Assembly: GCA_947453825.1 (NCBI GenBank)
Contig: CANGHN010000006.1
Span: 22,648-86,647, forward strand
DNA from: Betaproteobacteria bacterium
GTDB taxonomy: Bacteria; Pseudomonadota; Gammaproteobacteria; Burkholderiales; Burkholderiaceae
Length of the DNA stretch: 64,000 nucleotides
Direction: 5' to 3'
The translations under genes were made by a program, and so were the position numbers. Of the stretch, positions 1 to 64,000 are shown piece by piece; positions within the stretch are counted from its first letter, which is position 1, and each line of letters starts with the position of its first letter. Below the pieces are notes generated by a model that had not been told where the DNA came from, did not search any database, and saw only the letters and a program-made list of their open reading frames with translations.

Positions 1-834
1 AACACCCTTTGGAGACACCATGTAGTAGTTATTTAAAGAGGGTGCTCTGATCGATAGTGGTTCTATTAAATTGCCTTTGATGAGGTCTTCCTCTACTACA
101 GTAGATCGTCCCAGGGCAACGCCTAAGCCTGCGATTGCAGCATGAAGTGATGTCACAAGGTAATCACAATTAATCGCTGATTGAAATTCAATCGGATCTT
201 CTTGAGCAAAACTCAACCAGTTTGCCCATTCATCATTCACTACTGGTGATATCGTTCTAATTACAGTGAATTTGGATAAATCTGAAGGGTGCTTTAGGGT
301 AGAGTTTCCAGAAAGAAGCTCTGGACTACAAACAGGAAATACCTCTTCTTTGCCTAGTGACTCTGCATCTAGCCCAATCCAGTTACCATTACCGTGCCAT
401 ATCGCAACATCAAAGTTATGCATTAGGCTTGATTGCAGAACCTGCATGGTTTTGATGCGTAGCTTGATTTCGGGGTGCTTTTTTTGGAATTCATGCAAAC
501 GAGGAAGTAATTGCTTAATCGCAAACATGCCCAGACACTCAATAGTTAAGACATCTTTGTTATTTTGTTCTGTGAGACGCTCAGTTGCTGTAGATAAATT
601 GAGGATCGCATCTCGTGCAATGGTTAGATACTCTTCACCAGCCTTAGTTAAGGCCAGGTTGTTGGCCTTACGCGTAAATAATTTGTGGTTAAGCAATGAC
701 TCAAGGTTTTTGATCTGATGGCTAATGGCAGTTTGCGTGAGATGCAGCTCAATAGCTGCTTTGGTGAAGCTGAGTGTACGAGCAGCGGCTTCAAAAGACA
801 AAAGGCTAGTCATTGAAGGTAATCTTGTTCTCAT
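1..834 (-). CDS. LysR-family transcriptional regulator, 3' end truncated by the window
   Basis: I read 278 codons without a stop from an ATG at 834 down to base 1, so the C-terminus lies outside the window. It is not in the ORF track because it has no stop here. The N-terminus (MRTRLPSMTSLLSFEAAART) followed by LSFTKAAIELHLTQTAISHQ and a recognition segment IKNLESLLNHKLFTR is a standard LysR winged HTH; the rest reads as the periplasmic-binding-type effector domain, GcvA-like in style. It is divergent from the Bug receptor/aldolase genes, and a perfect 7-bp inverted repeat of LysR-box form lies 24 bases upstream. It probably regulates that cluster and itself; the inducer is unknown. The forward ORF at 266-718 is a shadow of this gene. 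Confidence 0.9.
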   Translation of the reverse strand, partial: MRTRLPSMTSLLSFEAAARTLSFTKAAIELHLTQTAISHQIKNLESLLNHKLFTRKANNLALTKAGEEYLTIARDAILNLSTATERLTEQNNKDVLTIECLGMFAIKQLLPRLHEFQKKHPEIKLRIKTMQVLQSSLMHNFDVAIWHGNGNWIGLDAESLGKEEVFPVCSPELLSGNSTLKHPSDLSKFTVIRTISPVVNDEWANWLSFAQEDPIEFQSAINCDYLVTSLHAAIAGLGVALGRSTVVEEDLIKGNLIEPLSIRAPSLNNYYMVSPKGV

Positions 835-857
835 CGGCTAGGATTTCCTGGGCTCTC

Positions 858-876
858 TAATGAACTTATTTCATTA
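858..876. promoter_or_regulatory. Candidate LysR-type operator (inverted repeat)
   Basis: TAATGAA-CTTAT-TTCATTA is a perfect 7-bp inverted repeat with a 5-base centre. It contains the T-N11-A form typical of LysR-type boxes (ATGAA-N5-TTCAT) and lies in the lysR/Bug divergent intergenic region, close to the lysR start. Binding is inferred from form and position only. Confidence 0.55.
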
Positions 877-955
877 AGTGATTCAATTAATTCATACTTA
901 AATTAGATCATTTGGGTCGATTACATGCTTTAATTCCACATGTGTAGATATGATA

Positions 956-969
956 TTGATCTAGATCAA
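956..969. promoter_or_regulatory. Perfect FNR/Anr-type box upstream of the Bug receptor gene
   Basis: TTGATCTAGATCAA is a perfect 14-bp palindrome that matches the FNR/Anr consensus TTGAT-N4-ATCAA at every fixed position. It sits between the divergent promoters and ends 17 bases before the ATG at 987, just ahead of the Shine-Dalgarno TGGAGA. That position suits repression or a second, upstream-directed role better than classical class II activation of this start. Confidence 0.6.
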
Positions 970-986
970 ATCAACCTGGAGACATT

Positions 987-2015
987 ATGACCCAAGCTGC
1001 AAAAAAGTGTGATTTTATCGTTGCCACATTTACGAAAACCTTTTTTTGCCTTATGGCCATGGCGGCATCTTTTGCTGCAGTTGCACAAGATGCCGGAAGC
1101 TATCCCAATCAGCCTGTCAAAATCATTGCGCCATTTGCCCCGGGGGGGCCGACAGATGGCATCGCCAGAAAACTTGCGAATGGTTTGACCCTGGTGACTG
1201 GCAAGCCATTTATTGTTGAAAATAAACCAGGAGCGCAGGCTATTTTGGGAACCGTATTTGTTAAAGATTCTAAGCCTGATGGTTACACACTGTTGTTGAA
1301 TGAAACAACTGGCGTGTTTGCAATTAACCCAGCAATTACTAATCCTCCACCATTTGATTCGAATAAAGATTTCACTCCAATTAGTTTGGTTGCATCCGGG
1401 CCAATATTTTTGCTGGTGAGTAATGATTTACCGGTCAACAATCTTAAAGAATTAATTGAGCTGTCTAAAAAGACTCCAGGCGGACTTTCTTATGGTTCTG
1501 CCGGGGGTATGGGGCAGTTTCCAACTCACGTTAGCCCTGAATTATTTAAGATTAAGTATGGCTTAGTTGCGAAAAATATTCCCTATCGTGGCGCAGGCTT
1601 GGCTTTAATAGATCTTGCTGCAGGAAGGGTAGACTTTGCTATGTCAACAGGACTAGTGGCTGCTCAACCGTTTTTAGATTCCGGTAAGGTAAGGGCTATT
1701 GCTGTTACGGGTAAGCAACGTCTTGCTAATATGCCAAGCGTTCCAACCTTCCTGGAGCTTGGCTATCCTCTGCCCGAGTTGGATGAGGGTGTAATGTTTG
1801 CACTCTTTGGGCCTGCCAATCTACCTCCTGATGTGGTCAACTATCTCGCAACTGCAACCATGAAAGCATTTCATACTAAAGAAATGTCTGACGGGCTAAA
1901 GGCCCTGGGTTTATCTACTGCGAAAAATCCAGGACCCAAGGCTCATGGTCAAATGATGAGAGCTGAAGCGGCTACATGGACGCCAATTGCTAAAAAAATG
2001 AATCTTACTGAATAA
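987..2015 (+). CDS. Tripartite tricarboxylate transporter (Bug/TctC-type) substrate-binding receptor
   Basis: This 342-aa exported protein has a hydrophobic signal segment (CLMAMAASFAAVAQ, about residues 21-34) followed by YPNQPVKIIAPFAPGGPTD, the characteristic opening of the Bug (Bordetella uptake gene) family. These periplasmic receptors bind carboxylates and related small anions, usually for a TctAB membrane pair or for signalling. No TctA or TctB is present here, so this is an orphan receptor in the window. The start is supported by TGGAGA seven bases upstream. Internal ATGs at residues 23 and 25 would shorten the signal too much. It is followed after 37 bases by a class II aldolase, suggesting a small uptake/catabolic unit under the divergent LysR regulator. 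Confidence 0.88.
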   Translation: MTQAAKKCDFIVATFTKTFFCLMAMAASFAAVAQDAGSYPNQPVKIIAPFAPGGPTDGIARKLANGLTLVTGKPFIVENKPGAQAILGTVFVKDSKPDGYTLLLNETTGVFAINPAITNPPPFDSNKDFTPISLVASGPIFLLVSNDLPVNNLKELIELSKKTPGGLSYGSAGGMGQFPTHVSPELFKIKYGLVAKNIPYRGAGLALIDLAAGRVDFAMSTGLVAAQPFLDSGKVRAIAVTGKQRLANMPSVPTFLELGYPLPELDEGVMFALFGPANLPPDVVNYLATATMKAFHTKEMSDGLKALGLSTAKNPGPKAHGQMMRAEAATWTPIAKKMNLTE

Positions 2016-2052
2016 ACTGAGATTTCACATTTAGATTTTTTGGGAAGGTTTG

Positions 2053-2796
2053 ATGAAAAGAGAAGCATGTACAGAGCTTGAGTGGACTACCAGGGTTGAG
2101 TTAGCTGCCTGCTATCGATTGATGGCGCACTTTGGTGTCAGTGATCTTACCTATAACCATTTATCCGCAAGAGTGCCTGATGCTCCAGATACATTTTTGG
2201 TAAAGCCCACCAATTTTATGTTTGATGAGGTGACTGCTTCATCCTTATTGAAATTTGATTTTGAAGGAAAACCGTATCAAGATGGTCCGCCTAATAGGGG
2301 TGGGGCACACGTGATCCATGCAGGAGTGTTGCAAGCTAGACCAGATTTGAATGCGGTTTTTCATACTCACACTACTGCGAATGTCGGTGTGTCAGCGCAA
2401 AAACATGGATTGCTCATGCTTAGTCAGCACGCCATGGGATTTTACAAACGAATTGCTTATCATGATTTTGGTGGATTTGAGTTTAATCTCGACCAGAGAG
2501 AGCCTTTGTTGCAAAGCCTTGGGGATATGAACTACGCAATCTTAAGAAATCATGGCGTATTGGTATGCGGTAAAAATCTCCCCCAAACATTTGTTGATCA
2601 TCATTATCTTGAAATGGCGTGTCGTGCCCAGATTGCAGCCCTATCCGGTGGCGTAGAAGTAAGCTTAATTGACGAAAAAGTCTGTGAGCGTGCAGCAGTT
2701 CAATATCAAACAATTGATCCAAAGCAGGCTGGTGGTAAGGACTGGTCGTCCTGCCTGCGTTTACTTAGACGCCTGTACCCTTCATTTGAAGAATAG
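2053..2796 (+). CDS. Class II aldolase/adducin family protein
   Basis: About 247 aa, the usual size of the family that includes fuculose-phosphate aldolase, ribulose-5-phosphate epimerase and adducin head domains. The metal-site signatures are visible: VFHTHTTANVG (HxH near residue 106), ILRNHGVLVCG, and a later DHHYLEMACRAQ. These enzymes use a Zn or Fe centre for aldol cleavage, epimerisation or decarboxylation; the substrate cannot be told from sequence. The track starts at a TTG (2050), but the SD GGGAAGG ends at 2048, so the adjacent ATG at 2053 is the better start. It sits between the Bug receptor and an SBP-like protein and is probably co-transcribed with both. Confidence 0.85.
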   Translation: MKREACTELEWTTRVELAACYRLMAHFGVSDLTYNHLSARVPDAPDTFLVKPTNFMFDEVTASSLLKFDFEGKPYQDGPPNRGGAHVIHAGVLQARPDLNAVFHTHTTANVGVSAQKHGLLMLSQHAMGFYKRIAYHDFGGFEFNLDQREPLLQSLGDMNYAILRNHGVLVCGKNLPQTFVDHHYLEMACRAQIAALSGGVEVSLIDEKVCERAAVQYQTIDPKQAGGKDWSSCLRLLRRLYPSFEE

Positions 2797-2817
2797 ATTG
2801 AGCTGAGTCATACGCTG

Positions 2818-3561
2818 ATGAATATGGACATTGGTCAAAACATCATCGAGAAATTTATCAGTACTGGCAATTTAAGGGCTTCGATTAATCTGGGTAATCC
2901 AATTTTGGCAAATCGAGATCCTCAATCGGGTTTACCTTGCGGTGTTTCGGTTGATCTTGCTCATGAGTTTGCAAGGTACCTAGGTGTAAGCGTTGAGCTA
3001 GTGGTGTTTGACTCCGCTGGCAAGTCTGTCGAAGCGGTGGTTCAGGGTAATGCAGACATAGGATTCTTTGCTATAGATCCTTTGCGTGGTCAAGATATTT
3101 CCTTTACTGCGCCTTACGTGCTGATTGAGGGCGCATATCTTGTCAAAGTCGACTCAACCATTACACAAAATGATCAAGTGGACGCACCCAATCATCGCGT
3201 CGTTGTAGGTAAGGGTAGCGCTTATGATCTTTATTTAACCAGGGAGATGACTCAGGCGCAGATAGTAAGAGCACCTACATCACCTACGGTAGTGGATTTA
3301 TTCATTCGTGATGGCTTAGACGTTGCTGCTGGTGTTCGTCAGCAGCTTGAGGCTGATATGGGGCGATTTTCGGGTTTACGAGTTCTACCAGGGCGATTCA
3401 TGGTCATTCAACAGGCTATGGGACTTCCCAAGTCATATGGGCCGCAGGCTTCAGAGGTGTTGAAGATGTTTATTGAATCAATGAAGGCCAGTGGGTTTGT
3501 TGGCGATGCACTCAGAAAGCATGGCATTAAAGGAGCCTCGGTCGCTCCTTCAGCCAATTAG
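2818..3561 (+). CDS. SBP_bac_3-like (amino-acid-type) substrate-binding domain protein without signal peptide
   Basis: The 247-aa sequence reads as a type II periplasmic binding fold of the amino-acid ABC-receptor kind: GVSVDLAHEFARYLGVSVELVVF, NADIGFFAIDPLRGQDISFTAPY and the ligand-site stretch VVVGKGSAYDLYLTREM. The N-terminus (MNMDIGQNIIEKFISTGNLR) has no hydrophobic signal, so it is predicted cytoplasmic. No upstream in-frame signal fits, because the aldolase stop is only 21 bases away. There are no ABC permease or ATPase genes nearby. It may be a cytoplasmic ligand sensor or an enzyme built on the SBP fold (cyclohexadienyl dehydratase is a precedent); a true transport receptor is unlikely. 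Confidence 0.7.
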   Translation: MNMDIGQNIIEKFISTGNLRASINLGNPILANRDPQSGLPCGVSVDLAHEFARYLGVSVELVVFDSAGKSVEAVVQGNADIGFFAIDPLRGQDISFTAPYVLIEGAYLVKVDSTITQNDQVDAPNHRVVVGKGSAYDLYLTREMTQAQIVRAPTSPTVVDLFIRDGLDVAAGVRQQLEADMGRFSGLRVLPGRFMVIQQAMGLPKSYGPQASEVLKMFIESMKASGFVGDALRKHGIKGASVAPSAN

Positions 3562-3575
3562 CTTCTCATAGCTGC

Positions 3576-4115
3576 TTAGTAGCTAGTCCCATCAACCGCC
3601 TTTAAATAGCCTTGGATATATTGGGCTGGTACAAACAGATCCGTCTTAGCCCCCGCTTTAGAGGAGATGCTGATTTGAAAGCCCTTTTTAGTTCGATCCT
3701 TCAAAAATTCATCGCTGAGCCTGATGGAGAGTAGCTCCTTAAACATGCAGCCTCTGTCTTCACAAGCGCCAGACTCTTTTGAGACTACTTTGAAAGTAGT
3801 GGAGGGCATATTTTCTAAGCTTGCAGAATCATAGTTTCGCAACGCTGAGAAGTAGGTCAGCATGACCATGAGCTCATAGGATTTCACACCATCTTTTGAT
3901 TGCTCGCTTCTAAGGCTAAACATTTCATAGGTATTGGCAGCATCCATCGTATTGATAGCAGGGCCCTGGAAGGTCTTTGCTCCGCTTGTGGAGTTTGGGG
4001 TAACCATGGTTGAGCGATAGACGTCATTGACCTCCCAAGCGCTGACAACGCTGTCATTACTTCTACAGGCAAGCAATCCAATGCTTAGCGCCACTACTAA
4101 AACGATTCTGTACAT
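3576..4115 (-). CDS. Hypothetical lipoprotein
   Basis: About 179 aa. The start at 4115 (MYRIVLVVALSIGLLAC) is chosen over the longer TTG ORF because AAGGAG lies six bases upstream. The sequence gives a short signal peptide ending in a lipobox-like LLAC, so a lipid-anchored periplasmic or outer-membrane protein is predicted. The mature part has a few cysteines (ACEDRGC), a motif-free beta-rich character and no family I recognise. It is convergent with the SBP-like gene (14-base gap). Function unknown. Confidence 0.65.
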   Translation of the reverse strand: MYRIVLVVALSIGLLACRSNDSVVSAWEVNDVYRSTMVTPNSTSGAKTFQGPAINTMDAANTYEMFSLRSEQSKDGVKSYELMVMLTYFSALRNYDSASLENMPSTTFKVVSKESGACEDRGCMFKELLSIRLSDEFLKDRTKKGFQISISSKAGAKTDLFVPAQYIQGYLKAVDGTSY

Positions 4116-4261
4116 GACCGGCTCCTTTTGACCCTTCAAATCATACTATTGCAAGCCCTAAACGCCCGGTTTCCCTGTTATTTCAACCCTCTAGCGTCTT
4201 TTCTCACTCTTAACAGCCCTATTTGCTGATTAGGGTAAATCACTACGAATTAATTACACTT

Positions 4262-4288
4262 CACAACTTCACAACTTGTGACGTTGTG
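4262..4288. promoter_or_regulatory. Cluster of CACAAC/GTTGTG inverted elements (candidate operator)
   Basis: Two direct CACAAC elements (4262 and 4270) are followed by two inverted partners (TTGTG at 4276 and GTTGTG at 4283). The core TCACAA-C-TTGTGA (4269-4281) is a palindrome. The array lies 27-53 bases before the small HTH gene, next to a TATAGT that could serve as a -10 element. This is the expected layout for an autoregulated operator; binding is inferred. Confidence 0.5.
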
Positions 4289-4314
4289 TTATAGTACCAT
4301 TACTGGGAGACGAA

Positions 4315-4494
4315 ATGAAACGACGAATACCGAAAACACATCAAGCCTTGGAGTGGATAGGGAAGGGTATGAGCGCAGCTCAAGCAGCCCGAAAAATGGA
4401 AATTTCAGAGTCCAGTGTGTATGCCGCCCTTAGAAAAGTAAGAGCTAAAGATTTAGGCTGTTGCCCAACCTGTGGTCACAAAATAAGGAACTAG
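4315..4494 (+). CDS. Small helix-turn-helix protein with C-terminal CxxC motif
   Basis: This 59-aa ORF is below the track cutoff. It begins MKRRIPKTHQALEWIGKG, continues with an HTH-like MSAAQAARKMEISESSVYAA (about residues 19-38), and ends in a cysteine-rich tail GCCPTCGHKIRN resembling half a zinc ribbon. The SD GGGAGA lies upstream of the ATG. Its stop is separated by one base from the next ATG (4496), so the two genes are almost certainly translationally coupled. I predict a small DNA-binding regulator, perhaps a dimer bridging a metal through paired CxxC motifs, that binds the inverted repeats upstream. I cannot assign a named family. Confidence 0.6.
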   Translation: MKRRIPKTHQALEWIGKGMSAAQAARKMEISESSVYAALRKVRAKDLGCCPTCGHKIRN

Positions 4495-4495
4495 A

Positions 4496-4795
4496 ATGAA
4501 AAAGACTTTATTGGTAGCAGTATCAATTTCTGTTGCTGCATTTGCATATGCAAATACTGGGCCGTCAGATTCATCGGCGCTAGTCAATCAGCAGTGCAAA
4601 ATTTCTGCAGAGGCTGTAGCTACCTTAAAAGGATTGCGCTACGGTAATACATCCATCAGAAAGGATGTTGCTAGTCTAATTAATGGCCATCTCAAGACAC
4701 AAGAGAACCGTGACCTTGCGCAGAAGGTCTTAAACCTGATGGTTGACGACAAATCCAGCGATGCTAATCAGCTAGAGGGTAAATACTGCTCATAA
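4496..4795 (+). CDS. Small secreted hypothetical protein, coupled to the HTH gene
   Basis: 99 aa with a clear signal peptide (MKKTLLVAVSISVAAFAYA, cleavage before NTG). The mature ~80 residues are helical in character and contain two cysteines (one in NQQCKIS, one second from the C-terminus), which could form a disulfide in the periplasm. No family recognised. It follows the small HTH gene by one base, so it is likely translated from the same mRNA and controlled by the same operator array. A strong terminator hairpin begins inside its last codons. Confidence 0.7.
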   Translation: MKKTLLVAVSISVAAFAYANTGPSDSSALVNQQCKISAEAVATLKGLRYGNTSIRKDVASLINGHLKTQENRDLAQKVLNLMVDDKSSDANQLEGKYCS

Positions 4796-4811
4796 GTTCA
4801 TGAGCAGTATT
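4782..4811. terminator. Bidirectional terminator hairpin
   Basis: A perfect 12-bp stem (AATACTGCTCAT / ATGAGCAGTATT) with the 6-base loop AAGTTC is followed by a T-rich stretch. It overlaps the stop codon of the 99-aa gene and sits 8 bases from the convergent amidohydrolase stop, so it can serve both directions. Confidence 0.75.
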
Positions 4812-4818
4812 CATTTAT

Positions 4819-6087
4819 TTAGTAGCCAAAAGGGGCAACAAAAGGTCGACCAAAGGGTCTGCCGGCTCTGATGGTTTGAACAGGTACCAGGCTATAGTTG
4901 CCAGGCCGCTTATTGCCGCGGGTATCTAACCACTGCACTGGTTTTTCTACTAAGTCCAGGATGGATATATCAGCAGATGCTCCTTTTTTAAGAGTACCAA
5001 GTAAAGGATCGCGATTGATGATTGCGGCGGGCCTGTTGGTGGACATAGCTACCACTTGGTTTAGGCTAAATCCTAATGTGAGGAACTTACTCATGACGTT
5101 AGGTAAGTAGGGGATGCTAGGAGAGTTACCGCTAAATGCGTGTAAGTCACTAGAAATCGTATCTGGTACTAGACCTTGTTGGATTGCAGGTTCTGCAACA
5201 GTGAAATCAAAGCTACCACCGCCGTGACCAACATCAATAATGACACCACGTTTTTTAGCCTCTAATGCCGCAGCAATGAGTTTGCCATTTTGTACGGTGT
5301 TATTACCAGCGCCACTATATGCATGGGTCAATATATCTCCTGGGCGTAGGAGATCCAGAAGATTACTCAGATCACCCGGGGCATTGCCAATATGGCACAT
5401 CACACGTGCACCCTTAACCCCAGAGCGTTCTGCAGCTTCTCTAGCGCGACGCAAAGGCTCAATACCATTCTCACCAACGACATCCAGGGTTTCTCTAACT
5501 TTGATACCTAGAACGATATCGGGATTCTCATTGACTACACGTGCTGCCAAATCAATATTGGCATAGTCAATATTGCGCATTTCACCAACGGGATAGCCAG
5601 CTAGTCCGATTGAAGAAATATGCACGAATGCAAACATCCGACTTCTAGCCTGTGCTTGTATGTAATGTTTAAAGGCAGAGAAGTTATTACCACCAGCATC
5701 ACCAGCGCTGACATAGGTTGTAGTGGCTGTAAATGGTACTAGTTCATCAGCAGGAAGGCCGATAGCAGAAGCTTGTGGGTAGGTGTGAGCATGCAGATCA
5801 ACCAATCCTGGCGTAATGATTTTGCCGCTAGCATTGATTTGCTGTGAGGCTTTATCTTTGGGAAGATCAGCGCGAATATCGACTACACGACCATTGCGGA
5901 TACCAATATCGACGATTGCGTCTAGGTTTTGTGATGGGTCAATCACGCGCGCGCCAGTGACTAGGAGGTCATAGCCGCCAGGTGCTGATAGTCCTTGCTG
6001 CGCAAAACTCATGTCAATACTGCCAATCACGGGCAGAGCGGCTGCGCCTAATGAATACTGCAGTAACTTTCTTCTCTGATGATCCAT
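4819..6087 (-). CDS. Exported amidohydrolase/deacetylase-family metallohydrolase
   Basis: 422 aa. The N-terminus MDHQRRKLLQYSLGAAALP carries a twin-arginine motif (QRRKLL) before a hydrophobic stretch ending near SFAQQG, so Tat export is predicted. The body has amidohydrolase hallmarks: a composite-domain opening (DLLVTGARVIDPSQNLDAIV), the metal motif VDLHAHTYP (about residue 96), VMCHIGNAP and ISSDLHAFSG. It resembles the dihydroorotase-like EF_0837/deacetylase group rather than true dihydroorotase (PyrC). Export and pairing with a secreted alpha/beta hydrolase 23 bases upstream suggest breakdown of an extracytoplasmic amide or cyclic compound. Substrate unknown. Confidence 0.82.
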   Translation of the reverse strand: MDHQRRKLLQYSLGAAALPVIGSIDMSFAQQGLSAPGGYDLLVTGARVIDPSQNLDAIVDIGIRNGRVVDIRADLPKDKASQQINASGKIITPGLVDLHAHTYPQASAIGLPADELVPFTATTTYVSAGDAGGNNFSAFKHYIQAQARSRMFAFVHISSIGLAGYPVGEMRNIDYANIDLAARVVNENPDIVLGIKVRETLDVVGENGIEPLRRAREAAERSGVKGARVMCHIGNAPGDLSNLLDLLRPGDILTHAYSGAGNNTVQNGKLIAAALEAKKRGVIIDVGHGGGSFDFTVAEPAIQQGLVPDTISSDLHAFSGNSPSIPYLPNVMSKFLTLGFSLNQVVAMSTNRPAAIINRDPLLGTLKKGASADISILDLVEKPVQWLDTRGNKRPGNYSLVPVQTIRAGRPFGRPFVAPFGY

Positions 6088-6110
6088 TTACATCCCCTCA
6101 TAGTTTTTTA

Positions 6111-7202
6111 TTATTTAATGGTGCTTAAGAACTTCGCAATTTCTTTATTCTGTACTTCATTCTCATCTTTAGTTGCGCCCGCTCCTGATAGATGACCCAT
6201 TGGGAGTTTATCGTTGATAGCGATATATTTCGCGCCTGGTATGGCCTTTGCAGTATCTTTAGCATCAGATTCAGGGTTGAGTAAATCGCCTGTACCTGCA
6301 AGAATGAGCGTTTTTGCTTTGATCGATTTGAGTGCGGCTGTAGTGTCATTATTAAAGCCCTTTGTCTGGCCAACATCATGGCGATCATAAGCGCGTGATT
6401 GCCAGATCCAATCGTTTGCATCCATTCGTTTCCAGCCACTATCTTGAACTTTTTTGAGGTATTCAATTTCAGCAGCAGGCGTTGGGTATAACTGATTTTG
6501 ATAAGCCGGTGTTCGCACAATGACGCCGCTTAACCATCCTGACCAGAGGCGCATGCCTTGTTCTATAGGCTGGGTATATTTGCCGCCATCATACTTGGGG
6601 TCTGTCATGATGCTTTGACGGAGCATTTCTAGGACGCCAGTAGTCCAGGCAGGCGTTTTAGCAAGTGGAATAATCGGAATAATCGCCTGCATAGCATAGG
6701 GATAAGAGACTCCCCATTGCAAGGCTTGCATACCGCCCATTGATGCACCAATGACGGCAACCAGTTTTTTAATACCAAAGTGATCAACGATCAACTTGTG
6801 TTGAGTATTTACCATATCGCGGATATTAAATTCTGGGAAGCTAATATTAGGCTGTAATTTGCTATTCGAAGGCGAGGTGCTAAGACCATTGCCGATAGCA
6901 TCGGTACAGATTACAAAGTACTTAGTTGTATCGATTGCTTTACCTGGACCAATTAAGTAATCAATGCGGTGATGGTTGCCGCCAATGGCTGTCACCATCA
7001 AAATAGCATTACTTTTATCTGCATTCAGAGTACCTTGGGTTGTATAGGATTGATTGAAGTCTTGAATGACCGAGCCATTTTCTAAAACGACATCTCCCTC
7101 TGGATAAATCTGATGTTGGGGCTCATCGGCTTTATGGGCAAAAGCACAGAATGAGAGGCAAGCTAGACTGAGTGTTAGTCCTTTAACAATGGTGCGATGC
7201 AT
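6111..7202 (-). CDS. Exported MetX-like alpha/beta hydrolase
   Basis: 363 aa with a signal peptide (LTLSLACLSFCAFAHKADEP). The fold is that of homoserine O-acetyltransferase: nucleophile elbow GASMGGMQALQWG (about residue 154), the acid region LILAGTGDLLNPESD and a C-terminal histidine in MGHLSGAG. True MetX enzymes are cytoplasmic methionine-biosynthesis acyltransferases; export makes that role unlikely, and a hydrolase or acyltransferase acting in the periplasm is more plausible. It is the first gene of a two-gene unit with the Tat-type amidohydrolase (23-base gap), so the two probably act on one substrate. Confidence 0.8.
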   Translation of the reverse strand: MHRTIVKGLTLSLACLSFCAFAHKADEPQHQIYPEGDVVLENGSVIQDFNQSYTTQGTLNADKSNAILMVTAIGGNHHRIDYLIGPGKAIDTTKYFVICTDAIGNGLSTSPSNSKLQPNISFPEFNIRDMVNTQHKLIVDHFGIKKLVAVIGASMGGMQALQWGVSYPYAMQAIIPIIPLAKTPAWTTGVLEMLRQSIMTDPKYDGGKYTQPIEQGMRLWSGWLSGVIVRTPAYQNQLYPTPAAEIEYLKKVQDSGWKRMDANDWIWQSRAYDRHDVGQTKGFNNDTTAALKSIKAKTLILAGTGDLLNPESDAKDTAKAIPGAKYIAINDKLPMGHLSGAGATKDENEVQNKEIAKFLSTIK

Positions 7203-7331
7203 TAATAGCTCCTTTTATTTTTTCTTATGGATATTTATAACAGGATTTTGTTCAAGTCCTCAATCCTATGGACTAGTCTCAAGGCCTATAAATGCTTAGA
7301 ATAGAGCGATATCAATATTGAAAGCATTTTC

Positions 7332-7673
7332 ATGACAGCAAAGCATATAGACCATGGAACTTCCCATGAATCCTCCTCTTCTGGCGCCGATCAATTAATC
7401 GGAGAGTTCAAGGCTTTAATGGCTGATGCTGAGGCATTGATTAAGGCTACCGAAGATCATCCAGACGGTGCAATTGCATCGATACGTACTAAAGCGCTGG
7501 AAACAATTGCAGGCGCCAAAGAAAGTCTTTCTGGAATTGAAGGCAGACTGGAAGACAAGGCCAAAGAACTTGCCACTGGTGCTGATGACTTTGTTCACCG
7601 TAATCCATGGGAAGCTGTTGGTGTTGCGGCTGGTCTTGGGCTGCTGATTGGCCTTTTTATTCGTCGGCGCTAG
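7332..7673 (+). CDS. DUF883 (YqjD/ElaB-like) membrane-anchored protein
   Basis: 113 aa: an N-terminal polar, alpha-helical part (about residues 15-85, amphipathic and rich in A, E and K) followed by the family hallmark DFVHRNPWEAVGVAAGLGLLIGLFIRRR, one C-terminal membrane helix with a basic end. E. coli YqjD and ElaB are inner-membrane, ribosome-associated stationary-phase proteins. It is followed after six bases by a YqjE-like and then a YqjK-like gene, the same order as the E. coli yqjDEK locus, so this is one operon. Confidence 0.88.
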   Translation: MTAKHIDHGTSHESSSSGADQLIGEFKALMADAEALIKATEDHPDGAIASIRTKALETIAGAKESLSGIEGRLEDKAKELATGADDFVHRNPWEAVGVAAGLGLLIGLFIRRR

Positions 7674-7679
7674 AAAAAA

Positions 7680-8048
7680 ATGTCTCAAGAAAATTTACTT
7701 TCCTTGATTAAGAATCTTGCCTCTACTGGTGCATCGATTGCACAAACACGTCTTGAGCTACTTTCCGTTGACGCACAGATCGCTAGAAGCAAATTTATCA
7801 GCCTTCTAGTGATGATTATTAGCGCCTTATTCTTTTTATTCTTTGGGCTTATCATGCTGGCGCTCTTGATCGTGATCTACAGCTGGGAGACTGACCGGAT
7901 GATGGCTTTGGGTTTACTTACCAGTGCTTTTTTAGTAATTGGCTTGATCCTAGCGTTGTTGATCATGCAGTCCTTGCGTAGTATGCCGAAGTTATTTGAG
8001 GCTTCTATTGCGGAGTTGGCAAAAGATCGTGAAGAGCTGTCCAGATGA
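7680..8048 (+). CDS. yqjE: YqjE-like phage-holin-superfamily membrane protein
   Basis: 122 aa. Two long hydrophobic segments (about residues 38-70, SLLVMIISALFFLFFGLIML, and 80-105) flanked by polar helices match the YqjE/Phage_holin_3_6 family of small inner-membrane proteins. The family is unrelated to lysis in this context; function is poorly known but linked to envelope stress and stationary phase through yqjD. It overlaps the next gene by four bases (ATGA), implying translational coupling. Confidence 0.82.
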   Translation: MSQENLLSLIKNLASTGASIAQTRLELLSVDAQIARSKFISLLVMIISALFFLFFGLIMLALLIVIYSWETDRMMALGLLTSAFLVIGLILALLIMQSLRSMPKLFEASIAELAKDREELSR

Positions 8049-8326
8049 GTATTAAATTAAGCGCTCTAGAGCATCGTAGGCAGTTACTGCAAGCGCAGGC
8101 ACAGTCAGAGCGCAAAGCCTTCAGTGCCCATTTTGAGTCCTGGGAAAAGCCTTTATCTTGGGCTGATAAGGGCGTTGACACTTACCATTTCTTAAAAAGT
8201 AATCCTCTTCTTTGGACTAGCGCATTTGCTGCTCTTGCGCACTACAAGCCAAAGTTGGCTAGTAAGGTACTTGCAGTAGGCTGGGGGCTTATGAAGCTAG
8301 TCAAAAGCGCAAAAAGATTGCTCTAA
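8045..8326 (+). CDS. YqjK-like small protein
   Basis: 93 aa, basic at both ends, with a possible weak membrane helix (NPLLWTSAFAALAHYKP, about residues 52-68). It matches the size and order of yqjK, third gene of the yqjD-yqjE-yqjK locus, and begins inside the stop of yqjE. The assignment rests mainly on synteny. It is convergent with apt (7-base gap). Confidence 0.65.
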   Translation: MSIKLSALEHRRQLLQAQAQSERKAFSAHFESWEKPLSWADKGVDTYHFLKSNPLLWTSAFAALAHYKPKLASKVLAVGWGLMKLVKSAKRLL

Positions 8327-8333
8327 AACTGAT

Positions 8334-8852
8334 CTAAGTAAGCAAGACAGATTTATTGGCAATGTCATTTTGAGCCAGCGCATGACTACCCTTGAGCGAT
8401 CTAATCTCCAATAAAGTTATCGCACCACAAACCTGAAAGCCTGCTTTGTGTAGCAATGTATTTGCTGCGATGAGAGTGCCACCAGTTGCTAAAACATCAT
8501 CAAGCAATAAGACCTTGGCCTCCTTGGGTAGGGTTGATTGCTGAATCTCCAGGCCGTCTGAGCCGTATTCCAGGCCATAGTTCTCTCGATGAGAGGCAAG
8601 GGGTAGTTTGTTCGGCTTGCGGGCTAATGCTAGACCCTTATGGGCATGATGTGCCAGTGCTGAACCAAAGATAAAACCCCTAGACTCAATACCGAGAATA
8701 TGGGTGTAATCAAATTGCTTTGCTAAAACATCTAATTGCAAAATAGCCTCTTTAAAGGCGGCTGGATTTGCTAGCAAAGGCGAGATATCTCTAAACAAAA
8801 TTCCTGGTTTTGGAAAGTCTGGCACACCAGGGAGATAATCAAGTAAATTCAT
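8334..8852 (-). CDS. apt: Adenine phosphoribosyltransferase
   Basis: 172 aa, the normal length. It converts adenine plus PRPP to AMP in the cytoplasm. The PRPP-binding motif VLLLDDVLATGGTLIAA (about residues 114-130), the N-terminal PDFPKPGILFRDISPLL and IESRGFIFGSALA are classic APT signatures. The start codon is only 11 bases from the start of a divergent nucleosidase gene whose product would release adenine or a related base, so the two make a salvage pair. Promoters for each must overlap the other's 5' coding region. Confidence 0.95.
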   Translation of the reverse strand: MNLLDYLPGVPDFPKPGILFRDISPLLANPAAFKEAILQLDVLAKQFDYTHILGIESRGFIFGSALAHHAHKGLALARKPNKLPLASHRENYGLEYGSDGLEIQQSTLPKEAKVLLLDDVLATGGTLIAANTLLHKAGFQVCGAITLLEIRSLKGSHALAQNDIANKSVLLT

Positions 8853-8863
8853 GGAATATTCAT

Positions 8864-9418
8864 ATGAAAACAGATCTCCTCATTATCACTGCATTAGAGT
8901 CAGAGCTCAAGCGTGAGTCTTTGCCTGCTGGCGTTAACCTAGTCTACTCAGGTATTGGCAAAATTAATGCTGCAGTGACTGCCTTGCAGGCAATTGAACA
9001 ATTTAAGCCAAGTCGTATTATTAATTTCGGTACAGCTGGAAAAATCAAGCCTCAGTTAGATGGTCTTTTAGAGATTGGTAGGGTAGTGCAACGAGATATG
9101 ATGGCAGAGCCTCTTGCGCCTCGTGGAAGCACCCCATTCTGTCCAAAGCCTTCCGAATATCTTTCCTCAGGAAAGTTTGTTTGTGGAACTGGAGATAGCT
9201 TCGTTACAACTGCAGATCCTTGGTTACATCAGCAGGGAATTGATCTGGTTGATATGGAGTTGTTTGCCATAGCCAGCGTAGCTCACCAATACCATATTCC
9301 TTGGCATTCATTTAAATACATTACTGATGATGCTAATGAGAGCTCAGGGGATGATTGGGTAGAAAGGGTGCATCATGGTCAGGAGTTATTTCTCAAGACT
9401 CTCAAGATATTGTTGTAA
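8864..9418 (+). CDS. PNP/UDP-type nucleosidase (MTA/SAH nucleosidase-like)
   Basis: About 184 aa. I start at the ATG at 8864 (MKTDLLIITALESELKR) because family members begin at this strand; the longer ORF start lies inside apt. Motifs of the phosphorylase/nucleosidase fold are visible: GIGKINAAVTALQAIEQF, RIINFGTAGKI, DMELFAIASVA (nucleoside-binding ME pair) and YITDDANESSGDDW (catalytic Asp). It is shorter than E. coli MtnN (about 232 aa), so the exact substrate (methylthioadenosine, SAH or another nucleoside) is uncertain. Divergent pairing with apt supports release of adenine. Confidence 0.78.
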   Translation: MKTDLLIITALESELKRESLPAGVNLVYSGIGKINAAVTALQAIEQFKPSRIINFGTAGKIKPQLDGLLEIGRVVQRDMMAEPLAPRGSTPFCPKPSEYLSSGKFVCGTGDSFVTTADPWLHQQGIDLVDMELFAIASVAHQYHIPWHSFKYITDDANESSGDDWVERVHHGQELFLKTLKILL

Positions 9419-9432
9419 TGATCAGGGGTTCA

Positions 9433-9891
9433 CTATTGCTCAGCTTTGTACCAAACCTGAGTTCGGCCCAGAAGTGAGAAGCCGATATAGCCCCGGACAT
9501 CCATTTTCTTACCATCTTCTGTTGCAATCTTGACCTTATAAATCTCACCCTCTTTAGGATCTAGAATTTTTCCTCCCGACCAGAACCCAGTTTGATCTTG
9601 TTTTAGGTCAGTCATTATTTTCATGCCAACAATCGGCTTATCTTTACGCTCATCTTTACATAAATTGCAGTAGACGAGAGTGGTTTCACCAGGCCTGGGA
9701 AACGTTTTGATAATAGTGCCTTCCAAAACACCATTTACTTGCTCAATTTTAATTAATGAAGCTGGTTGATTGGTTTTATCGTCAATCGTTTTCCAAACAC
9801 CAATTGCAGGATCGACTACCTGTGCATGAGAAAAACTACTCATCAAACCCATTAAACATGTAGAAAAGAGTAAGGCTTGCTTAATTATCAT
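9433..9891 (-). CDS. DUF2147 exported protein
   Basis: About 152 aa. The start at 9891 (MIIKQALLFSTCLMGLMSSFSHA) is chosen because TAAGGAGT lies just upstream; the track's extension overlaps the thiolase. The mature part has the DUF2147 pattern: IGVWKTIDDKTNQPASLIKI near the start, CNLCKDERKDKPIVGMKIM, GGKILDPKEGEIYKVKI and a C-terminal GYIGFSLLGRTQVWYK. These are small periplasmic beta-barrel-like proteins of unknown role. It follows the thiolase by 16 bases and is probably the last gene of the beta-oxidation operon. Confidence 0.85.
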   Translation of the reverse strand: MIIKQALLFSTCLMGLMSSFSHAQVVDPAIGVWKTIDDKTNQPASLIKIEQVNGVLEGTIIKTFPRPGETTLVYCNLCKDERKDKPIVGMKIMTDLKQDQTGFWSGGKILDPKEGEIYKVKIATEDGKKMDVRGYIGFSLLGRTQVWYKAEQ

Positions 9892-9907
9892 AGAACTCCT
9901 TAAAAAC

Positions 9908-11104
9908 TTAACAACGTTCAAATATTCCGGCAGCACCCATACCAGTGCCAACACACATAGTGACCATTGCATGCTTTAATTGACGTCTTTGTAGCGCATG
10001 AATTGCAGTAGCAGCACGAATTGCCCCAGTTGCACCTAAAGGATGACCAAGAGCAATAGCACTTCCTAGTGGATTGACTTTGGAAGGGTCTAATTGCAAA
10101 TCACGCATCACTGCTAGAGACTGGGCTGCAAAGGCTTCATTGAGCTCTATCCAGTCAAGATCTTGCAGGTTTAGTCCGGCATATTGGAGGGCAGCAGGAA
10201 TTGCTTCTTTTGGCCCAATTCCCATGATCTCTGGCGGCACTCCTTTGACAGCAAAGCTGACAAAGCGAGCCAAGGGAGTTAGACCAAAAGTCTTAATGGC
10301 TTTTTCACTAGCTAGAATAAGTGCGCCAGCACCGTCAGAGGTTTGTGAGCTATTGCCGGCAGTCACACTACCTTTGACAGCAAAAGGAGATTTTAGTTTA
10401 GCCAAACCCTCGAGTGAAGTGTCTACGCGTGGCCCCTCATCTCGAGTAAATTCTCGCCAACGAATATCCACTTGACCTTGCTCAAGGTTCATCGCACGAT
10501 CGGCAACCTTGACAGGAAAAATTTCTGCGTCAAATTCACCTGCCGCTTGAGCAGCAAGTGCTTTTTGATGAGAGGCTAAGGCAAACGCATCTTGGTCTTC
10601 TCGGCTAATCTTCCATTGTTGTGCAACCTTTTCGGCCGTTAAGCCCATGCCATAGGCAATACCAATATTTTCATCGCCAATAAAAATCTCAGGGGATAAG
10701 GAGGGCGTATTACCTCCCATCGGCACCATACTCATTGACTCAACACCACCAGCAATCATTACATCTGCCTCGCCAACCCGAATACGATCTGCAGCCATGG
10801 CAATGGCATTTAAACCGGATGAGCAAAAACGATTCACCGTGATACCGCCAACGCTATTGGGAAGGCCGCCTAATAACAAGCCAATACGGGCAATATTGAG
10901 TCCTTGCTGAGCTTCTGGCATAGCGCAGCCGATGATGGCGTCTTCTATTGCCTTAGGATCAAGCGAAGGTACCTGCGCCAAAGCCTGTTGAATAGCCTTA
11001 CCCAACAAGTCATCAGGACGTGTATTCCTTAAAGATCCTCGACCAGATTTACCAACTGGACTTCTGGTGGCCGCTACGATGTATGCATCTTGAATATTTT
11101 TCAT
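9908..11104 (-). CDS. fadA: Acetyl-CoA acyltransferase (3-ketoacyl-CoA thiolase)
   Basis: 398 aa. Catalyses thiolytic cleavage of 3-ketoacyl-CoA, the last step of beta-oxidation. The nucleophilic cysteine lies in VNRFCSSGLNAIAMA (about residue 90), and the C-terminal catalytic motifs NEAFAAQ, GHPLGATGA and CVGTGMGAAG are intact. It is third in a TetR-led operon after acyl-CoA dehydrogenase and the dehydrogenase/hydratase fusion, 21 bases after the latter. The fadA symbol is by role; Burkholderiales carry several paralogues. Confidence 0.92.
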   Translation of the reverse strand: MKNIQDAYIVAATRSPVGKSGRGSLRNTRPDDLLGKAIQQALAQVPSLDPKAIEDAIIGCAMPEAQQGLNIARIGLLLGGLPNSVGGITVNRFCSSGLNAIAMAADRIRVGEADVMIAGGVESMSMVPMGGNTPSLSPEIFIGDENIGIAYGMGLTAEKVAQQWKISREDQDAFALASHQKALAAQAAGEFDAEIFPVKVADRAMNLEQGQVDIRWREFTRDEGPRVDTSLEGLAKLKSPFAVKGSVTAGNSSQTSDGAGALILASEKAIKTFGLTPLARFVSFAVKGVPPEIMGIGPKEAIPAALQYAGLNLQDLDWIELNEAFAAQSLAVMRDLQLDPSKVNPLGSAIALGHPLGATGAIRAATAIHALQRRQLKHAMVTMCVGTGMGAAGIFERC

Positions 11105-11125
11105 GATTAGTCTTTTCTAAATCAA

Positions 11126-13567
11126 TTAATTTCTGACAGGCTTACCATTCTGGAGAAGACCCATAATGCGTTCCATCGTCTTAGGGTGTCCAATCAATTC
11201 GACAAAAGCTTGACGTTCAAGTTTTAACAACCACTCTTCGGTAACAAGTGTGCCTGCATCAACATCGCCACCAGTAATGATTGAAATGATTTTTTGTGCA
11301 ATATGAGCGTCGTGCTCTGAAATAAAGCCACCATCACGAAGATTTACTACTTGACCCATCACTGTAGAGGCCACAGAGCGGCCGCCAACAGAAATGAGCG
11401 CTGGAATAGGGGGTTTATATCCAGCGTAGTGCATGGCGTTCACTTGGCTTTGTGCAAGCGCTAGTAGCTCATAAACATTAGGCACAATGATGTCGCCTTT
11501 TTGCAGATAGGACATCTTCATGGCTTCTTGAGCAGAAGAGGACACCTTAGCCATCGCAGCATTCTCAAAGGATGCTTTTGTGAAATCGAGGTAATTTGTA
11601 TTGCCGGCTAAATTAATACCCGCTGCAGCACGAATAGCCGCCTCTTTAAGTCCGCCACCAGCCGGCAGAAGACCGACACCAACTTCTACTAAGCCGATAT
11701 AGCTCTCAATTGCAGCCACTCTTCGTGCTGCTTGCATCACTAATTCACAACCACCACCTAGCGCAACACCAGAGACTGCGCAAACCACAGGAACTTGTGA
11801 GTATTTCACTCTCATCATGGTGTCTTGAAACAGCTGAACGAAGGGCTCTACGCCTGCAGGACCTCCTTTCATCACCATAGGAAGTGCTGCCTCTAAGTTA
11901 GCGCCGGCAGAGAACGGACCACCAGGGGTCCCCAGTTTCAAAGAAGAGGGCTGCCATACGACTAGTCCCGCATAGTTTGCTTCCGCTAGTTCAATTGCTT
12001 TTTGAATGCCATTTAAAACGTCTGGACTGAAGGTATTCATCTTTGAACGGAATGAGGCAATTAAGACATTGGGCTCGCGCTTGTCGACCCAGACACGCAA
12101 ATCTGGATTTTCATAAATGGTACTGCCAGCAATTTTAGGGTCTGGAGATCCATCACCCAACAGAGGCGCTCTAAATACTTGTTTTTGATATACCGCTAGT
12201 GTTGAGCGAGGAATGTATTTCATGGTTGAAGCCGACCATGAGCCCTCTGGAGTATGAAATGCTTGTGTATTGGCTACGGGCCCATTAAATATCCAGTCTG
12301 GCAAAGCTTCTTTACTTAATGTTTTGCCAGCATCGATATCTTCCTTGATCCATTTAGCCACTTGAGATATGCCAGCCGCTTGCCAATCTTCGAAAGGACC
12401 TTTATCCCAACCATAACCCCAGCGCATTGCGAAATCAATTTCACGGGCCGAGTCAGCAATGTTGCCAAGCTGAATCGCACAGTAGTGAAAAATATCGCGA
12501 TAGATTGCCCATAAGAATTGCGCTTGTGGTTCATCGGTATCTCTCAGAAGTTCGAGGCGCTCAGCAATTGGCTTTTTTAGAATTCGCTCTACGAGTGGAT
12601 TAATAGTGGCAGTAGAGGGCTTGTATTCTCCGGTAGTAGGATCAAGTACTAAAACTGTCTTCCCATCTTTGCGATAAAAGCCTGCTTTAGTCTTTTGTCC
12701 CAAGGCGCCTTTGGCGATGAGTTGACTGACCACTTCTGGGGTTTTAAAGAGCGCAGAGAAGGGATCGGCCTGTAGGGATTTTTCCATTGTCTGAATCACG
12801 TGGGCCATAGTATCTAGACCAACTACATCACTCGTTCTAAAAGTCGCTGATTTTGCACGACCTAATTTACTGCCTGTAATGACATCTACTTCATCGAAGC
12901 CAAGACCCCATTTTGTAGCTTCTGCAAATACGGCCAAAATAGAAAAAACTCCCACTCGATTACCAATAAAGTTGGGCGTATCCTTAGCGCGTACAACCCC
13001 CTTACCCATAGTGGAGGTCATAAAAGTCTCAAGCGCATCTAGTACTGCAGGATCAGTATCCGCTGCTGGAATCAGTTCTAATAAATGCATATATCTTGGC
13101 GGATTGAAAAAGTGTACGCCGCAGAAACGTTTCTTCAGATCTCCAGAAAATCCTTTAGCTAGCTCACCAATTGGCAGCCCAGAGGTGTTTGTTGCAAAGA
13201 GAGTGTGTGCCGGAATATGCGGTGCTACTTTCTCATACAGAGCATGCTTCCAATCAAGACGCTCTGCAATGGCTTCAATGATTAAATCGCACTGTGCAAG
13301 TAAAGCCAAATCATCTTCATAATTAGCTGCCATGATGAGATTGGCATCACCAGGCAGACCTAAAGGAGCAGGCTTAAGCTTTTTAAGATTCTCAATTGCT
13401 TTAAGTGAAATCGCATTCTTATTTAACGGTTTTCCATCATCGGATTTAGCTGGAAGATCAAACAAAATAACGGGCAAACCTACGTTAATGCATTGCGCAG
13501 CAATTTGTGCACCCATAACACCGGCACCCAATATCGCAACTTTCTTAATGATTTTATTTTCAGTCAT
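11126..13567 (-). CDS. 3-hydroxyacyl-CoA dehydrogenase / enoyl-CoA hydratase fusion
   Basis: 813 aa bifunctional beta-oxidation enzyme. The NAD-binding Rossmann domain comes first (KKVAILGAGVMGAQIAAQ, about residues 8-25), then the HAD C-terminal domains (GFYRKDGKT region), and the crotonase/hydratase domain is C-terminal (VCAVSGVALGGGCELVMQAA, about residues 600-619). This order is the reverse of E. coli FadB, where hydratase comes first, and matches the HAD-first type common in Burkholderiales. It would convert 2-enoyl-CoA to 3-ketoacyl-CoA. The acyl-CoA dehydrogenase stop is 10 bases upstream. Confidence 0.92.
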   Translation of the reverse strand: MTENKIIKKVAILGAGVMGAQIAAQCINVGLPVILFDLPAKSDDGKPLNKNAISLKAIENLKKLKPAPLGLPGDANLIMAANYEDDLALLAQCDLIIEAIAERLDWKHALYEKVAPHIPAHTLFATNTSGLPIGELAKGFSGDLKKRFCGVHFFNPPRYMHLLELIPAADTDPAVLDALETFMTSTMGKGVVRAKDTPNFIGNRVGVFSILAVFAEATKWGLGFDEVDVITGSKLGRAKSATFRTSDVVGLDTMAHVIQTMEKSLQADPFSALFKTPEVVSQLIAKGALGQKTKAGFYRKDGKTVLVLDPTTGEYKPSTATINPLVERILKKPIAERLELLRDTDEPQAQFLWAIYRDIFHYCAIQLGNIADSAREIDFAMRWGYGWDKGPFEDWQAAGISQVAKWIKEDIDAGKTLSKEALPDWIFNGPVANTQAFHTPEGSWSASTMKYIPRSTLAVYQKQVFRAPLLGDGSPDPKIAGSTIYENPDLRVWVDKREPNVLIASFRSKMNTFSPDVLNGIQKAIELAEANYAGLVVWQPSSLKLGTPGGPFSAGANLEAALPMVMKGGPAGVEPFVQLFQDTMMRVKYSQVPVVCAVSGVALGGGCELVMQAARRVAAIESYIGLVEVGVGLLPAGGGLKEAAIRAAAGINLAGNTNYLDFTKASFENAAMAKVSSSAQEAMKMSYLQKGDIIVPNVYELLALAQSQVNAMHYAGYKPPIPALISVGGRSVASTVMGQVVNLRDGGFISEHDAHIAQKIISIITGGDVDAGTLVTEEWLLKLERQAFVELIGHPKTMERIMGLLQNGKPVRN

Positions 13568-13577
13568 TGAGTATCTT

Positions 13578-15365
13578 TCAGAAAAATTCAGCAGGCATAG
13601 CCATTAGCGATTTAGATCCGGCGCGCGCCTGACGAATGAGCATGGCTGTCTCGGGTAGTAATTTATCGAAATAGAAGCGAGCAGTGTTGAGTTTTGCCTT
13701 ATAAAAAGGATCATCACTCGATTTATTGGCTAGTGCAATTTTGGCCATCCGGGCAAAAAGATAGGCATAGATAAGGTGTCCGACAGTGCGAAGGTAGGGT
13801 ACAGCTGCAGCACCCACTTCTTCATGATTCATCATGGCTTTCATACCAATTTCTTTAGTGAGCTTTTCGACTTTGCTGGCAATATCAGCTAGAGGATCAA
13901 TAAACTCCTGCATTTCTTTGCGAACACCTTCTTCTTCGATAAAGGTTTCAATAATCTTCCCAAACTTCGTTAATTTTTTGCCCATATCTCCAAGGACCTT
14001 GCGTCCCAAAAGATCCAGGGATTGAATGGTATTGGTACCTTCATAAATCATGTTGATACGAGCATCGCGCACATACTGCTCCATACCCCATTCGACGATA
14101 TAACCATGCCCACCAAAGACTTGAAGCCCTTCATTAGTTGCAGTAAATGCGTTATCGGTTAAGAAAGCCTTAATGATTGGCGTGAGCAGGGCAACCATCT
14201 CTCCAGTCTCTTTACGAATAGATTCATCGGGATGATTGAGCTCGGTATCAATCATGAGTGCTATCCAATAAGTAAATGCTCGCCCGCCTTCTGCATAGGC
14301 TCTTTGGGTCAGTAGCATTCTGCGCACATCAGGATGCACGATGATGGGGTCAGCTGCCTTTTCAGGTTCCTTTGCACCGGTAAGGCTGCGCATTTGTAGG
14401 CGCTCTTTGGCATAAGCTGCAGAGTTTTGATAAGCCACTTCCGTTAAACCGAGGCTTTGCATGCCTACACCTAAGCGAGCGGCGTTCATCATGACAAACA
14501 TTGCATTGAGTCCCTTATGAGGCTCGCCTACTAGCGTCCCAATGGCGCCATCGAAATTCATGACGCAAGTGGCATTACCGTGGATACCCATTTTGTGTTC
14601 GAGAGAACCGCAAGTAACAGGATTGCGAGTACCTAGTGAGCCATCAGCATTGACTATGAATTTAGGTACTGCAAATAAAGAAATACCTTTACTACCTTTA
14701 GGTGAGTCTGGTAAGCGCGCTAGTACAAGATGTACGATATTTTCTGCAAGATCATGCTCTCCACTAGAGATAAATATCTTAGTGCCTGTAATAGAGTAGT
14801 TGCCATCTGCGAGAGGCTCAGCTTTGGTTTTGAGTAAACCTAAGTCAGTACCGCAATGGGGCTCAGTAAGACACATCGTTCCAGTCCAGTGACCTGAAAC
14901 CAGTTTTTCTAAGTACATCTTTTTCTGCTCAGGTGTGCCATGTGCATGCAAGCACTCATAGGCACCATGCGATAAGCCTGGATACATTGTCCAAGCCTGA
15001 TTCGCTGAATTGAGCATCTCATAAAGAACGGAGTTGACTAACTGCGGTAAACCTTGGCCACCAAACTGGGGGTCGCAAGAGAGAGAAGGCCAGCCACCCT
15101 CAATATATTGTTTGTAAGCTTCTTTAAAACCAGTTGGCGTCTTGACAGACCCATCATCAGCACGTGTACAACCTTCATGATCCCCAATCTGATTTAAAGG
15201 AAAGGCAATTTCGCTAGCAAACTTACCAGCCTCTTCAAAGATTTGATTCATGGTTTCTTGATCAATCTCTTGGTAGCTTGGCAGCCCTTTAAAAGTTGAC
15301 TGGGCATCAAAAAGCTCATGAATGACAAACTGCATATCGCGAAGGGGTGGGGTGTATTCAGGCAT
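13578..15365 (-). CDS. Acyl-CoA dehydrogenase (long, C-terminal-extended type)
   Basis: 595 aa, the size of the acyl-CoA dehydrogenases that carry an N-terminal and a C-terminal extension. Signatures: MCLTEPHCGTDLG (FAD/substrate loop), HKMGIHGNATCVMNFDGA, QVFGGHGYIVEWGMEQYVRDARI and YEGTNTIQSLDLLGRK with the catalytic-glutamate region. It performs the first, FAD-dependent step of fatty acyl-CoA beta-oxidation and passes electrons to ETF. It begins 34 bases after the TetR gene and starts the enzyme part of the operon. Confidence 0.93.
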   Translation of the reverse strand: MPEYTPPLRDMQFVIHELFDAQSTFKGLPSYQEIDQETMNQIFEEAGKFASEIAFPLNQIGDHEGCTRADDGSVKTPTGFKEAYKQYIEGGWPSLSCDPQFGGQGLPQLVNSVLYEMLNSANQAWTMYPGLSHGAYECLHAHGTPEQKKMYLEKLVSGHWTGTMCLTEPHCGTDLGLLKTKAEPLADGNYSITGTKIFISSGEHDLAENIVHLVLARLPDSPKGSKGISLFAVPKFIVNADGSLGTRNPVTCGSLEHKMGIHGNATCVMNFDGAIGTLVGEPHKGLNAMFVMMNAARLGVGMQSLGLTEVAYQNSAAYAKERLQMRSLTGAKEPEKAADPIIVHPDVRRMLLTQRAYAEGGRAFTYWIALMIDTELNHPDESIRKETGEMVALLTPIIKAFLTDNAFTATNEGLQVFGGHGYIVEWGMEQYVRDARINMIYEGTNTIQSLDLLGRKVLGDMGKKLTKFGKIIETFIEEEGVRKEMQEFIDPLADIASKVEKLTKEIGMKAMMNHEEVGAAAVPYLRTVGHLIYAYLFARMAKIALANKSSDDPFYKAKLNTARFYFDKLLPETAMLIRQARAGSKSLMAMPAEFF

Positions 15366-15399
15366 ATTATTTCCAGGGTGTTAATGAGATATTGCTGAT

Positions 15400-16041
15400 T
15401 CAATTACTTTTTAAGTTTTGATTACTACTAATGACGTTTTTAATAAGCTTGTTTGCTAGAGCAAGACTCTCGGGATTTTGCAAAAAGCGGGAATCATGGT
15501 GGGCACCCAAAACTACGCTATAGAGTTGAAATAGCAAAGCTCTTGCATCAGTGCTTTTCTTAAAGTGACCCAAAGCAATGGATTCTTTAATAGCGCGAAG
15601 GAGTGCTGCACGCCAGTCTTCAACGCTTTTAACTAATTCATCGCGTACTATTCCGGGGCGATCATCAAACTCAGCAGCTCCAGCGATAAAGAAGCAGCTG
15701 GAGGTGTTATCGCCAACGCTAATCTTGAGCCAAGAATCAATCATGTGACGAAGGCGTGGAAGCCCCTTAGATTTTAAGAGGGCAGGAACGAACACCACCT
15801 GTGAAAAATGTTCGTAATACTTTCGAATAACTTCAATCTGCAATTCCTCGCGAGAGCCAAAGTGAGCAAAAACGCCGCTTTTACTCATATTCACCGTTTC
15901 AGCAAGGTTGCCAATAGTGATGCCTTCAAGACCAGATTTGCTGGCAATGTCCAAGGCCGCCCCCAGAATGACTGCTTTGGTAGTTAAACCCTTTTTGGGC
16001 TCATTAGCTTCGTGAGCAGATCTTGTGTGCATCATTTTCAA
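15400..16041 (-). CDS. TetR/AcrR-family regulator of the beta-oxidation operon
   Basis: 213 aa (a start at the fourth codon, MHTRSAHE, is also possible). The N-terminal DNA-binding domain reads LTTKAVILGAALDIASKSG, ITIGNLAETVNMSKSGVFAH and FGSREELQIEVIRKYYEHF, the usual TetR helices. The C-terminal ligand domain is of the TetR_C_33-like type. It precedes three beta-oxidation genes on the same strand, so an acyl-CoA-responsive repressor (FadR/PsrA-like in role) is the natural reading. A palindromic ACGATCGT lies 29 bases upstream of the start. Confidence 0.88.
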   Translation of the reverse strand: MKMMHTRSAHEANEPKKGLTTKAVILGAALDIASKSGLEGITIGNLAETVNMSKSGVFAHFGSREELQIEVIRKYYEHFSQVVFVPALLKSKGLPRLRHMIDSWLKISVGDNTSSCFFIAGAAEFDDRPGIVRDELVKSVEDWRAALLRAIKESIALGHFKKSTDARALLFQLYSVVLGAHHDSRFLQNPESLALANKLIKNVISSNQNLKSN

Positions 16042-16069
16042 GAAGTATCCAGAATGTTGTAAAAATAAT

Positions 16070-16077
16070 ACGATCGT
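16070..16077. promoter_or_regulatory. Candidate TetR operator
   Basis: ACGATCGT is a perfect 8-bp palindrome flanked by another CG-rich half site (TTCGTTT), standing out in AT-rich DNA between tetR and the outer-membrane gene. ACGA/TCGT half sites are common in TetR operators. Assignment is from position and form only. Confidence 0.4.
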
Positions 16078-16178
16078 TCGTTTATATTACACTAGGATTT
16101 TTACAGTTTCCACAACTAAACACACACCAGAAGCTCTATAGATGGTCCTAAGGGCTAATGAATTGATGCACTGCAAAA

Positions 16179-16204
16179 TATAGCAAGGGAAAACCCGAGC
16201 TATA
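16179..16204 (+). other. Hairpin in the leader of the outer-membrane protein gene
   Basis: TATAGC and GCTATA (6 bp) enclose AA/GA and then GGG-AAAA-CCC, giving a compact two-part hairpin 75-100 bases before the ATG at 16279. It may be a stabilising 5' UTR element or a small-RNA target structure. No T-run follows, so it is not a plain terminator. The rest of the 16042-16278 gap shows a repeated TTTACAGT but no gene. Confidence 0.4.
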
Positions 16205-16278
16205 AAACACAACAAAAATCTTTACAGTCAATGAAGTAGTAATGAACTCATTTAATAAAAATTGATACAGGAAGAGAC

Positions 16279-17010
16279 ATGAAAAAAATCAAAATCGCAG
16301 CCCTTACATTGGCATTAACTAGTCTTGCAGCTGGTTCAGCAATGGCGCAGTCAAAAACTAATGCTTGGGAAGGTTTTTATGCTCAAGTAGGCGTTGGCTA
16401 TGGCATGTTTAGTCCAACGATTGCAAATGGCACAGCGAATGTTCCTGCAGGTGTTGTGGGTGGAACCGCATTTACTACAAGCACCACTGCAACCAATGTA
16501 AATAACATAGGTACAGGTTTAGCCAATCTGGCTGGTGGTTATAATTTTGCCATCAATAAAGATTATGTACTTGGTATTGGAGCCTCTTACTATCCAGGCG
16601 CAAGTTCTGGTGCAACTGGAACTTTGAATATCATTAATCCTTTAACAGGCGCTCCTTTAACTTCCAGCGTTGCAACTTATAATGTTAAAAATCTCTACAG
16701 CATTACATTAAATCCTGGATATGTAATTGATAAAGATCGTCTTGCATATGCCAAGGTTGGCTATACAGGTGCGACAATTGGCTTATCTAGCTCATCAATT
16801 CCTTACAGCACAACTAGCTTAACTGGTTATACATTGGGTCTTGGCTATAAACAGATGGTCACATCATCTTTTTACGCATTTGGCGAAGTTAACTATGCAC
16901 AGTACGGCAGTAAAACGGCTAATGTGACTGCCTACGGTGTCGTTCCTATATCAGCATCTGTTAAAGGTACTGGAACTGATTTCCTGGTGGGTGCAGGCTA
17001 TCGCTTCTAA
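16279..17010 (+). CDS. Outer-membrane beta-barrel protein
   Basis: 243 aa with a classic signal peptide (MKKIKIAALTLALTSLAAGSAMA). The mature part is rich in G, T, S, Y and alternating hydrophobics (FYAQVGVGYGMF, LANLAGGYNFAI, LAYAKVGYTGATIGL, FYAFGEVNYAQYGS) and ends in GTDFLVGAGYRF, with the terminal aromatic residue that BAM recognises. This is an OmpA/OmpW-like small barrel, probably eight strands. The SD CAGGAAGAG lies close upstream, and a strong terminator follows. It stands alone between the TetR operon and fadD. Confidence 0.88.
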   Translation: MKKIKIAALTLALTSLAAGSAMAQSKTNAWEGFYAQVGVGYGMFSPTIANGTANVPAGVVGGTAFTTSTTATNVNNIGTGLANLAGGYNFAINKDYVLGIGASYYPGASSGATGTLNIINPLTGAPLTSSVATYNVKNLYSITLNPGYVIDKDRLAYAKVGYTGATIGLSSSSIPYSTTSLTGYTLGLGYKQMVTSSFYAFGEVNYAQYGSKTANVTAYGVVPISASVKGTGTDFLVGAGYRF

Positions 17011-17028
17011 CTTAGTATTTGCTTGATG

Positions 17029-17055
17029 AAAAGCCCTCTTTAATGAGGGCTTTTT
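17029..17055 (+). terminator. Rho-independent terminator after the outer-membrane protein gene
   Basis: AAAAGCCCTC and GAGGGCTTTT form a perfect 10-bp stem around the loop TTTAAT, followed by further T residues. It ends the beta-barrel gene transcript 18 bases after its stop. Confidence 0.92.
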
Positions 17056-17163
17056 CTTTCTGAGGCCTTTATTTGTTTTGCTAGATGAGTCTGTATAGAA
17101 TCAGTAATGCAAGATTTACTTTAAGTAGTTATATAAAAAATATATTGAGACAAGGTGGTATCG

Positions 17164-18843
17164 ATGATCAATCCTTCTAAGCCCTGGTTGAAGAACTATC
17201 CTGAAGGCGTTCCTCACGAAGTCGATATTTCTGCATATTCCTCGCTTCTGGAAATGTTTGATGAAGCATTTGAGCGTTACCCTAATCGCCGTGCCTGTGA
17301 GTACCTGGGTAAATTCATGACTTATCGAGAGTTGGAACACCACTCTCGAAATTTTGCAGCTTATTTACAGTGTTTGGGACTGGAGTCTGGTGCTCGTGTC
17401 GCCATTATGTTGCCCAATGTCTTGCAGTATCAAGTGGCCATGTTGGGGATATTGCGTGCTGGCTTTGTAGTGGTCAACGTTAATCCTTTATACACACCTA
17501 GAGAGCTTGAATATCAATTAAAAGATAGTGGTGCATCAGCACTCATTATTCTGGAAAACTTTGCGCATGTTTACCAACAAATTGCAGCAAATGCACCGCT
17601 CAAAAAAACCATTGTCACATCTCTAGGTGAAATGATTGGTCTTAAAGGTGCTTTAGTCAATTTTGTGGTGCGCAAGATCAAAAAAGGAGTACCAGCCTGG
17701 AATTTACCTGGCCATATTGGCTTTACAGAGGTTTTGCAAGAGGGCGCAAAAAATCATTGGACCAAACCTAAAACCGCTTTAGATGACATTGCCTTCTTGC
17801 AATACACGGGTGGTACCACTGGCTTATCTAAAGGAGCCATTCTCTTACACAGAAATATCCTGTCAAATGTATTGCAAACAGATTTATGGCTAGAGCCTGC
17901 ATTAAAGCGTAAAGCGGTTGACAGTCAATTAGTCTTTTTATGTGCTTTACCGCTGTACCATATTTTTGCGCTTACGGCTTGTGCGCTGATGGGTATGCGT
18001 AAGGGTGGCATGCTGATATTAGTTCCTAACCCAAGAGATATAGATGGCTTTATCAAGCTGCTGATAAAACATCCGGATATCAATATCTTCCCTGGCGTTA
18101 ACACTCTCTTTAATGCCTTGATACATAAACCCGAGTTTGAAAAAGTAAAGCTGCCTCATTTGTTAGCAACAATTGGTGGTGGTATGGCGATGCAAAAGGT
18201 GGTGGCTGATCAATGGCAAAAAATGACCGGAACGCCGATTGCTGAAGGTTACGGTTTATCTGAAACAGCGCCCGTGGCTTGTGTAAATACCCCCATCATT
18301 GAACGCTTTACTAGCACTATTGGTTTGCCAGTGCCTAGCACTGAAGTGGTGATCTTGGGTGACGATGGCATTGAGGTTCCATTTGGTACACCTGGAGAAA
18401 TTTGTATTCGGGGTCCACAGGTGATGGCTGGTTATTGGAATAAGCCAGATGAGACTCAGAATGTCATGACTGCCGATGGATACTTTAAATCGGGTGATAT
18501 TGGCGTGATGGATGCGGGTGGTTACGTCAAAATTGTTGATCGTAAGAAAGACATGATTTTGGTATCTGGATTTAATGTCTATCCCAATGAAGTTGAAGAG
18601 GTCCTATCTTTAATGCCAGAGATTTTAGAGTGTGCTGTGATTGGCGTGCCTGATACTGATAGTGGAGAAGCTGTAAAAGCCTTTATTGTTAAAGCTCAAG
18701 AGACGTTAACTGAGGAGCAGATACTAGCCTTTTGTAAGGATCAATTAACCAATTACAAGCGACCTAAATACATTACCTTCCGAAATGAGTTACCTAAAAC
18801 CAATGTTGGAAAAATCTTGCGCCGTGAATTAAGGAATCTATGA
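17164..18843 (+). CDS. fadD: Long-chain fatty-acid-CoA ligase
   Basis: About 559 aa. It activates free fatty acids to acyl-CoA with ATP. The AMP-binding signature YTGGTTGLSKGAIL (about residue 218), YGLSETAPV, GYFKSGDIGVMDAGGYVKIVDRKKDMI and the C-terminal lysine region PKTNVGKILRREL are all present. The track begins at GTG 17155; I prefer ATG 17164 because AAGG lies upstream at suitable spacing and the product starts MINPSKPWLKNYP. It overlaps the next gene by four bases (ATGA). It supplies substrate for the beta-oxidation enzymes across the intergenic region. Confidence 0.93.
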   Translation: MINPSKPWLKNYPEGVPHEVDISAYSSLLEMFDEAFERYPNRRACEYLGKFMTYRELEHHSRNFAAYLQCLGLESGARVAIMLPNVLQYQVAMLGILRAGFVVVNVNPLYTPRELEYQLKDSGASALIILENFAHVYQQIAANAPLKKTIVTSLGEMIGLKGALVNFVVRKIKKGVPAWNLPGHIGFTEVLQEGAKNHWTKPKTALDDIAFLQYTGGTTGLSKGAILLHRNILSNVLQTDLWLEPALKRKAVDSQLVFLCALPLYHIFALTACALMGMRKGGMLILVPNPRDIDGFIKLLIKHPDINIFPGVNTLFNALIHKPEFEKVKLPHLLATIGGGMAMQKVVADQWQKMTGTPIAEGYGLSETAPVACVNTPIIERFTSTIGLPVPSTEVVILGDDGIEVPFGTPGEICIRGPQVMAGYWNKPDETQNVMTADGYFKSGDIGVMDAGGYVKIVDRKKDMILVSGFNVYPNEVEEVLSLMPEILECAVIGVPDTDSGEAVKAFIVKAQETLTEEQILAFCKDQLTNYKRPKYITFRNELPKTNVGKILRRELRNL

Positions 18844-19820
18844 GCAGCACTCTCATACCAAAGGCTCTCCAGGACCTTCGTTTACCGATTATTGCTGCAC
18901 CGATGTTTACCGTAAGTTACCCAGAGTTAGTAAAAGCGCAATGCATGGCTGGTATCGTTGGTTCTTTTCCGGCATTAAACGCCAGGCCGCCAGAGTTGCT
19001 GGATGATTGGTTGAGCCAAATGCAGTCTGAGCTGGATGATTTTCAGAAAAAACACCCAGATCGTAAGGTGGGGCCTGTAGCAGTCAATCAAATTGTGCAC
19101 ATTTCCAATACACGCTTAGAGCAAGATATGCGTATATGTGTCAAGCACAGAGTACCTATCTACATTACCAGTCTGAGAGCGCCCATTAAAGAAATTATTG
19201 ATGCAGTTCATAGTTATGGCGGCATTATTTTGCATGATGTGATTAATCTGAGACATGCAGAAAAAGCTCTAGAAGCTGGCGTAGATGGCTTGATCTTAGT
19301 CGCAGCTGGTGCTGGTGGTCATGCGGGCGCATTGTCTCCATTCGCATTGGTTGGCGAGGTTAGAAAGATCTATCAAGGGCCCATTGTTTTATCTGGAGCG
19401 ATTTCTACAGGAAGCGCTGTTCTTGCTGCGCAAGCTATGGGTGCTGATTTTGCCTATATGGGGACTCGTTTCATTGCTAGCCAAGAAGCGCATGCGAGTG
19501 AGTCTTACAAAGAAGCTGTTGTAAATGCAAATGCTGCTGACATAGTCTATACAGATCATTTCACGGGCATTCATGGAAATTACATTAAGCAAAGTATTGT
19601 CAATGCCGGTCTAGACCCAGACCACTTGCCGCCTGGGGATCCTATGGCCTTTGCAAAGTTATCTCAAGCATCTAAGGATGGTACTAGCGCTAAGGCATGG
19701 AAGGATATTTGGGGGGCTGGCCAGGGTGTGGGTCTGATTGACGGCTCTCCTAGTGTGGCTAAAATTGTTGATCGTATTGAGATTGAATATCAAGAGGCCA
19801 AAAGAAGCTTGCTAAACTAA
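18840..19820 (+). CDS. Nitronate monooxygenase-type flavin oxidoreductase
   Basis: 326 aa TIM-barrel FMN protein. Family signatures: LRLPIIAAPMFTVSYPELV at the N-terminus, DGLILVAAGAGGHAG (FMN phosphate loop, about residues 150-164), IVLSGAISTGSAVLAAQAMGADFAYMGTRF. Members oxidise nitronates or act as NAD(P)H-dependent enoyl/quinone reductases; the actual substrate is unknown. It is translationally coupled to fadD, which hints at a lipid-related role, such as handling nitro- or unsaturated acyl groups. Confidence 0.88.
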   Translation: MSSTLIPKALQDLRLPIIAAPMFTVSYPELVKAQCMAGIVGSFPALNARPPELLDDWLSQMQSELDDFQKKHPDRKVGPVAVNQIVHISNTRLEQDMRICVKHRVPIYITSLRAPIKEIIDAVHSYGGIILHDVINLRHAEKALEAGVDGLILVAAGAGGHAGALSPFALVGEVRKIYQGPIVLSGAISTGSAVLAAQAMGADFAYMGTRFIASQEAHASESYKEAVVNANAADIVYTDHFTGIHGNYIKQSIVNAGLDPDHLPPGDPMAFAKLSQASKDGTSAKAWKDIWGAGQGVGLIDGSPSVAKIVDRIEIEYQEAKRSLLN

Positions 19821-19845
19821 CACAGTAAATTTTGGGATATTTATT

Positions 19846-20586
19846 GTGATTATTTGGTTTCGTTCGCTGCTGTTTTACTTGTTTGGCTTTACGTCAGTCA
19901 CTATTTTTGCAAGTGCAATCATTCTGGCAATTCCATTTACTAGTATTCGTACACGCTACAACATAGGCGTAGCTTGGTGTCGCTTAATTCAGAAGGTTTT
20001 ATTTCTTCTGTGTGGAATCGATTCTGATATTCAGGGAATGGAAAATATTCCTCGGGATCCTAATAAGTCGTTAATTGTTTTGGGCAAACATCAGTCTGCT
20101 TGGGAAACCTTTGTATACCCAGCTATTTTTCCAAAGGAACTTTGCTTTGTATTTAAGAGAGAGCTCTTATATGTGCCTTTTTTTGGATGGGCTTTGGCCT
20201 CGTTACGAATGATCCATATCAATCGTGGCGATAGAGAAAAGGCCAGAGAGGCTGTTTCTACCCAGGGTAAAGTAGTTTTAAAGGAGGGTAGATGGATCGC
20301 GATTTTTCCAGAGGGTACTCGTACTCCTCGAGGCTCTTTTAAGCCTTATCGTAAAGGCGGTGTTCGTCTAGCCATGAGCACTCAAACCGATATCCTGCCT
20401 GTGGCACAAAACTCGGGAGCTATTTGGCCAAGAAAGACATTTCTTAAGCATCCTGGCACGATCACTTTATCTATTGGACCAGTCATTTCCGTCCAAGGAA
20501 AGACAGAAGAACAATTGCAATCAGAAGTAGAGGCCTGGATTGAGGGCGAGATGCGTAGGCTTGATGCCCCTGCTTATGCCCTCTGA
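19846..20586 (+). CDS. 1-acylglycerol-3-phosphate acyltransferase-like (PlsC family)
   Basis: 246 aa, GTG start, with an N-terminal membrane segment (LLFYLFGFTSVTIFASAIILA). Acyltransferase blocks: GKHQSAWETF (block I), HINRGDREKAREA (block II), FPEGTRTPRG (block III) and NSGAIWP. Block I reads HX4E rather than the usual HX4D, a known variant in PlsC-like proteins. It would use acyl-CoA or acyl-ACP to make phosphatidic acid or to acylate another lipid. It lies 25 bases after the flavin oxidoreductase in the fadD operon. Confidence 0.87.
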   Translation: MIIWFRSLLFYLFGFTSVTIFASAIILAIPFTSIRTRYNIGVAWCRLIQKVLFLLCGIDSDIQGMENIPRDPNKSLIVLGKHQSAWETFVYPAIFPKELCFVFKRELLYVPFFGWALASLRMIHINRGDREKAREAVSTQGKVVLKEGRWIAIFPEGTRTPRGSFKPYRKGGVRLAMSTQTDILPVAQNSGAIWPRKTFLKHPGTITLSIGPVISVQGKTEEQLQSEVEAWIEGEMRRLDAPAYAL

Positions 20587-20655
20587 ATCCCTAACTCATT
20601 AACTCATGAATTCATCAAAAACTGAAGTAGAGGCAGCTGACGATCTTTAGCTTTT

Positions 20656-21099
20656 CTAGGTTTTCTTGCGGATATACAAAGTCTTCGTAATGCGAGCGAC
20701 CACATCCTCTTGTTGGTCTTTCACATCTGCCACAAACTCTTTTAAGACCTTATTGCTGGACTCAGCAGTGCGGATGATGTCATCAATTTGTTCTTGAGTA
20801 AGTTCAAACGAAGCATGAACAGGACCTTTGCCAGGCTTGAGGAATTCAATCTTAGCCGCTTGATCCCACACAATATAGCCTTTGCCTATATTGTGTGACA
20901 CCATCATCATAAAGAAGGGGTCGGTCATTGCAAACAGGCTACCACCAAAATGTACGCCAACAATATTACGATTCAGTAGACCGTGCTTTAGGCGAACCTT
21001 GGCATGACGAAAATCTTTAGAAATTTTCTCAACAGTAATGCCAGCCCCTAAGAATGGGGGCCACAGATTCATTCCTCTTCTTAGAAGATTGGCATTCAT
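20656..21099 (-). CDS. DUF4442 hotdog-fold protein (thioesterase-like)
   Basis: About 147 aa, starting at ATG 21099 (MNANLLRRGMNLWPPFLGAG); the track's TTG four codons earlier has no better SD. The hotdog pattern is visible: GITVEKISKDFRHAKVRL, NIVGVHFGGSLFAMTDPFF and a terminal beta-strand VVARITKTLYIRKK. DUF4442 proteins belong to the hotdog superfamily and are probably acyl-CoA thioesterases or lipid-binding proteins. It begins 15 bases after the IlvD/Edd gene on the same strand. Confidence 0.8.
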   Translation of the reverse strand: MNANLLRRGMNLWPPFLGAGITVEKISKDFRHAKVRLKHGLLNRNIVGVHFGGSLFAMTDPFFMMMVSHNIGKGYIVWDQAAKIEFLKPGKGPVHASFELTQEQIDDIIRTAESSNKVLKEFVADVKDQQEDVVARITKTLYIRKKT

Positions 21100-21114
21100 T
21101 ACTGAATACAACTT

Positions 21115-22878
21115 CTATTTAGATTGCGGTGTTTTGCCAACCATCTTGGCAGCTCGTAAGAAATCGAAGTCTACTCCTTGGTCTGCTTGAGTGACGGTAT
21201 CTAAGAACAGCTTCTTATAGCCGCGTTCTGCAGTTGGGGCGGTAATGGGATTGTCTTTGATGCGTTGTGCCAACTCAGCATCTGAAATTAACAAGCTGAT
21301 TTCACGATTCTTCACACTAAGACGAATGCGATCACCATTACGAACGTGCGCCAAGGGGCCACCAATCGCTGACTCTGGGGTAACGTGCAAGACAATCGTG
21401 CCAAAAGCGGTGCCACTCATCCGCCCATCAGAAATGCGGACAATATCCTTAACGCCTGCGCGAGCTAACTTCATTGGAATAGGAATGTAACCAGCCTCTG
21501 GCATTCCTGGTGCGCCTTTTGGACCAATATTCTTGAGCACGATGATGTCATCTGCTGTGACATCTAAATCTGGACTATCAATTCTATTGGCTAAGTCTTC
21601 TGAGTTTTCAAAGACTACAGCTCGACCTTCATGCTCCATTAATTTTTCATCGGCAGCTGACTGCTTGATGATTGCGCCACCTGGGGCAAGATTGCCATGA
21701 AGAACTGCAATGCTGCCACGAGGGTAAATGGGATTATCAATTTTGCGAACGACATCTTGCTTAAAGCTTGGTGGTCCTGCATCGATTTCTTCACCTAGGG
21801 TTCTGCCGGTCACCGTCATGGTGCCTAGCTTTAACAGTGGCTTGAGTTCTCTTAAAAGGGTTGTCATGCCGCCAGCATCATGGAAGTTTTCCATGTAATG
21901 GTCACCGGATGGTTTTAGATCAACCAGAACGGGGGTTTCATTGCCCATTTTGTCTAAGGCATCTAAGTCAATTTCAAGACCCATACGGCCCGCAATTGCA
22001 GCGAGGTGGACAATGCCATTAGTTGAGCCGCCAATGGCAAGCAAGACACGAATTGCGTTCTCAAAAGCATCTGCAGTCAGAATCTGATCAATCGTTAAGC
22101 CACTCTTAGCCATTTGTACTGCACAGGCACCCGTTTCTTCAGCAACACGAATGCGATCGGCTGTCACAGCGGGTGGGGTAGCGCCACCAGGTACTGTCAT
22201 ACCAAGGGCTTCAGAGATACAGGCCATAGTACTGGCGGTGCCCATGACAGAACACGTGCCTACGCTGGCTACCAGTTGATCATTGACTTCATCTTTTTCA
22301 AGCTCATCAATTTCCCCGGCTCTAAACTTTCCCCAATAGCGTCGGCAATCAGTACAAGCGCCAACTCGCTCACTACGGTGTGAGCCTGTCAACATGGAGC
22401 CAGTAATTAATTGAATCGCCGGCAGACCAGCAGATGCAGCTCCCATCATTTGAGCGGGCACAGTTTTATCGCAGCCACCAATCATGACAACCGCATCCAT
22501 TGGTTGTGCGCGTAGCATTTCTTCGGTATCCATCGACATCAGATTGCGCAAGTACATACTAGTAGGCGCAGCAAAGCTTTCATGAATCGAGATAGTCGGA
22601 AATTCCATGGGCAGCCCACCAGAGAGCATGACACCACGCTTCACTGCCTCGATTAATTGCGGCATATTGCCATGACAGGGGTTATAAGCACTGCCAGTAT
22701 TGATAATGCCAATGACTGGTCGATCAAGTGCACTATTGGTATAGCCAGCGCCTTTAATAAAAGCCTTGCGTAAGAACAAAGAGAAGCCCTTATCGCCGTA
22801 ACTCGTTAAGCCTTTACGCAAACCTGTTTCACTGGGTTTCTCAGAATTAGGATTGCTGCTAGTTGGCTTAGAACTCAT
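21115..22878 (-). CDS. IlvD/Edd-family dehydratase
   Basis: 587 aa Fe-S dehydratase. It shows MIGGCDKTVPAQMMGA, ACTDCRRYWGKFRAGEIDE and SVGTCSVMGTASTMACISEA as cluster and active-site regions, and a C-terminal ISDGRMSGTAFGTIVLH. Classical IlvD has a PTCGSCSGMFTANSM-type second motif; the GTCxxMGTASTM form seen here is that of the sugar-acid (for example L-arabinonate) dehydratase branch. So dihydroxy-acid dehydratase is possible but not secure, and I leave the symbol blank. It shares a strand with the DUF4442 gene; no other ilv genes are near. Confidence 0.85.
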   Translation of the reverse strand: MSSKPTSSNPNSEKPSETGLRKGLTSYGDKGFSLFLRKAFIKGAGYTNSALDRPVIGIINTGSAYNPCHGNMPQLIEAVKRGVMLSGGLPMEFPTISIHESFAAPTSMYLRNLMSMDTEEMLRAQPMDAVVMIGGCDKTVPAQMMGAASAGLPAIQLITGSMLTGSHRSERVGACTDCRRYWGKFRAGEIDELEKDEVNDQLVASVGTCSVMGTASTMACISEALGMTVPGGATPPAVTADRIRVAEETGACAVQMAKSGLTIDQILTADAFENAIRVLLAIGGSTNGIVHLAAIAGRMGLEIDLDALDKMGNETPVLVDLKPSGDHYMENFHDAGGMTTLLRELKPLLKLGTMTVTGRTLGEEIDAGPPSFKQDVVRKIDNPIYPRGSIAVLHGNLAPGGAIIKQSAADEKLMEHEGRAVVFENSEDLANRIDSPDLDVTADDIIVLKNIGPKGAPGMPEAGYIPIPMKLARAGVKDIVRISDGRMSGTAFGTIVLHVTPESAIGGPLAHVRNGDRIRLSVKNREISLLISDAELAQRIKDNPITAPTAERGYKKLFLDTVTQADQGVDFDFLRAAKMVGKTPQSK

Positions 22879-22950
22879 GCTTGTCTCGATAGTAGTGTTT
22901 TATTTATTGTAGCTAGTCTATGTTTTTGATCGGTATGTGCCGCCGAACTG

Positions 22951-23478
22951 CTAATTTTTTTTACCAAAAAAAATGGTCAGAGTTGTTTGAGTGCCTAAAA
23001 TCATTTTGATGCCCATCAATATTAAATAAGGCCATACGATGAGCCAGTAAATAATTGACATGGCGACGACATGAAGCGGATTGGATTGACCGAAGGCAGT
23101 CATTGAGTCAATAAAGTTTTTACCGTGAATCAGCCCATGTAGGCCAGCCTCTAAATAGTTCAGAGCAACTACGATGGCAAGATAAATCAAGGATTCAACA
23201 AAGAGTGATTTAACAATTCCGTGGCTTGGCTCAACTTTAATAGGAAAGCTAGCCTGACCAATCAACAGAAATTTTGCACATAAGGCCGCCTTAATTAAGG
23301 CGAATCCAAAAATGGCGAGAGGAATAGGTCTTTCATCAAGGGTAGTTGCAGCCAAGAAGGCTAAAGCGCAGAACCAGATTCCGAAATAAATTGATAAAGC
23401 AAAAGCCTTTTTCGCTTCATCTTCTAATTTTTCTTTAAAGCCTTGAGGCTTTACATCGGCACCAGGAGTTTGAATCAT
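22951..23478 (-). CDS. Hypothetical four-helix inner-membrane protein
   Basis: 175 aa. After a polar N-terminus (GFKEKLEDEAKKAFALS) it shows hydrophobic segments at about residues 28-48, 52-72, 88-107 and 138-162, ending KKN. I do not recognise a family. It starts 8 bases after the TrhP stop, so it is probably transcribed with that gene. Function unknown. Confidence 0.7.
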   Translation of the reverse strand: MIQTPGADVKPQGFKEKLEDEAKKAFALSIYFGIWFCALAFLAATTLDERPIPLAIFGFALIKAALCAKFLLIGQASFPIKVEPSHGIVKSLFVESLIYLAIVVALNYLEAGLHGLIHGKNFIDSMTAFGQSNPLHVVAMSIIYWLIVWPYLILMGIKMILGTQTTLTIFFGKKN

Positions 23479-23486
23479 TGCAATGA

Positions 23487-24788
23487 TTAGCAGTTAGAGC
23501 AAGCGCTAGCAAGCTCAATTGGGGCTGGCTCTTGGGTATAGCGTGCAATAAAGGCATGTTTACCTTTAAGAGGTAGCTTAAGCCATACAAAGTGACCCGA
23601 TCCTGGGGCTGTATCAATAGACTCGCCACGCATATTCCACATTTGCTCCAGGACGATATCCTGATTACCTTGCGGTTCAATAATTTCCAATCTATCACCG
23701 ACTGCAAAGCGGTTTTTGACATCTACCTTCACGAGGCCTTTTTCTAAATCGATCTCTAAAGTCTCGCCAACATATAAGCTTCTTCCTGAAAGGGAATAAC
23801 CTCTCATATAGAGTTGATATTCTTTATCGTGGTGACGCTCATAAAAGCCATCGGTATAACCACGATTAGCGAGGCCCTCTAGATTACCAAGCAGGGCAGT
23901 ATTAAAGGGTCTACCTGCTACAGCATCATCAATAGCGCTGCGGTAGGACTGACATGTACGAGAAACATAATAGGGGGACTTGGTACGACCTTCGATCTTG
24001 AAAGAGTCGACCCCCATCTTTGTTAATCTCTCGATGTGCTCTACAGCGCGCAAGTCTTTAGAGTTCATGATGTAGGTACCGTGCTCGTCTTCTTCCATCG
24101 GCATTAAATCATCAGGTCTCTTGGCTTCTTGCAGCAGAACTACGTCACCACTTTGGTTTTGTTGTCCGGGCTTTACCTTGTAGTCCCAGCGGCAGGCATT
24201 AGTACAAGCGCCTTGGTTGGGATCGCGATGCGACATATAGCCAGATAAAAGACAGCGGCCAGAATAAGCAATACACAATGCACCATGGACGAAGACCTCT
24301 AACTCCATTTCGGGGCAGTCTTGACGCACTTCTTCGATTTCATCAAAGGAGAGCTCTCGAGACAAAATCACTCTGCTAATGCCAACAGAGCGCCAGAATT
24401 TTGCTGAGGCACCATTAACGGTATTTGCTTGGACCGATAAATGAATCGGCATATCAGGCCACGCTTCTCTTGCCATCATGATTAGGCCAGGATCAGACAT
24501 GATCAAGGCATCGGGTTTAAGCGCTACAACTGGAGACATGTCCTTAATGTAGGTTCTGGTCTTGCCACCATGAGGGAGTAAGTTAGATACTAAGTAGAAC
24601 TGCTTTCCTAATTCATGGGCAGTATCAATACCTTCCTTGAGTACTTCAATCTTGCCAAAGTCATTATTGCGGACGCGTAACGAGTAGCGTGGTTGTCCGG
24701 CATAAATCGCATCGGCACCGAATTCAAATGCGGTGCGAAGCATATCAAGGCTGCCTGCTGGGGCTAGAAGTTCTGGAGTCTTAGTCAT
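23487..24788 (-). CDS. trhP: U32-family tRNA hydroxylation protein (TrhP/YegQ)
   Basis: 433 aa. The N-terminus ELLAPAGSLDMLRTAFEFGADAIYAG and the cysteine-bearing core EVFVHGALCIAYSGRCLLSGYMS...GACTNACRWDY are diagnostic of the YegQ subgroup of 'peptidase U32' proteins. The closing ELASACSNC adds further cysteines. TrhP is required for 5-hydroxyuridine at the wobble position of certain tRNAs, using a prephenate-derived route; it is not a protease. It lies downstream of tRNA-Asn but is separated by a terminator. Confidence 0.9.
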   Translation of the reverse strand: MTKTPELLAPAGSLDMLRTAFEFGADAIYAGQPRYSLRVRNNDFGKIEVLKEGIDTAHELGKQFYLVSNLLPHGGKTRTYIKDMSPVVALKPDALIMSDPGLIMMAREAWPDMPIHLSVQANTVNGASAKFWRSVGISRVILSRELSFDEIEEVRQDCPEMELEVFVHGALCIAYSGRCLLSGYMSHRDPNQGACTNACRWDYKVKPGQQNQSGDVVLLQEAKRPDDLMPMEEDEHGTYIMNSKDLRAVEHIERLTKMGVDSFKIEGRTKSPYYVSRTCQSYRSAIDDAVAGRPFNTALLGNLEGLANRGYTDGFYERHHDKEYQLYMRGYSLSGRSLYVGETLEIDLEKGLVKVDVKNRFAVGDRLEIIEPQGNQDIVLEQMWNMRGESIDTAPGSGHFVWLKLPLKGKHAFIARYTQEPAPIELASACSNC

Positions 24789-24850
24789 GGGGTCTATTTT
24801 AGTGTGGCTAAGTGATTTATTGCATAGATTGCAAATACAGGATCAAACAA

Positions 24851-24877
24851 TGAAAAAACCACCTAAAAAGGTGGTTT
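24851..24877 (-). terminator. Terminator after tRNA-Asn
   Basis: On the minus strand AAACCACC and GGTGGTTT form an 8-bp stem around TTTTTA, followed by a run of T (complement of the A6 at 24853-24858). It lies 9 bases past the tRNA CCA end and insulates trhP from tRNA transcription. Confidence 0.88.
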
Positions 24878-24885
24878 CTAATATT

Positions 24886-24961
24886 TGGCTCCTCGACCTG
24901 GGCTCGAACCAGGGACCTACGGATTAACAGTCCGGCGCTCTACCGACTGAGCTATCGAGGA
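24886..24961 (-). tRNA. tRNA-Asn (GUU)
   Basis: Read on the minus strand, 76 nt including an encoded CCA. The acceptor strands TCCTCGA and TCGAGGA pair, the D-arm is GCTCAGTCGGTAGAGC, the anticodon loop CTGTTAA gives GUU, and the T-arm is CCTGGTTCGAGCCCAGG. All four arms pair fully, so the gene looks functional. Confidence 0.98.
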
Positions 24962-24971
24962 ATAAGCCGAT

Positions 24972-24980
24972 ATTATAGCA
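24972..24980 (-). promoter_or_regulatory. Extended -10 promoter element for tRNA-Asn
   Basis: On the minus strand TGCTATAAT is a perfect -10 hexamer with the upstream TG of an extended -10. It ends 10 bases before the mature tRNA 5' end. A convincing -35 is not obvious, which is common for extended -10 promoters. The element lies in the 21-base gap before the divergent thiD start. Confidence 0.65.
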
Positions 24981-24982
24981 AG

Positions 24983-25867
24983 ATGAAATCAACTCTTCCG
25001 ACTTCCATACAGATCCCTAAGGTACTGACCATTGCTGGCTCAGACAGCGGTGGTGGGGCTGGCCTTCAGGCTGATCTCAAGGTGGTTACCGCTTTAGGTG
25101 GCTATGGGATGTCTGTGATTACTGCCATCACAGCTCAAAACACCCTTGGCGTTACACGTATTCAAGATGTTGATTTAGATGTGGTCGAAGCCCAAATTGA
25201 TGCTGTCTTGCTTGATATTGGCGTTGATATTGTCAAGATTGGCATGCTAGCTAGTCCAGAAATTGTGCATACAGTTGCAAAAGCATTACGTCGTCATGGG
25301 GTAAAGCGGATTGTTTTGGATCCAGTATTACGCGCTACATCCGGCGCGAGCTTGGGGGGAGATGACACTGCGCAAGCGATCATATCGGAGCTTTTTCCAA
25401 TAGCAACATTAATTACCCCGAATATGGATGAAGCATCTTTGCTCTTGGGTAAAGAGATTGGTGGCGCAACTGATTTCAAATGGGCCGCAGAAGAGTTGTT
25501 GGCCATGGGTCCTCAGGCAGTATTGATCAAGGGTGGGCATCTAGATACAAGGCATACCCAGATTACTGACTATTTACTGTGGCGCACTATGGAAGATGGC
25601 CTTGAGGTTGTGCAGTCAAAAGAATTTAAGCACTATCGTGTCAATACTTCGAATACTCATGGCACTGGTTGCTCATTAGCATCGGCAATTGCCACGTATT
25701 TAGCTGATGGCCATGACCTAAGTCATGCGGTAGCCAAAGCCATTGCTTATGTAGAGGCTGGCTTAGAGGCTGGACGATTCTTGAGTATTGGCGAAGGCCC
25801 TGGGCCTTTGTGGCATATGCATGATTTTTATCCGACCGCCTTATTGGATGAAAAAGACAAATACTAG
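24983..25867 (+). CDS. thiD: Hydroxymethylpyrimidine/phosphomethylpyrimidine kinase
   Basis: 294 aa. Phosphorylates HMP and HMP-P to the diphosphate used by ThiE. Signatures: VLTIAGSDSGGGAGLQADLK (substrate/nucleotide loop, about residue 15), LITPNMDEASLLLG, VLIKGGH and the anion-hole motif NTSNTHGTGCSLASAIA with the catalytic region. Slightly longer than E. coli ThiD. It is divergent from tRNA-Asn and convergent with thiE, so it lies next to, but outside, the riboswitch-controlled thi operon. Confidence 0.95.
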   Translation: MKSTLPTSIQIPKVLTIAGSDSGGGAGLQADLKVVTALGGYGMSVITAITAQNTLGVTRIQDVDLDVVEAQIDAVLLDIGVDIVKIGMLASPEIVHTVAKALRRHGVKRIVLDPVLRATSGASLGGDDTAQAIISELFPIATLITPNMDEASLLLGKEIGGATDFKWAAEELLAMGPQAVLIKGGHLDTRHTQITDYLLWRTMEDGLEVVQSKEFKHYRVNTSNTHGTGCSLASAIATYLADGHDLSHAVAKAIAYVEAGLEAGRFLSIGEGPGPLWHMHDFYPTALLDEKDKY

Positions 25868-25888
25868 TATGTTGGCGAAATTTAAGAC

Positions 25889-26815
25889 TTAAGCTTGCAT
25901 CAATTTTTGTAAATGTTTTACTGCTGCCTTGGGGTCTTTGGCCTGTATGATTGCGCGCACAACGGCTACTGATCCAACACCACTTTTTGCAACTGCACGA
26001 ATACTATCTTGGTCAATGCCGCCAATAGCCACTAGGGGATAGTGACTCATGAGCTTAGTGTATTGATACAGTCTACCCAACCCTTGGGGAGCAGTCTGCA
26101 TCTTCTTAAGATTGGTTGGAAAGACGGCCCCCATAGCAATATAGCTTGGACAAAAGCGATCTGCATAAACCATTTCAGCATAGCCATGCGTGCTTAAACC
26201 AAGACGTAGGCCAGCATCTCGAATAGCGTCTAAATCTGCCGTTTCTACATCTTCTTGACCTAAATGCACGCCATAGGCACCAGCATCAATTGCCTCATCC
26301 CAATAGTCATTGATAAAGAGTAGTGTCTTACTGTCTTTAGTTGCCGCCACCGATTCTTTGATTTGCTTTCTGATTTTGCTCACGTCATCTGATTTAAAGC
26401 GTAGCTGTACTGTAGGTAGCTCAGCATCAACCATGCGTTTTACCCAGTCGGCATCAGGCATCACCCCATAGAGTCCTAAGCGCTTAGGACATTCTGGAAA
26501 GGCGTTTGGATTCATATTACGAGTCCAAGGAAGTAGATCAAAGTACTCTGGTCTATTGGGCCACTTTTGGACATTAAATCCACCATCGCGCACAGCCATT
26601 CGTGACCAAGCTTTTCCTAGCACCTTGGCATCAGATTCAATAAATCCCATATTGATAGCAGCCAGAGCCCCAGCAAGCTCGTAATGGTCTGCTGCTGCTT
26701 CATTATCGATTCTTGGAGGCGGATGTTGAGCGCTAAATTGTGGAAGGAGAATGTCAAGATCTTCGTTGCGATGGGCGGCAACTATTTGATCAGCAAGATC
26801 GCGTATCAGACTCAT
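25889..26815 (-). CDS. thiE: Thiamine-phosphate synthase with N-terminal extension
   Basis: About 308 aa starting at ATG 26815 (MSLIRDLADQIVAAHRN); the longer TTG form would overlap thiG. The C-terminal ~200 residues are ThiE: LGLYGVMPDADWVKRMVDAELPTVQLRFK, NDYWDEAIDAGAYGVHLGQED, GLSTHG, YIAMGAVFPTNLKK and PLVAIGGI. Together these couple HMP-PP and thiazole phosphate. The first ~110 residues (PPPRIDNEAAADHYELAGALAAINMG and onward) are an extra domain absent from E. coli ThiE (211 aa). Last gene of the thiC-O-S-G-E operon. Confidence 0.9.
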   Translation of the reverse strand: MSLIRDLADQIVAAHRNEDLDILLPQFSAQHPPPRIDNEAAADHYELAGALAAINMGFIESDAKVLGKAWSRMAVRDGGFNVQKWPNRPEYFDLLPWTRNMNPNAFPECPKRLGLYGVMPDADWVKRMVDAELPTVQLRFKSDDVSKIRKQIKESVAATKDSKTLLFINDYWDEAIDAGAYGVHLGQEDVETADLDAIRDAGLRLGLSTHGYAEMVYADRFCPSYIAMGAVFPTNLKKMQTAPQGLGRLYQYTKLMSHYPLVAIGGIDQDSIRAVAKSGVGSVAVVRAIIQAKDPKAAVKHLQKLMQA

Positions 26816-26834
26816 GGTTTCTGTCTGCCGAACA

Positions 26835-27656
26835 CTATGAAGTTTGATGCCAAAAAGGGGTGCCAACCAAAGGCGTACTCGCTTGAGCAGATTCTTGAGG
26901 TTTCATGGCGCCAGAAAGATAGGCGGCTCGACCAGCATCAACAGCCATTGCAAAGGCCTTAGCCATGACCACTGGATCTTCAGCAAGGGCAACCGCGGTA
27001 TTAAGCAATACACCATCAAATCCCCACTCCATCACGCTACACGCATGAGATGGTAGGCCAAGGCCTGCATCTACTAGCAAGGGCACCTTTAAGCGATCTC
27101 GCAGTAGCTTCATGGCATAGGGATTGAGTGGACCTTGTCCAGTGCCAATAGGGGCTGCCCAGGGCATGACCGCTTGGCAGCCAACATCAACGAGTCGTTG
27201 GCACAAAATCAGATCTTCAGTGCAGTACGGTAGAACCTTAAAGCCATCTTTAATCAATGTTTCGGTAGTTTGCACTAAACGTAAAGTATCTGGTTGTAAG
27301 GTGTAATCGTCACCAATCAGCTCTAACTTGATCCAATCCGTTTCAAATACTTCGCGGGCCATTTGAGCGGTAGTGATGACTTCTTGTGGACTATGGCAAC
27401 CCGCAGTATTGGGTAGCACTGGAACTGCCATTTTTTTTAAAAGATCCCAAAAGCCGCTATGTGCCTCAGTTGTCGAGGTGCCTTGGCGCCGCAAACTTAC
27501 AGTGATCATCGCTGGATGAGAGGCCTGCACTGCATTTTCTAAAACTTGGGGTGATGGATAACGTGATGTCCCTAGTAATAGTCGACTAGAAAAGCTCTCA
27601 CCATAAAGTACAAGCGCATCAGCGCTATTGAGATGGTTTGGTAGTGGTGCTGTCAT
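26835..27656 (-). CDS. thiG: Thiazole synthase
   Basis: 273 aa TIM barrel that forms the thiazole phosphate ring from deoxyxylulose-5-phosphate, ThiS-thiocarboxylate and dehydroglycine. Visible motifs: [32 protein letters not shown] (Schiff-base lysine) and [32 protein letters not shown]. It sits 13 bases after thiS and 19 bases before thiE, its normal partners. Confidence 0.95.
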
Positions 27657-27669
27657 GATGTGTCGCGTC

Positions 27670-27867
27670 TTAACCGCCTGTTACAGGAGCAATGACTTCT
27701 ACTTGGTCATTCTCGTTCAGTAGATATTCCGCATGTTTTGTTTTCGGAACAAAGCTTAAATTCACCGCAACTGCATAAGGGGGCTTGGCAGCAATTAAAG
27801 CCAGCGCATCAGAGACCATGCTCTGATTGGGAAGGTCGTATTCCACTTGATTGACGATTACACGCAT
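27670..27867 (-). CDS. thiS: Sulfur carrier protein ThiS
   Basis: 65 aa ubiquitin-fold carrier ending in the required diglycine (VIAPVTGG). After adenylation and thiocarboxylation it donates sulfur to ThiG. The N-terminus [22 protein letters not shown] and [13 protein letters not shown] are typical. It begins 10 bases before the thiO stop, so the two are translationally coupled. The ThiF/ThiI-type activators are not in the window. Confidence 0.94.
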
Positions 27868-29009
27868 GCTGTAGCCTCTACATTCCCAGTCTCATTGGTG
27901 ATATTGAAGCCCAGTTCCAAGGCGGTATTACTGACGCCTTCGCCCAAAATTTCCAGAGCACAATCTAATACTGCTGGAGCAATCATAAAACCATGACGAT
28001 ATAAACCATTGATCATCATCAAATCGGCCAGACCATGATCTTTACGAGTTCTAATTTCCGGAAGATTATTTTTCAGTGTGGGGCGACATTGAGTCGACAT
28101 CTCCAGAATACGAGCCTCAGCAAAACCACTATGAACTGTATAAACTGCACTGAGTAATTCCATTGCAGAGCGTACACTCATTTCAGACAGATCATCCGAT
28201 TCAATTTCTGTCGCACCAACTACATAGACATCATTTTCTTTTGGAGCAATGTAGATTGGGTACCTAGGGTGAATCAGGCGGGTAGGGCGGCGTAGCTTAA
28301 CCTCTGGGGCATATAGCCGCACAACTTCACCACGAACCCCTCGCAGGGTATTTTGTTTGGTATTCATCGACCAGGCTGCTTTGGCCCCAGTGCCGCGACA
28401 ATCAATGACGCGCTGATAGCCAACATCCTTGCGAAGATTATCGAGATTAACGACAGCATTCCAATGACAATTAACTTGCGTACTTTTTAACTCTATTAAC
28501 AATGCATCTAGTAGCTGGCGATTATCTAATTGCCCTTCATTTGGTAAAAACAGGCCTTGAGTGAAGCGGTCTGCAACAGCAGGCTCAATTTCTTGTAGAG
28601 CATCGTGGCCAAGGGTTTTTGGCGCAGTGAGGAGTGCATTATTGCGACAGTTTCTTTCTAAATGTGCATGAAAACGCTCGGCCTCACTAGCATCTTGTCG
28701 ATGCCACAAAATCAAGGTACCGTCTTGCTGAAAAAAAACCGGTGCAGAAAGTTCGGCAAGCAATTGCTTCCAGCGTGGCAAGCTATGAAGACCCATGCGC
28801 ACGACAGAATCTTCTGTAATTGCGGATTCAGCTAAAGGGGCTAGCATGGCTGCGGCAATGCGAGCAGCAGAGCTACTAGCATCAGAGTTGCCTTGATCAA
28901 ATAAATCAACCTGAGCACCTCGCTTTGCAAGTGCTACCGCCAGGAGTCGACCCATGAGGCCGGCACCGACGATAGCGTACTTATTTTGCGATGGAGAATG
29001 CACGGTCAC
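27858..29009 (-). CDS. thiO: Glycine oxidase ThiO
   Basis: 383 aa FAD-dependent amine oxidase of the DAO fold. It starts with the dinucleotide-binding motif YAIVGAGLMGRLLAVALAKRGAQVDLFD. Further on lie the FAD/substrate segments GLFLPNEGQLDNRQLLDALL, CRGTGAKAAW and GLYRHGFMIAPAVLDCA. It makes dehydroglycine for the aerobic-type thiazole pathway, in place of the radical ThiH. It lies between thiC (14-base gap) and thiS (overlap). Confidence 0.93.
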   Translation of the reverse strand: MTVHSPSQNKYAIVGAGLMGRLLAVALAKRGAQVDLFDQGNSDASSSAARIAAAMLAPLAESAITEDSVVRMGLHSLPRWKQLLAELSAPVFFQQDGTLILWHRQDASEAERFHAHLERNCRNNALLTAPKTLGHDALQEIEPAVADRFTQGLFLPNEGQLDNRQLLDALLIELKSTQVNCHWNAVVNLDNLRKDVGYQRVIDCRGTGAKAAWSMNTKQNTLRGVRGEVVRLYAPEVKLRRPTRLIHPRYPIYIAPKENDVYVVGATEIESDDLSEMSVRSAMELLSAVYTVHSGFAEARILEMSTQCRPTLKNNLPEIRTRKDHGLADLMMINGLYRHGFMIAPAVLDCALEILGEGVSNTALELGFNITNETGNVEATACV

Positions 29010-29023
29010 TTGAGATAACTCGC

Positions 29024-30992
<1,969 letters not shown>

Positions 30993-31010
30993 GAAACCGG
31001 GTGTCGGTCT

Positions 31011-31108
31011 GATGTAACTTCCCACGCCAGCATTACCTGGATCGGGTTCTAGGGTCTTTCTCAGCGCCTCATTGCTTTATCCGCTTTAGAGGGCACCCCT
31101 GTTTCATC
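31011..31108 (-). promoter_or_regulatory. TPP riboswitch (THI element) controlling thiC
   Basis: On the minus strand the conserved core is clear: CAGGGGTGCC, GCGCTGAGAAAGACCC, GAACCCGATCCAGGTAATG and GCTGGCGTGGGAA. The closing helix P1 can be read as GAUGAAAC (31101-31108) with GUUACAUC (31011-31018), one A-A mismatch. TPP binding should stabilise P1 and repress the thiC-O-S-G-E operon. Confidence 0.96.
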
Positions 31109-31131
31109 CTTAATTGAATTTAACCATGAAA

Positions 31132-31159
31132 CCCATACTTGCTGCATGACCCCAGTCAA
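31132..31159 (-). promoter_or_regulatory. Candidate promoter for the thiC riboswitch transcript
   Basis: On the minus strand TTGACT (31154-31159) and TATGGG (31132-31137) are spaced by 16 bases. The start point would fall just before the first base of the riboswitch. The -10 is weak (three matches), so this is a moderate prediction. Confidence 0.4.
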
Positions 31160-31182
31160 TTCAGGGCAAGGCGGGTAGCCCT

Positions 31183-32016
31183 CTATTTATTGCGGCGCAA
31201 TATAAAGTCAGCTGTGACAAAAGCAGCATCGCTGGTAAATTCATCGGCCAAGATTCTGGCGGCGGCTTCAGCGAGGGTAATTTCAATAAAACTACTGACT
31301 TCGCCATCATGGTTTGTGGGTACAAAATGGTCTGCCAATTCAAGGTCGTAGATGAAGAGCAGCTCATCATGAAAGCCTCTACTAGGTATTGGTCGACGCA
31401 TATGAATGCGACCAACAGGTTCAATTTCTTCAGCGAGTTGACCCGGAACGCCCGCTTCCTCCCAAAGTTCGCGACGTGCACAAACCCATGGAGTTTCATC
31501 GGTAGTAATTCCGCCAGCAGCAATATTGTCTAGTTTGCCTGGGTCGGTCGATTTAGTATCACTACGCCTACCGAGCCAGAGCATTCCTGATGGTGTATAG
31601 CCGTTGATGTGGGTCGCCATGCTCCGCAAGCCAAAGGTTCTAAACGCGGCTCGCTCCAAGTGAAAGTATTGATGGCCATAATGATCTAGCCATGCAAAGT
31701 CCTCATTGCGCCAGCCCGAAATATAACCGCCAAGACGCATCCTGTTAGCCAGTATGGCAAGGCGCAGGGATAAGTCTCTTGGCTTACTAATCAAGACACC
31801 AAGTTGGTCGTCGCTGATTGAAATATTCGGTATAGGATCTTTTTCTAAAGATTCTTTAAGGTAAGGAATAAATTCGGGATTAAGATGACCAATAGTTTGA
31901 TTCTCAGTACGGCCTGCCAGTAGGCGAATAGGTAAAAAATCTGGTGGGGCCGATCTGGAAGTGTTTTGCAACATCTCTTCCAGGGCGGCTAAAGTACTGG
32001 TGGAAAGCGTATTCAT
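31183..32016 (-). CDS. DUF4743/NUDIX hydrolase (Tnr3-like)
   Basis: About 277 aa from ATG 32016 (MNTLSTSTLAALEEML); the track's extension has no support. The N-terminal domain of about 120 aa is followed by the Nudix box GGITTDETPWVCARRELWEEAG (G and REL-EEAG conserved). The combination matches the DUF4743-NUDIX proteins related to the yeast Tnr3 Nudix domain, shown to hydrolyse damaged (oxo/oxy) thiamine diphosphates. Location immediately upstream of the thiC riboswitch operon and beside a ThDP enzyme strongly fits that role. It is divergent from the ThDP enzyme with 22 bases between starts. Confidence 0.85.
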   Translation of the reverse strand: MNTLSTSTLAALEEMLQNTSRSAPPDFLPIRLLAGRTENQTIGHLNPEFIPYLKESLEKDPIPNISISDDQLGVLISKPRDLSLRLAILANRMRLGGYISGWRNEDFAWLDHYGHQYFHLERAAFRTFGLRSMATHINGYTPSGMLWLGRRSDTKSTDPGKLDNIAAGGITTDETPWVCARRELWEEAGVPGQLAEEIEPVGRIHMRRPIPSRGFHDELLFIYDLELADHFVPTNHDGEVSSFIEITLAEAAARILADEFTSDAAFVTADFILRRNK

Positions 32017-32038
32017 GAGGAAAGTGTAAGAGAAAACA

Positions 32039-33694
32039 ATGGAGACATCCAAAAAAATTATGCATGGCGGACAAATATTGGCCAATGCACTTGTTAGGCA
32101 GGGCGTAGATACTGCCTTTGGCGTGCCGGGTGAGAGCTTTCTGCCACTACTAGATGGTTTGGTAGATCATGAACAGTTTCGCTTTATTACTTGCCGCCAA
32201 GAGGGTGGCGCAGCTTATATGGCAGAGGCCTATGCAAAGTTAACGGGTAAGCCTGGCGTAGTGATGGTGACCCGCGGACCTGGTGCCTCGAATGCCATGG
32301 TAGGCATTCATACCGCCTATCAAGACTCTACCCCTATGGTCTTGCTGGTTGGCCAAGTTGGTACTGATATGGTGGAGCGTGAAGCCTTTCAAGAAATTGA
32401 CTATCGACGCATGTATTCAGAATGTGCAAAGTGGGTTGGAAGTATTGATCGGGTTGACCGCATTGATGAGTTTGTTTCCCATGCCTTTCATGTTGCTCAA
32501 TCTGGCCGCAAGGGGCCGGTTGTGCTGGCATTACCAGAAGATGTTTTATATCTGACTGATGAGGAAAAGCCTACAGCCGCTGCCCATATTGTTCAGCCAG
32601 GTCTTGATCGAGATGTATTTGCTAAAGCGATGCAGCAATTTACGACTGCAAAAAATCCCATAGTCTTGGCTGGTGGCGGCAATTGGAATAGTGTAGCTTG
32701 TGACCATTTACGAACTTGGGCCAATCGTGAAGGCGTACCGGTAGCAACGAGTTTTCGCTCACAAGATTTAATTGATAACCAAGACCTCTGTTATGCAGGT
32801 GATTTAGGTATCGGCGCCAATCCTGCGCTCGTCAAGCGCATTCAAGATGCTGATGTTTTGTTAGTGATTGGTGAGCGCTTGGGAGAGATGACGACAGCTG
32901 GGTACAGCATATTAAAACCCCCAGCATCCAAGCATGTCTTGATTCATGTGCTTTCAGGACCAGAGGAACTCGGCCGTGTTTATCGACCTGATTTTGCAAT
33001 TAACTGTAGCCCAGAAAATTTTTGCAAAGCATTAGTCGATATCAAGATGGATTCGCGCCACCAGTCTTCTCAGAAAGAAGCGCATGCTCAATACTTAGCA
33101 TTTTCTGCGCCAATTTCGGTTCAGGGTAATTTGCAATTGGCTGAAATTATGGCCTCTTTGCCAAATTCCATACCCCGTAATGCTATTTTGACCAATGGTG
33201 CTGGAAATTTTGCAACTTGGCTACATCGTTTTTATCCCTATGGTGGATTTAAGAGTCAGCTTGCACCGGCGAATGGATCGATGGGCTACGGTTTACCTGC
33301 TGCTATTGCAGCGAAGATAGCCGATCCGGATAGGGTGGCGATTGCGGTATGCGGTGATGGCGACTTTATGATGAATTGCCAAGAGTTAGCTACAGCTGTT
33401 CGATACGAGGCTTACCCTATTGTTTTTGTCATCAACAATGGCATGCTTGGAACAATACGCATGCATCAAGAACGTGAATTTACCAAACGGGTAATGGGTA
33501 CAGGCCTAACAAATCCTGATTTTGTGAAGTTTGCAGATAGCTTTGGCATGCCAGGATTTAGAGTTAACAGCACTGCAGAATTCACTCCAGCCTTTACTAA
33601 AGCCTTGGCAAGCAAACGTGGTGGCTTGATTGAATTAATTCTGGACCCAGAAGTTATTTCACCAACCAAGGTGCTCTCTAAGCTCGGCAAGTAG
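32039..33694 (+). CDS. Thiamine-diphosphate-dependent enzyme (acetolactate synthase-like)
   Basis: 551 aa with the three-domain ThDP fold: N-terminal PYR domain with catalytic Glu (FITCRQEGGAAYMAEAYAK, about residue 56), central domain, and the ThDP motif AVCGDGDFMMNCQELATAVRYEAYPIVFVINNG (about residues 435-466). It resembles acetolactate synthase large subunits, but no regulatory subunit (ilvN) is present. Alternatives are benzoylformate decarboxylase-like or other 2-oxoacid enzymes. It is divergent from the NUDIX gene of thiamine-damage control; a stem-loop follows it. Confidence 0.87.
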   Translation: METSKKIMHGGQILANALVRQGVDTAFGVPGESFLPLLDGLVDHEQFRFITCRQEGGAAYMAEAYAKLTGKPGVVMVTRGPGASNAMVGIHTAYQDSTPMVLLVGQVGTDMVEREAFQEIDYRRMYSECAKWVGSIDRVDRIDEFVSHAFHVAQSGRKGPVVLALPEDVLYLTDEEKPTAAAHIVQPGLDRDVFAKAMQQFTTAKNPIVLAGGGNWNSVACDHLRTWANREGVPVATSFRSQDLIDNQDLCYAGDLGIGANPALVKRIQDADVLLVIGERLGEMTTAGYSILKPPASKHVLIHVLSGPEELGRVYRPDFAINCSPENFCKALVDIKMDSRHQSSQKEAHAQYLAFSAPISVQGNLQLAEIMASLPNSIPRNAILTNGAGNFATWLHRFYPYGGFKSQLAPANGSMGYGLPAAIAAKIADPDRVAIAVCGDGDFMMNCQELATAVRYEAYPIVFVINNGMLGTIRMHQEREFTKRVMGTGLTNPDFVKFADSFGMPGFRVNSTAEFTPAFTKALASKRGGLIELILDPEVISPTKVLSKLGK

Positions 33695-33703
33695 ACAAGA
33701 AGG

Positions 33704-33731
33704 ATTAGGGGGAGTCTTAGCTCCCCCTAAT
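33704..33731. terminator. Stem-loop between convergent genes
   Basis: ATTAGGGGGAG and CTCCCCCTAAT make a perfect 11-bp stem with loop TCTTAG, 10 bases after the ThDP-enzyme stop and 21 bases before the convergent Bug receptor stop. There is no clear T-tract on either strand, so it may be a terminator of reduced strength or an RNA-stabilising 3' end. Confidence 0.6.
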
Positions 33732-33751
33732 GTGTTTAACTAGATTGTGAG

Positions 33752-34774
33752 TTAGTCAACCTTGGCGCCAGAATCTTTGACGACCTTAGTCCACTTTGCA
33801 ATTTCACCTTTAATAAAGGCAGAAAATTGGGCTGGCGTATTGCCAACCGGCTGCGCGCCCATCGCCAAGTATTTCTCTTTGACTGCTGGGCTATTAATTG
33901 CAGCCATCAATTCAGCGCTATCTTTGTTGAGCACATCTGCAGGCATATTTGCTGGCCCCACAATTCCAAACCAAGAAGTTGCTTCATAACCAGGCAAATT
34001 AGCTGCCTCAGCAATCGTTGGTAAATCTGGAAATGCGGGTGAGCGTTTTGCACTAGTAACGGCAAGCGCCTTTAAGCGACCTGCACGAATATAGTTGATT
34101 GATGATGGTAGGTTATCAAACATGATATCCACGTTGCCAGCCATCAAATCCGTTACAGCAGGTGGACTTCCCTTATATGGTAGGTGCACCATATAGGTTT
34201 TAGTCATCGATTTAAATAGTTCCCCAGCCATATGGATCGATGTTCCATTACCGCTAGAAGCCATATTGACCTTGCCAGGATACTTTTTTGCATAGGCAAT
34301 TAAGTCATTGACACTATTAATATTATTCTTGGCTGCAAATTCAGGATTGAGGACCAAGACGTTGGGCAACTCAGCTGCAAGAGTGATTGGCGTGAAGTCT
34401 TTGATAGGGTCATAAGGTAATTTTCCGCCACCTTGTGTGTACAAGGGCAGGTTGATTCCATGAGTTCCAACTGAAGCCATCAACCAGGTGTAACCATCGG
34501 GCGCAGATTTTGCAACAACTTCGGCACCAATGTTGCCACCTGCACCTGGTTTGTTATCAATCACCACATTCCATTTGCTTGTATTTGAAAGCTCGCTCTG
34601 AATGGGGCGAGCAATGTTATCCGTAGCTCCGCCTGCCGGAAAAGGAACCACCAAACGAATTGGCTTGTTCGGATAAGTAGTTTGTGCAACAGCCATTCTT
34701 GAAGGAGTGCCGAGCGCACAAGCAGCAATGAATGATCCAAGGCAAAGGGTCAGATAGCGACGTTCTAGTTTCAT
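33752..34774 (-). CDS. Tripartite tricarboxylate transporter (Bug-type) substrate-binding receptor
   Basis: About 340 aa from ATG 34774 ([22 protein letters not shown]), supported by TGGAGA upstream; the longer ORF start is unsupported. Signal peptide, then [24 protein letters not shown], the Bug-family opening, [26 protein letters not shown] and the [22 protein letters not shown] segment that lines the ligand cleft. No TctAB genes adjacent, so another orphan receptor, distinct in sequence from the one at 1-2 kb. Substrate unknown. Confidence 0.9.
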
Positions 34775-34871
34775 GGGGTCTCCAGTGACATCTTCTAGCA
34801 CAAATTCAGGTGCCAGAGATACTTTTTTTGTATTCAACACAATGTAAACCATTTTGAAGCACTTTGTCATA

Positions 34872-34892
34872 AATGCTTAACAATTAAGCATT
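34872..34892. repeat. Perfect 9-bp inverted repeat upstream of the Bug receptor gene
   Basis: AATGCTTAA-CAA-TTAAGCATT, about 100 bases upstream of the receptor ATG. It lies in the 202-base gap to tRNA-Arg. It may be an operator for the receptor gene or a weak end structure of the tRNA-Arg transcript; there is no T-run. Confidence 0.5.
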
Positions 34893-34939
34893 CCAGCTCG
34901 CTCTTTATAAATCTATGACTTACGAAATATTTTGTCGAT

Positions 34940-34962
34940 TTATCCACAAGGCCTGTGGATAA
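34940..34962. promoter_or_regulatory. Head-to-head pair of perfect DnaA-box sequences
   Basis: TTATCCACA (34940-34948) and its inverted copy TGTGGATAA (34954-34962) are separated by AGGCC. Both match the strong DnaA box consensus at all nine positions. The pair lies 14 bases from the tRNA-Arg 3' end. It could bind DnaA, or act only as an RNA hairpin; no other perfect box was noticed in the window. Confidence 0.5.
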
Positions 34963-34976
34963 GTTTGATATCTTTG

Positions 34977-35051
34977 TGGTCCCGCCGACAGGAATCGAAC
35001 CTGTATCCCACGCTTAGGAGGCATGTGCACTATCCATTGTGCTACGGCGAG
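34977..35051 (-). tRNA. tRNA-Arg (CCU)
   Basis: Minus strand, 75 nt including CCA. Acceptor CTCGCCG pairs with CGGCGGG (one U-G wobble at the second pair), D-arm GCAC...GTGC, anticodon loop CTCCTAA giving CCU, T-arm ACAGGTTCGATTCCTGT. It starts with C rather than the usual G. It reads rare AGG codons. Confidence 0.97.
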
Positions 35052-35104
35052 AGTGAGTTTGATTTAGAACTGCGCTAAACAAATAATCATTCTAAAGTTT
35101 GTTA

Positions 35105-35278
35105 TTACCAGCCACATAAAGCCCAAACTTGATTCGTCAAAGCCACCATCATGTCAGGCGCATAGTATGCTGAAAATACCAACAATAGAGTAACGCTTAT
35201 TGCAAGATATAAGAGCCATTGGCTAATAGACGAACGGGAAATTCGTTTTGGGCATTTGACGGTTGGGGACTTTTGCAT
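35105..35278 (-). CDS. Small (57-aa) single-pass membrane protein
   Basis: Below the track cutoff. The ORF starts MQKSPTVKCPKRISRSS, a basic cytoplasmic-type N-terminus, then one hydrophobic helix QWLLYLAISVTLLLVFSAYY (about residues 20-39), and ends ALTNQVWALCGW. Two cysteines. It begins 10 bases after the MFS transporter stop with a modest SD (GAGAAG), so it is probably the third gene of the CoA-transferase/MFS unit. I do not recognise a family; it could assist the transporter. Confidence 0.55.
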   Translation of the reverse strand: MQKSPTVKCPKRISRSSISQWLLYLAISVTLLLVFSAYYAPDMMVALTNQVWALCGW

Positions 35279-35288
35279 GACTTCTCAC

Positions 35289-36518
35289 TTAGGCATTGAC
35301 TGCTCTAGAAATCGCCCGCTCTTTAACGGGGAGATTAATCAAGCAAGCAAAAACACCTAATGCAATCGCAATTTGCCAAACAATGAGATAGGAGCCTGTT
35401 CGATCGAATAAATATCCGCCAAGGAAGGCACCACAGAAACTACCAAGTTGGTGTGAGAAAAATACTAATCCTGAAAGCATCGTGAGGTATTTCACGCCGA
35501 ATATTTGTGCAACGATGCCATTGGTTAATGGAATAGTGGACAGCCACAAGAATCCCATAATGGCTGCAAACACATAGGTACTCATTGGCGTTGGGGGCAT
35601 TAATAAGAAAATGATGATAGCTATCGAGCGTCCCAGATAAATCGCTGAGAGTAGGTAGCGCTTCGGAAAGCGTTGCCCCAATATGCCCGAGCCATAAGTT
35701 CCAAAGATATTAAATAAGCCGATTAATGCTAGTGCTGTAGTTGCAACCGCAGGTGCGCCGACTGCAGGGTAGGTCGATGAGAGATCCTTTAGGTAAGGAG
35801 CTAAATGCACGGCAATAAATACAACCTGAAATCCACAGACAAAATATCCCAGTGTTAAGAGACGAAAACTCGGATTAGTGATTGCTTCCTGAAGGGCCTG
35901 CTTAATGGTTTGATCGCCCAGATTATGTTGATGGACAAAATCTTTTTCACGCAACATGAAGGCCGTTGGAATCATGAGGCTAGCCATGAGCGCTAGAAGT
36001 AAGAGGGCATCTTGCGCTCCAAACGCACTCAGTAATCCTTGCTCGGCCGGAATCATTAAAAACTGACCAAAGGAGCCTGCCGCTGCAGCAATGCCCATTG
36101 CCCAAACCCGTTTTTCAGCAATGACGTTGCGCCCCAAAATACCGTAGACCACGCTGTAAGTGGTTGCAGTCTGGGCTAAACCAATCAGTAATCCACCTGC
36201 TAGGGTGAAATTCAATACTTCGGTAGATAGCGCCATGCCTGCTAAACCCAGCGCGTAGAGAATCCCGCCAGCGACCATGATCTTGAATGCCCCATAGCGA
36301 TCTGCTAGAGCACCGGTAACAGGTTGCACTGCACCCCAGATCAGATTTTGTAATGCAATCGTGAGCGCAAAGGTTTCGCGTCCCCAGCCATTGGCAGAGG
36401 TGATAGGTAAATTAAATAATCCAAAGCCATGGCGTATGCCCATCGAGAGCGTCACCATTAAGCCCCCAAAAATGAGCAGTTGTTGTATTGATAAGGGGGT
36501 TTTAGTGTTGTCGGCCAT
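35289..36518 (-). CDS. MFS transporter
   Basis: 409 aa with about 12 hydrophobic segments. The N-terminal half carries MGIRHGFGLFNLPITSANGWGRETFAL and the loop-2 motif GALADRYGAFKIM; a RxxG-type loop appears as GQRFPKRYLLSA. It resembles the monocarboxylate/oxalate-formate antiporter side of MFS. The start is five bases after the CoA-transferase stop, suggesting uptake of the carboxylic acid that the transferase activates. Confidence 0.85.
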   Translation of the reverse strand: MADNTKTPLSIQQLLIFGGLMVTLSMGIRHGFGLFNLPITSANGWGRETFALTIALQNLIWGAVQPVTGALADRYGAFKIMVAGGILYALGLAGMALSTEVLNFTLAGGLLIGLAQTATTYSVVYGILGRNVIAEKRVWAMGIAAAAGSFGQFLMIPAEQGLLSAFGAQDALLLLALMASLMIPTAFMLREKDFVHQHNLGDQTIKQALQEAITNPSFRLLTLGYFVCGFQVVFIAVHLAPYLKDLSSTYPAVGAPAVATTALALIGLFNIFGTYGSGILGQRFPKRYLLSAIYLGRSIAIIIFLLMPPTPMSTYVFAAIMGFLWLSTIPLTNGIVAQIFGVKYLTMLSGLVFFSHQLGSFCGAFLGGYLFDRTGSYLIVWQIAIALGVFACLINLPVKERAISRAVNA

Positions 36519-36523
36519 GATCG

Positions 36524-37744
36524 TTAGATTGCCCCTTTTTGCCGCAGTTCCTCTATTGCAGCATCGTCCAATTGAAGACGCTCATGCAAAATCTGATTCG
36601 TATGCTGGCCTAAGGTAGGTGGTGCCATACGCACTTCAGTCGGTGTTTTTGAAAGCTTCATTGGGCTAGCAACTAATTTCATGCTGCCAGCAGTAGGGTG
36701 AGGTACGTTAATTTGTACTTCTCTAGCGATGACTTGCTCGTTCTCAAAAACCTCTTTGATGTTATTGATCGGGCCGCAGGGAACATTCGCTTTTTCTAAT
36801 AAAGAAATCCATTCCCCCTTTGTTTTCTTGCGAGTCATCTGCTCTAGCAATGGAACAAGTTTCTTGCGATGTTCAACACGCAGTGGATTGGTTTTGAAAA
36901 GAGGATTGTCAGCTAAGTGAGCTTCACCGCCCACCGTAACAAAGTGTCTGTATTGCCCATCATTACCAGCACCTACAATCATCCAGCCGTCGGATGTAGG
37001 GAAGGTTTGATAGGGCACGATGATGGGGGACGCGTTACCCCAGCGCCGTGGCACCTCCCCGGAGGTTAGATAGGCGCTGGATACATTAGCCATGACTGCG
37101 ATTTGTGTATCTAAGAGCGACATGTCAATGTACTGGCCCTCACCGGTGTGATCACGGTGCACAATTGCGGCAAGAATTGCGCTGCTCGCATACATGCCAG
37201 TAAAGATATCTGCAATTGCAACACCGGATTTTTGTGGGCTGGCGCCTTCAAATTCATCGGCTTCACCAGTCACACTCATAAATCCGCCCAGGCCTTGGAT
37301 GATGAAATCATAGCCAGGGCGATGAGCATAAGGACCAGTCTGGCCAAAGCCGGTAATCGAGCAATAAATTAAGTTGGGCTTGATCTTTTTAAGGCTCTCA
37401 TAATTCAGGCCATATTTAGCAAGATCTCCAACCTTGTAGTTTTCAATCACTACATCAGAGTCAGCTGCGAGTTGACGGATAATTTCTTGACCTTCTGGTT
37501 TGCTGATATCAACGGTAATAGAGCGCTTATTTCGATTGATGCATATAAAGTAGGCAGATTCCTCGGTGTCATGGCCAGCAAGGTCTTTTGCAAAAGGAGG
37601 TCCCCAATGGCGCGTATCGTCTCCGCTGCCGGGCCGCTCAACCTTAATGACGTCAGCCCCAAGGTCGGCAAGGTTTTGGGCGCACCAAGGGCCAGCCAGT
37701 ACACGGCTAAGGTCTAAAACACGGATATGACTTAATGCTCCCAT
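36524..37744 (-). CDS. CaiB/BaiF-type (class III) CoA-transferase
   Basis: 406 aa. Opening ALSHIRVLDLSRVLAGPWCAQNLADLGADVIKVERPGSGDDTR is diagnostic. The catalytic aspartate is in YIDMSLLDTQIA (about residue 169). These enzymes move CoA between carboxylic acids (formyl-CoA:oxalate, carnitine, mesaconate and others). The substrate is not determinable. It is first in a unit with an MFS carrier and a small membrane protein; parE is divergent. Confidence 0.92.
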   Translation of the reverse strand: MGALSHIRVLDLSRVLAGPWCAQNLADLGADVIKVERPGSGDDTRHWGPPFAKDLAGHDTEESAYFICINRNKRSITVDISKPEGQEIIRQLAADSDVVIENYKVGDLAKYGLNYESLKKIKPNLIYCSITGFGQTGPYAHRPGYDFIIQGLGGFMSVTGEADEFEGASPQKSGVAIADIFTGMYASSAILAAIVHRDHTGEGQYIDMSLLDTQIAVMANVSSAYLTSGEVPRRWGNASPIIVPYQTFPTSDGWMIVGAGNDGQYRHFVTVGGEAHLADNPLFKTNPLRVEHRKKLVPLLEQMTRKKTKGEWISLLEKANVPCGPINNIKEVFENEQVIAREVQINVPHPTAGSMKLVASPMKLSKTPTEVRMAPPTLGQHTNQILHERLQLDDAAIEELRQKGAI

Positions 37745-37823
37745 GCCTCAATTTTGGCATGGATGACAGGGGAATTCCCGAAAAGTTTAGCCTTGGCCTC
37801 AGACATGACTACAATTTGCGCGC

Positions 37824-39812
37824 ATGGCTACTCGTAAAACTTCCGAATACAGCGAATCATCGATTCAGGTCCTTAAAGGGCTGGAACCAGTCCGTCAGCG
37901 GCCTGGTATGTACACCCGAACTGATAATCCTTTACACATCATTCAAGAGGTGCTGGATAACGCATCTGATGAGGCCTTGGGTGGTTTTGGCAAGCAAATT
38001 ATGGTCACGATGCATACCGATGGTAGCGTAAGCGTAGAAGACGATGGCCGAGGTATTCCGGTTGGCATGCATCCGACAGAAAAATTACCGGTTGTTGAGA
38101 TTGTCTTTACGCAATTACACGCAGGCGGTAAGTTTGAGAAAGGCACAGGTAGTGCTTACGCTTTCTCTGGCGGCTTGCATGGTGTTGGTGTATCAGTAAC
38201 CAATGCGCTCTCCAAACGACTAGAAGTTACAGTTTGGCGTGATGGTCAAGTTTCTACTTTGACTTTTGCCGATGGCAAAGTCATTGAAAAGCTCAAAACT
38301 AAATCTTCATCCAAGGAAGATAAGTCCCACGGTACGAGAGTGCGCGCATGGCCAGACGGTAAGTATTTTGATAGCTCAGCAATACCCATGGCTGATCTCA
38401 TTCGCTTACTGCGTTCTAAGGCAGTTTTATTGCCGGGCGTCAAGGTAACACTGATTCAAGAAAAATCCGGTGAGAGCCAGACATGGCAGTATGCGCAAGG
38501 TTTACGTGGCTATCTTAATGAAGCAATCGCACAAGCGGGACATGGCCCAGAGGTCATCCCCCCTTTTGAAGGTGAGCAATACGCGACAGGAACCGGAGAG
38601 GATGATTCCTTTGCTGAGGGTGAGGGTGCCGCATGGGTAGTTTGCTGGACTGAAGATGGTGCACCGGTGCGGGAAAGTTATGTCAATCTCATTCCAACGC
38701 CTGCAGGTGGTACGCATGAAAGTGGCTTGAGAGAAGGCCTATTTAATGCTGTTAAAGGCTTTATTGAAATGCACGCTTTGCAGCCTAAAGGTGTGAAGTT
38801 AATGCCTGAGGATGTCTTTGCACGCGCCTCATTTATTTTGTCTGCCAAAGTATTAGACCCCCAATTTCAAGGACAAATTAAAGAGCGTCTTAATTCACGG
38901 GATGCAGTGCGCCTAGTTTCTGGATACGCTAAATCAGCACTAGAGCTTTGGCTTAATCAGCATGTAGACTACGGTCGCAAACTGGCAGATTTGGTCATCA
39001 AACAAGCGCAAGCTCGTACTAGAGCTGGACAAAAAGTAGAGAAGAAGAAATCCTCTGGTGTAGCTGTTCTTCCAGGAAAACTCACCGATTGTGAAAGCCA
39101 AGATATTTCCTTAAATGAGATCTTCCTGGTAGAGGGTGATTCTGCAGGTGGATCAGCCAAAATGGGTCGCAATAAGGAGTACCAAGCCATTTTGCCCCTG
39201 CGTGGCAAAGTCTTAAATACCTGGGAAGCAGAACGCGATCGTTTGTTTGCCAATAATGAGGTGCATGACATTGCCGTTGCGATTGGAGTTGATCCTCATG
39301 GTCTAAACGATAGTCCTGACTTGTCTAATTTACGCTATGGCAAGGTTTGTATTCTTTCAGATGCTGATGTCGATGGAGCCCATATTCAAGTTCTGTTATT
39401 AACCCTGTTCTATAAGCATTTTCCTAAATTAATTGATTTAGGTCATGTGTATATTTCTCGGCCACCGCTTTTTAGAGTTGATGCACCAGCACGCGGTAAA
39501 AAACCTGCGCAAAAAATTTATGCACTAGATGCTAATGAGCTTCAAGCGATTGAGGATAAGTTGCGTAAAGATGGTGTTAAAGAGTCTGCTTGGCAAATCT
39601 CCCGCTTTAAAGGTCTGGGAGAAATGAGTGCTGAACAATTGTGGGATACGACTTTAAACCCTGATACCCGACGATTATTGCCAGTCACTTTGGGTTCCTG
39701 GACGGAAGACGAAACCTTCAAAACAATGGATATGTTGATGGGTAAATCTGAATCAGGCGCAAGGCGAGATTGGCTGGAAGAGCGCGGTAATGAAGTTGAG
39801 GCGGATATCTAA
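37824..39812 (+). CDS. parE: DNA topoisomerase IV subunit B
   Basis: 662 aa ATPase subunit of topoisomerase IV, which decatenates daughter chromosomes. GHKL motifs: [26 protein letters not shown] and [46 protein letters not shown] and [30 protein letters not shown] marks it as ParE rather than GyrB. Its TAA shares one base with the parC ATG. Confidence 0.96.
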
Positions 39813-42265
39813 TGGCAAGCAAGAAAACTCCTGGTAAAAAACCTGCGGCAGAGCAAGCCGATTTATTTTCTAATTCTGTTGAGATGGATGTAGTGGAAGT
39901 TGCCCAAACTCCAACACCTAATGTGAAGACTACCTCTAAAGGCCCTAATGATCCTCACGATCCTAAAACAATGGATTTGAATGAGGACAACAAAGATAGC
40001 TTGACCCTGGCTGTTTATGCAGAACGTGCGTACCTAGATTACGCGATTAGCGTTGTAAAAGGTCGCGCACTACCAGAGGTGGCTGATGGTCAGAAGCCTG
40101 TGCAGCGCCGGATTCTATTTTCCATGAGTGAAATGGGCTTACGTGCGGATGCTAAGCCTGTGAAAAGTGCCCGTGTTGTGGGAGATGTGCTTGGTAAATT
40201 CCACCCGCATGGTGACCAGTCAGCCTATGATGCTTTGGTACGCCTGGCCCAGAGCTTCTCATTACGTTACCCCCTCATTGATGGCCAAGGTAACTTTGGT
40301 TCGCGGGATGGTGACGGTGCGGCTGCCATGCGCTATACCGAAGCACGTTTAACTAAGATTGCAGGCTTATTACTCAGTGAAATCGACGAAGGAACGGTTG
40401 ATTTTTCGTCCAATTATGATGGTTCATTCCAAGAGCCTAAGTTGCTGCCAGCCCGTCTTCCGTTTGTATTGCTAAATGGCGCATCGGGCATTGCAGTTGG
40501 TATGGCAACTGAAATTCCATCCCATAATTTGCGTGAAGTTGCTGCTGCTGCTATTGCGGTAATGAAGTCGCCTAAGCTTTCCATGGCAGAACTTCTCAAA
40601 ATCATGCCGGGCCCTGACTATCCAGGTGGTGGCCAAATTATTTCCTCTGATGCAGAAATTGCCCAGATTTATGAGACGGGTAGAGGCAGTATTAAGGTAC
40701 GTGCTCGCTGGTCTGTTGAAGAGTTGGCTCGCGGTCAATGGCAAATCGTAGTCAATGAATTGCCGCCCGCTACTTCATCACAACGGGTTCTGCAAGAGAT
40801 TGAAGAAATTACTAATCCCAAAGTGAAGGTTGGCAAAAAGACCTTAACTCCCGAACAAAATAATCTCAAGTCTACCATTTTGAATATGTTGGATGGTGTA
40901 CGTGACGAGTCTAGCAAGGACGCTGCGGTTCGTTTAGTGTTTGAGCCTAAGAGTAAAAATATTGATGTTAATGAGTTTGTTAATTTGTTATTGGCACATA
41001 CTTCATTGGAGTCAAATGCGCCAATGAATTTGGTGATGATTGGCAATGATGGTCGTCCACGCCAAAAAGGTTTAAAAGAAATCTTGAGCGAGTGGGTTGA
41101 GTTCAGAGTTGCTACGGTTACGCGCCGAACACAGTTTCGTTTGGGCAAGGTCAAGGACCGTATGCACATATTGGAAGGGCGTTTAACTGTTCTTCTTAAT
41201 ATTGATAAGGTCATTAAGATCATTCGCAATAGCGATGAGCCTAAGGTGGATTTAATCAAAGAATTTAAGTTGTCGGATCGACAGGCCGAAGATATTTTAG
41301 ATATTCGTCTGCGTCAGTTAGCACGCCTTGAAGGAATCAAGATTGAGCAGGAGCTTAAAGAGCTCAAGTCTGAACGCGATGATCTTGAAGGTCTATTGCA
41401 AAGTGATGCGGTATTGCGTAAACGCATTATCAAGGAAATTGAATCCGATATGAAGGACTATGGCGATGACCGTCGAACCTTGATTCAGGAAGATAAGCGC
41501 GCTATTGCTGAGACCAAGGTCATTGATGAGCCAGTTACTGTGATTGTTTCCCAAAAAGGTTGGGTACGCGTTCGTCAAGGTCATGAACATGACGCGACGC
41601 AATTTGGCTTTAAGGCTGGAGATGCGATGTATGCAACCTTTGAGGTTCGTACGGTTGATCTGATGCAAGGATTTGGTAGTGATGGACGTGTTTATACCGT
41701 TCCTGTGAGTGAATTACCTGGCGCTCGTGGCGATGGTTCCCCATTAACGAGTTTTATTAATCTAGCTCCTGGCTCGCAGATGGTTGCTTACTACGCTGGT
41801 CAAGCAGACGACTTAGTTTTGCTGTCTACGAAAGCGGGTTATGGCTTCTTAGCCAATGTCGCCGATATGACAACGCGCAATAAAGCAGGAAAATCCTTTA
41901 TGAGCATTGATGCCAAGATTCCTGGTGATGCGCCTTTAGGTGCAGCAAAGGTTGAAGTTGGCATGAAGCAGGTTGCCTGTTTGTCTGAAGCTTCTAAACT
42001 GTTGGTCTTCCCTCTAGATGAGTTAAAGCGTTTGCCAACGGGTGGTAAGGGCGTTATTTTGATGGGCTTAGATGGTAAAGAAGCTTTGGCTTCAGCGATC
42101 GCTGTGGGACCTGCAGGCGCATCTTATTCTGGTGCGGGTCGCGGTGGTAAACCTACTGAACTCAACTTGGACGCGAAAACTTTGAAATCCTTTGCAGGTA
42201 ATCGAGCGCGCAAGGGGCATTTCGTTGAGCCGCGTTTAAAAGACGGCAAACTCAAAGCAAATTAA
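39812..42265 (+). CDS. parC: DNA topoisomerase IV subunit A
   Basis: 817 aa breakage-reunion subunit. The catalytic tyrosine lies in [11 protein letters not shown] (about residue 172); the quinolone-resistance region reads [19 protein letters not shown], in which the first usual Ser position is Asp-Gln-Ser (DQSAY). A C-terminal beta-pinwheel follows ([15 protein letters not shown], then [11 protein letters not shown]). Longer than E. coli ParC (752 aa) because of an N-terminal ~50-residue charged extension. Overlaps parE by one base and xdhC by four at the 3' end. Confidence 0.96.
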
Positions 42266-43221
42266 TTCTTTTTCGGAATGCTGATGCCGTATTTAACGGC
42301 AATGACCTCTGCCAGAATAGAAACGGCAATTTCTGGCGGGGTAAGCGCACCAATATAAAGGCCAACTGGCCCATGCAGTCTTTCAACCTGCTCTTTGCTC
42401 AGATCAAATTCTAAGAGTCGATCTTTGCGTTTTTGAGTATTGTTGCGACTACCTAAGGCGCCAACATAAAAAGCGGAGGATTTCAATGCTTCCATGAGAG
42501 CCATGTCATCTAATTTGGGATCATGGGTGAGCGCCACCACTGCTGTATGGGGATCTACGCCAATTTCTAGTAGAACATCATCAGGCATCCCTTGAATAAA
42601 GCGGATATCTTGACGGTGTAAACCTTCAGCGTATTCTTCGCGCGGGTCAATCACAATGACTTCAAAATCAGAGGCTAGAGCAAAGTCGGCAGTGTAGAGG
42701 GAAAGTTGACCTGCACCGATGATGATCATGCGCCAACGTGGACCATAGGTCGTCTGCATTTCATGTTCAGTGAATAAAAATTCATCATTACGGCCACCAG
42801 ATGCTAAGGATGAATATCCTGTCGATAAGTTGACAGTTCGACGTGTAATTTGATGACTAGAGATTTCATGGAGCAGCTTTTCTAAGATTGCTAACTCTGG
42901 TTTAGGCTCTACTAGAAGTCTGAGTGTGCCGCCGCAGGGAAGACCAAAGCGAGCTGCTTCTTGTTGGCTCACACCATAGACAACCATTTCAGGGGTAGAG
43001 CGAGTCAGAATTTCTGATTGAGCTCGACGGATTAAGTCATCTTCAACACAACCGCCAGAGACCGAGCCTGCCACCTGGCCATCTTGACGAATAGCCAGCC
43101 ATGAACCAACAGGGCGAGGTGCAGATCCCCACGTTTGGACAACGGTAGCTATTGCTACAGGGTGTCCTGCTTTAAGCCAGGTCACGGCAGATTCGAGGAC
43201 GCTTAAATCAGTGCTATTCAT
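42262..43221 (-). CDS. XdhC/CoxI-family molybdoenzyme maturation protein
   Basis: 319 aa. N-terminal XdhC_CoxI domain ([52 protein letters not shown]) and C-terminal Rossmann-like XdhC domain ([57 protein letters not shown]). XdhC inserts the sulfurated Mo cofactor into xanthine dehydrogenase-type enzymes. Divergent from a MobA-like nucleotidyltransferase, its usual partner. No Mo-hydroxylase structural genes are in the window. Confidence 0.93.
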
Positions 43222-43275
43222 GCTGTTTGTAGTCTTTATTGTTTAATTTTTATTTTCCTATTTATTATCACCCTA

Positions 43276-43926
43276 ATGACATCAACAAGTAAGACACCTC
43301 AAAATACCTCTTTGCGACTAGCCATTCTTTTGTTGGCTGCAGGCGAGGGTAGTCGTGCCGGTTCGATTCCGAAGGCATTATTAAAAAAAGATGGACAAAG
43401 CTTATTAAGACGCTTTTGCCAGGTAGCGCGCGGATTTTCTCCTACGGAACTCCTTGTAGTAACCGGCTTTCATGCTCATGTGATCAATGCCGAGTTGGCA
43501 TTGATAGGGCGGGATGTGGACCTGCCTATCACCATAGTACTCAATCCTCACCCAGAATTAGGTCAGCCAAGCTCTGTGCGTTTAGGTCTAGAGAGTCTGA
43601 AGACTCAATACGATATTTTATTGGTGGCTCTGTCCGATCAACCAAAGGTTGGTGCCCAAGAAATTGCCGACCTGATTACGCTATTTGAAAAACGAGATTT
43701 GCATTGCGAAATGATTTTGCCTATGGTCGGCCAAAAACGCGGTAATCCCGTGTTGTTCTCTCAAAAAGCAATTCATGAAATCTTGGCAACACCAGGAATG
43801 GTATGCAGGGAATATATGGATCAAAACCCAGAGCTAGTTCAAATCTTTTCCACTGAAAACATGGCTTATGTAGTAGATGTTGATACCCAAGCGGATATTC
43901 AAAAGCTAGGTTTGGATCAGATTTAA
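43276..43926 (+). CDS. MobA-like NTP transferase (molybdenum cofactor cytidylyltransferase type)
   Basis: 216 aa. Nucleotide loop LAILLLAAGEGSRAGSIPKALL, then LLVALSDQPKVGAQEIADL and PMVGQKRGNPVLFS match MocA/CoxC-like cytidylyl or guanylyl transferases acting on molybdopterin. It pairs divergently with xdhC (54-base shared promoter region) and so supports Mo-hydroxylase assembly. Convergent overlap of four bases with the RidA gene. Confidence 0.87.
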   Translation: MTSTSKTPQNTSLRLAILLLAAGEGSRAGSIPKALLKKDGQSLLRRFCQVARGFSPTELLVVTGFHAHVINAELALIGRDVDLPITIVLNPHPELGQPSSVRLGLESLKTQYDILLVALSDQPKVGAQEIADLITLFEKRDLHCEMILPMVGQKRGNPVLFSQKAIHEILATPGMVCREYMDQNPELVQIFSTENMAYVVDVDTQADIQKLGLDQI

Positions 43927-44381
43927 ATCTCGGCAATCAACTCGATTTCAACGCAAGCACCCAGGGGAATTTGAGCAACACCAAAAGCACTGCGGGCATG
44001 TTTTCCTGAATCACCAAATACTTCGAATAACAATTCTGAGCAGCCATTCACCACAAGATGTTGCTCGGTATATTCAGCAGTAGAGTTGACAAGCCCCATT
44101 ACTTTGACAATGCGCTTGACTTTATCGAGCGTGCCCAAGTGACTGTGCAAGCTCGATAGAAGATCAATGGCAATTGATCTAGCAGCTGCCTTGCCTGTTT
44201 CGGTGTCCATGTCCTTGCCTAATTTACCAACCCAAGGCTTGCCATCTTTTTTGGCGATGTGACCAGAGAGAAAAACGGTATTGCCAGAAGTAGCTGCCAT
44301 GACGTAGGCTGCCGCAGGCGGTCCGGGTGGTGGCAAATCAATGCCTAAGGCTTGTAAACGCGCGCTAATTTTTGTGCTCAT
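43923..44381 (-). CDS. RidA/YjgF-family protein
   Basis: 152 aa. Family features: GNTVFLSGHIAKKDGKPWVGKLGKDMDTETGKAAARSIAIDLL, KRIVKVMGLVNSTAEY and SAFGVAQIPLGACVEIELIAEI (including the arginine-replaced region R near HARSAFG). It is longer at the N-terminus than RidA itself and belongs to the Rid sub-branch common in proteobacteria. Likely imine/enamine deaminase or reactive-intermediate handling. It follows the VWA gene by 47 bases on the same strand. Confidence 0.88.
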   Translation of the reverse strand: MSTKISARLQALGIDLPPPGPPAAAYVMAATSGNTVFLSGHIAKKDGKPWVGKLGKDMDTETGKAAARSIAIDLLSSLHSHLGTLDKVKRIVKVMGLVNSTAEYTEQHLVVNGCSELLFEVFGDSGKHARSAFGVAQIPLGACVEIELIAEI

Positions 44382-44428
44382 GGTTAATTTTTGAAAGCTA
44401 AAAAGGTAAATAAATGGATCGTTGTATC

Positions 44429-45604
44429 TTACTTGGAAAGTTGACGCATGGCACTTTCTAGGCCATTGAGAGTCACTGGATACATCCTGTCTTTGAGAAG
44501 ATTTTTCATAATGTCGATCGATTGGCGGTATTGCCAGATAGGCTCTGGCTCAGGGTTAAGCCAGGCAAAATGGGGGAAATGCTCAAGTAAGCGATTCATC
44601 CAAACCGCCCCAGCCTCGCGATTGTTGTATTCCACAGATCCATTAGGACTCAAAATTTCATAGGGCGACATGGTGGCATCACCAACAAAGATAAGCTTAT
44701 AGTCAGACCCATATTTATTGATGATCTCTTGCGTTGAAGTCACCTGATCACGCCGCCGGCGATTACTTCGCCAGAGATTTTCATATACACAGTTATGAAA
44801 ATAGTAGTGCTCTAAATGTTTAAATTCCGCTTTAGCGGCAGAAAATAATTCACCAATACGAATAATGTGATCATCCATTGAGCCCCCAACATCCATCAGC
44901 AATAAGACTTTAACTTGGTTATGGCGCTCAGGTCGCATTTGGATATCAAGCATGCCAGCATTGGCCGCTGTAGAGTGAATGGTTTTATCCAAATCAAGCT
45001 CGAGTACTGAGCCTTCACGAGCAAAACGTCGAAGACGACGCAGGGCGACTTTAATATTTCTAGTGCCAAGGGCAAGATCGCTGTCATAGTCTTTGAACTC
45101 ACGCGCCTCCCAGACTTTGATGGCAGTTCGGTTGCCAGCACTATCCCCGCCAATCCGAATACCTTCTGGGTGATAACCGCTGTGTCCAAATGGCGAGGAG
45201 CCACCAGCACCAATCCATTTATTGCCACCCCCGTGCCATTCTTTTTGTTCTTTAAGTAGCTCCTCAAGACGTTTTTTTAGCGCCTCGGGTCCGCCTAGTT
45301 TTTTTAATGCCGCTTTCTCTTCATCGGTGAGAACGCGTTGCAATTTTTTTTCCAACCAGTCAAGAGGAATGTCGGGTGATAACGCAATGATTTGCTCTAT
45401 ACCGTTGAAATAAGCACCAAAAACCTGATCAAAGCGATCGAAGTGCTGCTCATCTTTAACAAGGGTCATGCGAGACAGCTGATAGAACTCATCGATCGAT
45501 GGGTTGATGACTCCAGATTTCAGGGCCTCTAAAAGAGTTAAAAACTCCCGGACTGATACAGGAACTTTAGCCTCCTTTAAATTCAGGAAGAATTGAATCA
45601 ACAT
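44429..45604 (-). CDS. CoxE-like VWA-domain protein
   Basis: 391 aa. The N-terminal half is a helical region with KKLQRVLTDEEKAALKKLGG and a Gly-rich linker; the C-terminal VWA domain has VLLLMDVGGSMDDH, where the MIDAS DxSxS is DVGGS (first Ser replaced by Gly), FHNCVYENLW and FVGDATMSPYEI. This matches the COG3552/CoxE group, partners of MoxR-type ATPases. It follows the MoxR gene by 18 bases. Together they form a chaperone/metal-insertion pair, here probably for a Mo-hydroxylase elsewhere. Confidence 0.88.
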   Translation of the reverse strand: MLIQFFLNLKEAKVPVSVREFLTLLEALKSGVINPSIDEFYQLSRMTLVKDEQHFDRFDQVFGAYFNGIEQIIALSPDIPLDWLEKKLQRVLTDEEKAALKKLGGPEALKKRLEELLKEQKEWHGGGNKWIGAGGSSPFGHSGYHPEGIRIGGDSAGNRTAIKVWEAREFKDYDSDLALGTRNIKVALRRLRRFAREGSVLELDLDKTIHSTAANAGMLDIQMRPERHNQVKVLLLMDVGGSMDDHIIRIGELFSAAKAEFKHLEHYYFHNCVYENLWRSNRRRRDQVTSTQEIINKYGSDYKLIFVGDATMSPYEILSPNGSVEYNNREAGAVWMNRLLEHFPHFAWLNPEPEPIWQYRQSIDIMKNLLKDRMYPVTLNGLESAMRQLSK

Positions 45605-45622
45605 GACTTTATGAGCAATTTA

Positions 45623-46492
45623 TTAGCGATGATTCCGATTCATCATGACTAAGCGTTCAAATAGATGTATGTCTTGTTCATTTTTGAGTAGTGCCCCATG
45701 CAAAGGTGGAACCACAATCTTGTCATCATTGCTTTGCAGGGCCTCTGGGGGGATATCCTCGGCAAGAAGTAGTTTTAACCAATCAATTAATTCAGAGGTA
45801 GAGGGCTTCTTTTTTAAGCCTGGCAAAGAGCGTATTTGATAAAAAGCCTTTAAGGCAGCATCCAAAAGGTCTTGCTTGATCTTGGGGTGGTGCACATCCA
45901 CAATGCGCTGCATAGTGCTGGCATCTGGAAAGGCAATGTAATGGAAAAAGCAGCGGCGTAAGAATGCATCAGGCAATTCTTTTTCATTATTTGAGGTAAT
46001 GATGACCAGAGGGCGATGTTTAGCTTTGACTAACTCTCGTGTCTCATAAACATAAAACTCCATACGATCAATTTCACGTAATAAATCATTCGGAAATTCA
46101 ATATCCGCTTTATCAATCTCATCAATGAGCAACACTGTGGGTTCGTCCGCTTCAAATGCCTGCCATAAAACACCCTTCACGATGTAATTGCGAATGTCTT
46201 TAACTTTTTCATCGCCCAGTTGAGAGTCCCGCAAGCGACTTACCGCATCGTATTCATATAAACCTTGTTGTGCTTTGGTTGTCGACTTGATATGCCATTG
46301 CAAAAGGGGCATCTTCAAAGCGGCCCCTACCTCTTCCGCCAGCATTGTCTTGCCGGTGCCAGGCTCGCCCTTGATTAAAAGGGGTCGCTGTAAGGCCAGC
46401 GCTGCATTCACTGCTAACTTGAGGTCATCGGTGGCAACGTAACTCTCGCTGCCATCAAAACGGTCTTGGGGTTTTGGTTTGGATTGGCTCAT
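45623..46492 (-). CDS. MoxR/CoxD-family AAA ATPase
   Basis: 289 aa. Walker A RPLLIKGEPGTGKTML, Walker B TVLLIDEIDKADIEFPNDLLREID, sensor VIITSNNEKELPDAFLRRCFFHYI. MoxR ATPases with a VWA partner remodel metalloenzymes (CoxD with CoxE in CO dehydrogenase biogenesis). First gene of the MoxR-VWA-RidA run. Confidence 0.94.
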   Translation of the reverse strand: MSQSKPKPQDRFDGSESYVATDDLKLAVNAALALQRPLLIKGEPGTGKTMLAEEVGAALKMPLLQWHIKSTTKAQQGLYEYDAVSRLRDSQLGDEKVKDIRNYIVKGVLWQAFEADEPTVLLIDEIDKADIEFPNDLLREIDRMEFYVYETRELVKAKHRPLVIITSNNEKELPDAFLRRCFFHYIAFPDASTMQRIVDVHHPKIKQDLLDAALKAFYQIRSLPGLKKKPSTSELIDWLKLLLAEDIPPEALQSNDDKIVVPPLHGALLKNEQDIHLFERLVMMNRNHR

Positions 46493-46632
46493 CGTATTTC
46501 AGTTGGGGTCTTGGTAATTGAGCGTTTAAGTATAGGTAAATAGCGCCAATATTTCAGATTTTTTGCCAATTCTGGAGCTTTAAATGGCCAAATAATCAAG
46601 AGGAGGGCGTCTGTCCGCTATACTCTCCAAAA

Positions 46633-46646
46633 TTGATTTAAATCAG
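46633..46646. promoter_or_regulatory. FNR-like box before the cytochrome genes
   Basis: TTGAT-TTAA-ATCAG matches FNR/Anr consensus at 9 of 10 positions. It lies 20-33 bases before the cytochrome ATG and just downstream of a TATACT (46619-46624) that could be a -10. In that arrangement it would repress; a different promoter would be needed for activation. Confidence 0.5.
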
Positions 46647-46666
46647 AACCACAAATACCGATTTCT

Positions 46667-47029
46667 ATGAAAAAACTCTCATTTCTTCCTCAGTTGGCCG
46701 TTGTCGCTGGTTTGGCTTTTGCCGGACCTGCTCATGCAGACGAAGTCAAGGGTAGCGCAGCTGCAGGTAACGGCAAAGTATGGCTTTGTACTGGTTGTCA
46801 CTCTATCCCTGAGTACCGCGCAGACTATCCTTTGGTTTATAAAGTACCAATGATCGGTGGCCAAAATGCGGCTTACATTGCTGCTGCTTTGACTGCTTAT
46901 AAGAAGGGTGAAAGAAAACATCCAACTATGCGCTCTATTGCTTCCAGCCTTTCTGATCAGGATATGGCCGATATTGGCGAATACTATGCTGCGCAAACAG
47001 CCAGCTCACCTATCAACCCATTGAAGTGA
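46667..47029 (+). CDS. Class I c-type cytochrome
   Basis: 120 aa with a signal peptide (MKKLSFLPQLAVVAGLAFAGPAHA). One heme site CTGCHS (about residue 41) and a distal methionine in KHPTMRSIASSLSDQDMADIGEYYA, characteristic of cytochrome c4/c5-like mono-heme electron carriers. Exported to the periplasm. It is followed closely by a second small cytochrome, so the two may transfer electrons in series to an oxidase or reductase. The FNR-like box upstream suggests oxygen control. Confidence 0.92.
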   Translation: MKKLSFLPQLAVVAGLAFAGPAHADEVKGSAAAGNGKVWLCTGCHSIPEYRADYPLVYKVPMIGGQNAAYIAAALTAYKKGERKHPTMRSIASSLSDQDMADIGEYYAAQTASSPINPLK

Positions 47030-47046
47030 TATTTAGAGGCATTTTT

Positions 47047-47400
47047 ATGAAAGTCGCACTAGTTACTGCTGTATTGCTGTCCAGTCTTAGTCTTGCTCAT
47101 GTTGCCAATGCTGCCAGCGTAGATAAAGGTCAAACCCTTGTTGAGAAAGCCAATTGCGCTTCTTGTCACGGCGCTGGATTAAATGCCCCAATATTGCCGG
47201 TTTATCCTAAGTTGGCTGGTCAGTATGCTGATTACATTTATTACGCATTGAAGGCCTACAAGGTAGGTAACGGCAATGCTCAATATGGTCGCAATAACGC
47301 GATCATGGGTTCTCAGGTGCAAAATTTTTCTGATGCGGATATGCAAGATATTGGTGCTTATATAGCTTCACTACCAGGAAACTTTGTCGTTAAGAAATAA
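47047..47400 (+). CDS. Class I c-type cytochrome
   Basis: About 117 aa from ATG 47047 (MKVALVTAVLLSSLSLAHVANA), preferred over the track's upstream start because AGAGG is seven bases away and the signal peptide begins there. Heme motif CASCHGAGL, likely distal Met in NNAIMGSQVQNFSDADMQDIGAYI. It is 17 bases after the first cytochrome stop, so co-translated or at least co-transcribed. A strong terminator follows. Confidence 0.92.
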   Translation: MKVALVTAVLLSSLSLAHVANAASVDKGQTLVEKANCASCHGAGLNAPILPVYPKLAGQYADYIYYALKAYKVGNGNAQYGRNNAIMGSQVQNFSDADMQDIGAYIASLPGNFVVKK

Positions 47401-47425
47401 ATCTAGCTTTCCTGTTGCTTCAATA

Positions 47426-47463
47426 AAAGGCTTAGAACAATCTTCTAAGCCTTTGTTTTTTAT
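47426..47463 (+). terminator. Rho-independent terminator after the cytochromes
   Basis: AAAGGCTTAGAA and TTCTAAGCCTTT form a perfect 12-bp stem with loop CAATC, followed by GTTTTTTATATTT. It ends the cytochrome transcript and lies just before the convergent gntR stop. Confidence 0.93.
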
Positions 47464-47473
47464 ATTTAAATTT

Positions 47474-48112
47474 CTATTGAACCGCCTCCAAACCTCTTGC
47501 TAAGTGTTTGCGCATGGCATTTTCAGCAGCCACAGGATCCCTTTTGAGTATGGCTTGAAGGATCTCTCTGTGTTCTAAAAGGGAGTTTTGAAGACGCCCA
47601 GTGTTAGTTAAGGAGTCCCTGCGGTGCAATTTAAGTACTTTACGAAGATCATCAACCACACCATTCATCCAACGATTACCTGCAATTTCCTGTATCAATT
47701 CATGAAATTTCACATTGATTTCAAAAAATTGCTCTAAATCTCTATCTGCAGCAGCTTTCTCTAGCCGATGATGCATATCGTCTAAGCGGGTGAGCTCTAT
47801 TTCAGTTGCCTTAGTCGCTGTTTCTTTAGCTGCTTGACCCTCTAAGAGGGATAGGATAGTGAAGATTTGCTCCAAATCACCGCGATTTACCTCTGTTACA
47901 TAGGCGCCGCGCCTCATTTTGATAGTAACGAGGCCTTCAGAGGCTAAAACCTTAATTGCTTCACGCATTGGAGTCCGGCTGATTCCAAACCGAAGCGCTA
48001 AGCTCTGCTCGTCGAGCCAGCTACCAGGCTCCAGTTGCTTGGAGAATATTTGTTCCCGTAGACGATCGGCGACATCTACATATAAAGCCCTGTTGATTAG
48101 TTTTGTATTCAT
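47474..48112 (-). CDS. GntR-family (FadR/FCD type) regulator of the propionyl-CoA operon
   Basis: About 212 aa from ATG 48112 (MNTKLINRALYVDVADRL). wHTH: REQIFSKQLEPGSWLDEQSLALRFGISRTPMREAIKVLASEGLV, then the all-helical FCD domain with metal-site-like histidines (DLEQFFEINVKFHELIQEIAGN, EHREILQAIL). The track's longer start reads through an AT-rich intergenic region. It is divergent from the methylmalonyl-CoA mutase operon, and a perfect 16-bp palindrome lies one base upstream of its ATG, so it likely represses both itself and that operon; the ligand may be a propionate or methylcitrate-type acid. Confidence 0.9.
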   Translation of the reverse strand: MNTKLINRALYVDVADRLREQIFSKQLEPGSWLDEQSLALRFGISRTPMREAIKVLASEGLVTIKMRRGAYVTEVNRGDLEQIFTILSLLEGQAAKETATKATEIELTRLDDMHHRLEKAAADRDLEQFFEINVKFHELIQEIAGNRWMNGVVDDLRKVLKLHRRDSLTNTGRLQNSLLEHREILQAILKRDPVAAENAMRKHLARGLEAVQ

Positions 48113-48113
48113 A

Positions 48114-48129
48114 ATTATGTATACATAAT
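48114..48129. promoter_or_regulatory. Candidate GntR operator (16-bp palindrome)
   Basis: ATTATGTATACATAAT is a perfect palindrome with the GTATAC centre frequent in FCD-type GntR operators. It lies between gntR (one base from its ATG) and the mutase gene (78 bases upstream), so one site could control both. Confidence 0.7.
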
Positions 48130-48207
48130 AGCTAGACAAATTCACAAATGTCAAGCAGAATTGATAGATCTTATATGCAATGCAACAATATTGATTAGGG
48201 GTGCCGC

Positions 48208-50394
48208 GTGAGTTCAGAAAAGAAAAATTCAGCAAAGCTAAGTTGGCCATCTGTACCAGAAAGCAATTTAGAGGCGTGGAAAAAGTCAGCGCAAAAATCT
48301 GCCCCCAGTGGAGATGTGGAGCAGCTTGGTTGGAATACGCCGGATGGCATAAAACTCAAGGCGCTGTATACGGCTGCGGACACCACAGGATTGAACTATA
48401 CAAATACCTTGCCTGGCTTTGAGCCATTTGTACGTGGACCTCAAGCAACGATGTATTCAGTTCGTCCTTGGACGATTCGTCAATATGCTGGATTTTCAAC
48501 AGCCGAAGAATCAAATGCGTTTTATCGCAAAGCATTAGACGCAGGTGGTCAAGGCGTATCCGTTGCTTTCGATTTGGCAACGCACCGAGGTTACGATTCG
48601 GATCATCCGCGCGTTACTGGTGATGTAGGCAAGGCTGGTGTTGCAATTGACTCTGTTGAGGATATGAAAATCTTATTTGATGGCATTCCATTGGATAAGG
48701 TGTCAGTTTCTATGACGATGAATGGAGCGGTACTGCCTGTCTTGGCAGGTTATATCGTGGCTGGCGAGGAGCAAGGCGTTAAGCAAGAGTTGCTTTCTGG
48801 AACCATTCAGAACGATATTCTCAAAGAATTCATGGTTCGTAATACGTACATCTATCCGCCAGAACCTTCGATGCGCATTATTGGTGACATCATTGAGTAC
48901 ACCGCAAAGCATATGCCTAAATTTAACTCGATTTCTATTTCGGGTTATCACATGCAAGAGGCAGGCGCTAACCAAGTTTTAGAATTGGCTTTTACTTTAG
49001 CCGATGGTAAAGAGTACGTTAAAACCGCTCTTGCTAAAGGTTTGGATGTCGATGGTTTTGCAGGTCGCCTCTCATTCTTCTTTGCGATTGGTATGAACTT
49101 TTACCTAGAGGTAGCGAAGTTACGCGCCGCAAGATTGTTATGGTGGCGCATCATGAAGTCATTTGAGCCGAAGAATCCAAAATCATTAATGCTTCGTACC
49201 CATTGCCAAACCTCAGGCTGGTCTCTAACGGAGCAAGATCCTTATAACAATGTGGTTAGAACTACGGTTGAAGCAATGGCTGCCGTATTTGGCGGCACTC
49301 AGTCGCTCCACACTAATTCGCTAGATGAGGCAATTGCCTTGCCTTCAGAGTTCTCAAGCCGGATTGCCCGTAATACCCAGTTGATATTGCAAGAAGAGAC
49401 CCACATTACGAGCGTGATTGACCCTTGGGCAGGTTCTTACATGATGGAAAGCTTAACGCAAGAGATGGCTGATAAAGCCTGGGAAATTATCCAGGAAGTT
49501 GATGCGATGGGTGGCATGACCAAAGCAGTTGAGAGTGGTTGGGCGAAGCTAAAGATTGAAGCTGCTGCTGCTGAAAAACAAGCCAAGATTGATTCAGGCT
49601 CAGATGTCATTGTTGGCGTAAATAAATACAAACTGGGCAAGGAAGATCTTGTTGATGTTCTGATGATTGATAACGATAAGGTTCGTGAAGGTCAAGTTGC
49701 TCGTTTGGGGGCAATCAGAGCAAAACGAGATAGTAAGAAGGTTGAAGCCGCATTAGAAGCATTAACAATAGCCGCTGAAGAAAATACTGGCAACTTGTTA
49801 GAGTTGTCGGTAAACGCAATTCGATTACGCGCTACAGTTGGTGAAGTGTCTGATGCATTAGAAAAAGTTTACGGGCGCCATCGCGCCGATACTCAAAAGG
49901 TGACCGGTGTGTATGCAGCTGCCTATGACTCAGCCGAGGGCTGGGAAAAACTCAAAGTTGAAATCGCGGATTTTGCGAAAGATTTTGGTCGACGACCACG
50001 GGTCATGATTGCTAAGCTCGGTCAAGATGGCCATGACCGCGGCGCTAAGGTAGTTGCTACTGCCTATGCTGATTTAGGTTTTGACGTTGATATTGGACCT
50101 TTATTTCAGACGCCTGAAGAGTGCGCAAGACAGGCTATTGAAAATGACGTTCATGCTTTAGGCGTTTCTACATTGGCAGCGGGACATAAAACTTTAGTTC
50201 CAGCCATCATTGCCGAATTGAAGAAGCAGGGATCTGATGACATTATTGTCTTCGTTGGTGGCGTTATTCCAAGACAAGACTATGAGTTTCTATACGAGGC
50301 TGGAGTAAAAGGTATTTATGGTCCAGGCACGCCTATCCCAGCTTCGGCAAAGGATGTGCTTGAGCAAATTCGTAAATCTATTAAACCCGCTTAA
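48208..50394 (+). CDS. scpA: Methylmalonyl-CoA mutase (single-chain, B12-dependent)
   Basis: 728 aa, GTG start with AGGGG six bases upstream. Catalyses (R)-methylmalonyl-CoA to succinyl-CoA. Catalytic domain: [70 protein letters not shown]-terminal cobalamin-binding domain: [29 protein letters not shown], with the DxHxxG base-off motif, and [11 protein letters not shown]-like ([16 protein letters not shown]). All in one chain, as in ScpA/Sbm. First enzyme gene of a complete propionyl-CoA to succinyl-CoA operon. Confidence 0.96.
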
Positions 50395-50409
50395 GACGGA
50401 TCAAAGAGT

Positions 50410-51435
50410 ATGCTCGAAGCTGCTGATCAGACTCTAGTAAACGATCTCACTGGTGCGCCATCGCTTTCGCAAAGGCGTGCACTAGCTAAGATTATTACTT
50501 TGCTCGAATCTACGCGCTTAGATCATCGTAAGCGTGCAGACGAGGTACTCAATACCCTCTTACCTAAGACGGGAAAATCATTTCGCTTAGGGATTTCGGG
50601 TGTTCCGGGCGTGGGCAAATCGACGCTCATCGAGAGTCTAGGTCTTTTTCTGATCGAAAAAGGCCATCGCGTTGCCGTATTGGCGATTGATCCTTCATCT
50701 AGTTTGTCGGGCGGTTCGATTCTGGGCGATAAAACTCGCATGGAGCGCCTCTCTGTCCTAGAAGATGCTTTCATTAGACCTAGCCCCTCATCAGGAACTC
50801 TGGGTGGAGTAGCTGAAAAAACTCGCGAGGCTATGTTGGTTGCAGAGGCTGCTGGCTTTGACATCATCATTGTTGAAACGGTTGGCGTAGGTCAAAGTGA
50901 AATCGCAGTTGCTGGCATGACCGATATGTTTTTGTTGTTGCAACTGCCTAATGCCGGAGATGATTTGCAAGCCATTAAAAAAGGCGTCATGGAAATTGCT
51001 GACCTGATCGGTATTAATAAGGTAGATATTGATCCAGATGCTGCAATGCGTGCGCAGCTATTCATTACCAGTTCATTACGATTATTAGGTTTTCAGGGAA
51101 ATCCAGATCACGCCTCACATGACCAGGAGTATTGGCATCCAACGGTGATGACCTTAAGTGCCCTTGAGGGTAAAGGTATTTCGGAACTTTGGGACAAAGT
51201 GTCTCAATTTGAAAAAATTCAAAAAGCAAATGGCAAGTTTAATACCCGTCGCCAACAGCAATCTGGTGCCTGGATGTGGGATCGCATTGACGCAGGGCTC
51301 AAGAATGCATTTCGCAATAATGCAGCCGTTCAAGAGCTATTACCAATCCTCATTGCACAAGTAAACCAAGGAACCATGGCCGCTTCAGTTGCAGCAAGAA
51401 GGCTGCTGGAGTCCATGGGACATGAATTTTTCTAA
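50410..51435 (+). CDS. meaB: Methylmalonyl-CoA mutase-associated GTPase MeaB
   Basis: 341 aa G3E-family GTPase (also named ArgK/YgfD) that guards and reloads the cobalamin of the mutase. Walker A LGISGVPGVGKSTLIESLG, switch regions VLAIDPSSSLSGGSILGDKTRM and IIVETVGVGQSE, guanine specificity NKVD. Lies 15 bases after the mutase gene. Confidence 0.96.
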   Translation: MLEAADQTLVNDLTGAPSLSQRRALAKIITLLESTRLDHRKRADEVLNTLLPKTGKSFRLGISGVPGVGKSTLIESLGLFLIEKGHRVAVLAIDPSSSLSGGSILGDKTRMERLSVLEDAFIRPSPSSGTLGGVAEKTREAMLVAEAAGFDIIIVETVGVGQSEIAVAGMTDMFLLLQLPNAGDDLQAIKKGVMEIADLIGINKVDIDPDAAMRAQLFITSSLRLLGFQGNPDHASHDQEYWHPTVMTLSALEGKGISELWDKVSQFEKIQKANGKFNTRRQQQSGAWMWDRIDAGLKNAFRNNAAVQELLPILIAQVNQGTMAASVAARRLLESMGHEFF

Positions 51436-51445
51436 GGAGTAGGAA

Positions 51446-52978
51446 ATGAAGGAAATCATTCAACAACTGGAAGCAAAGCGTGAGCTTGCCCGATTAGGTG
51501 GTGGGCAAAAGCGTATTCAGGCTCAGCATGCTAAAGGTAAATTAACTGCTCGCGAGCGTATTGAGTTGTTGCTTGATGCCGGCACTTTTGAAGAATGGGA
51601 TATGTTTGTTGAGCATCGCTGTCATGACTTTGGAATGGGCGATCAAACCGTGCCAGGCGATGGCGTTGTTACTGGCTATGGAATGATCAATGGTCGCTTG
51701 GTATTTGTGTTTTCTCAAGACTTTACGGTTTTAGGTGGTTCATTATCGGAAGCTCATGCTGAAAAAATCTGCAAGATTATGGATCAAGCTCTCAAAGTTG
51801 GGGCACCAGTGATTGGTTTGAACGATTCTGGTGGCGCACGTATTCAAGAAGGTGTGGCCTCCTTAGGCGGCTATGCAGAAATTTTTCAACGCAACGTCAC
51901 TGCTTCAGGTGTAATCCCTCAAATATCACTCATCATGGGGCCTTCAGCTGGTGGCGCCGTCTATTCCCCAGCCTTAACCGACTTCATCTTTATGGTGAAA
52001 GACAGTTCTTACATGTTTGTAACGGGTCCTGAAGTTGTTAAGACTGTTACACATGAAGATGTGACCTCTGAAGAGTTAGGTGGTGCAATGACGCACTCAA
52101 CTGTTTCTGGTGTTTGTGATTTGGCCTTTGACAATGATGTTGATGCCATCATGATGTTGCGCCGTTTCTTCAATTATTTACCACTATCCAATCGTGAGAA
52201 GCCGCCTCTCATTAAAGGCGCTAATCGGACTGAAGAGCCCGATTTTTCCCTGGATACATTGGTGCCTTCGAATCCCAATCAACCCTATGATATGAAAGAG
52301 TTGATTGCAAAGATTGTTGATGACGGTGAGTTTTTTGAATTACAGCCTGATTACGCTAAAAATATTGTGATTAGCTTTGCTCGTATGGAAGGTCGCTCTA
52401 TTGGCATTGTTGCTAACCAGCCATTAGTACTGGCAGGGTGCTTGGATATAAAAGCCTCTATCAAGGCAGCACGATTCGTACGTTTTTGTGATGCCTTCAA
52501 TATTCCAGTGGTCACCTTAGTCGATGTACCTGGCTTTATGCCAGGCACTGCTCAAGAGTACGGCGGCATCATTAAGCATGGCGCTAAATTACTCTACGCT
52601 TATGCTGATTGCACTGTACCCAAGGTAACTTTGATTACCCGTAAAGCCTATGGTGGCGCATATGACGTGATGGCCTCTAAACATTTACGCGGTGATGTCA
52701 ACTTTGCGTGGCCATCAGCCGAGATTGCGGTGATGGGCCCTAAAGGTGCAGTAGAGATTATTTTCCGGGAGGAAAAAGCGGACCCAGTCAAGATCGCTGC
52801 ACGTGAAGCAGAATACAAATCGAAGTTTGCTAATCCCTTTGTGGCTGGGCGTCGTGGCTATATTGACGATGTCATCTTGCCTCACGAAACACGTAAACGT
52901 ATTGCACGCTCCTTGGCTATGTTGAAAGACAAAGACTTAAAGAACCCTGCGCGTAAACACGGCAACATTCCTCTGTAA
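51446..52978 (+). CDS. pccB: Propionyl-CoA carboxylase beta (carboxyltransferase) subunit
   Basis: 510 aa. Two crotonase-like carboxyltransferase halves: [24 protein letters not shown] and [17 protein letters not shown] in the N-terminal part, [54 protein letters not shown] in the C-terminal part. SD GGAGTAGG just upstream. Transfers CO2 from biotin to propionyl-CoA to give (S)-methylmalonyl-CoA. Acetyl-CoA carboxylase-type specificity is less likely given the mutase and MeaB next door. Confidence 0.95.
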
Positions 52979-52990
52979 AGGCGCCGACAC

Positions 52991-55030
52991 ATGACGACCA
53001 CGAAAATGTTTAAGAAAATTTTGATTGCCAATCGCGGTGAGATTGCTTGCCGTGTCATGAAAACTGCCAAGAAGATGGGCATTAAGACCGTAGCTGTTTA
53101 TTCAGAGGCAGATAAGGAAGCACGCCACGTTCAAATTGCTGATGAAGCGGTTTGTATCGGACCTGCACCATCTCGAGAATCCTATCTTTTAATAGATCGC
53201 ATCATTCAGGCATGTAAAGATACTGGTGCCCAAGCAGTTCATCCTGGTTATGGCTTTCTTTCAGAGAATGAACAATTTGCAAAACGTTGTGAAGAAGAGG
53301 GTATTGTCTTTATTGGACCCAAACACCAATCTATTGCTGCAATGGGTGACAAAATTGCTTCTAAGAAGTTAGCTTTAGAAGCTAGGGTAAATACGATCCC
53401 TGGTCATAACGAAGCCATTAACACTACTGATGAGGCCGTTAAGATTGCGCAGGGTATCGGCTATCCCGTCATGATTAAGGCCTCTGCAGGTGGTGGTGGT
53501 AAGGGCTTGCGGGTTGCATTTAATGACAAAGAGGCTGCTGAAGGCTTTGCGGCTTGCAAAACCGAGGCTATGAATAGTTTCGGTGATGATCGAATTTTCA
53601 TTGAAAAGTTTGTTGAGGGGCCAAGACATATTGAGATTCAGGTTTTAGGGGATTCTCATGGCAATGTGGTTTATCTCAATGAGCGCGATTGCTCGATACA
53701 GCGCCGCCATCAAAAAGTCATAGAGGAAGCACCTTCACCTTTTATTGATCCAACTACACGTAAGGCAATGGGTGAGCAGGCAGTTGCGCTGGCGAAAGCT
53801 GTTAATTACCAGTCTGCTGGTACGGTGGAATTTGTGGTTGGCAAAGATAAGTCATTTTACTTTCTGGAGATGAATACTCGCTTGCAGGTTGAACATCCAG
53901 TAACAGAGAGCATTACGGGACTTGACTTGGTAGAGCAAATGATCCGAGTGGCTGCAGGTGAAAAACTCGCATTTAAACAAGAAGATGTGAAGTTAGACGG
54001 TTGGTCGATGGAGTGTCGAATTAATGCAGATGATCCCTTCCGTAATTTCCTGCCATCAACGGGTCGTTTAGTGAAGTACCGTCCACCCGAGTCCATTAAT
54101 GGCGTTCGCGTTGATACTGGTGTTTATGAGGGTGGCGAAATTCCGATGTACTACGATTCGATGATTGCTAAGCTCATTGTTCATGGCAAAGATCGTACTG
54201 AAGCTATTGAGAAGATGCGCTCCGCATTAAATGACTTTGTCATCCGCGGTATTCACTCCAACATTCCTTTTCAAGCCGCTTTATTGCAGCATCCTCGCTT
54301 TGTCTCAGGAGACTTTACTACGGGTTTTATTGCAGAAGAGTACCCAGAAGGCTTTAAAAAGGATTCTGTACAACCAGCAGATCCCAAGCGTTTGGCAGCC
54401 TTAGCAGCCTTTATGCGCTACCGTTATCTCGAACACATCAAGATGATCGACGGTCAATTGGCAGGCCATGAAATGGTCATTGCTAAAAAGTTTGTCGTCG
54501 TAACTGGTGCAGAAGTAGGTTCTATGGTTGATCCCCATGAAGAGCCAGTGCGTATTGAACTTAAAGATGGCATCTATTCTGTTTACATTGATGATGCTGA
54601 CGGTGTGAGTCGTTATGACATTGTGAGTAATTGGCGCCCGGGTCAAATTTGTCTGTATGCGACTATTAACCGCACAAGTAAAATTACGGCTCAAGTTGAA
54701 AGACGTGGTACACGATTACACCTAGTATTAGATGGTGCTCAATACGAGTGCATGGTGCTAAGCCCATTAGGTGCTGAGCTGCAACGTCGAATGCCAGTGA
54801 AGTTGCCGCCCGATACTTCTAAACTAGTCATGTCTCCAATGCCAGGTCTACTGACCAAGATTGCGGTCAAGTTAGGTGAAGCTGTAACGGCAGGTCAAAA
54901 ACTGGCTTCTATTGAAGCAATGAAGATGGAAAACACCATTTCAGCAATGCAAGATGGCGTGGTATCTGAAATCTGTGCCAAAGAGGGCGATAGCTTGGCA
55001 GTGGATCAGCTCATCATTCGTTTTGAGTAA
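52991..55030 (+). CDS. pccA: Propionyl-CoA carboxylase alpha (biotin carboxylase / BCCP) subunit
   Basis: 679 aa. Order: biotin carboxylase N domain (FKKILIANRGEIACRVMKTAKKMG), ATP-grasp (MIKASAGGGGKGLRVAF, ERDCSIQRRHQKVIEEAPSP, FLEMNTRLQVEHPVTE), C domain, a linker and the terminal biotinyl domain with the target lysine in SIEAMKMENTISAM (about residue 645). Supplies carboxybiotin to PccB. Starts 12 bases after pccB. Confidence 0.96.
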   Translation: MTTTKMFKKILIANRGEIACRVMKTAKKMGIKTVAVYSEADKEARHVQIADEAVCIGPAPSRESYLLIDRIIQACKDTGAQAVHPGYGFLSENEQFAKRCEEEGIVFIGPKHQSIAAMGDKIASKKLALEARVNTIPGHNEAINTTDEAVKIAQGIGYPVMIKASAGGGGKGLRVAFNDKEAAEGFAACKTEAMNSFGDDRIFIEKFVEGPRHIEIQVLGDSHGNVVYLNERDCSIQRRHQKVIEEAPSPFIDPTTRKAMGEQAVALAKAVNYQSAGTVEFVVGKDKSFYFLEMNTRLQVEHPVTESITGLDLVEQMIRVAAGEKLAFKQEDVKLDGWSMECRINADDPFRNFLPSTGRLVKYRPPESINGVRVDTGVYEGGEIPMYYDSMIAKLIVHGKDRTEAIEKMRSALNDFVIRGIHSNIPFQAALLQHPRFVSGDFTTGFIAEEYPEGFKKDSVQPADPKRLAALAAFMRYRYLEHIKMIDGQLAGHEMVIAKKFVVVTGAEVGSMVDPHEEPVRIELKDGIYSVYIDDADGVSRYDIVSNWRPGQICLYATINRTSKITAQVERRGTRLHLVLDGAQYECMVLSPLGAELQRRMPVKLPPDTSKLVMSPMPGLLTKIAVKLGEAVTAGQKLASIEAMKMENTISAMQDGVVSEICAKEGDSLAVDQLIIRFE

Positions 55031-55040
55031 AGGAAGAGCG

Positions 55041-55517
55041 ATGACAATCTTACAAAACAAGCCATTCAGGATTCTAGGAATTCAGCAAATTGCCATTGGC
55101 GGTGAAAATAAAGATCGCCTCAAGAAGCTTTGGATTGATATGCTTGGATTTGAATACAAAAGCACATTCGTTTCTGAGCGTGAAAATGTACATGAGGATA
55201 TTTGCGCTATTGGTAGGGGAGTTCACGAGGTTGAGGTTGATCTCATGATGCCATTTGATATTAAAAAAAAGCCTGCAGTTCATCAAACTCCTTTGAATCA
55301 TATTGGTTTGTGGGTGGATGATCTTCCTAAGGCAGTTGAGTGGCTCTCTGCTAATGGCCTACGCTTTGCCCCGGGCGGTATTCGTAAGGGGGCTGCTGGC
55401 TATGACATTACCTTTGTTCATCCCAAAGGAAATGAAGAATTTCCTATTAGCGGAGAAGGTGTCTTAATCGAGCTAGTGCAGGCACCACCTGAGGTTATTG
55501 CAGGATTAGGTTCATAA
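55041..55517 (+). CDS. VOC-family protein, probable methylmalonyl-CoA epimerase
   Basis: About 158 aa from ATG 55041 (MTILQNKPFRILGIQQIAIGG), SD AAAGGAAGAG. Two betaalphabetabetabeta modules: first IQQIAIGG...LKKLWIDMLGF, second LNHIGLWVDDLPKAVEWLSANGLRFAPGG, ending VLIELVQAP. Position after pccA completes the pathway: PCC makes (S)-, the mutase needs (R)-methylmalonyl-CoA, so an epimerase is expected. The usual first metal ligand His of MCE (HIAIAV) is Gln here (QQIAIGG), while the second His and the Glu are present; a variant epimerase is my best reading. Confidence 0.72.
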   Translation: MTILQNKPFRILGIQQIAIGGENKDRLKKLWIDMLGFEYKSTFVSERENVHEDICAIGRGVHEVEVDLMMPFDIKKKPAVHQTPLNHIGLWVDDLPKAVEWLSANGLRFAPGGIRKGAAGYDITFVHPKGNEEFPISGEGVLIELVQAPPEVIAGLGS

Positions 55518-55550
55518 TTTCGCTTTACAAGCCCATTTAACGAGTTCAAA

Positions 55551-56270
55551 TTGACGCGTATCTTAGCCATCGACACCTCAACAGCTTGGTGTTCGGTAGC
55601 TTTATCTTTAGGCGAAAAAGAGCCTGTTCTTCGACATGAATTGGTGTCGGCTGGCGCTAGCCAACTTGTTTTACCTTGGGTTCAATCACTATTGACACAG
55701 GCTCATCTGCCTCTTCAAGTACTCGATGCAATTGCAGTAGGTATCGGTCCAGGTGCATTTACTGGGGTACGTCTTGGGGTGGCCGTTGTACAAGGCTTAG
55801 CAATTTCATATGATTTGCCGATATTGCCTGTAGCGAGCGTCGATGCAATTGCCGCTCAATTGGTTCAAATGCCTACATTTCAACCGGCCCATGTAAAACA
55901 TTTTGTCGTAGCAATTGATGCTCGAATGGATGAGGTGTACTGGGCTAAGTATGAAGCGAATCCTATTCAATCTGCATTGCCTGTGCGCCTTGGTGAGATA
56001 AATGTATCAAAACCTGAAGGCGTTAATCTGCAAGGCATTCAATTGATCGCTGGTAGTGCTATTCCTATTCATGGCAAGCGATTGCTTGCTAGCGTTTCTT
56101 CGCCCATTGACATGGTTGAAGAAATCGAACTTTCAGCATTAGGTCTATTGCTTTGTGCCAAAGAAATGTATGCCAAGGGCATGCAATGTAAGGTGAATGA
56201 GTTAGAACCGCTCTATGTCCGCAACAAAGTGGCGCTGACTACCGTTGAACGTCAAGAGGCATTCAAGTAA
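55551..56270 (+). CDS. tsaB: tRNA threonylcarbamoyladenosine biosynthesis protein TsaB
   Basis: 239 aa, TTG start (MTRILAIDTSTAWCSVALSL is the correct family N-terminus and no in-frame ATG precedes). The partner subunit of TsaD in t6A37 synthesis: IDTSTAWCSVAL, AIAVGIGPGAFTGVRLGVAVVQGLA and AIDARMDEVYWA motifs are present. It shares one base with the rimI start (TAATG), so translation is coupled; this order is common in proteobacteria. Confidence 0.95.
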   Translation: MTRILAIDTSTAWCSVALSLGEKEPVLRHELVSAGASQLVLPWVQSLLTQAHLPLQVLDAIAVGIGPGAFTGVRLGVAVVQGLAISYDLPILPVASVDAIAAQLVQMPTFQPAHVKHFVVAIDARMDEVYWAKYEANPIQSALPVRLGEINVSKPEGVNLQGIQLIAGSAIPIHGKRLLASVSSPIDMVEEIELSALGLLLCAKEMYAKGMQCKVNELEPLYVRNKVALTTVERQEAFK

Positions 56271-56800
56271 TGGCCGAACCAATTCAGGCGAACTCAGTTG
56301 CTGAGCTCTCATTCTTGCCCATGCAAATAGCTGACTTGGACGCTGTCTTACAAATTGAATCTGAATCCCATATACATCCCTGGACTAGAGGTAATTTCAC
56401 AGATTCTTTGAGCGCAGGTCACTGGGCTTACTGTATTCGTCCACAAGTAGACCAAGCAATCGAAGGGTCGTATTTAGATCCCGCGATACTCTGGGCTTAT
56501 TGTATTTTGTATCCCGCCGTTGATGAGTTGCATCTATTGAATATTACGGTGGCAGCAAAATTACGTAAGCTAGGGCTAGGCTCTAGGATGATGTCGGTGA
56601 TTGAAGGTGTTGCAGCTGCGCAAAAAATGCCCAGAATTATTTTAGAGGTGAGACCCTCCAATTTAGCCGCTCTCTCCTTGTACCAAAATTTAGCCTATGA
56701 GCAGATTGGGGTTCGTAAAAACTACTATCCAGCCGATTCTCAATCCGGTATTCGGGAGGATGCTATTGTGATGGCCAAATCGATTAAGCTAGAGTCATGA
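56270..56800 (+). CDS. rimI: Ribosomal-protein-alanine N-acetyltransferase RimI
   Basis: 176 aa GNAT. LSFLPMQIADLDAVLQIESESHIHPWTRGNFTDSL at the N-terminus, then LHLLNITVAAKLRKLGLGSRMM (acetyl-CoA loop, RKxGLG), IILEVRPSNLAALSLYQNLAYEQIGVRKNYYP. It acetylates the N-terminal alanine of S18 and possibly other substrates. Sits between tsaB and a degenerate UDG-like gene with overlaps at both ends. Confidence 0.94.
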   Translation: MAEPIQANSVAELSFLPMQIADLDAVLQIESESHIHPWTRGNFTDSLSAGHWAYCIRPQVDQAIEGSYLDPAILWAYCILYPAVDELHLLNITVAAKLRKLGLGSRMMSVIEGVAAAQKMPRIILEVRPSNLAALSLYQNLAYEQIGVRKNYYPADSQSGIREDAIVMAKSIKLES

Positions 56801-57330
56801 GTAATACACATTCACATTTTCTTAAAGAGATGGGCATCACTGAGTGGACCCATAAAGACGCCACACAAAAAATGCCCCCTGCACAGCTTGCTGATGCCAA
56901 ATTACCCGATGCATCGACTCAGGTCCCAATGCAAGATAAGGTCTCTTTGGGAAATTGGTGGTTTTTTGGGGTACCACCACAAGGTGACGCTCAAATATTG
57001 TTTCAAAACATGACTCGTGTCTTGGGCCTTGATTCACAAGAGTGGTCTTGGAAAAAACCAACAGATCCATTAAGCCAGCTAAGGGCCCCTGATAATGGAC
57101 TACCAGTAGTGGCGTTTGCTTTTGGTGGGTCAGTGGCGCAAAAAATTACGGGTGAAAAAGACCCGTTGCCGCAGTTACGTGAAACAATTTTGGCTTTGAA
57201 TGCTGGCAGTGATGAGGATATTCCGGTGGTTGCATCATTTGATTTAGCCCATATTCTCTCTAAACCTAAAGACAAGTCACTTCTTTGGCAAGATTTATTG
57301 TTGGCTAAATCAGTACTTCAAAGTATTTAA
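56797..57330 (+). CDS. Degenerate uracil-DNA glycosylase-like protein
   Basis: 177 aa, overlapping rimI by four bases (ATGA). In relatives the gene after rimI is often a family 4 or 5 UDG, and traces remain: an N-terminal FLKEMGITEWTHKDA, FFGVPPQGDAQILFQNMTRVLGL where UDGs have GEAPGxxED...LL, LPVVAFAFGGSVAQKIT, and IPVVASFDLAHILSKPKDKSLLWQDLLLA in place of VPVVVTYHPAYLLRxPxDKxxAWxDLxLA. No cysteine occurs, so the 4Fe-4S cluster is lost, and the catalytic loop histidine (HPAYLL) is replaced (FDLAHIL). The reading frame and operon linkage are intact, so it may be a repurposed, non-catalytic protein. Confidence 0.65.
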   Translation: MSNTHSHFLKEMGITEWTHKDATQKMPPAQLADAKLPDASTQVPMQDKVSLGNWWFFGVPPQGDAQILFQNMTRVLGLDSQEWSWKKPTDPLSQLRAPDNGLPVVAFAFGGSVAQKITGEKDPLPQLRETILALNAGSDEDIPVVASFDLAHILSKPKDKSLLWQDLLLAKSVLQSI

Positions 57331-57341
57331 GTAAACCGCAA

Positions 57342-58661
57342 TTAATGCTTGTGCTCTCCGATGAGATGCATGGAGTCATATTCTGCTTGGTTTCTGGCAT
57401 GACGTTTAATCACAAGCCACATGATTAAACTCACTACTAAACCAAAGCCAATGATGACAAACTGAACTGGAATGTCTAGCCAAATTAATAGGGAATAAAT
57501 CAAGAGCATCATCAAGACAGAAATATTTTCGTTAAAGTTTTGGACGGCAATGGAGTGGCCAGCTGACATCAAAACGTGTCCACGGTGCTGCAATAAGGCA
57601 TTCATGGGCACCACAAAATATCCGGCTAGCCATCCAACCAAAATCAGTAATGCATAGGCCGGCAGTAAATTGAGCGAGATCTCTAATTTACCTATAGTCA
57701 TTAAGGTTGTATTTGGCAGCATGTCTGAGTTATAGACTGCCATGACGCAGACTACTAGACCCATGGCGATGCCATAAGGAAGCACATTAAGGGATTTGCG
57801 CAGAGGCACACGCCACGCGGCCCAGACGGCTCCACCAGCAACGCCAACTGCTGATATGGCCTGCAAAATAGCTCCTTGTGAGAGGGTCATATGCAGCGCC
57901 ACTTGAGCCCACTTGATCACAATAAATTGTAAGGTGGCGCCAGCACCCCAAAAGAGAGTGGTCACTGCTAAGGAAATTTGACCTAAACGATCATTCCACA
58001 GAGTTTTAAAACAAACAGAAAAATCTTTAATCAATTCAATCGGATTCGTTTTTTGAGAGACATAACGTGCACCGGTATCGGGTATTTTGAGGTTAATGAG
58101 CGCCGCAACAACATAAATCATCATGATGATCAAAATGGCGGATTCGGCTGGAGTATCGATCCCTGTATCTAATGCAGGCATGTCTAAGGCAAGCAGACTA
58201 CTAGAAACAGTGCCACTAATTAATATGCCGCCCAATACAGTACCTAAAATGATGGAGCCCACTGTGAGACCTTCGATCCAACCATTTGCTGCTACCAACT
58301 TTTCAGGGGGTAGTAATTCGGTCAGAATGCCGTACTTAGCTGGGGAATAAGCAGCAGCTCCAAGACCGACTATTGCATACGAGACCAGAGGGTGACCACC
58401 AAGGAGCATGGCAATACAGCCAATGAATTTGATCGTATTTGTAATGAACATGACATTCCCTTTGGGTCGGGAATCAGCAAAGGCGCCGACAAAGGCGGCC
58501 AGTAGAACATAAGACAATACGAAGAATAATTTGAGTAAAGGAGTCATCCAGGCAGGAGCGCTAAGCTGGACCAGAAGGGCGATTGCTGCAATCAACAGGG
58601 CGTTATCAGCAAGCGACGAAAAAAATTGCGCCGCCATAATGATGTAAAAACTTCGGTTCAT
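57342..58661 (-). CDS. lplT: Lysophospholipid transporter LplT
   Basis: 439 aa MFS protein with about 12 membrane helices. MNRSFYIIMAAQFFSSLADNALLIAAIALL and FVGAFADSRPKGNVMFITN are LplT-like. It flips lysophospholipids into the inner leaflet for reacylation by Aas; aas is not adjacent. It is divergent from alr, an arrangement seen in related genomes. Confidence 0.9.
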   Translation of the reverse strand: MNRSFYIIMAAQFFSSLADNALLIAAIALLVQLSAPAWMTPLLKLFFVLSYVLLAAFVGAFADSRPKGNVMFITNTIKFIGCIAMLLGGHPLVSYAIVGLGAAAYSPAKYGILTELLPPEKLVAANGWIEGLTVGSIILGTVLGGILISGTVSSSLLALDMPALDTGIDTPAESAILIIMMIYVVAALINLKIPDTGARYVSQKTNPIELIKDFSVCFKTLWNDRLGQISLAVTTLFWGAGATLQFIVIKWAQVALHMTLSQGAILQAISAVGVAGGAVWAAWRVPLRKSLNVLPYGIAMGLVVCVMAVYNSDMLPNTTLMTIGKLEISLNLLPAYALLILVGWLAGYFVVPMNALLQHRGHVLMSAGHSIAVQNFNENISVLMMLLIYSLLIWLDIPVQFVIIGFGLVVSLIMWLVIKRHARNQAEYDSMHLIGEHKH

Positions 58662-58710
58662 TCGTACAATCTAGTTATTCATTCAATTAAAACATGAAAG
58701 GAGGGGTGAA

Positions 58711-59835
58711 ATGACCGGTTCAGCTATTAACTTGGTTAATAGACCAATTTTGGCATCTATTCATACACAAGCCTTTCAGCATAATTTAAACCGAGTTCGT
58801 GAACTAGCCCCTGAATCCAAGATTTGGGCTGTTATCAAGGCTAGAGCCTACGGCCATTGCTTTGAGGCTGCATTACAGGGATTGGCATCTACAGATGGTT
58901 TTGCGCTATTGGATATCGAAGATGCTGCCTGGCTCAGGGAACGGGGCTGGAAGGGTCGTATTTTGCTCTTAGAGGGCCTTTTCCATGAAAATGAACTAAG
59001 CCGTGCAGACGATTTAGGCTGTGATTTAGTGGTTCATTGTGAAACGCAGCTGGCATGGCTAGAGAGCTTTAAGCCTAAAACCCATAACTCCTTTAATGTC
59101 TTTCTAAAAATGAATACTGGCATGAATCGACTGGGGTTTAAGCCAGATTCCTATAGGGTTGCTTTTCATCGTCTTCATGCGGCAGGATATCGCATGCACC
59201 ACATGACGCATTTTGCCAATGCTGATCAAATTGACCGTCAACCCACTGTAGATGGCCAACAAGAAATTTTCAATTCCACCATTAGCGGGCTAGATGGTCC
59301 CACTTCATTAGCAAATTCTGCTGCAATTCTTTGGCATCGAAATGCGCTTGGTGATTGGGTAAGACCCGGAATCATGCTTTATGGTGCATCGCCAACGGGC
59401 ATTCATGCGGATATAGAACATGCTCAACTTCAAGCGGTAATGCATTTGCATAGTGAAATTATTGATATTCAAGAACTAAAACAGGGTGATCGCATTGGTT
59501 ATGGCGGTCGCTACGAGGCTCCACAAGATATGAGAGTGGGAGTAGTTGCGTGTGGTTATGCGGATGGTTACCCTCGCCATGCTAAGGATGGCGCACCAGT
59601 CTGGGTGAATGGCGCTGATCAGAACGGTAAAGGCCTGATATGCCCTATCGTAGGCCGCGTCTCTATGGATATGCTAACAATTGATTTACGAAATGCACCG
59701 AATGCAAAAATTGGCAGTGTTGTAGAGCTTTGGGGAGATCGAGTGCCAGTGGATGTTGTGGCACAAAACAGCGACACGATTGGTTATGAATTGCTGTGTG
59801 CTGTTGCACCCCGCGTGCCGGTTGCAATCAAATAA
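58711..59835 (+). CDS. alr: Alanine racemase
   Basis: 374 aa PLP enzyme making D-alanine for peptidoglycan. The PLP lysine is in IWAVIKARAYGHC (about residue 42; usual VVKADAYGHG), the catalytic tyrosine in DRIGYGGRYEAPQDMRVGVV, and the C-terminal GRVSMDMLTIDL is typical. The SD GGAGGGG is strong. Stop lies four bases from the convergent bamD stop. Confidence 0.95.
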   Translation: MTGSAINLVNRPILASIHTQAFQHNLNRVRELAPESKIWAVIKARAYGHCFEAALQGLASTDGFALLDIEDAAWLRERGWKGRILLLEGLFHENELSRADDLGCDLVVHCETQLAWLESFKPKTHNSFNVFLKMNTGMNRLGFKPDSYRVAFHRLHAAGYRMHHMTHFANADQIDRQPTVDGQQEIFNSTISGLDGPTSLANSAAILWHRNALGDWVRPGIMLYGASPTGIHADIEHAQLQAVMHLHSEIIDIQELKQGDRIGYGGRYEAPQDMRVGVVACGYADGYPRHAKDGAPVWVNGADQNGKGLICPIVGRVSMDMLTIDLRNAPNAKIGSVVELWGDRVPVDVVAQNSDTIGYELLCAVAPRVPVAIK

Positions 59836-59839
59836 GGTA

Positions 59840-60646
59840 TTACTTATTCCAGAACTGCCACCAGCTGCGCTCCTTCTGAACACGTTGACCTGTCAACATC
59901 ATTTGACTATCAGGAAAGTTCAATTTGAAAACGCGCGCAGCGTCGTTGCTAAGCTGAACCATACCTAATTTTTCATAGGATTTCATCAAGATATAGAGCG
60001 CTTCTTCAACAGCGGGGGCTCGGTCATAGTCACGGATCACAAGCTGAGCACGATTGGCTGAGGCCAAATAGGCGCCACGTTGATAGTAATAGCGAGCAAC
60101 CAGTACATCAGCTTCCGCCAAGGAGTTCACGATATAACGCATCCGGTCAAGAGAGTCAGGAGCGTACTTACTATTAGGAAAGCGCTCAGCAACCACCTTA
60201 AAGGATTCAAAGGCTTCTTTTGCAGCTTTTGGATCGCGCTCACTTAAATCTTGGCCAGTGAACTTACCAAGCCAACCCAAATCATCATTAAACGTAATCA
60301 GACCTTTGAGATAGTAAGCGTAATCGAGATTAGGGCTACCTTGATGCAGTTTGATGAAGCGATCAATCGCAACTAATGCTTGAGTTTGCTCTTGCGCTTT
60401 CCAGTAGCAATAGGCAGCATTAATCTGAGCTTGTTGAGAATAAGGACCGAATGGAAAGCGCGCTTCGAGCTTATCGAAATACTTGCCGCATCTTGCATAG
60501 TCGGTATCGTTTAATTTCTCAGTTGCCTCAGAGTACAGTTTTGCCTCTGACCAGATATCGGTGTCGTCTTTCTGTCCATCACTACCTGCGCACCCAGCAA
60601 GAAGTAATAGTGCAAGAATAGACGCTAAAAGAAGGTTGAAAGGCAT
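59840..60646 (-). CDS. bamD: Outer-membrane assembly lipoprotein BamD
   Basis: About 268 aa starting at ATG 60646 (MPFNLLLASILALLLLAGC), giving a lipobox LAGC and a size near E. coli BamD (245 aa). TPR-like repeats follow: LYSEATEKLNDTDYARCGKYFDKLEARFPFGPYSQQAQINAAYCYWK, GSPNLDYAYYLKGLITF, RFPNSKYAPDSLDRMRYIVNSLAEADVLVARYYY. It docks BamA/C/E. The longest ORF starts at 60754, where an AGGAG sits nine bases upstream but inside the divergent rluD coding region, and would give a 54-residue signal peptide, so the true start needs an N-terminal check. Confidence 0.9.
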   Translation of the reverse strand: MPFNLLLASILALLLLAGCAGSDGQKDDTDIWSEAKLYSEATEKLNDTDYARCGKYFDKLEARFPFGPYSQQAQINAAYCYWKAQEQTQALVAIDRFIKLHQGSPNLDYAYYLKGLITFNDDLGWLGKFTGQDLSERDPKAAKEAFESFKVVAERFPNSKYAPDSLDRMRYIVNSLAEADVLVARYYYQRGAYLASANRAQLVIRDYDRAPAVEEALYILMKSYEKLGMVQLSNDAARVFKLNFPDSQMMLTGQRVQKERSWWQFWNK

Positions 60647-60747
60647 TAAGCGCCACTGTGATACTCGATTTTGTGATGCAGATGCACCAGCAAGCCTTAA
60701 ACTGGCGTCTGATATTACGTCGGACATAACTGAAAGGCTTTTTAAGC

Positions 60748-61788
60748 GTGGCATTGCCGCAAACTCCTGATTCGAATCCCATTGATTATATCGATGAAGA
60801 GGATTTCATTGCCCTAGAAATCCCTTTGGAGGCATCTGGTGAGCGCCTAGACAAGGTGCTTGCTGGATCTTTGCCGGATTATTCTCGAAATAGACTCAAG
60901 GCCTGGGTTGAGGCTGGGGCCGTTATGGTCGATGGAAAAGTCACTAAAGCCCGCTATTTATTACGTGGAGGTGAAAGTGTGAAGGTATTTCCGCAAGAAA
61001 TGCCTGAGCAGTTTGCCTTTAGTCCTGAGGATATAGTGCTTGATATTGTGTACGAGGATGATTCGATCATTGTTATCAATAAGCCTCCGGGGCTAGTTGT
61101 TCATCCTGCTGCTGGCAATTGGACTGGCACATTACTAAATGGTCTGTTATTTCATTACCCCGAACTCAAGTCTCTACCTAGGGCAGGGATAGTGCATCGC
61201 TTGGATAAAGACACTTCTGGTTTGATGGTAGTGGCTCGCACTTCACATGCTCAAACTGCTTTAGTGCGACAACTGCAAGAGAGAACCGTTGGTCGTCGTT
61301 ATTTATCTTGGGTGTGGGGTGATACGCCAAGCCAAGGCAAAGTCTTGGCCTCAGTTGGCAGAGATCAACGTGATCGTTTACGAATGGCTGCTGGCAGCCC
61401 CCAAGGAAAGCCTGCAGCAACATTATTTCGCCGTTTAGCAAAAGGGTTTTTCGGGGAATCGGTAGTGAGCTTATTGGAATGTCGTTTAGAGACAGGACGT
61501 ACTCATCAGATTCGTGTGCACCTGGAGTCCCTAGGTTTTCCTATTTTGGGTGATCCGGTATATCGCAAGAAGACACCTGGCATTGCTAAGTCTTTGCCAT
61601 TTGAGCGCCAGGCACTACATGCATTTGCCCTGAGTTTGCAGCATCCACTCAGCAATGAGTTAATGACATGGTTTCGATTGCCGCCAAAAGACTTGATGGA
61701 GTTAATGCCCCTAATTAATATCGATGCAGATGCGCTTCCTAAAGAGGATGCTTTATTAGCCTCCATTCAGAATGAGCGACATCAATGA
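60748..61788 (+). CDS. rluD: Ribosomal large subunit pseudouridine synthase RluD
   Basis: 346 aa, GTG start. S4 domain at the N-terminus (ERLDKVLAGSLPDYSRNRLKAWVEAGAVMVDG), catalytic aspartate in AGIVHRLDKDTSGLMVVA (about residue 155), and the C-terminal TGRTHQIRVHLESLGFPILGDPVY. It modifies 23S rRNA helix 69. It is divergent from bamD and overlaps pgeF by four bases. Confidence 0.95.
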   Translation: MALPQTPDSNPIDYIDEEDFIALEIPLEASGERLDKVLAGSLPDYSRNRLKAWVEAGAVMVDGKVTKARYLLRGGESVKVFPQEMPEQFAFSPEDIVLDIVYEDDSIIVINKPPGLVVHPAAGNWTGTLLNGLLFHYPELKSLPRAGIVHRLDKDTSGLMVVARTSHAQTALVRQLQERTVGRRYLSWVWGDTPSQGKVLASVGRDQRDRLRMAAGSPQGKPAATLFRRLAKGFFGESVVSLLECRLETGRTHQIRVHLESLGFPILGDPVYRKKTPGIAKSLPFERQALHAFALSLQHPLSNELMTWFRLPPKDLMELMPLINIDADALPKEDALLASIQNERHQ

Positions 61789-62546
61789 AACTCATCAAGC
61801 CCGAATGGCCTGCTCCTAAGCAAGTTCAATCATTTGTCAGTACACGATCTGGCGGTATCAGTATTGCTCCATATGATTCGCTCAACTTGGGCGATCATGT
61901 GCATGATCAAATCAACGCTGTTACAACAAACAGATCCCTTCTTAGAAAATATTTACCAGCAGAGCCTTTGTGGTTAAAACAAACTCACGGCACCAATGTG
62001 AGTACGCCACAAAGTCGCCACACTTCTGAGTTATCCACCATAGTTGCTGATGCTGCAGTTTCTAATAAGTCAAATGAAGTATTGGCGATCTTGACTGCCG
62101 ATTGTTTACCAGTCTTATTCACTAGTAAAACAGGTTCTGTCGTTGGCGCTGCTCATGCAGGATGGAGAGGTCTCTCGGCTGGCATTCTTGAAAATACGGT
62201 CAGAGAGATGCTTAAGCTTCAACCGGAGATCGAGCCAGCAGATTTGCTCGCATGGTTTGGGCCGGCTATCGGCCCCCAATCCTTTGAGGTTGGAGAAGAT
62301 GTATTGCAGTCATTTTTGGATTCAGGCGGAGAGATGACGGCAAGCGCTTTTAAAGCAATTGCAACCAAACCAGGGAAATACTTGGCCGATTTATATCGGC
62401 TAGCAAGAAGCCGCTTGAAAGCTTTGGGATTAAAGTCCATTGATGGGGGTCAATTTTGCACAGTGCAGGACCAAGCGCAATTCTTTTCCTATCGTCGTGA
62501 TGGTGTAACAGGGCGTTTTGCCACCCTAATTTGGATTTCTGAATAA
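61785..62546 (+). CDS. pgeF: Purine nucleoside phosphorylase/peptidoglycan editing factor (YfiH/LACC1 family)
   Basis: 253 aa of the former 'laccase domain' family: VSTRSGGISIAPYDSLNLGDHV, WLKQTHGTNV, ILTADCLPVLF and VVGAAHAGWRGLSAGILENTV, with the zinc-binding Cys/His set of the active site, then WFGPAIGPQSFEVGEDV and YRRDGVTGRFATLIWI. The family acts in purine nucleoside cleavage and, in E. coli, prevents wrong amino acids in peptidoglycan. Translationally coupled to rluD, its common partner. Confidence 0.93.
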   Translation: MKLIKPEWPAPKQVQSFVSTRSGGISIAPYDSLNLGDHVHDQINAVTTNRSLLRKYLPAEPLWLKQTHGTNVSTPQSRHTSELSTIVADAAVSNKSNEVLAILTADCLPVLFTSKTGSVVGAAHAGWRGLSAGILENTVREMLKLQPEIEPADLLAWFGPAIGPQSFEVGEDVLQSFLDSGGEMTASAFKAIATKPGKYLADLYRLARSRLKALGLKSIDGGQFCTVQDQAQFFSYRRDGVTGRFATLIWISE

Positions 62547-62579
62547 CTCACTTTCGTCCATACTGCGGGTAATTACTAG

Positions 62580-62614
62580 CCTAGCCCTAAGGCTAGGGTT
62601 ATTGCGTATAACCC
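62580..62614 (+). other. Two overlapping hairpins between pgeF and phaC
   Basis: Hairpin 1: CCTAGCC and GGCTAGG (7 bp, loop CTAA, 62580-62597). Hairpin 2: GGGTTAT and ATAACCC (7 bp, loop TGCGT, 62596-62614). They share two bases, so they compete. Neither has a T-run; they may end the rluD-pgeF transcript or form part of the phaC leader. The rest of the 117-base gap shows no gene beyond a six-codon ATG ORF. Confidence 0.45.
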
Positions 62615-62663
62615 CAGAGGCTTTATGGATGGAGAATGTCTTTAATTAATAGAAGAGAACATT

Positions 62664-64000
62664 ATGTTTGCAGGCATGAACTCTGGTGCAACGCCAACTT
62701 TGGCACCGCACCATATGGCACTAATCCCCCCTGAACGCTTGGCAGAAATTCAACAAGAATATTTCACTGAGCTCTCCCATATTGCGACTAATCCCGAAGC
62801 TATTGAAGTGAAGGATCGACGCTTTTCAGGTAAGGCCTGGCATTCATCCTGGAGCAAGGTGATGGCTGCAACTTACTTGCTCAATTCAAAACACTTGATG
62901 GCTTTAGCAAAAGCTGTCGATACCGATGAGAAAACAAAACAAAAGATTTTGTTTACTACCGAGCAAATGATTGATGCATTATCTCCCTCCAATTTCATTG
63001 CTACTAATCCTGAAGTCCTAGAAAACATTATTAGCACTCAGGGGCAGTCCATTCAGAAGGGTATTGTCAACTTACTTGGTGATATGAAAAAGGGGAAGGT
63101 CTCTCAGACTGATGAGACGGCTTTTGAAGTTGGAAAAAATATTGCGACCACCGAAGGCCAGGTTGTTTTTAGAAATGAATTATTTGAATTGATTCAATAC
63201 ACGCCATTAACGGAAATGATTTATGAGCGTCCGTATTTGATGGTCCCGCCCTGTATTAATAAGTACTACATATTAGATCTACAGCCAGATAACTCAGTAG
63301 TACGTCATATGGTTGCGCAAGGACACACCGTTTTCTTGGTTTCATGGAAGAACCCTGATGCCTCTATGGCAGAAGTCAGTTGGGATGACTATGTAGGCAA
63401 GGGAGTCATTAAGGCAATTGATGTTGTAAAAGAAATTGGCGATATTGACCAAATCAATGTTCTCGGTTTTTGCGTTGGCGGCACTCTCACTACATCTGCT
63501 TTAGCAGTACTGGCAGCACGCAATGAGCATCCAGCAGCAAGTTTGACCTTATTTACTACTTTGTTAGATTTTACGAACACCGGCATTCTCGATGTCTTTA
63601 TTGACGAAGGCATGGTTGAGATGCGTGAGAACACCATCGGTGGCAAGGGTGGTAAATACGGCATGATGTCAGGCTTAGATCTAGGCAATACTTTTTCATT
63701 CTTGCGTCCAAATGATTTAGTTTGGAACTATGTAGTTGAAAACTATTTAAAAGGTAACTCGCCACCCCCGTTTGATTTGTTGTATTGGAATGGCGATTCA
63801 ACCAATTTGCCTGGCAATATGTACTGCTGGTACCTTCGTCACACCTATTTGCAAAATGATCTCGTCAAGCCGGGTAAGAGCAAGATTTGCGGAGAGAAGA
63901 TTGATTTAGGCAAAATTCGATGTCCAGCCTATTTGTACGCATCCCAAGAGGACCATATCGTTCCATGGCAATCTGCCTATCAGTCCACCCATATTCTGAA
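62664..64000 (+). CDS. phaC: Class I poly(3-hydroxyalkanoate) synthase, 3' end outside the window
   Basis: I read 445 codons with no stop from ATG 62664 to the window end; not in the track because it has no stop. N-terminal PhaC domain (EYFTELSHIATNP, DRRFSGKAWHSSWSKVMAATYLLNSKHL), then the alpha/beta hydrolase core: MVPPCINKYYILDLQPDNSVVRHMVAQGHTVFLVSWKNPD and the lipase-like box VLGFCVGGTLTT with catalytic Cys (about residue 273). It polymerises hydroxyacyl-CoA into storage granules. The catalytic Asp and His lie at or beyond the end; the stretch QEDHIVPWQSAY near the end is the expected Asp region. Confidence 0.93.
   Translation, partial: MFAGMNSGATPTLAPHHMALIPPERLAEIQQEYFTELSHIATNPEAIEVKDRRFSGKAWHSSWSKVMAATYLLNSKHLMALAKAVDTDEKTKQKILFTTEQMIDALSPSNFIATNPEVLENIISTQGQSIQKGIVNLLGDMKKGKVSQTDETAFEVGKNIATTEGQVVFRNELFELIQYTPLTEMIYERPYLMVPPCINKYYILDLQPDNSVVRHMVAQGHTVFLVSWKNPDASMAEVSWDDYVGKGVIKAIDVVKEIGDIDQINVLGFCVGGTLTTSALAVLAARNEHPAASLTLFTTLLDFTNTGILDVFIDEGMVEMRENTIGGKGGKYGMMSGLDLGNTFSFLRPNDLVWNYVVENYLKGNSPPPFDLLYWNGDSTNLPGNMYCWYLRHTYLQNDLVKPGKSKICGEKIDLGKIRCPAYLYASQEDHIVPWQSAYQSTHIL

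Follow-up and report, generated by a model that had tools for sequence, protein, structure and literature searches.

Does a very small helix-turn-helix (HTH) reading frame, followed after a single base by a gene for a small exported protein, form a real regulatory unit, and if so, of what kind? The question arises in the window, by which we mean the whole 64,000-nucleotide stretch of DNA that was analysed. It belongs to a 1.87-Mb draft genome of the genus Polynucleobacter, which is 88% complete. Polynucleobacter are small-genome bacteria and are common in freshwater. We find that the pair of HTH protein and exported protein is a real, Polynucleobacter-specific and uncharacterised regulatory unit, which belongs to a known general kind, the autoregulated HTH operon, and has an orphan exported product. 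A literature search for the pair in Polynucleobacter gave no relevant publication among the matches listed.

The paired genes and their distribution

The two genes and their translation signals are:
4315..4494, plus strand: gene of the HTH protein, with a C-terminal CCPTCGH tail (ORF, conservation, AlphaFold, codon statistics)
4305..4309, plus strand: Shine-Dalgarno GGGAG of the HTH gene (sequence)
4496..4795, plus strand: gene of the 99-aa exported four-helix protein with invariant C34 and C98 (ORF, conservation, AlphaFold)
4485..4490, plus strand: Shine-Dalgarno AAGGAA of the exported gene, lying within the HTH gene (sequence)

The preliminary description had proposed a 59-aa HTH ORF with a CxxC tail. 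This ORF is present at 4315-4494 and is coding by its codon statistics; the protein begins with MKRRIPKTHQ and ends with GCCPTCGHKIRN, and a conserved CTGGGAGATGAA-ATG is found at its start in many relatives. Variability along the ORF is concentrated at third codon positions (0.064/0.041/0.27 by position) and the pN/pS of the gene is 0.145, whereas ratios of 1.7-2.0 are obtained when the two remaining forward frames are read. For the exported gene the pN/pS is 0.083. Both genes are under purifying selection, and the HTH protein is the more conserved partner with 87% mean column identity. The proposed one-base coupling to a secreted protein with two cysteines could also be confirmed, as the HTH gene stops with TAG at 4492-4494 and the ATG of the exported gene is at 4496. 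This gap is one base long in 56 of 63 distinct units, and translation of the two genes is probably coupled.

Pairing, which the preliminary description had named as a test of the unit, was followed in 200 relatives, 120 of which are Polynucleobacter. Among these 120, the exported gene was detected in 75 genomes and the HTH gene in 74, all of them inside the exported-gene set, so that 74 of the 120 Polynucleobacter genomes carry both genes. The 75th genome (G102, locus L098) is the sole case of an exported gene without the HTH gene, and it is a broken remnant: the HTH gene is missing, the exported gene is broken and many neighbours are fragmented. In intact form the two genes are never found apart in the 120 genomes, save in P. 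necessarius PPGSP2 (G116, L109; LT606947.1), where the exported gene is frameshifted near its start and the HTH gene is intact. With a larger set of 186 Polynucleobacter genomes, the HTH gene was found in 116, and in 97 of the 144 of good quality. The unit is thus a dedicated pair of regulator and product, retained in about two thirds of Polynucleobacter genomes. The distances of the HTH and exported proteins track those of the neighbouring yqjD, yqjE and yqjK genes (r 0.5-0.8), in agreement with vertical inheritance at a fixed place. Obligate endosymbionts of Euplotes ciliates are the organisms for which the name P. necessarius was proposed (PMC5018217). The retention of the unit in roughly two thirds of a small-genome genus, together with its breakage in an obligate endosymbiont of ciliates, suggests that its function is needed in open water.

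Promoter and operator array

Upstream of the HTH gene, two overlapping features were identified:
4260..4288, plus strand: operator array, consisting of TTCACAAC twice (4260-4267 and 4268-4275), TTGTGA (4276-4281) and GTTGTG (4283-4288) (sequence, relatives)
4268..4295, plus strand: promoter, with a -35 TTCACA (4268-4273, in the second direct repeat), a 16-bp spacer and an extended -10 TG-n-TATAGT (4290-4295)

A cluster of inverted CACAAC/GTTGTG elements had been noticed here from the sequence of the window, and the array at 4260-4288 proved to be near-invariant in relatives. The TTCACAAC copies are a direct repeat with an 8-bp period and TTGTGA and GTTGTG are inverted half-sites; jointly, repeats and half-sites form a 13-bp inverted repeat at 92%. 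TTCACA-16-TATAGT is the only promoter-like site of the region, both hexamers agreeing with the consensus at 5 of 6 positions, and the array overlaps this -35/-10 region at fixed spacing. When 40 promoters were aligned, TTCACAACTTCACAACTTC and TATAGT were almost invariant and the flanks had diverged. TATAGT is present in 104 of 107 distinct promoters, and the -10 is extended in part of the promoters. Two spacing classes can be distinguished, a short one and one that is 6 bp longer and carries an extra inverted half-site. In both classes TTCACA is found 16 or 18 bp from the -10 among distinct relatives. Rfam gave no match upstream of the unit.

Regulon statistics were obtained by pattern searches. 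The 16-mer of the array has one exact match in the window, where shuffling leads one to expect 0.02 matches with up to two mismatches. Allowing one mismatch, the array was found solely at the unit across 41 genomes and never in a genome that lacks the unit; a wider regulon for the array was rejected on these grounds. Among the 186 genomes, all exact matches listed for genomes with known unit coordinates lie at units, and two-mismatch matches, among those listed, are roughly as frequent as in the reversed control. The operator is dedicated to the unit as a whole array, a statement that does not extend to single half-sites elsewhere. One species (G017, L091) has both genes intact and has lost the array and the -10. 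The HTH tail of this species reads ECCPTCGYK, compared with the usual GCCPTCGHK.

A duplicate lineage with an altered operator

Second copies of the unit with the recognition-helix substitution S34G are found in four genomes (G083, G048, G566 and G030). A further genome (G022) has one S34G copy, on a short contig, and in G030 the copy at the ancestral site is of the S34G kind as well. The S34G copies share a different operator, GTTGTGAA-GTTCAGTACTTCTGTAGTATAGT or a sequence near it. Its core, GTTCAGTACTTCTGTAGTATA, has seven matches in the 186 genomes: five are at S34G units and two at contig ends of G544, which stop just within the shared start ATGAAGCGAC, a position that agrees with a break of the assembly inside a duplicated unit. 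The operator of the G083 copy is more diverged and gives no match to the core pattern. Going by these sequences, recognition helix and operator covary in the duplicate lineage, a correlation that comes from one duplication lineage and not from several independent events. The unit thereby offers a naturally occurring duplicate whose recognition helix and operator were altered together.

In the duplicate copies (L239, L240 and L242) the -10, TATAGT or TATATT, is separated from the ATG by just some 8-10 bp. The transcripts of these copies may therefore be leaderless, in contrast to the main copy with its Shine-Dalgarno sequence.

Proposed mechanism

The strict pairing, the near-invariance of the operator, the restriction of the array to the unit, the joint change of S34G and operator and the precedent of ArdK together lead us to read the unit as an autoregulated operon, in which the HTH protein most likely represses its own promoter. 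We regard this model as a whole as fairly probable. ArdK of plasmid R388, a member of the KorA/TrfB family, is a 102-aa HTH protein that controls five plasmid promoters (PMC9723621). It represses promoters where TTGACA is directly repeated at the -35 box, and an inverted repeat can be bound as well. The likeness lies in a small HTH regulator and a direct repeat of a -35-like hexamer, TTGACA for ArdK and TTCACA here. By analogy with ArdK, the 59-aa protein should occupy the TTCACAAC half-sites and shut its own promoter. The two proteins differ in length (102 against 59 aa) and no CxxC tail is reported for ArdK in the parts of PMC9723621 that we draw on. Pfam results for the 59-aa protein, taken up to E 10, contain no KorA/TrfB match. 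The direct-repeat operator at the -35 is a likeness in operator logic and no proof of kinship.

In the proposed mechanism, the HTH protein would bind the TTCACAAC half-sites, direct and inverted, over the -35 and reaching the -10 of its own promoter, and would most likely repress by standing in the way of RNA polymerase. The block would be lifted when the HTH protein senses a change, plausibly at the CCPTCG tail through Zn binding or thiol oxidation. HTH and exported protein would then be made from one transcript by coupled translation, and the exported protein, once cleaved, would adopt a small helical fold in the periplasm, probably with a C34-C98 disulfide, and act there. The unit is a compact model for the way in which a very small HTH protein could read direct and inverted half-sites.

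All residues of the CCPTCG motif (C49, C50, P51, T52, C53 and G54) are invariant in 51 HTH sequences, so that conserved cysteine ligands, as expected of a Zn or thiol regulator, are available in C49, C50 and C53. The metal- or redox-sensing role raised in the preliminary description is still speculative. That the tail senses metals or thiols is plausible, and we treat Zn or thiol chemistry at CCPTCG as a fair guess, held tentatively and going no further; the tail could also be purely structural. The AlphaFold model of the HTH protein has three helices with a pLDDT of 85. Its fold matches are weak, with a best E of 0.4 and no match below E 0.001 in searches of PDB and viral folds. The ArdK-DNA complex (PDB: 7bca) has the top TM-score among the 50 fold matches listed (TMq 0.65, E 1.4). 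HTH_7, Sigma70_r4_2 and GerE match the protein under the Pfam cut-off. Resolvase/invertase, sigma region 4 and LuxR domains have the same tri-helical HTH, whereas here it is free-standing, 59 aa long and equipped with a cysteine tail.

Downstream genes and the extent of the operon

The region downstream of the exported gene contains:
4782..4811, plus strand: terminator-like 12-bp inverted repeat over the stop codon of the exported gene (folding z -5.6 against shuffles)
7332..8326, plus strand: yqjD-like (DUF883), yqjE-like (Phage_holin_3_6) and yqjK-like genes, the ancestral downstream neighbours

In most of the 41 loci, the HTH and exported genes are followed, in this order, by the gene of an Smr-domain protein and by yqjD-like, yqjE-like and yqjK-like genes. 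The Smr gene starts about 15-80 nt past the exported gene in most relatives, and the Smr-domain protein has a Zn-ribbon-like N-terminal stretch. Since the Smr gene and yqjD-yqjE-yqjK follow the unit in most relatives, the ancestral operon was probably longer than two genes. A terminator of 12 bp, as in the preliminary description, does have a stem at 4782-4811 that overlaps the stop codon, but this hairpin was not found in relatives and is specific to the genome of the window, where it faces convergent minus-strand genes. The description of the unit as self-contained thus does not hold for most relatives; given their Smr-yqjDEK context and a hairpin private to the genome of the window, the self-contained form is a derived one.

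Two inserted genes (4819-7202, minus strand) part the unit from yqjD in the window. They encode an amidohydrolase and an alpha/beta hydrolase. The second of these genes is also found near the same place in five other genomes (G033, G018, G047, G073 and G034), and the gap between the unit and yqjD therefore looks like an insertion hot spot.

The HTH protein might instead be part of a longer stress operon of exported protein, Smr, YqjD, YqjE and YqjK, in which it would control ribosome and membrane stress functions and the exported protein would be an accessory. The conserved order in most of the 41 loci with its small gaps fits this, as do the Smr and DUF883 domain assignments. However, the Smr-yqjDEK genes stand without the unit in three genomes (G010, G045 and G021), the Smr gene is absent from the unit locus in G110 as it is in the window, and duplicate copies adjoin a histidine kinase instead. 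We consider this stress-operon reading rather unlikely. No Smr relative was found in the genome of the window, an 88% complete draft.

The exported protein and a possible phage origin

The exported protein has the signal peptide MKKTLLVAVSISVAAFAYA and two cysteines, C34 and C98, both invariant in 58 sequences. AlphaFold predicts four helices, with a pLDDT of about 90 across most of the mature part. Searches of solved structures, folds and families gave nothing significant, with no match below E 0.001 in PDB and viral folds. A profile search of 399 genomes of the order, from 158 genera, returned no real homologue outside the genus, its two weak matches spanning the signal-peptide region only. 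In all searches made, no relatives were found outside Polynucleobacter. A possible link through phrog_25886 amounts to two marginal matches.

The HTH type of the unit is already known from phages. Small phage HTH-CPxC proteins, from a viral contig (L197) and from locus L232 of genome G336, are alike in length, HTH motif and the C-terminal CPCCG or CPCCN. They differ in having CPxC and not CCPxC, and in the absence of an adjacent exported protein of the unit's family. At 1448-1648 of the viral contig, a 67-aa HTH-CPCCG protein is encoded directly upstream of the terminase small subunit and has the AARKMEISE-VYAAL core of the window protein. No TTCACAAC array was seen in this contig.

Could the unit be a domesticated piece of prophage that the host has put to its own use, i.e. 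a phage-type HTH with an exported phage protein of a kind serving superinfection exclusion or lysis control? Relatives of the HTH with a C-terminal CPCC outside the genus were found in the viral contig and in one other Burkholderiales genome; the nearest HTH-CPxCG relative (46% identity) is the one by the terminase small subunit, and the other lies beside an AlpA-like gene. The best viral fold matches of the exported protein are likewise a phage lipoprotein and a phage exported protein, but with E 0.2 or worse. No phage carries both genes, and a search for phage or plasmid carriers of the pair yielded a single HTH relative in the viral contig. The recurring neighbours in 41 loci are chromosomal genes and phage structural genes were not found beside the unit in them. 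A present role in defence is further countered by the fixed locus, by the distances that track those of the neighbours and by strong purifying selection. We therefore judge a prophage origin of the whole unit unlikely, and note that a phage origin of the HTH protein alone is compatible with the autoregulated operon.

One phage protein, VIP0031 of Salmonella phage Vi II-E1 (phrog_2315; L267 19412-19747, minus strand), was spotted by eye as resembling the exported protein. It is helical, about 110 aa long, and has a signal peptide, two cysteines in the mature part at similar spacing and an R-x-x-x-x-S-I motif. It is not paired with an HTH gene of the unit's kind, and kinship was rejected on profile comparison, which gave no significant similarity (hhalign probability 0.1%).

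Repression or activation

The HTH protein could act as an activator, binding the array at the -35 and recruiting RNA polymerase to the extended -10 promoter. Overlap of a regulator with the -35 is also compatible with activation, and AraC-type and class II activators use direct repeats at the -35 region. Direct repeats as operators in this position are a typical feature of activators, and part of the promoters have the extended -10. However, with TTCACA and TATAGT each at 5 of 6 consensus positions and at good spacing, the promoter should work unaided, and the inverted half-sites run to the -10, where a bound protein would block. Given two hexamers close to consensus and half-sites that extend to the -10, we favour repression and consider activation distinctly unlikely. 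It is possible that another regulator binds the promoter of the unit.

Histidine kinases beside the duplicate copies

A membrane histidine kinase of about 480 aa is encoded directly downstream of four copies (those of G083, G048 and G566 and the G030b copy). One may speculate that the pair forms a new sensory module, in which a cytoplasmic HTH protein with a Zn or thiol tail would control how much is made of a disulfide-bonded protein in the periplasm, and the latter would serve an envelope receptor as partner or ligand; if true, the receptor in the duplicated lineage would be the downstream histidine kinase of G083, G048, G566 and G030. We regard this as a long shot.

Least tenable is that HTH ORF and array are chance features and that the exported gene alone is real: the ORF is short and absent above cut-off from family libraries, but conservation, pairing, operator uniqueness and codon statistics contradict this reading, which is already refuted by the conservation and the codon statistics.

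As a minor observation, at the loci where a duplicate unit adjoins a histidine kinase (L102, L100, L097 and L272), two, L097 and L272, then continue with a second, larger sensor-like gene.
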